NCBI GenBank assembly: GCA_021399445.1
Contig: JAJTUQ010000009.1
Span: 1,009,501-1,073,500 of the forward strand
Source: Xylogone sp. PMI_703
Lineage: Eukaryota > Ascomycota > Leotiomycetes
Length of the DNA stretch: 64,000 nt
Direction: 5' to 3'
The notes beneath the pieces were generated by a model. The model made no database searches. It was not told where the DNA came from and saw only the letters and a program-made list of their open reading frames with translations. The position numbers were made by a program, and so were the translations under genes. Of the stretch, positions 1 to 64,000 are shown piece after piece; within the stretch, counting starts at the first letter, position 1; the number at the start of each line of letters is the position of its first letter.

Positions 1-794
1 GTACATATTTTAGCGTCTTGGTTAGTCTAAGTGAATACATTGGCACACAACTTACTGTTAACTATCGGATAACGCTTATTGTCACTATCATTCCTTTTTA
101 ATACCTCTTGAATCATTTACAGTCTGTTTCCCCCCTTTTAATTGCAGAAGAGGGATATCATATGAAGTTATCACCCTATGAATAAGAATTTGATACCAAT
201 ATAACTTGGATAACATTCCCATTCACTCAGGTTGGTATTGATGGGCCTGAACATGTAAAATTCACTATCTACTCGTCGAGTGTGAATAGTTATGCTAATC
301 TATAACTCCAAATAGAATTTCGGCTAAAGCACCATATCTAATAAAGCCGCAGTTCGTGCAACGTGGGCTCGTGAGTACCTGGACTAGCAGCCTGGCGATG
401 TCAGGCATCTCAGTAGTCATTATATAGGGCGTATCTTCAAATGGCGGGAAGAGAAACCAAGCTACACTGGAAATGAGTAACTTTTTGTGGCAACGAGGCC
501 TCAGTTTTAGGCTGCTTCAATCAGAACGTTGGTCACACGACAATGAGTGTCCACAGATACTGCTATAGGTTGCAGATCTGGAGATGTGGGTAGTTTATGC
601 CATATCCTAGGTGGTATTCCCGATGTTACTTGTCTAAAGGATAATGGAGCTATAAGATCGTTGGTGAAGCTAAAACCCTTTGGACTCATGATTTTTATAC
701 ACTTCTACAACGCTTAGGGGCTATTTAAAGCCACTTAGTCAAATAGCTAAGTATATGTTCTTCTCCCAAAGTAAATCCATTTAACTACACGGTT
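1..794. other. Left-edge intergenic sequence, no gene seen
   Basis: AT-leaning sequence without a convincing coding frame. Short open frames here show no recognisable domain, signal peptide or splice pattern. Confidence 0.4.
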
Positions 795-1865
795 CTAACA
801 ACTCCGGAGTAGGAGCTTCTTTTTCAGACTTATAACCGTAGCATCTCGTATGGAATAATCGATCAGTCTCTTAGAGCCAGGAATTACCGCAACAGTGAAA
901 TTAGAGTCTAACAGCAAACTGCTAAAACCGCCGAATTCCTCCCTGACGGTGATTACATTTAGAAGGCTAGACTTATTGACAGTAAAGTTTTTACCACTAA
1001 CTTCTCCAGTTTCAGAGTTTGTCGTTAAGGCATATTCGAGTTACATGACTTCAGATGATACATTAAGTTGTTTCTTAATCGCATTTGTGGCTCACTTCTG
1101 ATTATGTGGGTTTTGTAGATAGAGATTTGTAGTATATATAACAACAAGGAATCGTGTCAATAGATTTGTCTTTTTACGATTTGTTAATATTAACTCGTAA
1201 GTTGTGAAAGTTAATAAGGAGATTAGACTGATAACATCAGAAACCTAAGCAAAAATGTTAAGACTTTGAGAACTAGGAAGACTTTCTCCTTTTGCTGTAA
1301 ATAGGTATAAGAGTATTATTGCGTAGACTATTATTCTATTTAGAAGCGCTTTTATAATCAAGTCGGCGTATCTGAGATTTGTACTACTTATTGTCTGATT
1401 TTTGTTAGTACTTTCGTAATATACAAATAGTTTTAGGAAGATATTCACCTGAAAGAAATAATCCACTCCCTCTGTGAACTTATATGCGTTTAATACTTTG
1501 CGAAGGAGATATGTATAACCATTGACTAGAGAATTAACAATGAGTAGCTTTCCCCTCAATTGATTAATGCTGGTAATGTTTGGAACTGAGGTAAGCACAA
1601 GATCTGGCCCTTGATCCAATTGACCTAACACAGTGACGTTTTCATTGGAATTTAATCGCAGATTAACAGAGTTGTCAATTGTACCAGTTAAGATGTCATA
1701 ACCCCCATTAAGAATCTCCGCATAGGCGTAGGTCGAATTGGAAACTTGCTCGTAAATAACGTCCAGACTATACGCCTTGAAGAAGCCCAACTGATTCGCG
1801 ATTGAATATGTCGCGGTTACCGTGAATGCGCCATACTTGAGCAAGTCCAAAGCATGAACGGTAAT
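795..1865 (-). pseudogene. SsuA/THI5-like (NMT1 superfamily) substrate-binding-like protein, RIP-damaged
   Basis: Minus-strand reading starts near 1850 with a segment typical of fungal SsuA/THI5-like proteins (GAFTVTATYSIANQLGFF), then SNSTYAYAEILNGGYDILTGT and a conserved DQGPDLVLTSVP block. An intron from about 1450 to 1400 (GTGAAT donor, CTAAC branch, CAG acceptor) leads into ISSTNLRYADL, where the family normally has VGGTxLRY. That difference needs only G-to-A changes. The frame continues below 1245 through TLLTRFL-like and ITVREEFGGF-like blocks to a TAG at 797-795, with in-frame stops on the way (one near 1050). The family resembles bacterial periplasmic binding proteins; its fungal role is unclear. 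The 5' end is lost where the opposite-strand fragment begins. The family match is by eye; the decay is fairly certain. Confidence 0.55.
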
Positions 1866-1896
1866 AATTTCGGTGAATCTGGAGCCTATCCCATGA

Positions 1897-2290
1897 AAGC
1901 AGGCACAAGACGAAGGCATGTGCTGGAAAGAGTTGTTTGAAGGGGGTGTGATAGTCAATGGCTTCCCAATCCTTCGTCGTCCAATAGGACAGAAAGGGCT
2001 TGGGGTCTCCTTGAACATAATGGCTGGCCTTGGAAATGCAGCTTACTTGACAACGTTTGACGGAATCCTGGTCCTAAAAGGCTTCTCTACAATGTTTGTG
2101 GCAACTGAGGTCATGCCTACTGCCATACATTGGCGTTTCCTATAAGACGAAGACGATAACCGCATCTCATACTTAGAGGCACTCAAGTATAGGACCGATA
2201 TCGAGTCCAAGCTGCCATCTGCTACCAACATTTTAAATTCTACTAGGCACTTCGTTGGCTGGGCTACACAGATCAACCGATTGGTTGGTG
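1897..2290 (+). pseudogene. Fragment of a fungal protein of unknown function (CW..LF..VIV..GFP family)
   Basis: Reads on the plus strand as CWKELFEGGVIVNGFPILRR, then a Gly/Ala-rich block with MFVATEVMPTAIHWRF, a TAA at 2143-2145, and in the same frame DEDDNRISYLEAL and LNSTRHFVGWATQIN. The order CWxxLFxxxVIVxGFPIxxR ... HFVGW recurs in large fungal proteins of unknown function often found near HET or ankyrin genes (from memory). Only the C-terminal part is here; upstream DNA belongs to the SsuA/THI5-like relic on the other strand. The TAA can come from CAA by one C-to-T change, consistent with RIP. No function assigned. Confidence 0.45.
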
Positions 2291-2904
2291 AGTTTGTTTC
2301 TTTACCGCATGAATAGCCAGTTGAACTGATATCCTTGGTATGAAAAGGTACTGAAGGTTTTGACTAAAACTTCACTGGCTGGAGTGGGGTTAAAGATAGC
2401 GGGCCTGGCATTGCTTTACACGAGTAGCATTCACGGGCGGCCAGTATATCTCTGTCGGAGTGCGATTAGATGACGCCAGCGTGCTTACCACGCTGTCGCC
2501 TAGCAAGCGTTAGCGGTTCAAAAAAGCTGAGAGTCCTAGGACAGCGAATCTACTACGCTGACTTTTGAGGTCTTTGAGCAGCACTTAAAAATAATAATGT
2601 AGATCAGGACACTCTAGCTATTTCGGCCTGTATGCTGGCGGACAGCAGATATGCTTACCACACAATATGTTAAAACAAGTTATGCACATAAATTATATAG
2701 ACAAATGTTTTTATTCAGTAAATAAAAGGATTATTCTCAATTTAGACTAATATCTTTGTTTTATTTAAATATATAATTAACAAATTACTGATAAGAACTT
2801 TTGACGCAAGTTTTGAGGTGCTCTCCGGGGGTTGTAAACAATGGAGCGTCGCACATCAAGCAAAATTAGCCACAATTACTAGCTCAGAACCTTCCAAACC
2901 CATC
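2291..2904. other. Intergenic, no gene seen
   Basis: Region between the decayed fragment and the end of the Ppo gene. AT-rich around 2650-2800; no supported feature. Confidence 0.4.
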
Positions 2905-5900
2905 TCAAATTTCGATGGTCTTGTTGAAGATGACCTTTTTCGCTAAGGGCGTGTCAGTATAGGCTAATTCTGCGCTGGGGTTTCAAGACAACTCACAAAC
3001 AGGAAACGGCCCCCACCTGCTCCCATTCTCAGCTAAGTACACCTTGAACGCCTCATTTACCAACTTGCTCTTCATCTCTCCAGCAGAGCCGGGCGCTCTT
3101 CTAAGATTGCTCAGCCGAGCGCACACACGTAGCATGCTGGCACCGGCAACAGTCACAATCGGACGACCAAGACATGCATGAGGACCCCAGCCATGATGGA
3201 TGTACAGATGATCTGGCCGGTCTAGCTTGATCTCGTGTGGATCAGGAAACTTGGAAGCGTCCAGACCAGCGGTCACAAAGTCTGTGAATATGGAGTCACC
3301 CTTTTTCACAGATACAACGCGAGGACCGTCTCTCACGTCGGCTTGGTCCGCAACAACAGTTCGGAGAAGGCCGAAGGCTGGAGTTGAGAGACGGAAGCTG
3401 GTAAAGTCTGTGAGCAAGCTCCTACTGTATGGGGAAATTGGAAATGAGACACGTACCCTTCCAAGGTGTACTTCTTCAACTTCTCGAAGGCTTCCGGCTC
3501 ATCCGACATCGCAAGCTTCTGAATCGCAGGCCAATGAGAGTAGTACTTGTCAGATAAGTACAAGTCAATCATCTGAGCCCACTGGGCATCGAATTAGATC
3601 TGCAAATATTCACCACGGAAATCGTCTACTTACACCTTGGGCCTGGGTAGCACATGCAGCAGCAGCAGTGGGAATAATTGTCCACACAGCCTCATCGACG
3701 CCTTTTCTGGACCCGAGCAGTCTATCGACTAGTTCCGCACCGTAGCTTCTTAGAACTTCATCGTTGGAGACTATTTGCAGTACATGACGCAGGGAAGGGA
3801 AGCTTTGCGCTTTGATCCCCATAACTGTCTTTTGTATCTTCTCGCCAAGGTCTTTCGTCTGTACCGCAGCTACAACGCGATTCTTGAACGATGCTGCAGT
3901 GTCCAAGTCGAGGAAGACGTAACCGAAGAGATTAGCGAGCACATCGCTCAGCGATGCAGCTGTATAGCTATCAGGTTCCCCCCCATTTTCCTGGAGAGGA
4001 ATTTCGAAGAATCGCGAGACAAAATGGGCATGGGCAAGGTTTCCAATGCTTTAGATGTTGTTAGCTCAATGACTGGGACATTTCCGGCTCTCACACTTAC
4101 TCTCTTACTATGTCCACCTGGTAGGACTCACCGATCTTGCGGCTATGCTGGCGAAACAGCTTGGCGGTGATGGACTCGTAAAACTGTCTCACTTCCTCGA
4201 GGCTGTCCTCTGGACTATAGAGGCACTGTTTGACAAAATCTCTTTGTTCGCTATTGGCCGGGGCGTCTCCGCTGAGCATGTAGTCATGGTGGGTCAGTTG
4301 GAACGTGTGATCGCCCCCTGTTGAATTGTGAGTTTCGCCAGAGGTTAGAATTACATCGGGATATCTCACATGGGACATGAAAGTGTTCCTGGTCACCGAG
4401 GACATCCACCACCCCCTGCCACGTAGTTATCGGAGTCGGCGGTACGATGAACGAAGGCTTGCTGAAGTCAAAGTTCTGTGAGGTGCCGAGCTTCTCGAAG
4501 GCCTCAAAGTTTGCTTCAGGTGTAGTGAAAGGATATAAAGCGTAGACGCTATTTGCGCGGTACCACCCAGGGAATGCCCGCATCAAGAGCTTGTACATCA
4601 CTCCGCCGCCAGCAACATCAAAATCAGAACTAACCTCCGTATAGCTACTTCCATGTCAGAGTAGTACACACGATAATTCTAAACCAAGCACCTTACCCGA
4701 AGCTGGTTAAGTTTGATGGACTGTAGTCAATGGTGAAAAACCTATCACCGCGGACGAGTGCGACAGCATCGGACAGGATCGCATATGAGGTAGTGAATCC
4801 AGGACACAATCCAGAGCCTGGCACCATGGGCTTCTTGGTCTCTTCAGCTACAAGCCCTGGATAGAGTTCGACATTGTCTGGATGTCCATAGATCGCCTCC
4901 ACTATTATTTCAGAGTTAGCGCCGTCCAATCAACCACGTGGGCTACAAATCATCATCTTACGCGCTTCAGCGACAGACGGATCCGGATTAATATCCACTA
5001 AGCGGAGTCAGCGCAAGTTACCCCTCATATACACATGGTTGGAGACTAACAAAAAGTCGTGTACGGCTTCAGCTTGAAGAACAGTCTGAATTCATTCAAT
5101 GTCGCCAAACCCCATTGGCGTCCTTGCTGTATCCCGTAAACCTCCACGGCCTTGAGAACACGGGGAATATTTCTAGCTCCAAAGGCTCCTAGAATGAAAG
5201 AGATATTGTGAGTAAACTTAACTAGTCAGCAGCAACAAGGTCCATTGCGGTAATACTTACCAGAAACATTCTCAGTTCCTGATTGGAGAAGTCGAACCAA
5301 CTCAGCATCTGGAAATTTTCCATCTTCTAACCGTGTAAGCCCACCGAAGGTCCACTTTTCCGGATCCTCTGGCAGACTCCCGCGCCATGTGCGGAGCCCT
5401 TGCAGGAATTCATCGGTGGACGTGTTATCTTAAGGACGAATACGGTTAGTGTTATGGCCAGGATACTTACTGGAGCTGCAGATGCCTTACCAGGGTTGCT
5501 ATTGGGTCCGAATACTTCCTTGTAAAATCCATCTGCCCAGGCTTCGTCTTGGCTACTCACAGCGCTGTGCCACCTGTATATCATATTAAATTCGACGCTC
5601 ACCTGATTCCCGATTCCCCGAGGGCTCCCCTGCAAGTCGAAGACTTGATTGAAATCCTCTCGAGGATCGAGTTTCCAGTCAGAAGGGACGGGATTCCGGT
5701 TGAGATTTAGAATAGTGCGGAGGTAGTCTGACAGGATCATGTTCACATAGAGACCACACGTGACACTGCAGATCAGGAAATTAGCTGGGAGCATCTCGGT
5801 TCAGGGCAAGGGACATACAGTCTTCCGGTCTGGAACAGATCGTTGTCGCGCTTCAGCCGTGCTTTATCGTAATCTGGATGGTCGGGCGTCATTCCTTTGG

Positions 5901-6944
5901 CCAGGCTGAAACGTCCGTCTTCGTTAATAGTCGCCAATTCTCCAACTATGTAGTTGTGGAAACGATTGAAGGCGATCATTAGAGCACAAGCGCCAGGAGG
6001 TTGTGCTAGAAGTCTGTCCTCGGAAAAGACATCACTCTTCAGCCGCCCATCCTTGAAAGTCCGGACCTTGGCTTGCTCTTCCATGTTTTTACCATAGAGA
6101 GGTGACAGATCAAGATACGATGAGTTCCTCATCTTGTTCTCGTCTTTCTCATCAGTATGGAAGAGATATATAAGCATGTTAGTTTATCGCTTAAACCCGA
6201 CAAGGACTTCATATGTTTGCGTACCATGAATTATGATGGTTGCAAGATAGAAGAGACAGCTTGATACTTTGCTGGGGCTCTCCCTTACAGGGCCGTTTCG
6301 GGCGAAGAGACCTACGACATATAAGCCTCCGTCAGGGATTTAAAATTTACTTGGGAAAAGAGACTGACTGTCAAAGATTAGAGATGGGTCAGGACGGATA
6401 GAAGTGGGTTTGTGTTTCGGCACCACACTTCGAGCGTAGTGACTTCCCGCCGCGCCGAGGTGTGGGTATAAAATGTTCTACAGAATTAATGAGTGTAGCT
6501 CCAGATGTGTCACCAGAACGGTAGATTGAGCCTTACATTATTAGACCCGTCCGCGGTACGGTACCTGAACTCATTGCCCAGGTACGAAAGGGGCGGATGT
6601 CGAAGGTTGTCCCATAATCTGCTAATGAACGCCGCGTTGAGGTCATCCCTAACCCTGGAACCGTTGGGTAGCGACGTAGCGAGTTGTATGATGTTTTCAA
6701 CCTATGCAAATGTCACTACTCTTTCGCTCAAGAACGTAACAAGACTAAGGGCACGTACGAGGTACTTGCGGTCATCTACTATGCCACCAGCCAAGGCTGC
6801 CTCAGTCGCCCCATGAAGAATGCGCATATCCGGACCGATGCGGCCAGCCTGACTGAAGATATCGCGACGAACCTCATTGAAGAGATCGGCCAAGTTCGAT
6901 TGTACGTGTCGTGCGTTGTCGGCCCCGCTTTTGTTTGCAGCCAT
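2905..6944 (-). CDS. Psi-producing oxygenase (Ppo) family fatty-acid dioxygenase/P450 fusion, one broken splice site
   Basis: Sixteen exons can be joined in frame for 1062 residues, close to the usual Ppo length. Exons: 6944-6759, 6701-6537, 6477-6369, 6311-6225, 6167-5819, 5765-5491, 5428-5261, 5188-5051, 4997-4962, 4901-4697, 4644-4370, 4317-4101, 4048-3634, 3581-3457, 3397-2997, 2942-2905. The N-terminal haem-peroxidase domain shows RHPPLSYLG, distal His in NRFHNYI, SSYLDLSPLYG and proximal His/catalytic Tyr in YRWH. The C-terminal P450-like domain keeps the haem cysteine (GPHACLGR), unlike PpoC-type enzymes, which lack it. The usual I-helix motif NQxQ reads TQAQ. Ppo enzymes oxidise linoleic acid to 8- or 10-hydroperoxides and rearrange them to psi-factor oxylipins that tune sporulation. 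Fourteen of fifteen introns are GT..AG (52-72 nt); intron 4 (6224-6168) ends in AT, so the locus may be non-functional. In-frame TAG/TAA seen on naive translation all lie inside introns. Confidence 0.9.
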
Positions 6945-8197
6945 ATCCTCGACTTCGGATTCTTTTTGAGGTTGCTATTCAGATGGCAGAATATCGCGGT
7001 TGAAGTCCCAAGTTGTGGCTTTATATCGCAGAATTGAAGGCTCAGGGAGGTATAAAAACATAAGGCAGAACGCATAGATTCACATGAATTCACACAAATT
7101 CACATGCAACCCATGCGCATCAGTGAAGATATTGGATTGAGATCCAACTATCATAAAATAATACCATCTTACCAACCCCGTTTCTGTTTCACATGTCAAA
7201 TGCAATCTTTCAGCGGAAGGAAATATTGGGATTGGTCCATCTGATGGATTCTAAGTCAACTGTACGGTTTGACTAACATGTACCTCAAGATGTCTGCCAG
7301 CAAAACTTTGCTAATATGAGCGAGGTCTCGTATTCTGTCTCACTACGTCATCGTCCATTTCGACACTCTGTCAGGTCGATGACGATACTCACACAACGCG
7401 GCATTCTGTGGTCTTTTGTTAAGGCTAAATGTGATTGGAGCCCACACATCATCTTAACTTCAACTCACATACCCCATTCCCGCAATCTATTCCTCGTATT
7501 ATATTGCCATGTGACATGCGCTGATGAAAGTCCAAAGTCAGATGTTGGATAAAGTTCGTCTGATAGACATGTGAATCAAAATTTCCTCAGAGTCAAGGCA
7601 TTCAAGAGTAAGGATGTTGTATTTTTGGAGCTCCTACTAGCCAATGATGATCATGAGTAGTGGCTTGCGTATCACGTTTAATGACTGCACTCCTTAACCA
7701 CAGTTGCCGGCAAACTCCATACATACTTGAGGCTGCATTAACAGGACCTTAACCCAATATAATTCTGAACCCATAGGTCTCTCTATCATCAACCTTTGAT
7801 CATAGGCCGGCAGAAAAATCCGACACGTCGTCATATTTACGTCAAATAACCACAAGGACGCAGGCTTTAGGGAAAGGACGCCAGTCAGCCCAAAGCAGAA
7901 AAAGGAGAAACCCTCGCAATGTTAAGGTTTTCAATCACTATTTCTCGCCCCTATTCGTTCAGTTTGATCGTACCATAAACTTGCATGGCGCGCTCCAATC
8001 TGTTGCAAATGCTGTTAAGCAACTGATATCCGGTAGAGATCATGCCTCAAGGCCCTGGCTCATCATATCTCATTGTGATATATCGTAAGTAGTTCTGCAA
8101 CATTTTACTAGATTTGGCGATAATAAACGGTGGCCTCACAGGCGAACAGTGTCCACTCCTTCCTCACTGTTTAGTAGTGGCCTAGATTCCTTCGACT
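6945..8197. other. Divergent intergenic region between the Ppo and DUF2235 genes
   Basis: About 1.25 kb with no convincing gene. It must hold promoters for the minus-strand Ppo gene and the plus-strand DUF2235 gene. Short repeats of the form CACATGAATTCACACAAATTCACATG lie near 7080-7105; no clear TATA box for either gene. Confidence 0.4.
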
Positions 8198-9871
8198 ATG
8201 GCACAGGAGACACCAAAACTCGCAAGCTACAAGCGCATCATTCTCTGTGCAGACGGTACATGGCTTTCGTCCGACCAAGGCAACAAGTCGGTACCTTCTA
8301 ATGTTGCTAAGATGGCTCGAGCAATTTCCAAGACTGGTCTTGATGCCAATGGTAATCCCGTGAAGCAGATTGTCTTCTACCAGTCAGGCCTTGGATCCGG
8401 TGACCTACCGATCCAGAAAGCCATATATGGTGAGCACTTGGCTCGAATCAGCCCCTTCACTTTCCCTCCAAAAGGCTTACTGATGTGGTGCCTCGCTCAC
8501 AGGTGCTATTGGGCTGGGGCTTGATATTGATGTGCTTCAGCTCTACGATTTCCTCTCCAACAACTACGAACCTGGCGACGAGCTGTTCTTCTTCGGTTTC
8601 TCTCGCGGCGCGTTTACTGTGCGCTCGGTCGCTGGCATTGTGTCTGGTGTCGGTGTCTTCTCGCCAGTAAACATGTCACGCTTCCCCGAGATGTGGAAGG
8701 CATACCGCGCAAATACTGGCGGTGAACCCTTCAGGCAGTCAGCGTGGTATCTAGACAATAAGGAGAAGCTAGGCTTGGAAGATGTCTCAATCAAGGTTGT
8801 AGGTGTTTGGGACACAGTGGGAGCCTTGGTACGTGGCGCAGGCTGTCGCGATATTGTAACCGACTTGACTGACGTTTGCGCGGCTAGGGAATCCCGAATT
8901 GGCCATTGGTGGATTTGGTAAAGAAAATTGGCATCCCAATCAACCAGCAGTACGCATTCCACAACACGAGAGTTTCAGAATGTGAGCATCATGGGGAGAG
9001 TTCTCGCTGAGGTGGGTGCCGAAGCTAATAAACCATGTTCAGATGTGGAATACGCCTTCCAAGCCCTCGCTATCGACGAAAAGCGAACACCTTTCTCTCC
9101 TACCCTCTGGCACAAGACCGAGCATGGCCCTACCAAAGATCTGCAGCAATGCTGGTTTCCCGGCGTCCACGGCAATATCGGCGGCCAAGCAGAAGATCTA
9201 CGTTCCCTTGGTGACCATGAAGAGATCGGCGACAACTCGTTTGCGTGGATGGTAGGTTTTTATATTTTTTTCCTGCACCATTGGTCTTTCCGACTGGCTC
9301 ATCGGCGATCCTAGTAGGCTAACATTCCCGGCCCTAGGTTGATAATCTCTCAGGCATGCTCACCTTTGATGTCGTTGCGATCCAGATCCTCATCGAGCAC
9401 CACCGGCGCACCATAAACAGAGTTGATGCCATCCAGAAAATTATCAATGGCTGGGGCTGTGGGCCGATCGTCGATAACTTCACCGGTCTGCAAGGCGTCT
9501 TCTTCTCTTTCCTCGGGAGGACAGACAGGACGCCCGGCGGCTATCCGCGGGACCCAGGCGATGGCAATGCTGGCGCTACAAACGAGTATTTCCACCCGAT
9601 GGTGCGGATGCGCAAGCTCAAGTTGCAGAACTACAATCCCATGTCACTCAAGGGATATGTCCTGCAGGAACCCCATGGCGGTGCGGGTTGGAAGTGGGCA
9701 AAGCTCGGCGTCCAGGCGGTGCCGGAGTATACACTTCGCCCGAAACCTATGAGTATAACGTACGAGGAGGGTGGGAGAATCAGGTTTGGGTTTCAGAAGA
9801 GCTTATCGAGGTTGCTGTGTCCGACGGACATCTTGTTGGAACTAGACAAGGATAATGGAATCAGTGAATGA
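8198..9871 (+). CDS. DUF2235 (Tle1-type alpha/beta hydrolase) domain protein
   Basis: Five exons (8198-8429, 8503-8828, 8888-8981, 9043-9251, 9338-9871) join in frame to 464 residues; all introns are GT..AG, 59-86 nt. The N-terminus KRIILCADGTW is the hallmark DUF2235 opening. The nucleophile elbow is GFSRG (GxSxG), followed by AFTVRSVAG, then VVGVWDTVGAL and WFPGVHGNIGG with the expected Asp and His. In bacteria this domain forms type VI secretion phospholipase effectors (Tle1); the many fungal copies are predicted cytosolic lipases or hydrolases of unknown substrate. No signal peptide is visible. The gene looks intact, with no stops or frame breaks. Domain identity is certain; substrate is unknown. 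Confidence 0.92.
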
Positions 9872-10213
9872 TTAATCCCAGGAAAAAGGACGTTTCGGAG
9901 AGGGCTTGGCTAATGAGCTCTACATTCTGTAAATGCTTTCTCGAGTTGTTCGGTCGTTCAAACCGTTTCTTGCAATTAGCTAATGAGCAAAAGTTTCCAA
10001 ACTCACTGGGGGGCAGGAGGGGGCCTTTCAGATCATGCTCTCTCGATGAGCTTGCAACAGTATTACGATCCTTTCTCTCTGAACCTCGAACGTTTACACC
10101 CAATCCACTCTCGTCCCAATACAGTTCTTGCAACGCCATTATAATTATATGCATTGCTTGTCGAAGCAGTTTTCTGGTGGTTGTGGTTGTCTACGCTGGG
10201 TGGTTAACTATTA
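9872..10213. other. Intergenic, left flank of the pogo element
   Basis: No gene seen. It ends with the TA target-site duplicate at 10212-10213. Confidence 0.5.
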
Positions 10214-10259
10214 ACGTAATTCCCGGTCGGTCGGACCACCCGATCGGTCGAGCCACTTT
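10214..10259. repeat. Left terminal inverted repeat of the pogo element
   Basis: Pairs with 12056-12101 over about 45 bp with only a few mismatches; rich in GGTCGGTCGG-type repeats. Confidence 0.9.
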
Positions 10260-10320
10260 CACCACCATCTGAATCTAAAATACTGAATACTCAACCACCA
10301 ACGCCTATATTACAATATAT

Positions 10321-11985
10321 CTAGTTATTAGCTAAATTAGGGCACTTGTTCCTTTTATGGCCTACAATTCCACACTCTGAGCACTTTGGTGGCCGTCGCT
10401 TTGGTGCTGACAAATTGCCTTCAAATGCTGAAGGATTTGACCCCACCACTCCTTCCTGAGTTACTGTATGCGATTGAAGTGCTTGCTGGGCTTCCTCTGC
10501 TGTTAACAAGCCATTTTGAGGTATTGGCTTTTTAGATCTTTTAGATTTTTGCTGTAAAGATTGAACAGCATCCTTCAATTGCTGTATTTCTTTGGTCAAA
10601 AATATCTCATTATGTAAGACTTCCTCGAACCCCTTAATCAATTGCTGTAAGGCTGCTCTGGTAGGTGTAGAAGGGTTATTCCCACATTATTTGAGCATAG
10701 ATTGAATCGCTTCATATTGCTTTTGTAATTGAATTGAATTGTGAGGTGTCTCAGGGGCTCAAAGTGTATCAGTATTGTTATGGGCGCTCCCAGGGGGGGT
10801 AATAGTCTTCTCTACCTCTATGCGCAATTTAGATAACATATAGCTGGGATCGTATGGAATCAAGCTTGTTCCTGCAAATCCTTGACGAATATTATTCACT
10901 GAAAAGGTGGCTTGACGTACAATTGGATATATATCCAAAAAATCAAGTTTATCAATATAGTGAATATACTGTTGTATTTTGCCTTTTATCATGGCATTAT
11001 ATGATTGTTTCAAAACAGCAAAACAACTCATATCTAGAGACTGAAGGATATGAGATAAGTGTGAAAATATACAAGTTACAATTATTTTGTTCTAGAAGCA
11101 ATACTGGTCAAACTGAGGAGTCATATAGCTCTTATAGCCATCAAGAATCAGTATACGATATTGACTTTTTGTACAAGATCTGATGTATAGATCAAAGGTT
11201 TTTTGAAGCTATTTAAAGCTAATTTCATTGTTCGTCCAGCCATTATCACTTGTAGTAAGCCTTTAACCTTGTAGTAAGTTGTCATACCATTCTTTAAGAG
11301 TTCTCTTGTCTTTGAGAATAATCACAAATGATATTGCTTATCCAGTGGCATTTATTATTTCAATTATAGTAACCTACTCTTTATTGCCAAGTTGTAAAAA
11401 CAGAGACTTGCCAAAACAATCAGAAGATATAATCACTTTAATAGTAGCAATTGTACTTATAACAAAGCCAGTCTCGTCGAAATTATAAATATCCTTATCC
11501 AAAATCTCATATTCAGCTTTGAGTACTAATACTTGTTCAAACTACTGTTGAATAATCTTCAGATCTTTGCATTTAGCTCGTTTATAGTTATATCGACGTA
11601 TATATTCGGTTTTAAGATCAGGATGACGCTTTATATAGTCATTGAACTAATTCTTGCTCACAGGAGATGAAGGAGTAAATTCACCACGTTCAGAAATCAA
11701 CAAATTAGCCATTGTCTGTACGCCTGAAGGTCTAAGAGATAATTTGCGCTTTTCCATAGAGATTATCCATTGCTTTAACGATTGTTTTTCTGTTTGAGTC
11801 ATTCTGAAGCTTTTGTTGTAGGTGGTTGCTATTTGGACCCAGCCTTTCAAACGTGCATTGAGTGTCGCACGAGGGACGTCATAAATATGTGCTACATTTT
11901 GAACAGACTTGATTTATTGATTTTTTATTGCGTTTATAGCTAAAAGGATTCTCCCTTCTTGCTCTGGAGGTGGCAATTTAGGCAT
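10321..11985 (-). pseudogene. pogo/Fot1-like transposase, inactivated by stop codons
   Basis: ATG at 11985-11983 begins MPKLPPPEQEGRILLAINAI, the helix-turn-helix (psq-type) start of Fot1-like transposases. Next come a CENP-B-like segment (QWIISMEKRKL), the first catalytic Asp in DIYNFDETGF, the second in ILILDGYKS, a typical C-terminal block (CFAVLKQSYNAMIKG, IRQGFAGTSLIPYDP) and a CCHC zinc knuckle (CSECGIVGHKRNKC) ending at TAG 10323-10321. Stops interrupt it after residue 23 (TAA), near position 11650 (TAG, where WF is expected) and elsewhere. Most stops sit where Trp or Gln is expected, which suggests mild RIP. Confidence 0.88.
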
Positions 11986-12055
11986 TTTGAGGTGTTGTGG
12001 TTGAATAATAATTGAGTAAAGTTGGTGGTGTTTATAGAATTGGTGTTTTGGTAAA

Positions 12056-12101
12056 AAAGTGGCTCGACCCACCGGGTGGTCCGACCGACCGGGAATTACG
12101 T
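12056..12101. repeat. Right terminal inverted repeat of the pogo element
   Basis: Complement of the left repeat; ends ...GGGAATTACGT followed by the TA duplicate. Confidence 0.9.
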
Positions 12102-12494
12102 TACTTAAGAGTGTCCGTCAAGGAATGGTGCTTATGTAATTGCCCTGACCAATCACAGCTTACGGAGCTAACAGTCGGGTGTGTGAAAAGATCCCACACC
12201 CACATCCTTATGTATTGTACATCATACAATCTAGCAACCAATAGAGTCTCTGTGCCATACAATTTATATGTGCTGTAACCCCAACCCTGTGCCATAACCT
12301 CTGACAGTGCCCAGGACTTACTAAGCAAACAAGTTCCACTTAAGCGAGCGGTCGAGGCATCATAAAACAGCGACCAAAGATGCCGAGTTCAGTAGCCCAG
12401 ACCGGCGTATAACATTTACAAGACGTCAGCCTAGCTCCACCGGTTTGTGTCCAATCGGAATATGAATGGCACCGTTAAATAGCCTGTTTAAAGT
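12102..12494. other. Intergenic between two pogo ends, no gene seen
   Basis: No recognisable coding sequence. It carries the right-hand TA target duplicate. Confidence 0.4.
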
Positions 12495-12642
12495 TTGAGT
12501 GTGTTTATAGCAAGTGAGGTTCTTCTTCCTTCTTGCTCTGAAGATGTTTTTCTTGGCATTTGGAAGTTTTAGTTGAAAAGGAATTGAATAAGGTGATAGT
12601 CTTGATAGAATAAATTAATTTGGGAGTGATCAGGAATTATGT
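12495..12642 (-). mobile_element. Terminal fragment of a second pogo/Fot1-like element
   Basis: On the minus strand an ATG near 12559 opens MPRKTSSEQEGRRTSLAINT, clearly related to the transposase start of the complete element (E-Q-E-G-R ... L-A-I-N). Downstream the sequence ends GGAATTATGT followed by TA, a mutated version of the terminal GGAATTACGT. Only the 5' transposase end and the outer terminus remain. Confidence 0.6.
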
Positions 12643-12644
12643 TA

Positions 12645-13503
12645 AGAGATAAATATAAAATTTACTTAATTGTTTCGCGTTACCATCAAGATCCCACTTG
12701 CGCATGCTCTTCTGAGGCGATCATCACTCGCCGATCATCAGCCACTGATCATCGCCTACTGGCTATCAGCCCTACCATTTTCTGATCATCACTGTTGCGA
12801 ATATCGCGGCCCACATGGTCAATCGTGGCTTATGCACGAACCCCCAGCTCGCCATCCTGCGTCCGGATAGGAAAGTGTTACGGTGCGTAGGAGGAGCTAG
12901 TTGCCGTAGCGAAGGTCAACAACCAGCTCTAGCAGTAGCAGCAAGCAGCAATAGCCCGACAAAAACAGAGATGGCTCGGTACCGTGACATAGCGTACCTG
13001 CTTTGCTTGGTTGTTTGATGGTCTTGTTGAGGTAGGTTAGAAGGGTAGGCAGAGTAATTGGGACTGTGCTCTGTCCTGATTAAGAGATGCAGTAGAGATC
13101 ACGATTGGCGGGTGCCCGGGAGAAATTACCACTCAAGCAGGGGGAAGCAGAACGACGACGATGTAGGAGGACAACGACAATTAGATAAGACTAGACGTAA
13201 GTAGTCATAACTCTACTCATTAGTTTAGATTCAGCAGCCCACTCGGTCTGGTGGGAGTGGAAGGTCGTGGAGGAACTACAAGTGGCACCTGGATACTACA
13301 GTAAGATACCATGGTTACAGTTGCTGTTACTCATAACTGCATATTGTCTCTTGTTAAAGTGAAACTTAGTATTCTTTAATTAGTCAGTTGTTACTTTATC
13401 TCTCAGCATAGTTATCTCTTTGAATAATTCCAAGTCTTTAGAGATTCTTACAGTATCAATCCAAAGATTATACCTATCTGTAATGCTTAACTCTGAAGCT
13501 TTC
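12645..13503. other. Intergenic, no gene seen
   Basis: GC-richer stretch at 12690-12980 with repeated GATCATC motifs, but no identifiable gene. Possibly an old repeat. Confidence 0.35.
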
Positions 13504-14731
13504 TTACCAGATCGATGGATCAAAGATCGGGAAGCAAAGCCAGATATTGTCAAAGTACCAGCCATGGGAGATAACGTCGAACCAAAACGCTCCAGCGTTG
13601 CAATCTCTGTCTAAGCTACCCGAACAAACTCTGATATCAGCGGGATTTACAGGTACGAAGTTAGGCGTCGTTATATAGTACTCTGGGCGGATATGGACGG
13701 CGCCAAACAAGCTAGGCGGCACACGGGGTACTGGGTCATTGGTATGCGTGATGCGGTAGTTGCCACCGGGTTGGTCGCTGATATAATCACTGAGTGCAGA
13801 GTCGGCGAAACGGGGAGCCCCGAAAGAGTACTAATGATTTTGTTAGGATAGCTGAAGCACCATAGAGCCAGATCTTTTCACTAGTTGTTACGGAAGGAGC
13901 ATACCAACGCCACATTATAACCACCATTCCTTAAATCCGCTGCTGCGATACTAGCGATTGCGCCCCCTTGGCTGTGACCTGTACAGACGACATTGAATCC
14001 AGGATTCGCGGCTACGGCATCTCGTACAGCATTTGAGACGGCGTCACGAACACCTAACCAGGCAGTCCAGAAACCTTCGTGTGCACCACAGCCGCTACAG
14101 AGGGTGGTGGGCACGCGGCTGAACGTGAAATTAATAATCCAACCTAGAACTGACGCCGTGCCCCTGAAAGCCACAACGACCAGCTGATTGGTATAGTCGA
14201 TCGCAACAAAACCGGTTGCGTCTGTTCTAGGGGAACTGTGGCCATGTAAGTCAGGGTGGCAAGATCGGTGCTATTGCATGAAGAAGTTGCAGACAACTGT
14301 TACGTCCCCAAAGTGAAAACATTCGCACTAAACAACACTATTATATCTGGGTATTACTAACGAGAGCTGCTAACCCAGATCATGCATAAACCAGACAGAA
14401 GGAAAGAAGTCTAATTGTACAGTACGTGAACATACTTCTGAAACTCCAATGTGGTATTTGTATCCGCAGCATCAACACGGGGGCAATTGCCCACATGACA
14501 ACTGAGCTGTGTTCCAGGGGAATTACTGTTTTCGATGCAGTAAGCTGCAGCGGCATATTGCTCCATTAGCTGGAATCTTGAAAAGACGTCCGAGGCAACA
14601 TCTAATGTTTTATTAGCTCGTACAACTGTTCTCCCATCATATCTCAACGAACCTCGCTGTTCGAATGTAGTGAGAGAAGCTCGGGACAAATGAAGACAAA
14701 GATAGAGAATGATTAACCAAATGGACGACAT
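13504..14731 (-). CDS. Secreted class 3 lipase / feruloyl esterase-like hydrolase
   Basis: Three exons (14731-14436, 14226-13905, 13830-13504) give 314 residues. A hydrophobic N-terminal segment (residues 1-19) looks like a signal peptide. Family landmarks follow in order: QYAAAAYC, CPRVDAADT, VVVAFRGT, the nucleophile elbow GHSQGG (Ser in GxSxG), YSFGAPRFA, the Asp in THTNDPVPRVPP, and the His in SHGWYF near the C-terminus. These match extracellular fungal triacylglycerol lipases and FaeA-type esterases of the class 3 fold. Intron 1 is unusually long (209 nt), intron 2 is 74 nt, both GT..AG. A TATATAG-like box lies about 80 bp upstream. Substrate (lipid or feruloyl ester) cannot be told from sequence. 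Confidence 0.92.
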
Positions 14732-14807
14732 TTCTTTTGTAGGTCTCTGGCGTTTTTTAGGAGGAAGATAAATGCTATCTACAACTCATCCGTCTGAAGA
14801 ACGGCGG

Positions 14808-14816
14808 CTATATATG
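14808..14816 (-). promoter_or_regulatory. Putative TATA box of the lipase gene
   Basis: Minus-strand CATATATAG about 80 bp upstream of the start codon, in sequence otherwise of mixed composition. Confidence 0.4.
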
Positions 14817-14831
14817 CTGCATTATTTCACA

Positions 14832-17800
14832 TGAGGAAACCATCTGAAAACTGGAAATGTGCTGCCACCTGCAATCGAGATGGCCAGAGGTAATAGGAAA
14901 GACAGAAAATGCCATGTGAAGTGGTCAGACTACCATTTCTCTGTTTCGTGTGATGATTAAGTAAATATTACTAGGATAACACTGCCTCAGTGGGACCTGT
15001 AAGAAGAGACCCAGATCAGTTTGACCCCAGACTGATCTAAACCAAGAGTGATTGCTAATAAAACTGCATATTATAGCCTTGGCAGGTATGCACCTCTTAG
15101 TCCTTAATATTAAAATACGGCATTAGTCTCCGCATTTACACTAGTGGTATAAGTCTTGGTCTAAGAATGCTCGTTGAACTTCTTATTTTAAGCCATCTCG
15201 CTTTTAATATTTAAATGTTACTTGATCAATGTCAACTAATATTAAGGGTTTCTTTATATTAACGTATGCTGCGTGAGTCGCACTAAAGAATTCCGTGTCC
15301 ATCTTAAGAGGCAAGAGATAATACCTCCAATATGAGTTTCCAGCAGAATACGCTTGTAAACCCTCCGTGTCCCATGCATCATGGCTAGAGAGGAATTGTC
15401 ACCAGCTGAATTGCTAGCATGTGAAAGCCAAAATAAGACTTCGGATTGGCGTTCTAGTTCAAACGGACCAGTTGAACGCTTCTTAAGGCAAGTCTTGAAT
15501 CATGCATCAGCTCAACCGCCGTTTCTACCCCCATCACGTCACGTAGTGGCATACTCTTATCTGGGTTTATGGTTGGCCCATTTTAGACTATAGTTATCTC
15601 GCTATAATTCATTGCTTTCATGTTCGAATTGTCTCTTATTATAAATAACGCTGCCTAATACACTGGTTCTAACGGAATGTTTCTGCTTTTACCGAAATGC
15701 GCTCAATTCGTATAGCGAAATAAGCTAGTAGCTCGGGCCGGATACCCATGTGCTTCAACACACCATAAAAGGCAACACTTTAAAGTTGGGTTTACAGTAT
15801 GGACCGTGCGTACCCAAATGCAAGGTCCCACCCAGGCGATCAAACCTCATGTCTTTATCGCGCTTCCCCACTGCTTCCCCCAATTTCCCCGCCCACATTG
15901 TCAATGTTAAAAAGGCCAAAGAGAACTAGCAATACAGTATCCAAAGTTTTAAATAATTTTAACCTAACTCATATCCCCAGCATTCAACCACTTAGTTGCG
16001 TTAAATAACAAGTACAACGTGTTGATTTGCATAACAAGTATGTACTGAAACCCGCCGCCATTCCACGCCACTTGAGCAATAAACACGAGATCGAACCCTA
16101 ATTGCGTCATCAAGTTAAAAGGTATGTTAAGGAGGTTCCCAGTGCAATACGACCATAAAACAGTTCCGTTGGCCAAGGATGGATCAGCCTTGCAACCAAC
16201 CATCCCGATTGCACATGGATATTCGTATCCCGATTACAGGTTCAAGAGTCAGAGTCGACGTGTAAAAGGGTGGCACGGAAATAACAAGCACAAGAAGAAA
16301 AGAAAAGAAAATCAGACCAAGAAGCGTTCAAATGTGTATCTATGCAATCGTGGTTCAGTCAAAAGAGAACACAATATTGAGTAGTAGATAAAAGTAAGCA
16401 AACTGAAGACGAATATCAAGTACGACAAGCCGCTGTTCCTGACTTGGCTCAAGTCAGACCAGAGCTCGTCAGCAAAAGCGAACTGGCTCCCCCAATCCAT
16501 ACTGCAGCCAGCGATCCCATCACTTAAGGCATCCGAGAAGAGGAGGCCCAGAAACACGAGCGCTGATTGACGTTGTGAACTAGGCTGCTAGCCCGATTTT
16601 GGAACTTTGTTTGGATAAGTTGGCAGTCATTGACCACAAGGATATGTTGAAGTGGTGGGCATCACTCAAGAATGAAGTGGCCAGCCAGTTGCCATTCGGG
16701 TTGCATCGGGATGTCCAGCCGGTCAACTGGTACAGTGACTAATCTTCGATTGCAATACGACGAGGCCAGACCTGTATGCACATGCACTTTACCTATATGC
16801 ACATAAAAATTGCTGATACCGGGAATACATCAGGCATGAGACAACCTCACGATCCCATACAAATTTGTGTTGTGCGAAGAGACCCGGCGATGTAGCCTAT
16901 TTAATTACTGGGTGTCAATCCTTTCGATCCAAGTTATGCTATAGATTTCAGTTTAATTAATTATATCCGTTACAGGCCCTGCAGGCTACAGGCCCTACAG
17001 AGCCTTGCTTACAGGCCCATAGGCCTGTAAACATACCAAAAGGAAGCCAACAGTCGTACGCTGTTGGCTTACTGCACAATACAGCCCTTACTGTACGATA
17101 CAGCCCATATTGGTATTGCCTGTACTGAGCTTGTCTTATAACTGGGCTGTTTCTAGGCTATACATGCCCCATATTTATAGAGGGACTAAGTTCCAAAATG
17201 CACTATAAATGCAAGGCTTTTAAAGCCTGAGGGTCGCCGAAGTTATAAGGCATTCAGGCTTCGATTTTAGGCTTTGCTGGTAGAGATGGTCTGTGCGACA
17301 ACCGGTATCGGCGATTGTATGTGCATATAGGGCTGACCTATGATAACAGCCTACTTGGTGGCCGACTTTACACCAACCCCGCACTCTTGAGCAACCCCTG
17401 CACTCCGCTAAATCTGAGATCGCATAATGAATGGAAACTCTTCAATCAAAGCTACAATACGATGCGAAATCGGCTTCACACCAGAACACTCTTAAGATTT
17501 TATGTTTGACTCATATTTCCGCATCCACCAGCCTATTACGGCTAGCCATATCCAAGACCCCTGCAACAGCGAGCCTCCATTGTTCTTTGAGTGTCACAGG
17601 TGAGAGGCAGACTGAGGTCATATGAAGATGTGTCGGAACAATTGTCTGACTATGGTAATACCAAAAGAATTAACTATTCTACAGTACAACTACTATACAA
17701 TTTATAGTGGGAATTACACTACGGGGTAAAGAAGTGAACTGCCTCGCATAGCAAGGTTCTCCTGACTTTGCCTAATAAGGGTATAAATTGCCTACAGTCC

Positions 17801-18637
17801 GTATGCGCAACCACAATTGCTCTGACAAGATGGCATGCATATCTCGAGCCCACCTACTGACAATATAGAACTAAACAGCTTTTATACGTATTCACAAATT
17901 TTAGGCCACGTGCGATGCACTAAAGCATCACAAATCCAGCACGTGACAGCAACGGCTTGCATCAGCTATGCCTTAGTTCAGCTCCAATTCAGATCCAGTT
18001 CCGCTCTGAAGTCAAAGGTAGAAAGCTATTGCACAGGCACAGCTGGAGTTTAGCCTCACTTTTAGTTGGAGTTTGACTTCACCTCAGGCAATTAGTAACA
18101 GTAGAGTAAAAGTAATGCAAAGAGACCCGATATCGGAGGTTGACGGCCATTTAATCAACTCAAGTCGCGATTCAACTGAGACCCTCAAATAAGACAAGCC
18201 GAAGGTTTCACAAGCTAAATAAAGTTGTATATTACGCACGCACGACAAGCCGAGAGTGTTGGCTTGGTTATCTCGTCTTGTTAAAAGCACTACCAGATAC
18301 ACCATGTCCCTGGCTGGACCCACGCTGCTTCTGGACGACATAACGATGACATCATCTACAACATTCTGGAGCTGACCTGCTGCGGCGTTTAACTTTGCAC
18401 TGGATACCTGCCTCGCCAATAAAGGCTGCCCTACTTAAGGAGTTGCACATGTTAGAAACCAGTTATAAAAGTAGACGGAAACCTACCACACTTTGACAAT
18501 TTTGCAGCGAATGTTACAAAAGCAGTCTTGATACCACACTTCTTCATTCTGGCGAAGGGGCACTCGAACAAGGACCTTAACTAGTTGGCGAATTTACGAC
18601 CGCTTCCCTACTATTGTCTACTAACCAGCCTGCCAAA
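14832..18637. other. Long intergenic region with degenerate repeats, no supported gene
   Basis: About 3.8 kb. A 70-codon open frame at 15381-15593 begins with ATG but has no recognisable domain. 16975-17300 holds clustered palindromes and ACAGGCCC repeats. I see no conserved protein domain. Confidence 0.35.
16975..17070. repeat. ACAGGCCC repeats and a 10-bp-arm palindrome, possibly a decayed MITE
   Basis: Several ACAGGCCC copies occur within 60 bp, followed by AAGCCAACAG-TCGTACG-CTGTTGGCTT (17044-17070), which can form a stem with 10-bp arms. Downstream motifs (GTACGATACAGCCCATA, AAGGCTTTTAAAGCC) resemble sequence near 57640-57750. Confidence 0.4.
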
Positions 18638-19267
18638 ATGGACAATCTTCTGGCCGTTTTCGGCATTGTCCTGGAGGTTGTTGATGGAGTTAATGAATTC
18701 TCCACCAATTGTGTGAGGGACAGCGGTAGTGTGGTTGCCGGGTTGATTCAGGGAATAGCTGATCTTCCTGCGGCGGCCATACAGGAAACTACTCATACTA
18801 TTGCCAATATTATGACAGGAACTGCTGCTGCGGTCGCCGGTATTGGGGATGTTGTCGGTCTACCTCAACAATTCATTAGGGAACCTACTGATTCTATCTC
18901 TGAGATTGTGAGGGATGGCGGTGCTGTGACAGCCATAATTATCCGAGATATTTCTGATCTACCCGCAGTGGCCGTAAGGGAAATTACTGGTTTTGCTGCT
19001 GATGTTATGGTAAAACCTGTTAAAGCTGCTACTGAGACCTTGCGAGCAGTGGTTAGACTACCCGAGCAAGTCAAAGAAAGAGCTGTTGAAATAGTCCACG
19101 CACTCGCGAAGGATATCGCCGAGGTCGCCGCTGAGACATTCATTGATACAGCTTTTACCCGTACGATGAAAAAATTAAGGACGGTTCTTTGGGACAATTT
19201 AAATTTGGTTACCCACACGGTTGTCGTTCCACTTGGTATGGTATACAATTATTCACAGACATTTTAA
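18638..19267 (+). CDS. Hypothetical protein with four 32-33-residue amphipathic repeats
   Basis: Single exon, 209 residues from ATG 18638 (preceded by CAAA); the frame is open slightly further upstream but without an ATG. Leu-Pro pairs recur at residues 43-44, 75-76, 108-109 and 141-142, a period of 32-33. Each follows a hydrophobic stretch ending in Asp or Val (IADLPAAAIQE, DVVGLPQQFIRE, ISDLPAVAVRE, AVVRLPEQVKE). There is no signal peptide and no clear membrane helix. A period near 33 equals three 11-residue turns, as in the lipid-surface helices of perilipins or synuclein, but that link is speculation. I do not recognise the family. Base composition is ordinary and the frame is free of stops, unlike its AT-rich surroundings. 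Confidence 0.7.
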   Translation: MDNLLAVFGIVLEVVDGVNEFSTNCVRDSGSVVAGLIQGIADLPAAAIQETTHTIANIMTGTAAAVAGIGDVVGLPQQFIREPTDSISEIVRDGGAVTAIIIRDISDLPAVAVREITGFAADVMVKPVKAATETLRAVVRLPEQVKERAVEIVHALAKDIAEVAAETFIDTAFTRTMKKLRTVLWDNLNLVTHTVVVPLGMVYNYSQTF

Positions 19268-21659
19268 ATAAACACGTCTGAACTTATGCTAATATTTTAC
19301 GCTTTGTGATAGTATTATTTGTTGTTATCCCTCTGGTTATAACTCTTTTTGTCGTCTTTACTTTAAAATTTCTGTATGTTTTATATTCATTGTGAAGTTG
19401 ATATTTATCTAACTTTATTTTAAGTAAGGCTTTGAGTAAGACATGCTAATTGCAAAAATGATTATTATTGTTTTTAACAAATGAAACCCAAATATATAAC
19501 GATACAAAAACCGTTCTCAGTGTTGGTGATAATGATTATTTATATTGAAGGATTCGCTCCGTTATGGAACCGGTTGCGCATGATGAAGAAAGCTTTCACA
19601 TTGTTGGCACCGTGACACGGACTCCTGAAACTGCAAATAATGAACTGTTAGGGGGTTATGTGGCAGAGACTATACTGAAACCATAGAATTACCAGTTGAT
19701 TAATTGCCTATGGGTTGTAGAATTAGAGTGCTAAGCTAGGCCTAATATACTTGAAATAGTGGCGTATATGGTGGTGACCTTCCTACAACAACCGTACAGT
19801 GGAGGCGTCCACTGTATGGTTCTATACCACCATAAGTGTAGTTGATAAGGTGACATGCCCTATGGACCTTTCAACACAAACTGCTATATAGTATCTATGG
19901 GTAGGCCCGGAAAAGCGGAAACTTAGCAGTTCTACAGAAGGTGAGACATACTCGCCGTATTCATGCATAGTAGCCTGGTCCATTTCCCTGGGCATTACTA
20001 TTATGGCTGGCATGATGAACTGGATTAAGCCATAGAGGCTACGCTATGGGAGTGTGATGGAAGCTGTAGAATTAGATAACCAAGCTGTGATCCTTGTAGT
20101 ATTTTATGTATTTAACCATCGAATTCCTAACTTATGCAGATATGATCTTTAAACATCTTATTAATTCTCTTATCTTCCGATTGTCAGCCTATTTTGAAGA
20201 TTCTATCTAAAACATCTTAGATCACTCTATCCTTAGAAACCACAAACCATGCCACTTGAAAACTGGCCAGAAGAGCGGGCAGATCAATTACTCGTAGCAA
20301 TGAAGAAGGGAAAAAAGAGAATTTGGTTTCCGGGTAAGATCTGGATCAGAAGTTAGAGATAAGTTATATATATATTTCTATCTGTAAACGCTAATCAGTT
20401 AGACATTCCGTCTACTCAACAACTGATGAGGAATTCGAGATTTGGCGGGGATATTTTAAAAAAAGATTTTCAATTCAGAGATTCAGGATCTTAAAATTGA
20501 TCATTATGCTGAATGCAGTAAGTTTGGGCTGGAGGATGGAAAGATAATGAGAACACGGATTGTCGGTGGGATTATAGATGCTCTGACGGTCTATTATGCT
20601 TTTATGATAGTATTATATTGCACATGAAGTTCATGGTTGTTACTGTTTGGCCTTGAGCTTACGCCTGGTGGAAAAGGTATAAGGGTAGAAAAAGATCATG
20701 TGAATGAGAGCGCCAGACATTAACTGCACTTGAAATTTCAATCGTGATATATCCACTATAAAAAAGCCCCTAAAGTACACAGCCATGGTCACTGTGGCCA
20801 CAATCATATCCGGATAAAAGAGGTGACTATTCCGTCATTACAAGGGATCCATACACACTTAGCCCATCTCCTCCACCTATGTCTGCTGCCTGTATGATAA
20901 TTCTTTACTCTCTGAAAAACCTAACGAATTCTACCCTTAAGATTCCACTTGCACAACAAGACTCTCGAACACTTCTTTCTCACGGAGGCTTTTCATACCC
21001 TCAATATTAAATACGACCCGTTTTGAAGCCAAGTCGATAAACTACAGCTCTTAGGCCAATCTGGGTTACGTATTTTTTGAACGGCTTCCTGTTACTTCCA
21101 GTTACAAAGGAGTTAGCTTAAAGCCCAAAAAAATATTTGTACTCTAACCAATTGTATATATGGCCACATATAAGAATAAATGTATTAAATCGAATATCTA
21201 GAGTAAAATGGAAAATAGTCCTTTTGTTCATCTTCGTTGAGGTAGTCGTATTTCAAACGCTTAAACTTTTTGAGGAACTCCTCTTTATCCTGCTTTACTT
21301 TAACTGCTTATAATCTCTGTTTCTCTTTTCGTGTTACTATACTATTCGCGGTATTATCAACGAGCAGAGTGCACAAAACTACTTTTATTAGTAAAAAGAT
21401 TATTGCTAAATTCAATGTAGTTTCAATTTGTGAGACTATGGATTCTACCTTTGGCTGCTGGAAGCGCAGCTTGAGAGCGAAAGCGTACACAAATACTATG
21501 ACCGAGCAAGATATACCAAGGTATTCTGGAGACAATCTCTCGATATCAGTATTGCGTAAGGTTTCACTATTAAAGCTATGCGAACGAAGGTACTTCTTCA
21601 GTTTTTAACTCGTTTTGAAGTCAGAAGTCTTAGCATATTTAGTATAGACGTTGTGCCAT
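19268..21659. other. AT-rich intergenic region with small unassigned open frames
   Basis: A 40-codon frame with ATG lies at 19564-19686. A two-exon reading (20249-20333 joined to 20403-20494 over a 69-nt GT..AG intron) would give 58 residues starting MPLENWPEERADQLL. Neither matches a family I know. A hairpin lies at 19791-19820. Confidence 0.3.
19791..19820. repeat. Hairpin, 13-bp arms with 4-nt loop
   Basis: ACCGTACAGTGGA, loop GGCG, TCCACTGTATGGT; one wobble-type mismatch. Surrounding ATGGTGGT and ACCACCAT may extend the fold. Confidence 0.6.
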
Positions 21660-22210
21660 GAAGATTCCCGCAAGTGTCGCTGTTTTGCGGCTCCGGATTT
21701 GAAACAGGGACAGAAATACTGTCACTGTCATTTATATTTGCTTCTACCGCCCAAGAAGTCCTTGCGGCATGTGTCTTTCTTTTCATCAAGCATCCATATG
21801 ATATTGGTGATCGAATTGATGTTAACAAAAAGCAGCTCACAGTTACTTATATCTCCTTCCTATTCACTGTCTTTAAACAGGTTACAAACAATAAGTTAAT
21901 CCAAATATCAAATAACGTGTTGAACTTCCTCTGGGTTAAAAATATTTCATACTCTGTAGTTATAAAAGAACAATTCTACATAGTTATTTCTTTTGTTATA
22001 TCATCTGAAGACGTTTATATATTACAAAATGAGTTATAAGAATTTACTGTAACGAATCTTTAAGACTATTACTCAAACGTTAATATCTAGTTTATTAACA
22101 TTTTAAAGTTAAATAAACTTAAGTTACAGATAAATATTTGATACAAGGTTTAAATTTCACCTTTAAAGACTTTCATTAAGCTTATTAAAATAAAGAAACT
22201 GGACCGACGA
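21660..22210 (+). pseudogene. Mechanosensitive channel (MscS family) fragment, RIP-decayed
   Basis: One open frame reads ILSLSFIFASTAQEVLAAC, then VFLFIKHPYDIGDRIDV, LTVTYISFLFTVFKQV, ISNNVLNFLW and NISYS. This is the order of the pore helix and beta domain in fungal MscS-type channels (usually FVKHPYDVGDRVDI). After a TAA at about 22039 the same frame still reads a homologous cytoplasmic part with several more stops. N-terminal membrane helices are missing or unrecognisable. In fungi these channels sit in the ER or plasma membrane and respond to hypo-osmotic stress. This copy is dead. Confidence 0.7.
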
Positions 22211-23346
22211 GACGGTTAATTGTATATATCATTTAAAGGTTATATGTACGTTAGTTTTAACGTTACATAAAATACTTATCTATAGCCTAGAGGTTAAAAG
22301 CATAAGAATAACTAAATTATAAGTAATTTCACTGAATAGTCAATAAACTAAGACTTGAAATAATAAACATACTTACAGTTAACTTAAGTGATACGAATAT
22401 TATAATAATTAACAATTAATAATTAAATAGTATTAATTTATTAAACTTTTACATATTTAACTATTTCTTATACATTTAATAATCTTTATAATATTTAAAT
22501 TATATACTTATTTATAATTATAATTAAAGTAAATCTTAAAAGGATTTATTAAGTAAAAGTAATCTTTTTTATATAATGTCCACAGATCACAATTCTAATG
22601 GTAACAACGATTATACTTATACCCGTCTTTACCTACAACTCAGGCTTAACCAGAGATAAAATACTTTAGGCCTTTTCACTGATCTCTTGCGAAGGAGATC
22701 GTATCTGGTTATTAGTCTTAGGACAGTGAGCCAGATTCATGGAGTTATAACGTTCGAGAATTTAGTCCTTGAGGTCATATTAATTTGGCTTGTAATAGTG
22801 GAAAATAATATCAATTTGTTATAATCTGTCAATAATAGATAAATTGTTTCTTATACAATATCTACAAATTCTTATCCAAATAAAGTCTCTTTTTAACCTT
22901 GTATATTCCTGCCCTCCGAACATTTACTTTTAACACTCTTAGCTTTTGTCTTTTTAAAGAAATGTTAGATAATTAGATCAAAACGAAGTCAGACAGTTCA
23001 AAAACGAAACAATTTAGGTTTTGTACGGAACTTAATGACTGAGAATAAATATTACACATAATTATGGATAAGTAAGATTAATGTTCTTAATACAAAGGCT
23101 AAAGAAGGGTCGTATTTAACTAAAAGAAAGCCTTATAGCAATACAGATGCCAGAATTTTGTGCAATTGTCACGCTGCCCTTCATCTCGTCCGAGAACTAG
23201 ATACTATATTCAGTCTCGTGCGTCAGGGCGTCAGGTTTCTAAACAAGAGCTCTCCCCTCTCCTAATCAGTCAAAAAGCAATCATTACAGTCCCCTCACCA
23301 TCCATCGTTTGGATTTACGGGAGTCAGTGTGTGTGTATTCTCATTC
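22211..23346. other. Very AT-rich DNA, RIP-like, no gene seen
   Basis: 22080-22570 is almost entirely A/T with dense TAA/TTA motifs and no usable frame. No domain seen to 23346. Confidence 0.5.
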
Positions 23347-24288
23347 CTATGTTAGGGGGGTATTTGGGGCAATTGGAAAATGGTTGTGGCCATCCATAAT
23401 CGTTGCGGAGAGGGCCGCGGCCGGTCGGCCAAGGATCTCCTTGACCAAGTTTGTACATCGGTCGTAACGGCCAGCTGCATGGAGTTTCGCCATGGTCAGA
23501 ATGTGATGGTAAACGTGCTCGGGAAGTCCACTCTTCTCGAGCGACTCGTCTCTCCAAGTCTGAAGTGGAACATCCACATAGTGGATAGGACGGCCCAACG
23601 CGGTCGAATACTCATCGGCAAGACTATCCATGTTAACGGAACGCGGTCCAGTGATCTCCAAGATCTTTCCCACGTATTTGGAGGGTTCGAGGAGAATTTT
23701 AACCGCGACTTCTGCAACGTCCCTGGCGGCAACTGGGGACGTGCGGCTATTCCCGAATGGCATACGGATGCTTCCTGACTTTTCAATAGACTGGGGGGCG
23801 AAAGTCCAGAAGAGAGGATTTTCCTGGAACACTGTAGGCCGGAGGTGCGCTACAGGCAGGCCTGACCAGTTGAGCACCTGTTCACTTAGCCACTGCAGCC
23901 GATGCTGCGGCGATTCGCTGGCGTGGGTGAGGTCTATCTCAGAAACCGTCATCTAAGACATGTTAACGAGTAGCTCCATGCTGGCGGTAGCCCGCGCTGC
24001 TGCAGCCATCACCGCAGTCGCCTCAAGATAGTGAGAAGAGACGCTCATGCTAAAGAACACACGCCTACACCCTTGAAGGGCTGGAAAGACTTCTTCCAGT
24101 TTCGTAAGGTCGGCGATCACAACTTCTGCTCCAATGTCCCGAAGCCGCATGGCCCGCTCATCGTCTCGACGGACCAGCGAGCGCACTGGTACACCTGAGG
24201 ATCGCAGTAGTTCTACAACTCGGCGCCCAACTCCCCCAGTTTGGCCAGCGGCTCCAGTAACCAGCACAGGCGCTGTACTTCCCGACAT
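23347..24288 (-). pseudogene. NmrA-like NAD(P)-binding reductase with one in-frame TAG
   Basis: ATG at 24288; 313 sense codons plus one internal TAG (23955-23953) before the terminal stop at 23347. The N-terminus VLVTGAAGQTGGVG is a Rossmann nucleotide-binding loop; VRSLVRRDDERA follows. The TAG falls in NMS-stop-MTVSEID, where relatives have NMSQMTVS, so CAG to TAG (one C-to-T change) explains it. Downstream are FQENPLFW, SPVAARDVAEVAVKIL and ILEITGP, all in the same frame and undamaged. NmrA-like proteins are atypical short-chain dehydrogenases acting as redox sensors or quinone/azo reductases. No intron fits around the stop. Either a recent pseudogene, a readthrough site or a sequencing error. 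Confidence 0.85.
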
Positions 24289-27200
24289 GGTGATTCCTGG
24301 TGGTGTAATGGCACAAGTATTGTATGATATTCGTCAAGGGTCTGTAGGCAGGCTTATGGACTCATGATAAGAGTAGAAGGCCTGTGATAATTCATCAGAC
24401 TAACGTTACTCTTTTGCTTGTCAAGAGTCCTACGTCGCTATATTTCATGTGATATCTAATAGGACGTAATCAATACCACCCACCCATTCTCATTAGGAGG
24501 CGTTTGCCGAGCTATCGCCACTGGGCGGGAGACAGCACTGGTGTGATCTATGATGTAATTCCTACGGAGGACGAGTAAATAATCATGAGACTACGCCAAG
24601 ACTCTAAGTATGCACGTAATCTCAAATTATCTTTAGTGACCGCAAGCCTGAAACGTGCTGTAATTATAGTGTATTATAGCATATCAGTAGCCTGAATAGC
24701 GCTGAAATTACTTTACGTCAACCGGAATGATTCCCCTTTATCGAATAGAATCTTGCATGATGGCTGATAACCGATTCCTAATAATTAAATAGCCCCCAAT
24801 ATAGTTGGCATTTGTGGTTAATACTGTGCACTACGCAGTCTTTATTATTCTTAAGACTAACCTTGAGTTTAATGGGATTACCAAAGTTAAAGAGCCTGAA
24901 GCTCAATTTATAATATAGTTGTCGGAACATTGCTCCGATATGCCCCATATGGTGGGAACTCGAAAATTGAATTGAATTGGCTATCTTATGTTTAAGCTAC
25001 AGTACAATTTATAGTAGAGATTTGAACAACGGATTACTGCTAAATCAGGAACGCATAACAGGGATTTATGGCTGAATAAAACCTTGGTCAAAACATGTGA
25101 CGATATTTAGTGTGAGCCACCACAGGGTGTTATCGGAATGGGAACACGTGACGGTGTTCTGACAATAGGATTAGATGGATTAGCTTGCTGTTAAAATTAT
25201 TTGGAGTTTACTAAAGGGTAATAATCAGTAAATTTCAGTAACCCGTTGCATCGGGCCGTTCGTTAGGTTAGACATGTTAATAATAATTAAGCAAGTTCCA
25301 AATTACAATAAGTTCAATGCTGACACTGCGTAAGATAGTACAACCCACCAAACTGACATTAGTTGCATTTTCTATGGCTAATCTATAACTTAACTCATAT
25401 TATCTGATTTCGTCACAATCACATCATCTGAAACACTAGTCTAACAACATAATTAATTGACACTAATAATAACAGATGATTGATTTTTCTCCACTATAAC
25501 TCCATGTACGTGATCAAAGGAAAGTAGCCTAAAAAAGAGTTAACTTCTAAAGCTGTAATATTATATCTAGAATTTAGATTCTTTCCTTTACTGAGACGGT
25601 GGGCCTATTTTTGACCTATTCTCACCAGTAAAGTTATTATTATAATAAAGGGAGCCTTATAGCTAGCTATTGTGAGAGTGTGACGGTGTTATCCACTTTG
25701 AATTACGCTTCAGGAATCCGCTATAACTTCGCTTCTCTACTTTCTGTTTCTAACGGCACTTCCATGAATTTCTCTTTAATGTTAAAGTTTCTACTCCTTG
25801 GCTAGCTTGAGGTTATTTCCAATGTCCACCTTTTCATTTCTCCGTCTTTTATTATCCCTCATAATCTGCTGACACGTACTGGTGCTAGCATTTTTATCTT
25901 AGCTGCTTTGACATGCAGTTCTTTTACACTTCTCACGCCTCATCCTCATTCTTGACGAATGCATTCTCTCAATGACATTCAAGTTAATTGACGGGCATGT
26001 AACTTAAAAGCACATTTCTCAATCGAACACTTGAGAAGTTTTGATAATAGCGCCGGGAGAGACCCAGGGGCCCTAATGACGTCCGGTCCAAGCCTATCAA
26101 GCCTCAGTCAGAGCTATGCTAATAGCATCCCGACCGCCATGGCTACTACTCTAAAGTCTTAACTTGCGTTTAGCATGTCCAGGAGACAAAGCGACAAACC
26201 GATAACTAGAGCCATAGTCTCAGGACTTACTGCAATAGAACATATTTACATCATCTTGTTAGAACATGAAACAGGCTACACATACTTTTTGTTTAGAGAC
26301 TAATACAACCTCTTATATGTATATATATATAATTATTATATTTCTTGATTTACTTTATAATCGAGTCCTTACTTTCGTTCTAGCAGTCTTTATACAATTA
26401 GACTAATGATTATACCTATGTAGGTTACACATAGATTAACCTTCTCTTATTCTAGTGAACTGTGACGCAAAGGGTTCCTAGTTGAGACAAGCAGCTAAGT
26501 TTGCTGTTAAGATGTTCAATCGGCTTTCCCCCTTCTCTCACTTTCAGGCGTATTCTATGTAAGCAAAGAAAGCGGAACAAACATAATGTTCAGTATTTAC
26601 CCTACTCTGAGAGTCATATTACATGTGTAACCATGGCAAGGTTGTCAATATAAGAGCCATTAAACAACTATTGAGTATATAACACAAAATGCTAAACTTA
26701 TATACTAGTGATGAACTGTAAGCGGTCATTTACACAGATGTGACAAATAATAATAATTAGAGCTGTCTATGTAAAAGGTGTTTTCGTTTAAACTTAAATG
26801 AACTGAATATTAAAAACTTTTCGTTAATTCACCAGGCAAATTAACCGTTATTACTATTTCAAGCTGTAGCTTAACTCCTGAAGCCTTATACTAAAATTAT
26901 TTTAGCATGTTAACGTATTAACTTATTATCCCTTACAACGATTGTTGGCCAAGGACTTAACTGCTACTAGCAAGTGTCAATAGCACACAGAGATGTCTTT
27001 AATACGTCAAGATGTCTTTAGCTCTCTAATTGGTCACTGTGAGCAGCTTAGACTGTTTAAGCCGTTACCTATCCTTTAAGCTAGTACAAATGGCTCAATT
27101 TCATGCATAACTTTACGTAAATTATAGATTTTATCAGTTGCTGTTATCTTTACTTATCTTAATTATCTGAACTAAAACTTAAATTAAACTAATTAAATCT

Positions 27201-28392
27201 AGTAAAGTTATACATTTCCATGAAAGTAAGCCATTTCTATTAGCTTAAAGGATACTTAGCCATAATTGATTAAAGCCTGATTTTATACTACTTTACGAGG
27301 TTTTCACATTCCTTTAAAGTAAGCTTTTAGTTACATACAAGATTCAAATGTGATTTTCCTGATTATGCCTTAACTTGTTATACTTACATTAATCTTATAC
27401 AAGTTATTACCCAAGAGTCATTTTCTTCTAATTGTTATAATGTAAACTACCACGTGTATACTATGACAAACACTACATAAATACATAGTTATACCGTATA
27501 ATACATAATGTTCGATTTATGATTTTGGAAATGAAAGTGTATATTAAATCTTGTACTCATCTTTTCGTTAGGAAGCAGAGCGGGATCTCAACCACGCGAG
27601 ATGACGACATTGCGGTTAAAGAACGAACAATGTTCAGTGCTTAATTGTAAGACTAGCTTATGGACAGAGCTGCCGTTGAACAGACTCTTGACAACCACTT
27701 ACACTTAGAAGAAGCAGATGATACTCATCTCGGCTAAGGTTTCTGAAATTTGTGTTTCTGCCAACGGAATCCACCACCGACGAGGATCTCGTCCATTAAG
27801 ATTTTATAAAACCGAGAAAGCTAAGAACAAGCTGTCAAGAAGGCCCCAGGTCGTATACCACAAGAATTACTTACCGGGCTATTAATACAGTCTGACAAAA
27901 GGGCTTCAAGTCAGACAACAAGATCAAGTGCGTCATTCTGAAAATCTTTATTAGTAGTGTAAAGTCAGAGGTTAGACTGTAAATGTTAGGGAAAACAATC
28001 AGTATGACCGAACTTGGTTCGGCTTGTGCTACGAGTAAAGGGCCCAAACAGACACACAACACGGCTCCTGCACGGCGGGAATGACTGTTAAATCGACTTC
28101 TTATGGAGAAAAAAAACCTTTATCAGTGGTAAGTATACCTCAGTAATGTGAACAAAGATTAAAGGGAATCGGATATGCCCGACGGTATATATATATAAGT
28201 GCGTTAAACAATCAGGCTAAAAGATCCACGTACCCCATATAAGATATACCCGAGAAGTATTTATACATCCTTCTAAAATGAAATCTAAATATCTCTTAAA
28301 TGTTATACTATCTTTAGGGTCATTTTTATCCCTTTGAACGTCTGTTACTCCATCATACTTACGTATAAAATTTTTATTGACATCATATACAA
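24289..28392. other. 4-kb gene desert of degenerate, AT-rich repeat DNA
   Basis: No supported coding sequence. A stretch near 24900-25250 shares CTACAGTACAATTTATAGT-type sequence with 17680-17710, suggesting copies of one old repeat. Confidence 0.45.
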
Positions 28393-28470
28393 TGTTACGA
28401 CCCCGCAGGGTTATAACAGCTTACCTAGATTCCAGGACGCGATGGCCGTCTCAAAGGTTAAAAGAGTAGC
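28393..28470 (+). repeat. LTR-like head sequence, copy 1
   Basis: TGTTACGACCCCGCAGGGTT followed by sequence alignable by eye to the start of the LTR at 29309. The rest of this copy is not recognisable. Confidence 0.45.
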
Positions 28471-28865
28471 TATCAAATAGAAGCTGACGTGTCAGTTGTG
28501 GCTGTGGCTGTACTACAATGTGCACCCCGCCGGATTTCAACCTACAGATTTAATCACGATATCTTCCACCTTATTCCATTCCGCTCTCCTTGTCAAGGCT
28601 CTTACGTTTCAACCAGTTTCCGCCAGTGAAACTAAACCCTCCTCCCTTTGAGTGATGCTAAGCACTTGACACCCTTGATGCCATCGAACTTCACAGAAAT
28701 TCCCACGACCGAACAAAGCCGACTAAATCTGGCCAGCCTCGGGTTCTGTCTTAATCCCCTTCTACGTACTCTGTTAGCGAGACGCACATATCCTTCGCTT
28801 TCGTTTTCTACTGCTTTGGAACCTTATGATCAAACTGTCCGGAAGATATCTGCGTTAACTAAATC

Positions 28866-29290
28866 ATGCGTCTGCTTAATACGAACAGCTTCGAGGTAGA
28901 ATTATTTAGAGATAATGAAGTCCCGCGGTACGCTATTCTGTTATATACTTAGGATAAGGAGGAAGATAAATTTACTTTTCAAGATATGAAAGTAACCCCC
29001 GTTCCGAACAAGAAAGGATATAAAAAGGTTGAAAGTTATTACTCTGTAGCTAGATCTAATAGGTATCAATATGTTTGGATAGATACTTGTTGTATTGACA
29101 AGATAAGCAGCATAGAACTGTCTAAAGTAATTAACTTCATGTACCGTTAGTACTAAGACGCCGAGGTGTGTTATACATATCTTGTTAATGTATCATCGAA
29201 AACATTTCTCCCGGACAATAAGTGGTTTACCAGAGGATAAACCCTTTAAGAACTAATCATTCTATTAATAATAATATTTCTTAATAAAGA
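28866..29290 (+). pseudogene. HET-domain gene fragment, RIP-killed
   Basis: ATG 28866 opens MRLLNTNSFEVE, the standard HET-protein start, then PRYAILLYT-stop-D where the family has YAILSHTWG, FTFQDM, VWIDTCCIDK (the HET core), FMYR-stop-Y-stop (family MYRWYQ) and WFTRG-stop-TL-stop-EL (family WFTRGWTLQEL). Every stop can be derived from TGG or CAA by C-to-T or G-to-A changes, and SH became LY the same way: a textbook RIP footprint. It resembles the intact HET-ankyrin gene at 35.6 kb. Homology ends near 29290, just before an LTR. Confidence 0.85.
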
Positions 29291-29414
29291 ATAGAATAAA
29301 TTAAGGACTGTCACGACCCCGCAGGGTTGTGACAAGCGACTTAAGTACAGGGCCTCTATAGCCGTCGCCTTAGTTAAATAAGTATAAGATAAGACGGCTA
29401 ACAGGGACCTGGTT

Positions 29415-29640
29415 ATGGTATCGCTAGTACTATCGCATTATTAGTACTAGCGAAAGGATAGTACAAGTTCAACACTAGTACTGTAAAAAGGGTTGTACAA
29501 GCTAAAGGATAGTATTATCGAAGTTATAGTACTAACCCTTTGGTTGTACTAGCTAGGTAGTAGTACTATCGGAAAAATAGTACTACCTTTCCGCTTGTGC
29601 TAGCGATTTGCTCGTACGTGTAAAAAACTAGTACTAGTGA
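29415..29640. repeat. Array of short palindromic GTACTAGC/GATAGTAC motifs within the LTR U3
   Basis: At least eight dispersed, both-orientation copies of TAGTACTA-like words spaced about 20-30 bp, with intervening GAAAGGATAG. Confidence 0.6.
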
Positions 29641-29738
29641 TTAAGCGAGCACCTGGATTAGATAAGCGGATCCCATGGATCCCATGGATCCCCAGGAGGA
29701 TCGATGGGATCAATGGGACTCGAAGGAAATTCACTCTC

Positions 29739-29746
29739 TATATAAG
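29739..29746 (+). promoter_or_regulatory. TATA box of the LTR
   Basis: TATATAAG preceded by CTC, in the expected U3 position. Confidence 0.45.
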
Positions 29747-29915
29747 TAGATAAAACTCACAGTAGATAGGAGCTTCGTGCTCAACTCAATTGATTTACAG
29801 CATACCTGCATTTCATAGTAACTACCCTAAAGCCTTGTGAAGCTATTCTCTTGCCCTTTACCTTCATCTATCATTTGAGTGATAGATAACCCCATACCCT
29901 TGTAGGGACGTTACA

Positions 29916-32570
29916 TCGTTGTCCGATAAGGATAAGTTTGGCGTAAGTACAAGTCCTAGTATAAGGCCTGATATTATTTGTTCTACTCTTGATATAAGAC
30001 TAACTTATTAGCTTATTATAGTTTTCTAAGATACTTGATCTTAATCTCTTTAAGATAATATTCAAAATGTTATAAACTTAAGTTTTTATCTAAATCTTAT
30101 AGTATATATAAGTATATACTAAGTTATAAAAGAAGTTAATGAAAGCTTAAGGATTAATATAATATAGTATATAATTATAATTATAATTATATAAGTAATA
30201 ATCTATATTATAAATTAAATATAAAACTTTTATCTTAAGAATTAACTAAATTTATATAATAAATGAAATATTATTAAAACTCTTTAAACTTCCCGAATCC
30301 TCTAAGTTCTTAAATCCCTTGGACCCTCTAAGTTCCTTAGGTTTATTATATAATTTCTTATTACGTAATCCAAGGTCATGTTAGGTTCTCTGTATAACTA
30401 ATTACTGAGTCTCAGGCCTGATATTGTCCTAGTGTAGTTTATAACATTTATTTTATAAAAACAAAAATAAAAAACATTTCTAAGACAATTAAATAATAAA
30501 CAGATAATTTAGAAAAAATTTATAATTATTTAAAATATAATATTAAGTTTATGTAAAAATATATAAAAAAAATATTATAATCAAAAATATAATATAAAAC
30601 TTAAATTTAAAAAAAATAAAGTTTATATTATTTATAAATTTATTAAAACAATAAAATCAAATAATAAATTAAATTAGAAAAAGATTAATTCTTATAAAAT
30701 TAAAACAAAATTAAAAAATCTGATATATAAATTAAAATTCTTTAATATTATACAAATATATTTAGTATTTTATATAATTATATTAGAAAAAATATTATTA
30801 AAATTATTATAACTTTAAATTTAGAGTTAAAATAAGACTTAAATATAGAATAAAAAATATAAAAAATCTTAAATAACAAATTAATAAAGAATAAAAAACA
30901 TTATTTGATCAGATAGAAAGAATAAGAAGAGTATAATCAATTAAATATAAAAACTAGAAATATATTTTATTAACTTTAATAAGTTTCTAAAAAAGTATAA
31001 ATAAATAAAGTAAGTCAAGATAAATTGAATAAAATATTAGTATAAACAAAAAAATTAATATCAGAAAAGAAAACTTTGAAGAGGTTAATTTTTGTTTATT
31101 GAGTAATCTTTATCTAACGAAGTACTTTTTTCTTTTTTTGTTCTTATTTTAGTCTTTTCTTTTTTTTGATAATATTAAACTTATCAAAAATATTCAAACT
31201 TTTTTTAATATCTTAGAAATATATAAACAAAGTTATTGTTATTAAATATTAAGTTTTAACAAATAAATAAAGGTTTTTTTATATTTAGTTATTAATTTAG
31301 TTTTTTCTTGAATAATATGATTTTATTTTTCAGAATTGAGTAATAAAGTATTATACTTAATATTTTTCTTAATTTTTATATATTTAGTATATCGACGAAA
31401 ATCTTTTATTATAATATAATATAGTTTTTTCTTTTTACAAAAAGAATAAAAAGAATATATCAGAATTTTAGTAAACTTAATTTAAGAATATAATTATTAA
31501 TGATTTTCAGTAATTATTACTTTTTGTCTTTTAGACTTTATGAATTTTTCTGAAAGATTATATTTTAAGATTATAATAACAAAGAAAGAAAGTTTAAATT
31601 TTTACAAGATTATACTTATCTTGGTTATAAATTTTAGGACAAAACTAGACTAAGAAAAGAATAATATTATAACTTTATATTAATATTTTAAGAATAAATA
31701 TCAAGGAGTCAGAACAGCAAAACCTTATAGCTACAAGATTATTAAATCTCGGGATTATATGACTAAGTCGTTAAGTTTGATCAGAGGAATCAGGATTGAT
31801 CGAAGTTAATCCTTTGATTAATAAAATCTAAACTAATCTGACTAATCTTTGGATTAAAACTAATTTATACTAATTACTTTAATTTAATCCTGAAAACTTA
31901 TTACATAAAATAAAGGAATTAATATTATAGAATACTGAAAAATAAAAAGATTTTTATAATTTAGAAAAGTATTTAAAGAACAAGAAATTCTTAAGTAAAT
32001 AAAAGTTTTGTATTTAACTTAATTAATTATAATATATTTGTTTTTTATAATAAAGTTCTATAATTTAAGTTTTACTTATTCTTTTTACTTCTTAAACTTA
32101 TTATTTGAGTAATTACTAAACTTTAACATAAAAATATTATAATATCAAAAAACTTTTAAATTAAATAATATTTATCAAAGATTTATAATTATTAAACTAA
32201 TTCTATATAACTTTATATATATTATATTTAAATTACAAATTAAGATTAAAAAGATTATTATATTTCTAAGAAACTTTTATAATAATTCTAAAATATTTTA
32301 GATTTCAGAAATATTATAAAATTTAATTTGTAAAAAGATATTAAATAATTATATATAATATTATATTTCTGGCTAAAGAAATAAAGAATTTAAAGATTAT
32401 TAACGAATTAATTCAGCAAAAACTCAAGAAATCTAGAAAATAATTAATTTATACAGATTCTTTAATAATACAGAAAATTCAAGAATTAGTTCAATTAAGT
32501 ATAATTACTCAAAAAGTAGTAAAAGTGACAAATCCAGAGATTATGACATAAGTTTTACTAATATTACAGT
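29916..32570. other. Extremely AT-rich RIP block
   Basis: About 2.6 kb, especially 30440-32560, with almost no G or C and stops in all frames. It probably contains degraded internal parts of retroelements and a pogo element, recognisable only at its right edge. Confidence 0.6.
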
Positions 32571-32736
32571 GACAGTTACCTAAGTGCTCAAGATGTAGAA
32601 TTGTAAGACATAAAATAAACCAGTACTTTAATTTAGCTAATAATTAAATAGATTATAATATAGTTGTGTATGGTTGAATATTTGGTGTTGTACACTCAGG
32701 TGGTGAGGAAGTGATCCGACCGAGTGGGAGTTACGT
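32570..32736 (+). mobile_element. 3' end of a RIP-degraded pogo/Fot1 element
   Basis: Reads CSRCRIVRHKINQ then Tyr, then LANN and a stop at 32645-32647. This matches the zinc knuckle and LANN end of the element at 10.2 kb, with the last Cys turned to Tyr. About 90 bp later the sequence ends GGGAGTTACGT followed by TA, a variant of the terminal repeat end. The rest of the element presumably lies in the AT-rich block to the left. Confidence 0.7.
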
Positions 32737-33612
32737 TAGTACTAACTTACTAATTGTTATGGCACAAATGTTGTGCTGGTCAGCCGTAATAAGTGGTCTG
32801 TGTCAAGTGAAAGTAAGAAAACAGCAAGTGGATTTAAGCATACCCTTTAAGAGAACAGATTCCTAGTCTTATTAATTTAGCAAGACAATGTCGGGTTTGT
32901 AATCTAAGGTATTCATAAAATCCTTTAGGTGACAAGGCTCTGAATGGTTATCTCATACAAGCCCGAATAACCTCCGTTCAAAGTCTGCTATTCCTAGCGG
33001 GAATACCCGAGGGTGAAAAATACGGGGTAGCCTCTCAAGTACGGAGTAATCAGTGCACGGACTCCGAAGGAGAGTTTATTTCGGGTCTGTATGAAGCATG
33101 CATAGTTGTCGCATAAGTTACGGTTGTATATAGTAATAATTGAGTGATCTGTGTGTATTGGAGGTGTAAAGGTAGGTGGTCTATATATACAGCAAAATAG
33201 GGGGTTCGGTGATTGCCGGCGCTACAGCACGGCCGCCATATTATGCAACAATAGTATACCTGACTTTGCGCCCTTTCCGATATCATGCCAAAGATGAATT
33301 TGGAAGGTATTTTCTCTGCGATGCTAGAATCCTAGGAACAAAGTACCCTTAGATTTCAGTTGTAGTTTAGGTGTGGTCCTTTTGCCCGGCAAGCCATGGC
33401 GAACGGTGCATTTACTTTGTACAGGACGCAAATACTTCACCTTCCTATTTGTGCTCTATTGCCCTAAGAAGTACTTTTCCATAGTATTCTACGAATGTAC
33501 ACAGACATGAAAATGTGGTATATCGCGCCCTGCCTGAAAGTAATCAATCGCATCTTAAATCGAAATTGTCCGGTTGTTCTGTGGCAAGTGGCCAGCTCTG
33601 GGAACTGAAGAG
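32737..33612. other. Intergenic upstream of the micro-exon gene
   Basis: No gene seen. Base composition returns to normal from about 32900. Confidence 0.4.
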
Positions 33613-33619
33613 TATAAAT
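33613..33619 (+). promoter_or_regulatory. TATA box of the micro-exon gene
   Basis: TATAAAT, 126 bp upstream of the ATG at 33745, followed by a pyrimidine/CA-rich leader. Confidence 0.5.
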
Positions 33620-33744
33620 CAGACCATATTCCTGCACTCCCCTACCCAGAATTGTCAGTTTTCAAGATTGAGAAATTGTCTTCCTCATAACCAGTTGCCA
33701 GAATTCGCTACACCCGAACATACTAACTTAGAGACTTGACAGTC

Positions 33745-34858
33745 ATGCACGCCCAAATATTTCTATCGTTTCTCATTGTGGCAATGGCAATGGCCGCCAC
33801 AGCGGCAGCTCTACCTACTTCCAAGAGACCGCAATCGCTTAAAGAGAGAGTAAGTGACCCAAGTTTACAAATTTGATTCACATGATGTCTTCAATTTAGT
33901 GATGGCGGATATAGCTAACATAATTCTGGCTGAGTAGAATGTACGTGATCCTGTGTCTTAAATATATTAGGTTGATAGCAACAAATAACTGATATAATTC
34001 TGATGGAATAGCCTGTAAGTAATTTCGTATCTCTACATACATGGGTTTAGATGACAACAGCGGATGGCTAACATGGTTTTGGTGGAATAGCAAGTAAGTG
34101 ATTATATATCTTCAGACATATAGATTTAGATGCTGGCAGCAGATGGCTAATATTATACTGGTTTGGCGGAATAGGTTGTAAGTGATCTCTCGTCTTTGAA
34201 TATATATTCCAGGTGACAGTGGCAGATAACTAATATAGTTCTGACGGGGTAGGATGTAAGTGAACTATGTCTTTAAAATATTGGCTTCGGATGATAGCGG
34301 TTGATGGCTGATATGATCCGGATGGAATAGCCTGTAAGTGATCTTATAACTTCAAATATATAAATTTAGACGATGACGGTAGATGGTTAATATTGTGGCT
34401 GGTGAGATAGTCTGTACGTGATCTCATCTTAAAACACATGGGTTTAGGTGACAGTGGCAGATGGCTAATGTTATCTTTCCTCATGGGATAGGAAGTATGT
34501 TATCTCATGTCTCTGTGCATCCGTGTCATAATGGATGGCTAACATTGTGCTGGATGGTCGAATAGTTTGTAAGTAGCTTTATATCTTTATGTGTATAACT
34601 TGAGATGATGGCAGCGGATGGCTGATATTACGCTCGATGGTGGAATAGTTTGTAAGTGATACAACACTCCAGAGCGCATAAACTTTGGATGATAGTGGCA
34701 AATGGCTAATATTCTGCTGCGGAACAGTTTGTAAGTGATGCTCTACCTCGAGGTGCATAAATTTTAAAGAGTTGTAGCGAATGGCTTATATGATGTTTCA
34801 TTGGTGGTAGGCACCGAATTACGAAGAGTCCAATTCTGAAGACAGCGCTACACCATAG
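33745..34858 (+). CDS. Secreted peptide precursor encoded by a single-codon micro-exon array (12 introns, 11 exons of 3 nt)
   Basis: Exon 1 (33745-33849) encodes 35 residues: a signal peptide (hydrophobic residues 5-22, ending near AAALP) and a short basic pro-segment with a Lys-Arg pair at 27-28. It stops exactly at a GTAAGT donor, phase 0. Then come eleven exons of exactly 3 nt at 33938, 34012, 34091, 34175, 34253, 34331, 34411, 34492, 34566, 34649 and 34728, coding N-P-Q-V-D-P-S-E-F-F-F. Each lies between an AG acceptor and a GTAAGT, GTACGT or GTATGT donor. The last exon (34811-34858) reads APNYEESNSEDSATP and TAG. Total 61 residues. All 12 introns are 71-88 nt, similar in sequence, and nearly all have a GCTAAY or CTGAT branch site. 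No family is known to me. Splicing of 3-nt exons is inferred; skipping all would give a 50-residue product in the same frame. Confidence 0.7.
33850..34810 (+). repeat. Tandem array of 12 related introns (period 74-84 bp)
   Basis: Introns: 33850-33937, 33941-34011, 34015-34090, 34094-34174, 34178-34252, 34256-34330, 34334-34410, 34414-34491, 34495-34565, 34569-34648, 34652-34727, 34731-34810. The shared core is GGCAGATGGCTAATATT, then a TGGTGGAATAG acceptor, three bases and GTAAGTGAT. Spacer sequence has diverged far more than donor, branch and acceptor. Confidence 0.85.
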
Positions 34859-35610
34859 AGAACAGTGGCGTGAAAACACATGGCAATGGTTTTAAGAAGT
34901 CAAGAGAAAATTGGTTGGGCGTATCACTCTTTTCAATTGAACATTCCGCTTTTCATTCGATAGCGCGATTCAACATCGTCCTCGGGTGATAGTTAATACA
35001 TTGTACTCACCATATCTTTTATATTGCAATATGCTGGGTTCCGATTGTGTATAACCTTATCCATTTGATCCATAGTTAATGCCAATTATAGTTTCACTAA
35101 TCACTCTATGTCGCTTACTTCTCTATTATAATCTGAACTCACGGTTGATTTCCTCACCTCTTTCAAGAGATCCTTGGCTTTTATTACCTTTGAGTGATTA
35201 TCCTACGAGATAATGTAACAGGTGAGCCTTATAAATAAGGGGGGTTCCGAGTTATATATTTGAATTGCACACCAGGTACCAGTTGAGTAAAACATAGTGC
35301 AAGCTAGGCATTCAAATACCTATTGTATGAAATGCTTCATATACTGAAGGTTGAACACAACGTGCTTTCATGAAAGTCACGAGAATATGCAGCTAATTGG
35401 CCAATACCAACCGAAAAACATGGATAGGTTAGCTCTGTAATGCTGACGTGAGCCACGTGGATCAAGAAAGAGACCCGTTCGGATGGTTGCGAAACAGGTT
35501 TTTACTTAACGCTATTAGGAATCCAGATCCGACGTCCCGTTTGGCTCTCTCCATCGTCCTTTTTGAATAATACTGTCATCGCATTCTCATTTCGATTCTT
35601 GTCGCTTATG
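34859..35610. other. Intergenic between the micro-exon gene and HET-ankyrin gene
   Basis: Presumed 3' end of the micro-exon gene and promoter of the HET gene. No other feature seen. Confidence 0.4.
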
Positions 35611-37482
35611 ATGCACTTGATCAATACCAAGACGTGCAAACTTGAAACACTTGGTAATCCGACACCACTGTATGCAATCCTCTCTCACACCTGGGGAGGA
35701 GACGAAATCACTCTCCAAGACATCCAAAGCGGAAAATTCGACGAGAATAAAGAAGGATATAAGAAACTTAGAAACACCTGCTCTGTAGCAGCTTCTCATG
35801 GGTTCGAGCATGTCTGGGTTGACACATGCTGCATTGATAAGACTAGTAGCGCAGAGCTCTCCGAAGCAATTAATTCTATGTACCACTGGTACCAAGAATC
35901 AGGAGTTTGTTATGCATACCTCTCGGATGTGCCTTCCTGCCCTACCGGCAGCCAAGCCAAGAGCTTACCACACGAATTCTCAACTAGTCGTTGGTTTAGA
36001 AGGGGGTGGACACTTCAAGAGCTTATAGCCCCATCAACTCTGATATTTTTGGACCAAGAATGGCAACAGCTGGGCACTAAATCAAGCTTGCAAGAGGACA
36101 TATCTGAAATCACAGCTATACCTGCTGAAGTATTACTAACAGGTGACCTTAAAAGTACTAGCATCGCGCAGAGGATGTCATGGGCGTCCAGAAGGGAGAC
36201 GACGAGGATTGAAGATATAGCTTATTCTCTGATGGGTATCTTCGGTGTCAACATGCCCATGCTTTATGGAGAGGGAGAAAAGGCATTCATTAGGCTCCAA
36301 GAGGAGATCATGAAGTTCTCAGATGACTACAGTCTTTTTGCGTGGTCATCAAATGGTAGCCGTGGTGGACTTCTCGCAACGTCGCCTGCTGCATTTGCTA
36401 ATTCCAGGGGAATTGTTACTTTGGAAGCATCCAAGAGTCTAGGCAAAAGTATTATGGTGGATAACAAGGGGATCCATTTAATGGTCCGTTCCCGGGAAAT
36501 TAGGCCTGGCTCCACTGTTTTGCAGGCTATCCTTTCCTGTGGATTAAAGTCCAGTGAGGAATGGAGGGTGGCTATTCATGTAGAAGAAGGAATGGTGGAG
36601 ACCACAGGATCAGATGAGAAGGAAATTCCAGAGTCGACGGGGTTCTACGAAAGGATAAAGGATCGGCATGAACTGCTCGGTATTGATGATACTGAGTTAG
36701 TGAAATATCGTGAGAGGAGAATTTGTATCCGAAGAGAACGCCTGACACGACGGAGTGAGCCACCATTGATGAGAGCAGCGAGATGCGGAGCTGAGTCGGT
36801 AGTAGAACTACTACTTAGCAATGGCGCGAATGCAAATTTCAGGGCCTGGGATGGATATACGCCATTAATAATGGCTGCACGTAACGGACATGAAGGTGTT
36901 GTAAAACTGCTGCTCACCCGAGGCGCAGAAGTAGATCTCAAGGACACATCTTTCAAAAGAACACCGTTATTATGGGCTACCCTTAGTGGCCATGAAAAAG
37001 TAGTCAGGCTACTTCTTGAGGCAGGTGCTGAAGTGGAATTTAAAGATAGAGTTTATAGGCGGACGTCTTTAGGTTGGGCTGCATACAATGCCAACAAGGA
37101 GGTAGTAAAAGTGCTTCTTGAAAAGGGCGCTCGACCGAATTCTAAAGACAGATACGGCCGCACGGCACTGTCTTGGGCTGCGATCAGAGGACATGAAGAA
37201 CTAGTTCGATTACTACTAGAAAGAGCTGATGTGGAGGTTGATTCGAAAGATGCTGCTGGCAGATCACCGCTATCATGGGCCGCAGTGACGAAAGAGGAAG
37301 AAGATACATCCATAGGCAGTAATTCTGAAGGCGTTTTAAAGCTATTGCTTGATACCAATGCTGTTAATATAGAGAGCAGGGATGTAAACGGTGAGACGCC
37401 GCTTTCTTTGGCAACAGGAGAAGGATACCTTGAAAGAGCTAGACTGCTACTTGAAAAAGTCTCAAACACGCCTTCTGCTTGA
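35611..37482 (+). CDS. HET-domain and ankyrin-repeat protein (heterokaryon incompatibility type)
   Basis: Single exon, 623 residues from ATG 35611 (another ATG lies one codon upstream; MHLINTKTCKLE matches the family start). HET domain in residues about 20-110: LYAILSHTWG, ITLQDIQSG, VWVDTCCIDK and WYQESGVCYAYLSDV, followed by WFRRGWTLQELIAP and the usual post-HET block IEDIAYSLMGIFGVNMPMLYGEG. From about residue 381, seven ankyrin repeats run to the C-terminus (for example TPLIMAARNGHEGVVKLLLTRGA and TALSWAAIRGHEELVRLLLERA). Proteins of this type act in allorecognition and trigger programmed cell death on heterokaryon mismatch; repeats serve as the sensing part. The frame is clean, in contrast to its RIP-killed relative at 28.9 kb. 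Confidence 0.95.
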   Translation: MHLINTKTCKLETLGNPTPLYAILSHTWGGDEITLQDIQSGKFDENKEGYKKLRNTCSVAASHGFEHVWVDTCCIDKTSSAELSEAINSMYHWYQESGVCYAYLSDVPSCPTGSQAKSLPHEFSTSRWFRRGWTLQELIAPSTLIFLDQEWQQLGTKSSLQEDISEITAIPAEVLLTGDLKSTSIAQRMSWASRRETTRIEDIAYSLMGIFGVNMPMLYGEGEKAFIRLQEEIMKFSDDYSLFAWSSNGSRGGLLATSPAAFANSRGIVTLEASKSLGKSIMVDNKGIHLMVRSREIRPGSTVLQAILSCGLKSSEEWRVAIHVEEGMVETTGSDEKEIPESTGFYERIKDRHELLGIDDTELVKYRERRICIRRERLTRRSEPPLMRAARCGAESVVELLLSNGANANFRAWDGYTPLIMAARNGHEGVVKLLLTRGAEVDLKDTSFKRTPLLWATLSGHEKVVRLLLEAGAEVEFKDRVYRRTSLGWAAYNANKEVVKVLLEKGARPNSKDRYGRTALSWAAIRGHEELVRLLLERADVEVDSKDAAGRSPLSWAAVTKEEEDTSIGSNSEGVLKLLLDTNAVNIESRDVNGETPLSLATGEGYLERARLLLEKVSNTPSA

Positions 37483-37807
37483 TCCAATGCGTGGAAACTG
37501 CAATAGAGGTCAATATATGGACGGCACATCTCAGATTAATAGATCGGAATGGAATAGAACTACCGTAATTCCATCATTACTAGCAATTATGCTAGTTTTA
37601 ATAACATATTGCGATATTTAATAAGTATAAATGAATCTTTCTGATATCAACATCATAAAAATTCATGCATACTGTCAAATCCGACTTTCCACTCCTCAAT
37701 GAATCATCACGACCTCATTGGTACAAGATTATGTTAGAATCCAGTTTCACCATCTGGCCTTCTTATCGGGCTCTATATATAAATATGTATGTGTGTGTAT
37801 GTGTGTG

Positions 37808-39020
37808 TCATCCAGACGTCCCTGTCCCAATGAATACCACCAGAACGGCAGCATATGCTGCAGTACTGGCCAAGACATCCTTTTCCTGGTCCAGGAAATA
37901 TGCCATAATAAGACCAAATCCAGTGACAAAGGCCGTTGTCGAAATGAGCGAGATATATAATCCTTTCTTCAGCACCATCAACCACATTGGGCCCAATAGA
38001 AAAGCCCCACCCATGGCAGCAACTGCAACACGCCGCCTGAAGCCGAGTTGCCACATCTTAGAGACATTAGATCCGCGAGTGCCGCAGATGGGCTCGGCCT
38101 TTTCGTTCTTCTCTTCCCACCTTTTCAGTGACCATTGTTGTGTTTCTATCATTTGGACGAGCTCGTCGTCGATATTGCAGTTGAGTACGTAGTTATCGAT
38201 GTTATACTCCCCCGTGGCAAGGAATGGATCGCGGGCCGATTTACTTCGTTTTTCCATGTAGTCGTGGTCCTGCAAAGCCTTGACTGTGGCATATCGAAAT
38301 GAGCAACTATCTTTGGCAACGAGAAGAGACCGGTAGTTGGACACTCACTATACTGCTCAAGTGTTTGTTCCCAACCGTCGACCTCGCGATGCTCTTTGCG
38401 CATTCTTGTTATGTCTCTCACCAGTTGGCATTGAAGCTTTCGAATGCGCATCCGCTGCACTTCTGCAAAGCTGATTCTGTACCGTTTCCCATCCCCAATA
38501 TTTGGATGCTCAGATGTTTTCTTGTTATCAACTCCTCGAATTGCAGCCCATAAATTTTCAAGCAGGGTCTGGCTAGGACTGGCATTCCATTGTCGAAGTT
38601 CCGTCACAAGGCCGTCAAGATGATGATCTATGACCCAGTTTCCAGGATCATCGCAGTCGAGTTCTATTCTTCGATCCTGGTGCGTTGTTGGGTGCTGTAG
38701 GTCAACACTATATCTGAGTGGCGGGCTGCTATTTTTTCTAGACCGCAGGCTGGCGTTCGGCGAGCCAGCTCTTTGTGCAACTCCCGTCTCATCTCCTTGA
38801 CTGAGTCTCCGGGACCTCACAGGTCTAATACTATGGTAGCTTCCACGTCTGTGTGATCTGAGGCTATTGGATTCGCCTTCGTCTTCAGCTGTAGTCCATG
38901 TGAATATATTAGTCTCGACTACAAAGGACACTGATTCAAAACTAGCATGGCGGATTCCTTACAGACGTGAGATACATGGAGTGTTTCTGCAATCTTTTCA
39001 ATGTCTCGATCCAGACTCAT
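37808..39020 (-). CDS. DUF6594 membrane protein
   Basis: Three exons (39020-38963, 38918-38349, 38283-37808) join to 367 residues with introns of 44 and 65 nt, both GT..AG. The start MSLDRDIEKIAETLHVSHV is short and precedes a Ser/Arg-rich disordered stretch. The DUF6594 core follows: EVQRMRIRKLQCQLVRDI, then YIKALQDHDYM across intron 2, then FLATGEYNIDNYVL. The last 80 residues contain three membrane helices (around AMGGAFLLGPMWLMVL, LISTTAFVTGFGLIMAYFL and AAYAAVLVVFIG), the typical end of this fungal family. Function is unknown; members often lie near HET genes. A GTGTGT-rich tract begins beyond the stop. Confidence 0.88.
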
Positions 39021-40205
39021 GCTGATGAAATAAAATCAAATTGCAGCTGTAAGGCTGGCGGGTGGTGCCGGCCAGTTAACAAAGAAAAATAGAGATCACA
39101 GCCTTGTGCTGTCGTGGTGCAACAATGATCTGACAGCCGGGCTTAATCCATTTCTTGCATTAGAGGTTCCATCCGTAACAATCTTGATGCTAAGAGTGGA
39201 TCCCCCAAGTCCCGTAATTTGGCCGCGAAGTGGCAATTAGTCCGTGTAATCAGGCCATGAAGTAGCGGTTGGTCCGCGTCCCGGCCCTCGAGATGTACGC
39301 GGTGAGGGCTACGAACCTATAGCATTCCTGAGGCAATGTCTATAGAGCTGAGATTGAGTCAAATCGGTTCGAATCGAATAATTAACGTTATACTTGCGTA
39401 CTATATCATCTTGTTGTTTGACTTCATTCTCGATCGTAATTACTCCACAATTTTTGACAACGTGACCTTTTCGAAGAACTCAGGAAAATATTATGAATTG
39501 TTTAACTACTGAGAAAGAAAAGTTCAGAATATTTATTATTAAGTCTGTCTAAAAGGTTTTTGATTAACTCTGATCAAGTCACCTAGGATTTAGGTTTGAA
39601 GAGTTTGAATACTTATTCACAAGAAAATAAAAATTTTTATAAATTACCTCAAACAACAAAGAAAGTTTATATGGAATAGCTTAAATTACAGTCAAGCGTA
39701 TGTTAGAAATGTTTTCTAGGGTATATAAAACATTGCGACACTGTAAGATCAGGGACCCAGGATTGTCCGTATCAAGAGTTCTTTTTCTCCTTGTGGTTTT
39801 TGGTTCTTGTTATTGACAATATTTATATATAATTCCTTAGTTTAACACGTCCTAATACCCCCAGGGAGATCTCAGGGAGCAGGTTTCACCTGCCCCCGCT
39901 GGACGCAAATAACTATCATCATCATCATCATCATCATCATCAAGATAACCATAACATGCCACGATCCCAGTCTTGAGGCTGTGGAAGGACCACTCAATTG
40001 TCCTGGAGATTATCAATCTGAGGCGACCTACTCGGGGTATATCCCATGATCCAATCTGATAAATAGCTTTCAGCTCTCCATCCTTTTGAATTATTAGCAT
40101 TTTGAACCGCATCTTCTTTCCACATGCATTTTCAAGCACGCTCTGTCAAAAGACCTTTTACCCCTCATCTCATCTCAAGCACATATTACAAAACAAACGA
40201 CCGTC
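39021..40205. other. Intergenic with an ATC microsatellite
   Basis: 39200-39340 is GC-rich without a gene. The AT-rich part at 39360-39860 has no frame. A minus-strand 95-codon frame (40139-39852) crosses the ATC repeat and would encode nine Asp; no domain, judged doubtful. Confidence 0.35.
39915..39942. repeat. (ATC)n microsatellite
   Basis: About nine tandem ATC/TCA units. Confidence 0.9.
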
Positions 40206-40922
40206 ATGGTTGTAGTAGTTAGTAGCGGTGGTGCCCTTATCGTTCCCGTTCTCGCTAAACCAGTTCTTGCTGGCACTGCTGCAGTCATATCTGAAGGTGC
40301 TCTGGCTGCTGCTGGCACCGCCGCCGTTGTCGAGGGTGCAGGACTTTCTACCGCTATTGCTGCTGAAAACCTTGTGATTGCTTTAACGGGGTTAACTGTC
40401 CCCAGTATTTGGAATCCGGTGGGATGGACTATCGGAGGCGTCCTTGTCGGTGCTAGTCAACCAACATCGCAGGTTGTGACCTGGGGCTGCTATAAGCCTA
40501 TTATTGGCGAGATTGATGCCAAAGAAACATCGATCAAGCCAATAGCATTTGCAGATCTAGCAGGACATCCGGAAGTTCGACGGGTGTCTGTCTTCGCGAA
40601 CGCTGCAACCGCCAACCTCTCCAATGTTGAGGTCGAAAACAGAGCCGAGCAATACTATTTACTACGTGGCGTTATTCTACCTTGGGGTTCAGCTGCATAC
40701 CATACAGAGCCAATCGACGATTCGATCTGTACTATCCCTTCATATGCGAGTTCACAGGGGTCCACAAGAGCTAGGAGTGCTCTGATCGGAAGCACTGCAA
40801 GGCAGATGAGAATGAGAAGAAGCCAGCCGACGATGAGCGTTAGGGGGGTTGCTTGCTCACTATTCTCCTTTGGCCTCCACCTGATGTGTTTGCACCATAA
40901 AATTATTAGTTTAACGTTTTAA
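40206..40922 (+). CDS. Gly/Ala-rich fungal protein of unknown function
   Basis: Single exon from ATG 40206, 238 residues. The first 100 residues are hydrophobic and Gly/Ala-rich (for example GALAAAGTAAVVEGAG, TGLTVPSIWNPVGWTIGGVLVGA), suggesting membrane-associated helices with glycine-zipper spacing. Then TWGCYKPIIGE, FADLAGHPEVRRVSV and an ENRAEQYYLLRGVILPWGSAAYH block. The order W-x-C-W/Y-KP ... HPxVR ... recurs in a poorly described group of fungal proteins (recognition from memory, weak). The C-terminal 40 residues are basic and then hydrophobic. No function assigned. Confidence 0.6.
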   Translation: MVVVVSSGGALIVPVLAKPVLAGTAAVISEGALAAAGTAAVVEGAGLSTAIAAENLVIALTGLTVPSIWNPVGWTIGGVLVGASQPTSQVVTWGCYKPIIGEIDAKETSIKPIAFADLAGHPEVRRVSVFANAATANLSNVEVENRAEQYYLLRGVILPWGSAAYHTEPIDDSICTIPSYASSQGSTRARSALIGSTARQMRMRRSQPTMSVRGVACSLFSFGLHLMCLHHKIISLTF

Positions 40923-41669
40923 ATGGAGGGAGTCTCACAACTTAACGGTGTGACTGATATGGAGTGTTAACTCGTGAAGCTCAGTATCATCAATGTCCGG
41001 CATGTGCAGAGCAGCCAGGAGGTTGCTTCGGCCTGCCGAGCCGGCCGAAGCAGGTCCAGCCTGTCTTCGGGCATTGTTGTGACTGTACTGGCTATCCTCT
41101 CAAGGTTGATGCCAAAGATCTGCCACGTTGACCTTGCAGGTATTGCATAAAGACAAGTCATTATTAGTAATATATTAGTATAATTTCTGACAAATTTGCG
41201 AATTATTTGTAATTATGTAGGTTAAATTTTAATGTCGTATTCTACACGTAATTTTAAGCTATTTGAACTGAAATTTGATTACAAGATACATTATTATGGT
41301 ATTAACTGTATGCTTCATTTTCGGAGCTTTTGAGAATGTTTGCAGCCAGGGTGTTACTGCACAGTCAGACCTTGAGCAAAAAAGTCATGTCACACGCCGA
41401 TAACGACTTTAGCACTGTTAGTCGCAGATTCGCCCCTTAGCTGGCTTAAGACGGCCCGATATTATTCCGCGAAGTATATTACATCCTCCGTTACCGTGGT
41501 CATGCTCTCAACGATTTGTTGTTTTACGGTACTACTTTATGGCCTAAATTCGCCACCTTACGAATGAGGTAAAGCCACGGTCCAGTAAAGGTTCTGACAT
41601 ATTAGATTTTTTGTATCAGACGGCCCCGATTTCATCGCAAGACAGACCTCTGAAGCCTCTAAACGTTTA
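40923..41669. other. Intergenic, no gene seen
   Basis: Includes imperfect inverted CTTCGGCC/GGCCGAAG motifs near 41028-41052. Nothing coding recognised. Confidence 0.4.
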
Positions 41670-43470
41670 ATGGCATGGATTGCAAATGCAAAATATAATA
41701 TGCAGAGCATGCCATCGATTCAACGACGTGGGCGACGATCTAAACCAGTTTTTTTCGTTAACGCTCTTCCATCCTCGGAAAAGGAACGTTCCCAGGTGCG
41801 GCGTCAGATCCGTCGTCATGTGGGTAACTGGACTTGGGACAAAGTAAAGCAACGCCCTGAAGTCGTAACTCTAGATTTTTCTGAAGGTAACATTAGGTTA
41901 GGCATAACCGGATTTCCCGGATTGGCAATTTCCACTAATTTCTCCGCCTAGAGATGTGCCTTCATCTGGTGCTGGCCAAAATCTACAGAAAAGAGCGTCA
42001 CATCCTGTTGTAGATAATATACAGCCAATTATATATCATCCAATAATTTTAGTTGAGCCATTTGGACCAGGGGCTTTTAGTGGTGGATACTATTTCCAGC
42101 ATCCATCCACTCGAGCTTTCATGGGTTACTGTAGATCGTATAGTAAGTTCTGCTTGATGCCATATCCCTGCGAATATATTCATAGTATAATAGCACTATC
42201 AACGCTCTGGCCGACCTTGACTCCTATGTCTCTAAATGAAGGCAGTAACCAGATTTCATCCAGTTGGATACAACTCTCAGAACGGAACCCTGCTGTGTGG
42301 AATGCCTTCTTTTTTGGCTCATGCGTCCACCATTTCGCTTCATCTTTGCTACGAGGACAGTATTCTACAGACTCTGAAATACGCCTGATGGAATTGATCC
42401 AGTTGAAGACAATACAGGCGATTAATCAAGGCCTTAAAAGCCCCCATAGTTCGACCAATAACACGGTTCTCATGGGTGTTGCATCTCTTGCAAGCAATAC
42501 GACGACCCTCTTCCGATCTTTCAGGCCCCGAGCCACTCCATTTATCGCACCACTCGCATCCATGCAAGGTTTAGATATATACAGTCACATCGAGTTCCAT
42601 CAAATTCACCTGAAAGGGCTTTTCAAAATTATAGAAATGCGTGGTGGGATTCAGCAAGTGGACTTGCCAGGGCTCGCTGCCGTTATATCCTAGTAAATGG
42701 AACTTTCAACATTTGTGATGGAACACATATTAATTACCAGCAGTATTGACATAATAAATGCTAGCCGTACAGTATCCCACCCACAGTATTGCTTTGTTCC
42801 TCTGACTGGAACCATACCTTCTGAACTGCTGAAAATATTTGGGACCTATCCTCTGGAATCAGGATTTGATGCTCAATTATATCCTAATGTTAACCACTCC
42901 TTTATCATTGGAAAAATATTTGAGGCAATAAGGTTCTACATGGGCCTTTTAGAAGTCTCTGAGTATGATGAAATACCGAAAAACCTAGATTTGAAATTAT
43001 TGATCGACTGCAGAAATCTAATACAGCATCATATCTTATCTCTTCCTAAAAGCTGTGAGTTGGGAATCGCCGACCAACCTAGCCACATATACGAGATAGC
43101 ACGCCTGGCGATAATTATATATGGAGTAGGAGTCATCTTTCCAATTGCGGGACAAAATTCTCCCCTTACTTTCCTAGCTGGACAATTGCAAATCCTCCTT
43201 AAACAGCAATTTGAAAATTTGGTTTCAGCAGAAAATATAGATGTGGTTATCTGGGCAGTAGTTCTAGGGGGGATTGCTGCAGTAGACGACCCCTACTGTC
43301 GAAGATGGTTCACTACTTGTCTCCGCTCAGCAGTTGATAGCGCCGGGGTGGGTTCCTGGAATCAGCTCCAGCACATTCTCAGCAGCGTCGCTTGGTTCGA
43401 ACCAGCTTGCACATCGGCCGGGCTCCAATTGTGGCAGGAAGCATTTAACGTGACCACATACGAGGACTAA
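41670..43470 (+). CDS. Fungal-specific transcription factor domain protein without a visible zinc cluster
   Basis: Three exons (41670-41886, 41954-42692, 42741-43470; introns 67 and 48 nt) give 561 residues. The N-terminus has a basic run (QRRGRRSKPVFFVNALPSSEKERSQVRRQIRRHV) characteristic of the 'tachykinin-family' fungal regulators, which lack the Cys6 cluster. The body matches the Fungal_trans_2/DUF3468 type: GYCRSYSKFCLMPYPCEYIHSIIALSTLWPTL, HIEFHQIHLKGLFKIIEMRGGIQQ, and a C-terminal WAVVLGGIAA / WFTTCLR segment. Two adjacent stops at 42691-42696 disappear when the 48-nt intron (GTAAAT..CAG) is removed, giving LAAVISYSIDIINASR. Predicted nuclear regulator; its neighbours (NTF2-like, SDR, hydrolase, oxidase) are possible targets, by position only. 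Confidence 0.88.
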
Positions 43471-44095
43471 TCCCAGAGAAATTATGTCGATATGTTTTAA
43501 AAACGGTCCATATTTTCGAATTTGAGGTTGTATATTTCCGATATGATCATGTCTTGATCCGATTGCAAATAATACATCTATCGATGCCAAACCAGTATTG
43601 TATGTTGGAATCCACCTTGAGAATGAGGTGGAAAAGGTCTGAGAAGACCTCGGATACTTCACAGTTCCTACAGGACATGTGAGGGCACCAGTTGTGCCCA
43701 ATCTTCAAGGGTAGTGCAGATATGGCAAAAGGCAAGCTTTTTATGATTTGTAGGCGCTTGTGGTATGTACGAACTGCAGTTATACAATGTGGACCTAGTC
43801 TATAATAATAGTAGCTACATTTATTACTTTAACTTGATAACATGGTCTAGTCAAAATGTGTAGTTGCCATCCCATCTTAGTAGTTTATGGTACATTCCAG
43901 TCTTTTCACAAGGTGTAGCGGTATTTTGAATCCGTAGATACTGAGTATAAGAACAATCTAATGTACTTATTTTAACTGAACATTGTTTATGGAGTCATTA
44001 GATGGGTGGTAATTCATATTCATTGATTTTGGGGTTGCATAAATTCAATAGCTATTTCCACCCTCTTGCACCTCAACATTCTGTTGAGGTTTCCT
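43471..44095. other. Convergent 3' region, no gene seen
   Basis: Shared downstream region of the regulator gene (plus) and the NTF2-like gene (minus). Confidence 0.4.
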
Positions 44096-44729
44096 TTATG
44101 TCTCGTTTTGCATCGATTCTTCTCCGGCTTGAAGAGCCTTCATAATAGGGGTAGGATCCTGAAAATCAATTAGCTATCAGATCGCTCAAAGGATGAAAGA
44201 AGTCATACCATCCACACTTGATAAGAAGAAACCCTGGGTCCTGTGTCTATATCCACAAACATTAGTCTAGATGTAAACAGTAGCTGAATCGATTTTTCAT
44301 TGACAAGTACAGCTGTGACTCTTCCGAGAAGCATCAAGTCTCTTGTTTTTATCATCGCATCGCTATTATGAGCTTGGCTATATATCTTCAGGATTTCGTG
44401 TTTGCGAGATGAAATAGAAATCCAAGCACGGTCCCTACTGTGACGGATTCCTATTTTAAAACAAACTCTCATGTTAGATGTGTTTGAGTATCTAAAGCAT
44501 GACGAATACAAATTAGATATATATAATTCTAACCTTCTGTGCCTCTATAGCGGACAGGTCCATCAATGATGCCATCTTCAGCAAAGACCTCATCCGCCAG
44601 ACAATTTCCAGCCTTTTCGGTATCGCGATTGTCAAGTGCCCCATATAGCTTTTCAATTAAACTCTCCATTGAAGCGGTAACTATGGTCCTATTGAGGGAA
44701 GCCCGTACGACTGAGCTGATTGCATACAT
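44096..44729 (-). CDS. SnoaL/NTF2-like small protein
   Basis: Exons 44729-44534, 44450-44209 and 44158-44096 join to 166 residues. A second ATG at 44669 (MESLIEKLYGALDNRD) gives 146 residues and is the more typical start for this fold. Core features: IEKLYGALDNRD helix, CLADEVFAEDGIIDGPVRYRGTE, then ILKIYSQ, and a beta-rich C-half ending DPTPIMKALQAGEE. The family is a cone-shaped alpha+beta barrel used by polyketide cyclases, dehydratases and many small fungal proteins of unknown substrate. Introns are 83 and 50 nt, GT..AG. A TATATAAG box lies 83 bp upstream of the longer start. It is transcribed divergently from the SDR gene. Confidence 0.75.
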
Positions 44730-44811
44730 AGTTCGGAGTGGAATATTAGAAGTAGGAGGCGATTGTCCATGCCGCAGTGGGTCAACCGCCCGGGGTTAGG
44801 TATTTAAAGAA

Positions 44812-44819
44812 CTTATATA
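44812..44819 (-). promoter_or_regulatory. TATA box of the NTF2-like gene
   Basis: Minus-strand TATATAAG, 83 bp upstream of ATG 44729. Confidence 0.5.
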
Positions 44820-45281
44820 ATGGAAAGTCATCTTGCCACAGCACCCAGAAAGTATGGCCCTATCGCGAATATGTTATATTATCTGGAGTATTAAGCAATT
44901 CTTAGCTGTCCAATAGTTAGTAACTTAGTCCGACAGCCGCTCTCACCCTAAGCCACATACGGTAGGACCATTCTCTTGGCAATACGCACTTGAATACCCT
45001 TGCCCAATAAAGTACTGAGAAGTATTCACTGCCGCTCTAAACATAACTCCGAGGCACAAGATGCTTACGAAGGTGGCAGGTCCATAGGGGGTCTATTACA
45101 ACCCATTGGTGATATTTGGGATGAATTGATCAGAATGATACGATCTGGTCTATCGATGACGTACTCTGTAGTTATTTCCGATGGGTTTTACATGCTTTGC
45201 AAACTTAACTCCGTAACAGTATAACGACATTTGTTAAACTAGAGGAATATAAATTTGCTGTCGGAGATGTTTAGGAAATGG

Positions 45282-45289
45282 TATAAAAG
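45282..45289 (+). promoter_or_regulatory. TATA box of the SDR gene
   Basis: TATAAAAG, 121 bp upstream of ATG 45410. With the minus-strand TATA at 44812 it frames a divergent promoter of about 680 bp. Confidence 0.55.
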
Positions 45290-45409
45290 AGTACATTGAC
45301 TCACTACCCTTCATCATTTTGCAGGCATAGTTAGCTGGTTCAAACAGCCCTACCTTCACTTTCCAACGCTCCAACCCAAGGCTTAAACTCCATCCACGAA
45401 GCAACAGCA

Positions 45410-46385
45410 ATGAGTAAACTAGTGTGGCTCATCACTGGTGCCAGCTCTGGCCTTGGAGGTGTACTTGCAGAAGCTGTTCTTAAGCATGGCCATCAGGTCA
45501 TTGCCACCGCAAGACATCTCGACAATGCGCGCTCGGCTTATCCGCAAATTGAAGCCCGTGGCGGCAAATGGATGCATCTCGATGTGACAGCGGGGACCAC
45601 AACAGACGAAGTCAATGATGCAGTGAAAACTCTTGGTCTCGGGAAGATAGATGTTGTTGTAAATAATGCCGGGTATTCCTTAATTGGCAGTATTGAGGAT
45701 ATGAGGTTAGTATAACTTGTTAACCCACTGGCATATAGTTAAAAGATCTAACTGATATGCTCCCAGTGAGGAAGAGATACACAGTCAGATTAATACAAAC
45801 GTCTACGGTCCAATACGAGTTATTAAGGGTGTTCTTCCATATTTTCGAGCACAAAAGTCAGGGATCATTGTCAACATTAGTAGTATTTCAGGTCTGGATG
45901 GGCGTCCGGCCTGCGCGCTGTATGCTGCTAGTAAATTCGCACTTGAAGGTTTGTACCCGTTGAACACCAGTCCTCAAAACTCCTTTGTACTCAAATCTTT
46001 AGCTATATCTGAATCCCTTTCTCGTGAGCTGTCGACCTTCAATATCCGTCTCTTGATCGTCGAACCTGGAGTTTTCCGAACCAACTTCTTGAGCGCATTC
46101 AGAACTCCTGCGAAGGGGCTAAACCCAGCCTACAAAGATACGATCTTGGATCAAACCATCGGTGGTTTCTATAGCCTCCATGGCAAACAGGCTGGTGACC
46201 CAGAGAAGGCGGCAGAAAGAATATTTGACGTGGTTACTGGTACCGGTCTAGGAGCTGGGAAGACGGGGTTGCTAAGGCTACCACTCGGCCCAGATGCATT
46301 ACAGCGGGCAACTAATAAGGCTGATTCGTTGAAAAAGAATCTTGATGATATGAGAGACATTGCATTGAGTACAAACTTTGAGTAA
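45410..46385 (+). CDS. Classical short-chain dehydrogenase/reductase
   Basis: Three exons (45410-45705, 45767-45948, 46003-46385) give 286 residues; introns 61 and 54 nt, GT..AG. Cofactor loop TGASSGLG at residues 10-17, with TARHLDNA after it (Arg after beta2 favours NADPH), NNAGYSLIG after beta4, catalytic Ser in IVNISSISG, and YAASKFAL holding the catalytic Tyr and Lys. VEPGVFRTNF follows, as in many fungal SDRs similar to oxidoreductases of secondary metabolism. The C-terminal part DPEKAAERIFDVVTGTG is also common in this subgroup. Intact and preceded by a good TATA box. Substrate unknown. Confidence 0.95.
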
Positions 46386-49300
46386 ATTATAAAACCGTCT
46401 TCCATGCAAATCTTAATAACTTGTTCTAAATTTAAATGACAAAATATTTTTGATGATACACCGCTTATACAACTGCGAGTAAAGAAAATTTTCCTGATCA
46501 ATTTCTCATACAATTCCAGCAAGTCCCTGAGAAAGGAGAAAGTATTCCGGTCCTAGCGGCACAGCTATGGGATTGGGATAAACTGGAGAAGTAATCCACG
46601 GCGAAGAGGTACATTTACTTTGAATCTCTTCACACTACGTGGTAGCCTCAAGGAGGAATTTATGAACAAGACATGTAGATGTAGACCGGTGGTCGGTGAT
46701 AGCATATCCTCTTTCAAAGGACTTCATTTTCTATAACCAAAACGATTCTGCTAAATATTGATAAGCGTTGAAGCTCTATTTTCTAATGCTGAATCAAATA
46801 AATCTATCATTTAAATGTTGTTATAGTAGTTAAGTGATTTAAAATATTTTATATGATTTTTAGAGAATCGCAGCAGTGTCAGAACCAGCTGGAGAGTTCC
46901 ATTTGTCTCCTAAGTAAATCGCCCTACTATGATGAGGTATTCCACATAAATTGTTCCAAGAAAGGTTTAGCAGATTCAAACTATTCATGTTTTGGTGATC
47001 GAACGATGAAATTGACAAGAAATTTTGCTGAGGCAATCAGAAATCCGTCGGTATACACTGTTTCAATATCAATGTTCACGTCGGAAACAGCAGCCGTGAT
47101 ATTGAAAGCCTAAACCAGTTTGGCCATATTGATTTTCTAGACTTTATAAGCTTACATAAAATTTCTTAAGTATATATTCTTATTAAGGAGTTTTCTGTTA
47201 GTCATTGTCTTAGACAAATCTGTTTTCTAATATCAAACTTATATATGACTTTTCGGTAATTATTTTAGATTATCACCAGATCTATAATATTAAATTTATT
47301 ATTCAAGAACTTTTCAGGAATAAAGTTATCTAAGTTATTATATTTTTCTACATTTCGATAAATTACTTAAGTATTTATAAATAAGATTATTTCCTTGAAT
47401 AATATATATTTTTAATTATTATTAATCTTTATCAAAAAGCTTATTATAATAATATTAGAACTAAAATATATTAAAAGAATTAATATTTTTTATTTTTAAT
47501 ATATAAGTTAATAAATATATAAGTTTATTAAGATTTTCAATAAAAAATAATTTTTTACTATTATAAATTATATTAATTTCTTCTTATACTTTTTTAAGAA
47601 TATAAGGATATTTTGTTAATATTAGAACAAAATTGAATAAAATAAAAATTATAATATTAAAACTAACTTTTATCTTTAGATAATTCTGTTAGTTTTTCCT
47701 GTTTTATAATAAAAATAAATATATATATATAAATATTATTAAAATATATTAAATACTTATCCTGGACTATTTATCTTGTTTTATTTCTGACAAATAGTCT
47801 TTGTTTTTTTTTTAAGGAAATATAAACTTAAGAAAATATTATAAAAAAAGAAATACATTTATTAATAATATAACCTCAGGTTCTAAAATGACTATAAATT
47901 AATCTTGTACATAATATAATATTTAGATTTTGGGAAAGTTAAATTAAGCTCTCTGCTGGCCAAAGATAGTGGTCAAAATCATTATTATTGAATAATGCCA
48001 GATATGATCATAATAACCAGCTGAATTATAACATAAGTCAAATAAGGTCTAGCTTACTTTTGTACTTTGGACTAGAAGTAGTTAATTTACCATAGTTACA
48101 TTCAGTAAGGTTTGTATAATCTTCCGTTACTTTCTCTAAGTCTCTCCATATGGTAGAAAGAGTATATGAACACTTTGTGGACAAATTATTTTATTCCCGA
48201 TAAAATTTTCTGGTTGACTAGAATATATTACACCTCGTTTATCAAATAGTCTATTTGATATTTGATCAGTTTCAATGGATCGCATATTTGCGTGGCATTT
48301 TCCTTACTCTTTGACATGTTTGTAGTGATTTAATGCCACGATATTTTGAGAGCCAAATTTAAAGCCTAAAATACTGTTACATTGCGAGGACCAACTCTCC
48401 CACCTAACACTTTGTCAGCTTTATTATCTCATGTTAATATTAAGCTTTATATTTACTTTATGAAGGCTTTGCTCAAGGGTATCTGATGGAGGTTGCCTAG
48501 AAATGGGATGGTCGGTGGTCCAGGGGGGAAGTTTTTGGGCTTTCTAGATGCTAATATGACCGGTACAACTATGATGATGACTAGAAGTAGCCAGACGGTT
48601 AATGGAAAACAACTAGTAGTAGTCATTGCTCTGAAAAGATTGAACCGATAGAATCCGGCAGTGTATCTTTAGAGCGGAACACCGAAAGGTTATATGAATG
48701 CGTTTCAAACCTTCTTCACCTATTTCTCAAATATGGAGACAGATTACCTCATTTGGCAGCGTCATTCATGTGCGGGGTAATATATTATAGAATCAAATAC
48801 GTTTGAATATGGTATGTGCGTATCAGGTAGGCTAACTGTACATTCACGCAGCCATAGTCTGGAGCCTTCGCATCTGTCCCGCAAATTAGCATGTCTCAAA
48901 CCGTAAGAGTCCCACGTTCTCCATTAATTTATCCCCGCATCAGTTGAATAGTCCCGCCACAGGCACAGGTTCCCTGTACCTTAGAGTATATTGCGATGTG
49001 AGTCTCCAACTCAACCAGCATCTTCAGGTATACCAAACGCTGATCTCCACCTGTAGACCAAGCAATTCTTCAATACTAATTTAACTCACCTATAAATATA
49101 ATTTCATCGCGTATTATTTACGTAAATTCTACATACCCCTTTAATGGAAAGCTTTATTATGGTTTAGTCCCAGCTATAACAGTAGGATTTAAATTACATG
49201 CCGGTAGAATCCAGAATAGTGCTTATTCCCCGTAGGATACTATGCTAAGGATTCATTAACCTCATCCCAGACTTGAGCTGGTTTTGTGGGGTTGCATATT

Positions 49301-49456
49301 TTGTGGGTTGTTCTGGTTTTCGTCCCACAAAATTTCTGGGAATAACTACATTCATTCCATATTAAATAGGACGTAGAGCACATTGTACATCATATTCAAT
49401 AATGCTCAAAACCATTAAAGTTTCTTGATCTTTATCATAATGGCTTTCCAACCGAT
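46386..49456. other. AT-rich intergenic region of about 3 kb
   Basis: An 86-codon frame at 46853-47113 shows no domain. 47110-48000 is strongly AT-rich and RIP-like. 48500-49400 has ordinary composition but no recognisable gene. Confidence 0.4.
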
Positions 49457-49543
49457 CAGCAATGAGTATTAACAGAGGCCCACTTCCTTGGTACCAAAAA
49501 TTTTGGTACCAAGGAAGTGGGCCTCTGTTAATACTCATTGCTG
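49457..49543. repeat. Perfect 87-bp palindrome (43-bp arms, 1-nt centre at 49500)
   Basis: The left arm 49457-49499 is the exact complement of 49501-49543; the centre is CCAAAA-A-TTTTGG. The start codon of the alpha/beta hydrolase lies in the left arm. Symmetry breaks at 49456 (T) against 49544 (G). Confidence 0.95.
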
Positions 49544-50244
49544 GAGGAGGGGGGAATGGGGATATCTGGAATGGCGTTCTCCCAATTTTGGCCAAAGAAT
49601 ATACAGCTGTCACTTTTGACCGCCGCGGAAATCAGCGAAGCGCTCTTCCCAAGGAGGAACTGGCTCCGATGAATATACCTCAGCAAGCCCGTGATGTGAT
49701 TGCTATTATTAAATCACTGAAACGTGAAAAGGCCTACATTCATGGAAATAGCGGAGGGGGTGTTATTGCTCTCCAAATGGCTTCAAGCTATCCGAATTGG
49801 GTTGAAGGTGTTGTACCGCACGAATCGCCTACATGTGCATTACTCCCTGACGCACCTAAAATCCTTGATTTCAACAATTATGTGTATAAAACCTTTAAAA
49901 CTCAAGGTTCCACGGCGGCTTGGAAGGCTTTCTCCGAAACAATGGTTGGATTCTCTTTCGACGGTAAAGAGATCCCACATCAAACCGGGGATTATTTTTT
50001 CACATATGAGTACTTGATATTTGGTTTATATACCCCAGATCTTGATAGGATCCGCCGGAATGGTGTAAAAATTGCTGTTTCCAAGGGCAAAGAAAGCAAG
50101 GATGCTTGGTATGCAAGAACTGTTGATAGACAAGCAGAAATTCTTAACTGTAAAATTATCGACTTTCCTGGAGCGCATTTGGCTTTTGCTGTAACTCCAG
50201 ATTCCTATGCAGCTGCTTTACTTGAAGCTTTGAGATTAATTTAG
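49462..50244 (+). CDS. Alpha/beta hydrolase with palindrome-derived N-terminus
   Basis: Single exon, 260 residues. The core reads WYQGSGPLLILIAGGGGNGDIW, then YTAVTFDRRGNQRS, the nucleophile elbow GNSGGG (Ser in GxSxG), and the catalytic His in FPGAHLAFA near the C-terminus: a standard alpha/beta hydrolase. The first 14 residues (MSINRGPLPWYQKF) are the reverse-complement copy of the DNA encoding WYQGSGPLLILIAG, created by the palindrome. The original start of the enzyme has been replaced; relatives have a longer beta strand there. The rest of the frame is undamaged. Whether the protein still folds or is expressed is uncertain. Confidence 0.85.
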   Translation: MSINRGPLPWYQKFWYQGSGPLLILIAGGGGNGDIWNGVLPILAKEYTAVTFDRRGNQRSALPKEELAPMNIPQQARDVIAIIKSLKREKAYIHGNSGGGVIALQMASSYPNWVEGVVPHESPTCALLPDAPKILDFNNYVYKTFKTQGSTAAWKAFSETMVGFSFDGKEIPHQTGDYFFTYEYLIFGLYTPDLDRIRRNGVKIAVSKGKESKDAWYARTVDRQAEILNCKIIDFPGAHLAFAVTPDSYAAALLEALRLI

Positions 50245-50902
50245 GTGGAATGTGCCCAGGATCACTAGGGTCAATAAGTCTCATTGTACGATAATACTAT
50301 AAGCATCTATCTTGCTCATGTAGCTATCACATTACGAAATAGTATTGCATCAATTGTCCATCTAAATATAATGGCATTATCAAACATTCACATATATTAC
50401 GGTCACAATCTCTTGTAAACAAGGTATCACAACCCTGGACAAGATATGGTGGCTAAATCCAGACTATGTCCTCGCAAACGTATGTAAATATCCATGACGT
50501 TCATTTTGCAGAAGAGTATTCATTTTTTGAATATCATGATGTAACTTTTCATTACAAAGAAATTAAGTCAAGAATGGAGTAGAGGCTCGGCAGGGTTACA
50601 TTTACTTTACGCTTGTGGTACTGTCCCACCCCCACCTCTGTGGGGAAGTCAGCTGTGATCCAACCGACGCGTAAAGCATTCCCTAGGTGATCCAGGAATT
50701 AGAGATCACGTATTTGCTGAAATAGATGAAAAAAAAGTATTCTACGGAATAAGTATGGAACACTAAGTTGGTACAAATAGCTTGGGATACTGATGGATCC
50801 TAACTTTGCTCTGTTGTGAAACGGGTAGGTTACATCTTGCGCAAGTTCCGCCGTATTTCTCTAGCTTGAAAAAAGAGCTACGATATCTGACATTTATTAT
50901 AA
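50245..50902. other. Intergenic, no gene seen
   Basis: No coding signal recognised between the hydrolase and the P450 scrap. Confidence 0.35.
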
Positions 50903-51032
50903 TGGCTTTACTTCAGGAGTTTATATTTCTATCCCATGGAATCGTTTCTATTTACCATGCCATATATTATGGATTCGTTCATCCTTTCTGCCACTATCCT
51001 GGCCCTTTCTTAGCCAGGCTTACAGATCTAGT
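50903..51032 (+). pseudogene. Cytochrome P450 N-terminal fragment
   Basis: ATG 50903 opens a hydrophobic anchor (LLQEFIFLSHGIVSIYHAIYYGF) followed by VHPFCHYPGPFLARLTDL, the proline-rich hinge of fungal microsomal P450s (usually FHPLxxYPGP). It stops at a GTAAGC donor-like site. No I-helix, ExxR or haem-binding loop was found downstream, so only the first exon survives. Confidence 0.65.
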
Positions 51033-51052
51033 AAGCGAACAGATGTTTTGAT

Positions 51053-52628
51053 GCTTTTCATTCTTGACAGTTCGACTCCTGTAATACATTGGTGAACTAA
51101 GTTGAATGAAACAAATCAGCAGGCTGGGTATTGATATAATGAATCGATACCTTGCGGTTCCTCTTTCGTATGGTTGACAGCATCCTTTCTGCATCACAGT
51201 TACAGAACAGAGCGCGTTAGCGATATGAGGCTACCTCTCCTATTGGTCTCTCATCAAAGTATGACGTATTTAATGATTATGTACGGACGTAGATGGCCAC
51301 CAGTTTAGATTATCCCTCTTCAACCTTGCTTGAACTATACACGCGTTGGAGTATCCTAATCTATTAAAATGTATGTAAATAAAGAGAATAGACAAATTGA
51401 AAAATGTATGGTTTATAAAAGCAAACATTATATTTGTCCTACTGCAACGGATGGCCGAGCTTTTTCTGAAAATTCTTACATTATATTACGTACTAGTTCG
51501 TGTCATAAAACTGACCGCAAGTCCATCAGTTCAAAGTTTTCTGAACTTGATAGGATTATACCTTAATCATACATCTTTGCCATTGGCCCGATTCTATTAT
51601 CTATCACTAGTTAGTTAACTTAGCCGATTATGATGTTGATGCATCCGGTGGATATTCAAGAGATACTAATCCGAAAGTGGAAGGACCATTCTCTTGGCAA
51701 GAAGGTCCCGATCTTCCAATAAGAGGCCCTGCCCTAAAAACATGATAATTTTAACCTGCATTACCTTTGTATTAAACTAATACATGATATAAACCCCGTT
51801 ACATTTTTGCACTGTACAGCACGGCTGTATATTGGCAGTCTACTGAAATAAAGATGGGTCATGACATCTTCCTAGACCCGCTAACTGGCGGATCTCAGCT
51901 GTTACCTTCATTAACTTTTGTGATCTCCTATTTCCGTTGACCGCAATAAAGATCCTAATGAACTGTTAAATGTTCATCCGAATCCCATAATTTGCCCAAC
52001 ATTCTTAACTAACCAACGTTAGCTCTCAATGTAGTTTTCCTTCCCCTCTACCTGAAAGTAATTCGGTCTTACCGTTCACTCGAAAAGCATTGACTTACCA
52101 CAAAGGTGGATTTTCAGTCTTTCACTTTCCAAGTTCCCAATCAATGAATATCTAGCATTATTATTAACGATATCAATTTGACTACTATCAAGTGTCTTAA
52201 CGGCGTCATCCACCTTTCAGTTGTAATTAGCGTTCTCATATCAAGAGTTATTTATACTTCGTCGTGAATAGGCACGTAATATGCCACTTAGGATGCATCC
52301 ACGCAGCCTCTTCAGCCGCAGTCAACCATCAGCCATCCAATGACGCGAAGCCACGATTATCAGCCGTCCACACATCTGTTACTTGAAGTTGTTGCCTGCA
52401 TGTCTGAGCCTCAACACAAATTGCGCAAGATACAGTATTTTAATGACCTTCCCCATGGGCAAAGTACAGTATGCCCCGCCAACTTTTAACAGCTGGACTT
52501 CCACTTCGAGAGGGAATAGACTAATAGTCGAATACACCATTTCATTCTAGTAGCAATCTCCTAATCAGACGGAAAGCATTGTTGACATCTATAGATTTGT
52601 CCATCCGATCGATAGTGTCGCGTCTAAT
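51053..52628. other. Intergenic, no supported gene
   Basis: A 73-codon frame at 51397-51618 has no domain. The phrase AGGACCATTCTCTTGGCAA at about 51682 also occurs near 44967, suggesting a dispersed repeat. Confidence 0.35.
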
Positions 52629-53069
52629 ATGTCCGATTCTGGCCGTCTCTATGTCTATGTCCAGCTTAAATCGAACCCGATAACCATAGACATTGAATTC
52701 CCCAGCGCATCCCTAGCTGAAACATATATATCCAGTATCGCCGGACAGAAGAGATTTCTTCAGCGAGGTAACGGATCAATCGTGCGCCTCGAGCTCCCTT
52801 CATCAGCCATCGAGTTGGAAGTGAGTCGCACTTTGGGAGGGTTCATAATCCACTTCGATTCCGAAAGGCACGCAGATAACTGGAGGGACGCTATTTGCAT
52901 GTCAGTGCAAGAACATCGGAAGTGGTTATTGATAAAGCAGTATTGGGCAGCTGTGGACCTTTCCGGGGCGCTCAATAGTGCTCGGGCTTCCCGGGTTCAT
53001 CAGAGAGAACCGCAAAATCGCGGAGGAACTCCGCCTTCGGAGCGTGCTAGGGTTTCGGAGCGTTCTTAA
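52629..53069 (+). CDS. Hypothetical protein, 146 residues
   Basis: Single ATG-initiated exon with ordinary composition. Beta-rich pattern (RLYVYVQLKSNPITIDIEF, IVRLELPSSAIELEV, GGFIIHFDSERHADNWRDAI) ending in an amphipathic helix resembles the strand-helix end of PH-like domains, but I cannot confirm a family. The C-terminal 35 residues are Arg/Ser/Pro-rich and probably disordered. No signal peptide or membrane segment. Confidence 0.45.
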   Translation: MSDSGRLYVYVQLKSNPITIDIEFPSASLAETYISSIAGQKRFLQRGNGSIVRLELPSSAIELEVSRTLGGFIIHFDSERHADNWRDAICMSVQEHRKWLLIKQYWAAVDLSGALNSARASRVHQREPQNRGGTPPSERARVSERS

Positions 53070-53653
53070 GGTCTCGGACACTCCGAGAAAGGCTCTATGA
53101 TATCGCCATCATATAGATATACTAGAGGCTAGAGGCTTATGAGGACGGATAAAGGCTTGCCATCCTCAACTTATCAACAGAAGAGGACATCAGGCAACTT
53201 GTATCATACTTTTTCAGGAACTTCGTTATAGAGATTAGCGTCCTAGTGATTACCGCATCTATAAGCACTCAATGAATAATAATTTTTGTTAACCTAACTT
53301 TTAGCCTCAATAGTTAGTGGCTTCAATGTAAGTAACAAGGACTCTGTATTTAACATAAGCTTTGGACTTGCAAGCACTAACTCACCATAATTGTGGCGAG
53401 ACTTGAGCCTCGAAATCCCCGAATACGGATTCAAACGGCGATGCATGCATACTGGAACCACTGCCACTTCGCGGAGCGTCAACAAGCTCAATTCACATCG
53501 AAAGTGGATCCCCGGCTTCCCCTCAGTGAACTTTGACCGGACACCAAACATCCCAGCACGGCGAGACGAGATGCCGCATTTCCACCGCCTGGGGCATAGT
53601 TAAGGGAACCATGCAGGAATAAGTTTGCTTCTCGATTTCTCCATCTCGTGCTG

Positions 53654-53659
53654 TATATA
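53654..53659 (+). promoter_or_regulatory. TATA box of the FAD oxidase gene
   Basis: TATATA 64 bp upstream of ATG 53723. Confidence 0.4.
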
Positions 53660-53722
53660 CGTAGTACCTCATCTGTTCTGTTCTGTGTGTTCATATCCAA
53701 GCTTCCTATTATCTCCCTCGCC

Positions 53723-55540
53723 ATGATATTCTCCATAGCAGCAGCATTCGCGACGCTCGCGACCACGGCGACGGCAGCATCGAGTCCCCATGACGTCTGC
53801 GTAGGTTCCCGCAATTCTTTTATCCCTTCTTTTCATCTCTTCTCACTCCTTCCAACTCGTGATTGGCCTGGCGATAACACTGACCCGGCGCCAAGTGTGC
53901 GGCTCTCGCCGCGGATGAGCACCTACATGGCAAAGTCCTCCTACCAGACAACGCAGCGTACATTGCAGAACTGGAGACGTACTACTCCGCCAATGCAGCG
54001 CAACGCGCCTGGTGCATGGTTCTGCCGGAGAGTACGGCGGATGTACAAGCCACAGTGAAGATTTTGGTCAAAGAGCAGTGTCCGTTCGGCATTAAGGCGG
54101 GTGGACACTCGGCGTGGGAGGGATCTAGCGGTATCGCGGAGGGTGTCACTGTTGACTTTGAGTACATGAACACGACGAGTTATGATTCGGCGACAGGAAT
54201 TGTTTCGATCCAGCCTGGTGCACGATGGGGTTCGGTGTATGAGTTGCTTGATCCGTACAATGTCACGGTTGTCGGCGCGCGGACTTCAGTCGTTGGTGTC
54301 GGTGGCTTCACCACGGGTGGCGGCGTAAGTGTCTGCAACATATTCTAACTCTTTAGTATTATACTGGACCGATTAACGAGCAACTGGCTAAAAATCATTC
54401 CAGTATTCCTTTCATAGCAACTCTCACGGCTTTGCGTGCGACAATGTCGTTAATTGGGAGATTGTTCTGGCGGATGGCAGCGTCGTCAACGCCAACACTA
54501 GCGTGAATTCTGACCTCTGGAGAGCGCAGAAGGGCGGCTCAGGAAACCTGGGCTTTGTTACTCGAATTGATCAGAGTGAGAAACGATTTTTTTTTTTAAT
54601 AAAATGACAACCAAAATGCTACCCTGCACAGCAGACTGATGGCATATCTTTAGAGACGGTCGAGGGCACCCAACTCTGGGGTGGCTTCACTAGCTACAAC
54701 CTGAGCGAGACAGAAAACGTCTTCAATGCCTACCTCGACTTCGTGGAAAACACCCAAGAGAACTCTCCTGACCAGGTTATCATTGCTCTCTACTACGACA
54801 ACACGGGATTCTCCATCCGATCTATCTTAACCAACAACAAGGGAATTGCGAATGGCCCCACTTTCAACGGCTTCCTTGCACTGCCCAACATCTCAAGCAC
54901 CTTGACCGTGGGACCCGAGTCTGAGATCATCCCCCAGTTCACCGGTCCTACGCCTCTTGGTCTCTAGTAAGTCGAGCCTAGCTCCATATTAACTACTGCT
55001 TATCATATCTTATATAATCATCGAGCTAATACCTCGAATTACAGCGCCAACTGGTTCACAGGTACGGCCACCAACAGCTTTGAAGCCCTGAGCATCATCA
55101 ACGAGCTGCATTCCAAATACGTCGCCAAGATCGTGGCTGCGGCACATACTTCCAACTTCAGCACCCTCATTGAGTTCCAGCCCGTCACCAATACCATGGT
55201 CCGGAACAGTAACAAGCGTGGAGGCAACATACTCGGCCTGGAACCCATCGTGGCAGATAGCCCTGTTCTCATGTGGCTTGTCGCCCTGACCGTTGATACG
55301 GAGGAGAATCAGGCAGTCATCCTGCCCATTGTCCACCAATTCGTCGCAGCCATCAATCAGAACCTAAAAGACGCCGGACGGTTCGTGGACTGGATCTATC
55401 TTAACTATGCTTGGGGTAATGAGAAGCCATACAGCCACTACGGCCGAGCCAACCTGGACATGCTGGCGGCCGTGTCGAACAAGTATGATCCCAATGGAGT
55501 GTTTCAAAACCTACACCAAACTGGCTTTAAGTTTAATTAG
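53723..55540 (+). CDS. Secreted FAD-linked oxidoreductase (BBE-like)
   Basis: Five exons (53723-53800, 53896-54324, 54404-54575, 54654-54966, 55045-55540) give 495 residues with GT..AG introns of 78-95 nt. Signal peptide in residues 1-20 (MIFSIAAAFATLATTATAA). The FAD_binding_4 domain shows CPFGIKAGGHSAWEG, whose His should carry the 8-alpha-histidyl FAD, then IQPGARWGSVYELL, GVGGFTTGGG, and GGSGNLGFVT. The C-terminal BBE motif is LNYAWGNEKPYSHYG ... LAAVSNKYDPNGVF. Relatives oxidise carbohydrates or secondary metabolites (berberine-bridge-enzyme-like, VAO/PCMH fold). No second cysteinyl FAD link is obvious (the region reads YSFHSNSHG). Intact. Confidence 0.93.
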
Positions 55541-56373
55541 AGGAGTCCATTGGACTATGCTATGTAACAAAGATAATCGACTGCTTGAAGTTTAGCTTTC
55601 TATGTAGAGATGCTTTATTGTTGTTGCAACGTGCCTAGGGCGAGTCACAATATTTAGTACTTAGTTCAGTAGCTCAATCAATTTAGTTACTGTATATGAT
55701 ATTCCATTACTATGGAGAACTATAACCTAGCCAACGGTGATCATAATGGCCTTGTGAGTACAAACACAATACTAGATTTACTCACTGCAATGGGTTTTTG
55801 AGTCCATGGATTAGCTTCCCATTGCAAATGTATTATGATTTATTACTGATATCAATTAGATACCTACATTTCGATCCCAATCTTCTCATATAGCTGAGTT
55901 ACAGCCAACCCAACTAGCCGCCGGTAGCTCTGTACATAGACAATGTACGGTCTATGTCAGAGTGCAGATGTTGGTATAATAGGGACACTGCATAGCCACC
56001 CAATAGCAAGCGGTTAGGGATTCAGTGGCTATAAAGTCAGTGGCTCACATCGGTATATTGGGGAACAAGAAATCAATTTGTATATAATTTCTGGTGATTC
56101 TTGTTATCAGTACACCGTCACCTAGCTATAATCCATAATGGTGGTGCCCAGCTATATTCTTGGTCTTCCTTTACTCCATTCAACCAACGGTTCTGACAAT
56201 CTATCACTGATGCAGACTGCCAAATCCCTGCCACCTGGCCGAAACCTCCTGAGCATTTGTTGTCCGTGCTAATTCCCCCTATAACTATGATGAAGAAGAC
56301 TGCCTCAGCCGCATAGGGAAGCCGTAATCCAATTATGTGGGTGATAATCTTTGCCTTCGTTCTTCTCTTTTAC
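55541..56373. other. Intergenic, no gene seen
   Basis: Shared 3' region between the FAD oxidase and a minus-strand membrane-protein gene. Confidence 0.4.
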
Positions 56374-56826
56374 CTACCCGGTGATGCTGGCGCTGCTAGT
56401 GTTGTTGTTGCCGGTGCTGTTGCGATTGGCCTTGGTATCTCCTCGACGCCAAAAACAAAGCCGGGCCCGTAGGCCGGATCTGAATTTCGATGGACTATAT
56501 TGTGTTGATTAGTATAATATATGATTATTTAGTGATAACATAATACAACTTACTTTTGCTTCAATTCCTCCTTGTCTTTCTCTTTCAGCAAATCCCATAG
56601 CACTCCTCTTTTCCTAATCCACGCGACCAGCCCCATATTTGGTAAAAGGCATTTAATCGTCTCTAACACCAACCGTAACAATAACATCGTAAAAAGCCCG
56701 AGGACAAGCGATGCGACATTGAATGTATAGAAGGATGAGGACGTATCAGCCGGAGTGGCGACCGTAGGACATGCAAGGCAGATGCATGTGAGGGATTGAG
56801 AGAAGGTAGGAGTTGGAAGCAAGGTA
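56374..56826 (-). CDS. Small membrane protein, 5' end unresolved
   Basis: The minus-strand frame has a hydrophobic helix (FNVASLVLGLFTMLLLRLVLETIK), then a charged tail KRGVLWDLLKEKDKEELKQ. It splices over a 59-nt GT..AG intron (56553-56495) to an Arg-rich end and a TAG at 56376-56374. No ATG opens this frame, so further exons lie upstream, perhaps including a hydrophobic exon at about 57150-57320 that ends in a GTAAGT donor. Family not recognised. Confidence 0.35.
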
Positions 56827-58233
56827 GCTTTAGTTGGCGATGCAATCCTGAGTAAGTACGCTGCGGGCTCTGTAGCGGGCGCTTTGGATCAGTTGATTCG
56901 CCCTTGCCCTTCCACTGACTTCTCCTGGTCTAATGCGGACACCGCTTGGCAAGAGTTCACTCACGGATGTCCTGGTGAGGGTACCACTATAGAGGAAGAT
57001 ATCGCGAGCTAGGAGTCCACAACTATACGGCCACATATCACATCACCTTGCAATAGCCTCCAATCAACATTTCACTATATACAATAGTAAGCATATATAT
57101 ATATTTCAGGGGGGCGGGGTGCGATTGGTATTGTGAAGATGGCAAACTTACTATGAGCAAGAAATCTTGAAATCCCAATCCCATTAGCTGCATTAGCATC
57201 AACAGCCAGGACAAGAGAGCAAGAGTAGGGGCTGTGGTACCATTAGCACCCGCAAGAAAAGCAGACCAAGCCCACCGACTGGCGTTATATCTCCTTCCCT
57301 CTCTACACTATGTTAGCCAGTATAATGATGGGGTAGTAAAACTTACTTAACGACAATTCTTATTGCTGTAACTCCACCTCATCCTTCTTTTTTGGAAGGC
57401 CTCAAAAGCACTGTTATCCTCCTAGCCCAGGATACGGGTCTAAAATCCAGGCAGCACCACTTGACTAGTGCCACAAGTCACACTAGAACGTTGAGATTGA
57501 AGAGGCCAATGGCCAATTGGCCGACTTTCCAGTTGAAAAATGATGAGGAAGAGGAGGCGACCGCAGGAGAAGATGTTTGCGGATGTGGGAATTGACAAAT
57601 TGTGATAGGTTGGTGCTGAAAGCGCTTCGATACCACTGGACATGCGGTACGGTACAGCCCATACTATGAGCCCAAGGCTTTTTAAGTGAAGCCTTGTCAG
57701 TCTTAAGCTTTGTAAGGCCTGAGATTTAAGGCTTTAGCGCCTTAAGCAGACGAGCGCCAATGAGCGCTGATAAGCTTTAATAGTCAATTGCCTTATTGTT
57801 TTGAGCTAGTTATGAATGAATAAATTATTATACAATCTGGTTGTTATAGGGTAGCTAAGTACATGGAAAATAGTTGAATATGCTGAGGTTTGGTAAATCA
57901 GTAATTCATAATAATTAACTGATACTCGTTGTGGCGCGAGTGGTACCTGGTGCTCAGTAAAAACAAACTGTTTAAAAAAAGGAAATTCAAAACTCTCGGT
58001 CTCCCCCCTTTCTCGGGCCGTAGCCCCCCCGCAACAGCAAAGCCCGGCACACAAAACACTACACAAAGCAGATTCCTTGGTTATTCTGTATAAACAATAA
58101 TTAGTACATGTATATACATTTGAATTTGAAGCAGGGTAATTGGTATTATTAGGATATATTCCTAGGATGACGATGATGACTTACCACTCCTCCTGCCACT
58201 CTGTGGTGGCCAGCGCAGCGTCTGCATCAACGG

Positions 58234-59190
58234 TTAGGGCCAGTGAGACGCTCCGAAGGACAGATTCGGGGAGCGGGCCCGGCGGCACAGGCGCAGGGGA
58301 TGATGGCCTTCGTACTGGCCTTGGCAATGGCCTTGGTGATTGAGGGTGAGGGGCCGCTGCTGAAGCAGCGGCAGCGGAGACAGCGGCGAGAGTAGCTGCA
58401 ACAGCAGTGGTGGTGGGATCGGCGGCAGCAGGTATACCATTTGCTGCAGTAGGTTGGTGCAGAGCAGCGCTTCGCTACCACTTAACGCCCCAAGTGGCGG
58501 GGCAGGGACAGGATCCCTCCCCCTCCACCGCTGACCCAGAGACCTCCCACCCACCCAGCCTGGTCTCTGGGCCGGAGGCCCGGAAATCTAAGACGATATT
58601 AGCATATGGATATAATATTGAGAGATAATAGGGGAGATAACAAAAACTTACTAAGAATTTGGCCCCGCCCGCACCGCCCGAGTTATTGGGCTGGTTGTCC
58701 CCATTTCTACATCATATCAGTCAACCGGATATAGAACATTAGTTGATGATATTAAGAGTGACAATACTTACGGATTCTCTAGGGCTTCCGCCCTGGACAG
58801 CCTTTCGGCTGCTTCTTTTCGGAGCTTTTTGGCAAGCTCCAACTTCGCCGTTTCCACGGCGTCGTCTCGCAAAGCTTGCCAATCCGCCATCTTCATGTGG
58901 CCCCACATGAAGGGACCGAAGGAAGGGGCCATCATGTTTGCGGTGGCCCAAACTATTCCCACGAAGGAGAAGAAAACCGTTGCCCCTTGTGCAACGTCGA
59001 AAGAGAGCCACTGTGGTGACTGGTGCGGGGGATGGAGGAGGAGGCCGCGGCAGCGGCGATGGTAAGAAGAGTAGTAGCAGCAGCGCCATCTTGACGCGAG
59101 AGAGAAAGAGAGAGGCAGAGAGAGAGTGGAAAGCGGCAGAGGCAGAAATGGAGCTTGCGAGAGAGCTCTGTTGGTCTCTAGAAATTTCGT
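58234..59190 (-). CDS. Small membrane/coiled-coil protein, gene model tentative
   Basis: The best-supported exon ends at 58773 and reads GATVFFSFVGIVWATANMMAPSFGPFMWGH, a membrane helix, then a charged coiled coil (AVETAKLELAKKLRKEAAERLSRAEALEN) to a GTAAGT donor. Two further GT..AG introns of about 65 nt lead through NGDNQPNNSGGAGGAKFL into a low-complexity Pro/Leu-rich tail. The 5' exon is uncertain: no ATG in this frame, and other frames across 58950-59190 are also open because the DNA is GC-rich and repetitive. Architecture (helix, charged tail, short C-terminal exons) mirrors the gene at 56.4 kb. Confidence 0.35.
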
Positions 59191-60872
59191 AAATGCCAAG
59201 CCTGTTGGCTTGTTATATAGTAGACGCCATGCTACATCATGTTAGCTAGTATAGTAATAGGGTAATAAAACTTGCGGGGCCTCAAGTTGCATCTCAAGAA
59301 CGCACTTACTTAGGTTTCGTGGGTTCAAGGAACAGAATACTAGGACAAGTCCAAGAGATAGAAGCTGGGAGATAGAGAGATGGAAAGATGGAAAGATGAA
59401 AAGATGGAGAGATGGAAATTGGAAACTGGAAGATGGAAGATACAGAGATGCTGGAAGGTGAATTGGGTGCCCCTAAAAGCTTAGCGCGAAATTCGTGACG
59501 TACTGCTAGACAAAAATGGAAGGACCATGTGAACTGGATGGACTCTCCTCATTGCAAACTCTTGTTCTACTGTATGTCAGCCAATCGCTGGACTGTTTTC
59601 TTATGAGAAGAGCAGGAGCAAGAGATCTTACTACAGCGAATGAGTAATAAGTACAATTTACCATTGTAAACAATGTTAACCATGACTTCATTTCGGTTTC
59701 GTCTATAATCTTCTTTGTTAACATGTCTCTAGGAAAGCTAACCGTGATCAACAATCAACACGCAACAAGTGTCACCGCAATCATCGCGGAAAGATAGAGG
59801 TAGGAAGGAGGGGAGGGTGAAGGAGTTATATCTGGAATGCAAGAGGTTGTTATAGCCTGGTGCGACTCTCGATTTTATTTTGCAGACTGTGCCAATTGAC
59901 ACTGATAACACCCGGAGTAGTCAGACAAACAATACCTTGAAGCTTTCGATTCTCAACCAGACATGGCAAAGGGGCCACGGCGTAGATGAGATTCGTTACC
60001 GTGGGCTTTGGGGATGAGAAATATCAGAGGGAATCAAGCATTTTCGACAACAAGTAACAGGAGGGTTATACGGGTATACTTACACACAACATCATCCACT
60101 ATTGCGTACTACTGTCGATGAATCCGTGTATTCAAGATTCAGAACGGTTTCCGCTGCTGTACAAATGGTTCGGGGACGCTGTACGTACAGTCAACGGTGT
60201 TGCGAACACTTCGAAATATCCCTTTAGTGGTGCCGCTTTTTGTCCATGGGATCTTGGGCAGCTTTTGACTCGGTGCTATCAGTGGCCTCACCTACCCCCA
60301 GAAGTCTGAGCAATCCTTTCAAGTCTTTAGCCTCATCTTTCATTATGGGGGCTCCATAGTAACGATATCCACGACGAGTTCCCTGCTGGCGCTGTAAGTC
60401 TAGCTCAGGCCCTGTCTCATATGCCAGTTGAATGAAAGAGATCTCCATCTGACCTTTGACAAGCGCATGATTCTATTCGATACCCTCGGTTCCCCGAAAT
60501 ACCTACTGCCACCGAGTTCTTAGCATTATTCACTTTGAAGGGAGCTGTCGTACAGAGTGAAAGAAGGCTTAGCATTGCCGTAGAACTACATGTATTCAGT
60601 ATAACTGGAGATTCAATATTGCACATGGTGATTGGGGAACCAAGGGAGCCACTTCCTTCATAGGCATAGATTCCCTACACCCTACCAGTCTTCCGATTCT
60701 CTGATATCCATCAAGATCAATAGTGGTGAGCCGTAGAGCAGTGGATGTGTCCTTACGCAAGTCAAATTAATCGGCCTAGTCAAAAGCTATTACGTCACAC
60801 AGTCGAAACTCCAATCGCAGTCAAGATAAAATGCACTATTTTGGTTGGTCGGGATTCTGATTCTGACTGAGA
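59191..60872. other. Intergenic with an AGATGGAA minisatellite and an unassigned minus-strand frame
   Basis: 59368-59455 carries degenerate AGATGGAA repeats. On the minus strand 60448-60300 reads GPELDLQRQQGTRRGYRYYG and KDEAKDLKGLLRLLG, which looks coding in codon use but matches no family I know. Confidence 0.3.
59368..59455. repeat. Degenerate AGATGGAA minisatellite
   Basis: About ten imperfect 8-9 bp units (AGATGGAA, AGATGAAA, AGATGGAG). Confidence 0.75.
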
Positions 60873-62066
60873 ATGTCCGTGCTGTATAATGAGAAGCAAC
60901 CCACTTCTTTGACTACATGTTTAAATGTATCGACAATACTTACTATCATATACCGGCATTCCAATACGGCATTTCAGTATTACAAAATGCATCTAAAGGC
61001 CCTCTTTTCTCGAACGAGATTACCTAAATTCTACTTACGAGAATCTCAACATTCGATCCTTTTGCATAAGTTGACCTCGGATATGATTGTTCATATCGCC
61101 GAGTTTCTTCCACTAGAATCAGCGGCGGCGCTATCGCTAACTTGTTGGGCTCTATATAATATACTAAGAGCAAAATATAATCAAATCAATAAACAGCGAG
61201 GCGACCGGTCCGGTTATGCTTTTGCAGTCCTGCTGGAGAAAAACTTACCAAATCACATTGCCTGTGTTCATTGCAAAAGTTTTCACCTTGTATCCAACCC
61301 AGATCTAAGAAGTTATATGCTCTCATTTCGGCCTCCAATTCAGAGAACACTTTGTACACAAAATGGCTACGAAAAAGATGGCACTGCTAAGTACCTCTGT
61401 CAATCGTTCGATCCGATTATATTTCGCATGATCATGAAACTACAACGGCAAAACCGGCCATATGAAAACTTACTTAAGGCACTATCAACCAGGGTAATAA
61501 CGTGGTCTCGTGATCCGCTATTGTTTACATGGGATTATTTCTCGGCTCAAGTCCACGATAATAAGTTATTCTCACGTCTCCAAACCGTTACCATACCAGC
61601 TATAACAGAGCTGGGAATCGACTGGACAAAACATATTTGTCCTCATATCTACATAAAACAAGGAAACGTAACTCGGTGCGCATACTATCCAATGCGCCCA
61701 TACTTTCCAAGATCAATAACGCAACCTATCCCACTTCATAACGGCCTTGTAAAATGTCAGTTCTGTCGTACTGAATTTCGGGTTGATTTCCAAAGGATGA
61801 CCCGCACTTGTTTAGGTATGTTTGTGACAGTGTGGAAGGACCTTGGGGATGGGAGATCACACTTGGATCATGACTGGCAAAGCCACATTCAAAGCAATGC
61901 ACAAGACTGGGCTAAAGCTGAATTCGAACTTGGCTCTCTTTGTTCAATATTTGAGCAAAGTAGGTTTGTATTTGACTCGCTTATAAGACATAAGGAAACG
62001 CGAATTATATTAAATGTATTCCGGGCTCGAGAGATAGCAGGTCTTCCTCCGGTAATGCGACTATGA
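60873..62066 (+). CDS. F-box domain protein
   Basis: Single exon of 397 residues from ATG 60873; an ATG at 60987 (MHLKALFSR) with better context would give 359 residues and may be the true start. The F-box is LHKLTSDMIVHIAEFLPLESAAALSLTCWALYNIL (about residues 65-100 of the long form). After it come paired cysteines (ACVHCKSFHL; KCQFCRTEFRVDF), typical of a fungal F-box family whose C-terminal half is otherwise of unknown function. F-box proteins recruit substrates to SCF ubiquitin ligases via Skp1. Intact, no introns. Confidence 0.85.
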   Translation: MSVLYNEKQPTSLTTCLNVSTILTIIYRHSNTAFQYYKMHLKALFSRTRLPKFYLRESQHSILLHKLTSDMIVHIAEFLPLESAAALSLTCWALYNILRAKYNQINKQRGDRSGYAFAVLLEKNLPNHIACVHCKSFHLVSNPDLRSYMLSFRPPIQRTLCTQNGYEKDGTAKYLCQSFDPIIFRMIMKLQRQNRPYENLLKALSTRVITWSRDPLLFTWDYFSAQVHDNKLFSRLQTVTIPAITELGIDWTKHICPHIYIKQGNVTRCAYYPMRPYFPRSITQPIPLHNGLVKCQFCRTEFRVDFQRMTRTCLGMFVTVWKDLGDGRSHLDHDWQSHIQSNAQDWAKAEFELGSLCSIFEQSRFVFDSLIRHKETRIILNVFRAREIAGLPPVMRL

Positions 62067-63567
62067 AGGAGAGAAACCCGCTTTGAAGACTGAAGCAAAT
62101 CAGTCACGGAAAAGCTCAAACTGAAGTAGTTTGAATTGATAGAACATAATATATAAACTGATAATTGTGGTCAAATTTGCTGTGGTCCATTCTGTTATAT
62201 GAATATTAACAATTATACTTAGATAGAGAAGTCGCATGTTATGGCTGAACCGTCGTCCTAGTGAATTTGGCAAGGTCACTGTATACTACTATGTCAATTG
62301 TGCTTATCATGTTAATCATGACTTATTCGCCAATGCGATTCACTTCCCAGAGAACTTTCTTCCGCCGCGATGCTCACCATATTAATCTCTCATAATTCGG
62401 TCTGCAAATATAGCTAGCGATACTACGGAGAGTTCTGTTGAGCCAATATGCCCTGGAACCCACATATTGACTGACTGCAGATACGATAATAGATAAAAAT
62501 ATCTTCTTAGCTGATGAAAGGATGAGTAGCCGCCGGACAATTGCCCCCATCATTGGAAGCGAGGGGGGAACACACAGGAAACATAATACCGGTACCGTCG
62601 GTGGTGTGAAAAGTCAGAATGTCTGGCTCCTTGTCTTCAAAAGACCCCAAAAGGACTGTCACGTAGGAGAAATTGGTGGCAAGACAATAGAGTTAGAGAG
62701 AGTGTGAAGTTTGACATAGTAGTGATTGTAAAGAGGTAACAAATTTGACAGACAAATTCGTTTGTAAAACTTTTGGACAGCCAAAGGAAAGGTAATAATC
62801 TTAAATTAATAATAAGCATATAAATACAGAATATAATCTTGTCAAACAAGCTGCGCTTGCGCCTTGCTACGCAAGGACGAAAAATCGCCCAATCTGGGCG
62901 GTTTTTGGGTGGTTTTTCGACGCTGCAAACGGCCCTGGGGCGCAGACCAATCAGAGCAAAGCACAGAATGCCCAGCCAATGAAACCCGCCCATTTGATGA
63001 TGTAAAACTCAAAATTACCTAAGCGGGGATCCACAATGTTTTCAATTAATATAGAAAAAAAATAAGAGAGCGAGAGAGAGCCTCACATGTGGCCTGAGGC
63101 GACACTGCCTGACATCCAGATAATCTTTTTGCTCTACCTCTATTCCCGAATCATATTATCCAGCCGAATATAGAACATTATTCGAGTGAAGTCGAAGCGG
63201 AGGATATAATACTGTGGAAAACAGAGGTGCTAGAGGCGCGGAGGCAATGTATATAGCAATATAATACAACTGACCAATCACAAGGCAAGGTCCGGTAGAA
63301 TAGGACTAAAGATGATTTATTGTGGTACCGTACAATATATACTACATACCGATCACAAGTCATGCACCTGCCGCATTGCTGTTTTCCCCACTCCAATAGT
63401 AGGAGGATTGGATCCACCCCGTCCAGACCCCTGAGCTGGATTTCGCGAGCAGCTTGGACTGGGCTGCGCTGGAGCAGGACTTCGGCCACGGCTTATCGCC
63501 TGAGCCATAGAGTTTGGCAGCCCTACTCCCACGCAACCCAGTCACTCACGAAATCCAGGGATCCAGA
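62067..63567. other. Intergenic or unresolved gene remnants
   Basis: A minus-strand frame near 63489-63340 reads PVQAAREIQLRGLDGVDPILLLLEWGKQQ and could be an exon, but I cannot name it. 63150-63180 shares GAATATAGAACATTA with 58724-58741. Confidence 0.3.
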
Positions 63568-63720
63568 CTAGGTGGACGGTAAAATGTTCTCGCAGATACT
63601 TGCACCGTATTGATAGATATCCTTCTCAGGCCAAGCGGTCACCTTGTACTGGTTGACACGTAATGGAACAGGCTTGCCGACTGTAGTACTATATCTCAGC
63701 TGCCACCCCCTGGGCCATGC
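63568..63720 (-). pseudogene. Argonaute N-domain-like fragment
   Basis: The minus strand reads YSTTVGKPVPLRVNQYKV, then WPEKDIYQYGASI, ending at TAG 63570-63568. This matches the start of the Argonaute N-domain (YxTxGKPVxLRVNxFKV ... IYQYDV). No PAZ, MID or PIWI segments are seen in the 3' direction. It may be a fragment or an exon of a gene with introns I cannot resolve at the window edge. Confidence 0.35.
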
Positions 63721-64000
63721 CCGTTGCGATTTCGACCCCCGCCGTCCATGCTGCCGTCCATGCTGCGAGGTTGACAGCTGGAAAAGTGAATTAGTTAGTG
63801 ATAAGTTTGTGAAGTGAAATGGGGCTGAAGCGGATAATACAGTGGGAAGTGAGTTGCTGGGGATGATAGAATGAAAGTTAGAAGTGGATAGCAGGAAGAG
63901 ATGTGCTGTTAAGGAATGGTATTGACTTACGGATCTTCTGAAGTGTACTAGTCAATATCCAGGTAAATGGATTACGTGTGATAAAGAGTAGCAAGAGTAA
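63721..64000. other. Right-edge sequence, no gene called
   Basis: A duplicated CCGTCCATGCTG phrase at 63742-63765. Further exons of the Argonaute-like frame could lie here or beyond the window. Confidence 0.3.

Follow-up and report, generated by a model that had tools for sequence, protein, structure and literature searches.

A gene in Xylogone sp. PMI_703 (33745..34858 of the window, the whole 64-kb stretch of DNA that was analysed) quite probably encodes a small secreted peptide in which each of 11 residues in the middle sits on its own 3-nt exon, these exons having arisen by tandem duplication of a spliceable intron-plus-codon unit. The finding is wider than first noted, since the same genome holds, besides the window array, related loci on C21, C5, and C3 and two enzyme genes with 3-nt exons. 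The build of the window gene recurs in two of these loci, with a whole (C21) or truncated (C5) array, and in a short relative, C3.

The window gene and its one-codon exons

As read from the sequence, the gene consists of a 35-codon exon 1, 12 introns, 11 exons of 3 nt, and a last exon, all on the + strand, with a TATAAA box-like site (33613..33618, +) 132 nt upstream of the start codon. Exon 1 (33745..33849; 105 nt) ends in phase 0, and its N-terminus, MHAQIFLSFLIVAMAMAATAAALPTSKRPQSLKER, resembles a signal peptide when judged by eye, without a predictor: it is hydrophobic and has small residues ahead of a likely cleavage site. Introns 1 to 12 lie at 33850..33937, 33941..34011, 34015..34090, 34094..34174, 34178..34252, 34256..34330, 34334..34410, 34414..34491, 34495..34565, 34569..34648, 34652..34727, and 34731..34810 (88, 71, 76, 81, 75, 75, 77, 78, 71, 80, 76, and 80 nt, respectively). 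All 12 are related GT-AG introns of 71-88 nt in phase 0; the donor of intron 9 is GTATGT, and intron 12 has no match to the CTRAY branch motif, carrying the weak branch site CTTAT instead. Between the introns lie the codons AAT (N, 33938..33940), CCT (P, 34012..34014), CAA (Q, 34091..34093), GTT (V, 34175..34177), GAT (D, 34253..34255), CCT (P, 34331..34333), TCT (S, 34411..34413), GAA (E, 34492..34494), and three times TTT (F, 34566..34568, 34649..34651, and 34728..34730), which together read NPQVDPSEFFF and include no stop codon (0 of 11). The last exon (34811..34858) contributes 15 codons, APNYEESNSEDSATP, and the stop TAG, giving a predicted peptide of 61 residues before processing. Thus, the preliminary description, in which 12 introns separate 11 one-codon, phase 0 exons and the flanking exons stay in frame, was borne out by this reading, with every one of the 11 very short internal exons measuring exactly 3 nt.

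Retention of any of the 12 introns would bring an in-frame stop into the message (in intron 8 the only such stop is its own acceptor TAG), and the lengths of 8 of the 12 are not multiples of 3. Consequently, the frame of the window gene depends on splicing. The array is presumably spliced in vivo, with all 11 codons included in the mature mRNA, and the resulting peptide would then be secreted; indeed, the plainest guess is that the window gene and the related array genes all encode small secreted peptides. Dibasic sites are present in exon 1 of the window gene (KR) and in exon 1 of C3 (KKR), and we take these to be the motif used by Kex2-type processing.

The surroundings of the gene include a very AT-rich block about 2 kb upstream (30001-32000; GC 0.16 vs 0.416 for the window), and the next downstream ORF (35563-37482) codes for a protein with a HET domain and, after it, ankyrin repeats. 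One window ORF has six relatives at E <= 1e-20, four of which bear the name Xylogone sp. A Pfam scan that covered 10 of the 16 window ORFs of at least 150 codons gave matches of the HET-ankyrin, NmrA, alpha/beta-hydrolase, and NMT1/THI5-like types. A scan of the forward strand from 29501 to 39402 returned the HET-ankyrin gene only, and a scan of the array strand of the C21 locus returned an APC3/TPR gene and methyltransferase matches. A RiPP-type gene cluster was rejected within the reach of these domain scans, namely the 10 window ORFs, the forward strand around the window array, and the array strand of C21.

Kinship of the units and their splice signals

The regular spacing of the array was compared with what the same DNA yields at other exon lengths. 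A chain was defined as a run of [CT]AG-N(k)-donor junctions with intron-sized gaps between them; the longest chain in the 64-kb window reached 11 at k = 3, compared with 1 or 2 at each of the other values of k from 1 to 30, both strands being included. In 60 first-order Markov windows, which were scored for k = 3 only, the longest chain was 1 (58 windows) or 2 (2 windows). Together, these spacer-length and Markov controls rule out a chance origin of the window array.

The units of the array are also related to one another. With donor and acceptor removed, the interiors of the window introns have a mean local score of 14.4 vs 7.2 in mononucleotide shuffles that kept the last CTRAY-like match of each intron as a branch-like motif, the pairs that enter this mean not being independent of one another. 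As tandem duplication would have it, the units are homologous across their intron interiors and lie in the same orientation. This interior homology, together with the presence of three further similar loci in the genome, supports the initial proposal that one intron-plus-codon unit had been amplified. Pairwise identity of the window units is about 0.62, with no excess among neighbours (0.628 vs 0.619); at C21 the neighbours show a small excess (0.804 vs 0.754). Tandem Repeats Finder did not detect the window array, at the roughly 62% identity of its units.

Sequence conservation within the units is concentrated at the splice signals. Among the 12 window introns, mean pairwise identity is 0.93 at donor positions +1..+6 (0.89 at +3..+6), 0.78 at the branch site, and 0.94 at acceptor positions -3..-1, compared with 0.54 in the remaining body. 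The earlier claim that donors, branch sites, and acceptors had been kept while the rest of each unit drifted therefore holds for the signals as a group, but in two respects it was too simple: fair conservation extends to the sequence immediately upstream of the branch site, and intron 12 has a weak branch site. If the splice dinucleotides had drifted at the rate of the body, survival of all 24 AG/GT dinucleotides would have a probability of about 1e-8, a rough figure in which sites are treated as independent. Splice signals kept within a drifted body are what selection for splicing of each unit would predict, and such selection, which had been proposed at the outset, is supported by this pattern.

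These same features bear on two other readings of the array. First, the tandem units might amount to one long spliceable intron with redundant sites, such that exon 1 is joined to the last exon in most transcripts, or the units are removed stepwise with loss of the codons, the spacers being by-products of duplication. The reading frame would permit this arrangement, given that exon 1 can be joined to the last exon in frame even without the 3-nt spacers and that every ordered subset of the codons keeps the frame as well. However, inner splice sites in such an intron would be free to decay, yet 24 of 24 splice dinucleotides are intact in units that are only about 62% identical, and we regard one long intron as rather unlikely. 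Second, the array might be a decaying or non-coding tandem repeat, for example a satellite in a dead gene, that merely resembles a series of splice sites. The strong drift of the units, the GC-poor block upstream, and the transposon that cuts the C5 array (see below) would all be compatible with decay. Such a repeat is nonetheless very improbable here, because the signals have been conserved and the body has not, the spacers are 3 nt in 11 of 11 cases, the gene retains an intact start codon, signal-peptide-like N-terminus, frame, and stop behind a TATA-like box at -132, and a similar build recurs in the genome. On the conservation of splice signals, a plain satellite was rejected. The antisense strand of the array offers no long frame, its longest stop-free stretch being 71 codons, and an antisense repeat protein was rejected on this length and on the many stops.

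Related loci and three-nucleotide exons in the genome

The 50.1-Mb assembly (25 contigs) was searched for a 3-nt exon lying between two GTAAGT...TAG introns. The whole genome gave 16 matches vs 6 for a reversed control, and the 16 fall into six loci, each with a splicing explanation: the window array (4), C21 (5), C5 (4), C3 (1), C19 (1), and C22 (1). Since the reversed control still produced 6 matches, the count alone is not proof. Genome-wide, a version of the pattern with a 6-nt spacer gave 2 matches (C9:83326-83460 and C22:3578479-3578615) vs 3 in the control, and a version with a GTATGT donor gave 0 vs 1. A sequence model of the units, run on six sequences, picked out the four known loci again and had no match in L021 or L022. 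Protein searches with the window peptide and the C3 peptide found no relative. When the window array and the C21 array were used as DNA queries against the genome, each matched only itself, a result in which a distant copy could be missed. Intron sequences are array-specific, and the weak similarity between arrays is slightly above that of shuffles. Because the introns are specific to each array and neither the window array nor the C21 array matched any DNA but its own, amplification looks both repeated and local.

A further reading, in which an introner-like or stwintron-like mobile intron inserted repeatedly near one site, can be weighed on these searches. Introner families and proliferating stwintrons do exist in ascomycetes, according to the available text of two reports (PMC9860276, PMC8469720), and like them the window array consists of sequence-similar spliceosomal introns that have proliferated; the introns of different arrays are also slightly more alike than shuffles. 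In contrast to stwintrons and introners, which as described there sit at many positions or are nested, the window introns are arranged head to tail with one codon between them. Each of the 12 possesses a full donor and acceptor of its own and is parted from its neighbour by a codon, so that none is a stwintron. Likewise, the window and C21 arrays, each of which matched only itself in the DNA of the genome, gave no sign of copies dispersed over many genes, as introners would be, subject to the same proviso about distant copies. Given that the regular head-to-tail order and the constant 3-nt spacer fit tandem duplication better, we attach almost no weight to repeated insertion of a mobile intron.

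The C21 locus begins with a signal-peptide-like exon, MKISVTIITLFAGAATGMVVKEPKIPED, followed by nine one-codon exons that read CPPGQPPCP. Eight of its nine junctions were caught by the donor pattern, and the ninth, which has a GTAAGC donor, was seen by eye. The last unit (L019 4566-4430, - strand) has lost its branch motif, and three ends are possible for the gene: an immediate stop after a 62-nt intron, with an acceptor position that matches the other units; a 31-residue tail, NTDVVAGSEDSDPLIRYDVAGVKRYNLVTSC, after a 39-nt intron with an earlier acceptor; or, if the last donor is unused, 7 residues and a stop. The alternative tail shares the short string SEDS with the last exon of the window gene, which may be chance. 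C21 showed no TATA-like site within 220 nt.

The C5 array has five one-codon exons (QAGCG), after which come a last Cys codon and a stop; its 5' part has been cut by a transposon. Within L018 1920-5010, the inverted ends of this element, at approximately 1920-1938 and 4583-4601, are imperfect, and its ORFs are judged by eye to be hAT-like transposase. Another hAT-like fragment, in the opposite sense, lies just upstream. That C5 survives only as a truncated relic means that arrays can be lost as well. The C3 locus is the shortest in this group: a Cys-rich, signal-peptide-like exon, a 21-nt exon, the 3-nt exon TGT, and a stop, with a TATA-like site 126 nt upstream of the start. Judged by eye, a signal-peptide-like first exon is present in all three loci with an intact 5' end.

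In both C5 and C3 the stop directly adjoins the last one-codon unit; thus, the array forms the C-terminus of the protein. This arrangement speaks against one long intron with redundant sites, and for C21 the same argument depends on which acceptor is used. The array-ending stops (L018 5000-5011, +, in C5 and L020 4875-4866, -, in C3) resemble shifted or broken GTAAGT/GTGAGT donors, which suggests one way in which an array might end.

The two remaining pattern matches are single 3-nt exons in conserved enzyme genes (C19, C22). In the gene for mitochondrial aspartate aminotransferase (L007, C19:2857694-2857822, + strand), the conserved Asp of GPPD-ILG (VPQGPP-D-AILG) comes from the 3-nt exon GAT, and the exon after it measures 10 nt. 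An 82-residue stretch of this protein, joined by eye, matched solved mitochondrial enzymes with a best E of 1.7e-27, ungapped in two alignments, and skipping of the 3-nt exon would delete one conserved residue in frame. Automatic annotation may well drop both the 3-nt and the 10-nt exon of this gene. In a GH18 chitinase gene (L013, C22:3387194-3387314, - strand), the phase 2 exon GGA completes the Trp and the Glu of the catalytic DGVDIDWEYP region (VDID-WE-YPG; best E 9.8e-25), and without it the frame meets an in-frame TGA stop. Because two conserved enzymes need them by homology, Xylogone sp. PMI_703 very probably splices 3-nt exons, which again counts against the idea that the array is removed as one long intron. 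Isolated extreme micro-exons are documented elsewhere: 1-nt exons in Arabidopsis (APC11; PMC4674806) and Fusarium (CYP621A; PMC12940212), and a micro-exon in Trichoderma Xlr2 (PMC11121469). Plants and ascomycetes can thus splice exons of 1 or a few nt; in the available text of these reports, however, the micro-exons are single and are described neither as arrays nor as products of intron amplification.

The codons of the arrays show a bias that can be read in more than one way. T occupies the third codon position in 19 of 26 codons vs 12 of 52 instances at positions 1 and 2 combined (Fisher 5e-5; within-codon permutation 7e-4), the 26 codons comprising 11 from the window, 9 from C21, and 6 from C5 (the last of which lies in the final exon), without the C3 exons. 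This bias, which is suggestive only, would fit residues that diverge while synonymous third positions stay quiet. However, it may instead reflect a splice-site preference, since T also precedes donors outside the arrays, namely in C21 exon 1, C3 exon 1, the C3 21-nt exon, and the enzyme exon GAT. Window exon 1, which ends in A, and the chitinase exon lack T as their last base, and no third-position T bias is seen in the C5 array by itself. The stop that comes right after the last unit in C5 and C3 is better evidence for coding than the T bias.

Mechanism, known systems, and significance

In the explanation that we favour, an intron-plus-codon unit of about 80 nt would have been duplicated in tandem inside a small secreted-peptide gene to form the array, each unit bringing a donor, a branch site, and an acceptor. 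Working by intron definition, the spliceosome would then take out the 12 short introns in succession and join the codons between them. Fungal introns are short and are recognised by intron definition; consequently, the length of the exons would be no obstacle. Since all junctions are in phase 0 and every spacer is one codon, any donor could be joined to any later acceptor without a frameshift, and unequal exchange could add or remove units with the frame intact, so that the peptide would change by single residues. The preliminary description had suggested that residues could be added, lost, or skipped in this way, and computation agrees: the window array has 2048 ordered codon subsets, all of them in frame and free of stops, which specify 992 distinct peptides. 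Intron definition has been discussed for a 1-nt exon, in the available text of that report (PMC4674806).

The arrays may have a role in peptide diversification. A tentative possibility, which we consider doubtful in this full form, is that the spliceosome builds secreted peptides from one-codon modules, such that alternative joining would yield a mixed set of in-frame products and gain or loss of units would change the peptide between strains.

Several known systems share parts of this design. The micro-exon genes (MEGs) of Schistosoma encode secreted proteins from many short exons, mostly multiples of three, and are thought to give protein variation; in the portion of the source consulted, the exons span 6-81 bp (3-81 in its abstract), mostly 15 bp, and the introns 0.1-5 kb (PMC10526429). 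The analogy with schistosomes that had been drawn for the window gene is fair in layout, because both have many short multiple-of-3 exons in a gene for a secreted, or here putatively secreted, protein, but it is not a claim of kinship. Unlike the MEGs as described, the window array has exons that are all one codon and introns of about 75 nt that are copies of each other, and the organism belongs to another kingdom. The bicycle genes of aphids evolve fast, many have N-terminal signal sequences, and many of their exons are small and of one phase; nearly all of their internal exons have phase 2, and CYC motifs are present in the proteins (PMC9168663). In contrast, the exons of the window array are 3 nt and 12 of 12 introns are phase 0 rather than phase 2, and the available text on bicycle genes does not describe an origin from repeated introns. 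Tandem genomic duplication has been proposed as a way to create introns (PMC4974935); unlike intron gain as set out in the available part of that work, here intron-plus-codon units have been multiplied up to 12 times. Literature searched by name for a single-codon exon array yielded no paper, and a fungal case of such an array, which the preliminary description had also been unable to name, was absent among the matches listed, subscription papers and preprints being largely outside the coverage.

If the favoured explanation is true, amplification of an intron-plus-codon unit can give rise to a coding array whose individual residues act as modules, open to gain, loss, or skipping with no shift of frame. 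Such a gene would also provide a natural test of the spliceosome on runs of 3-nt exons, bearing on the order of intron removal, on skipping, and on intron definition. Finally, the arrays would represent a type of small secreted-peptide gene that standard gene prediction probably overlooks or splits up, which would matter for the annotation of fungal secretomes.
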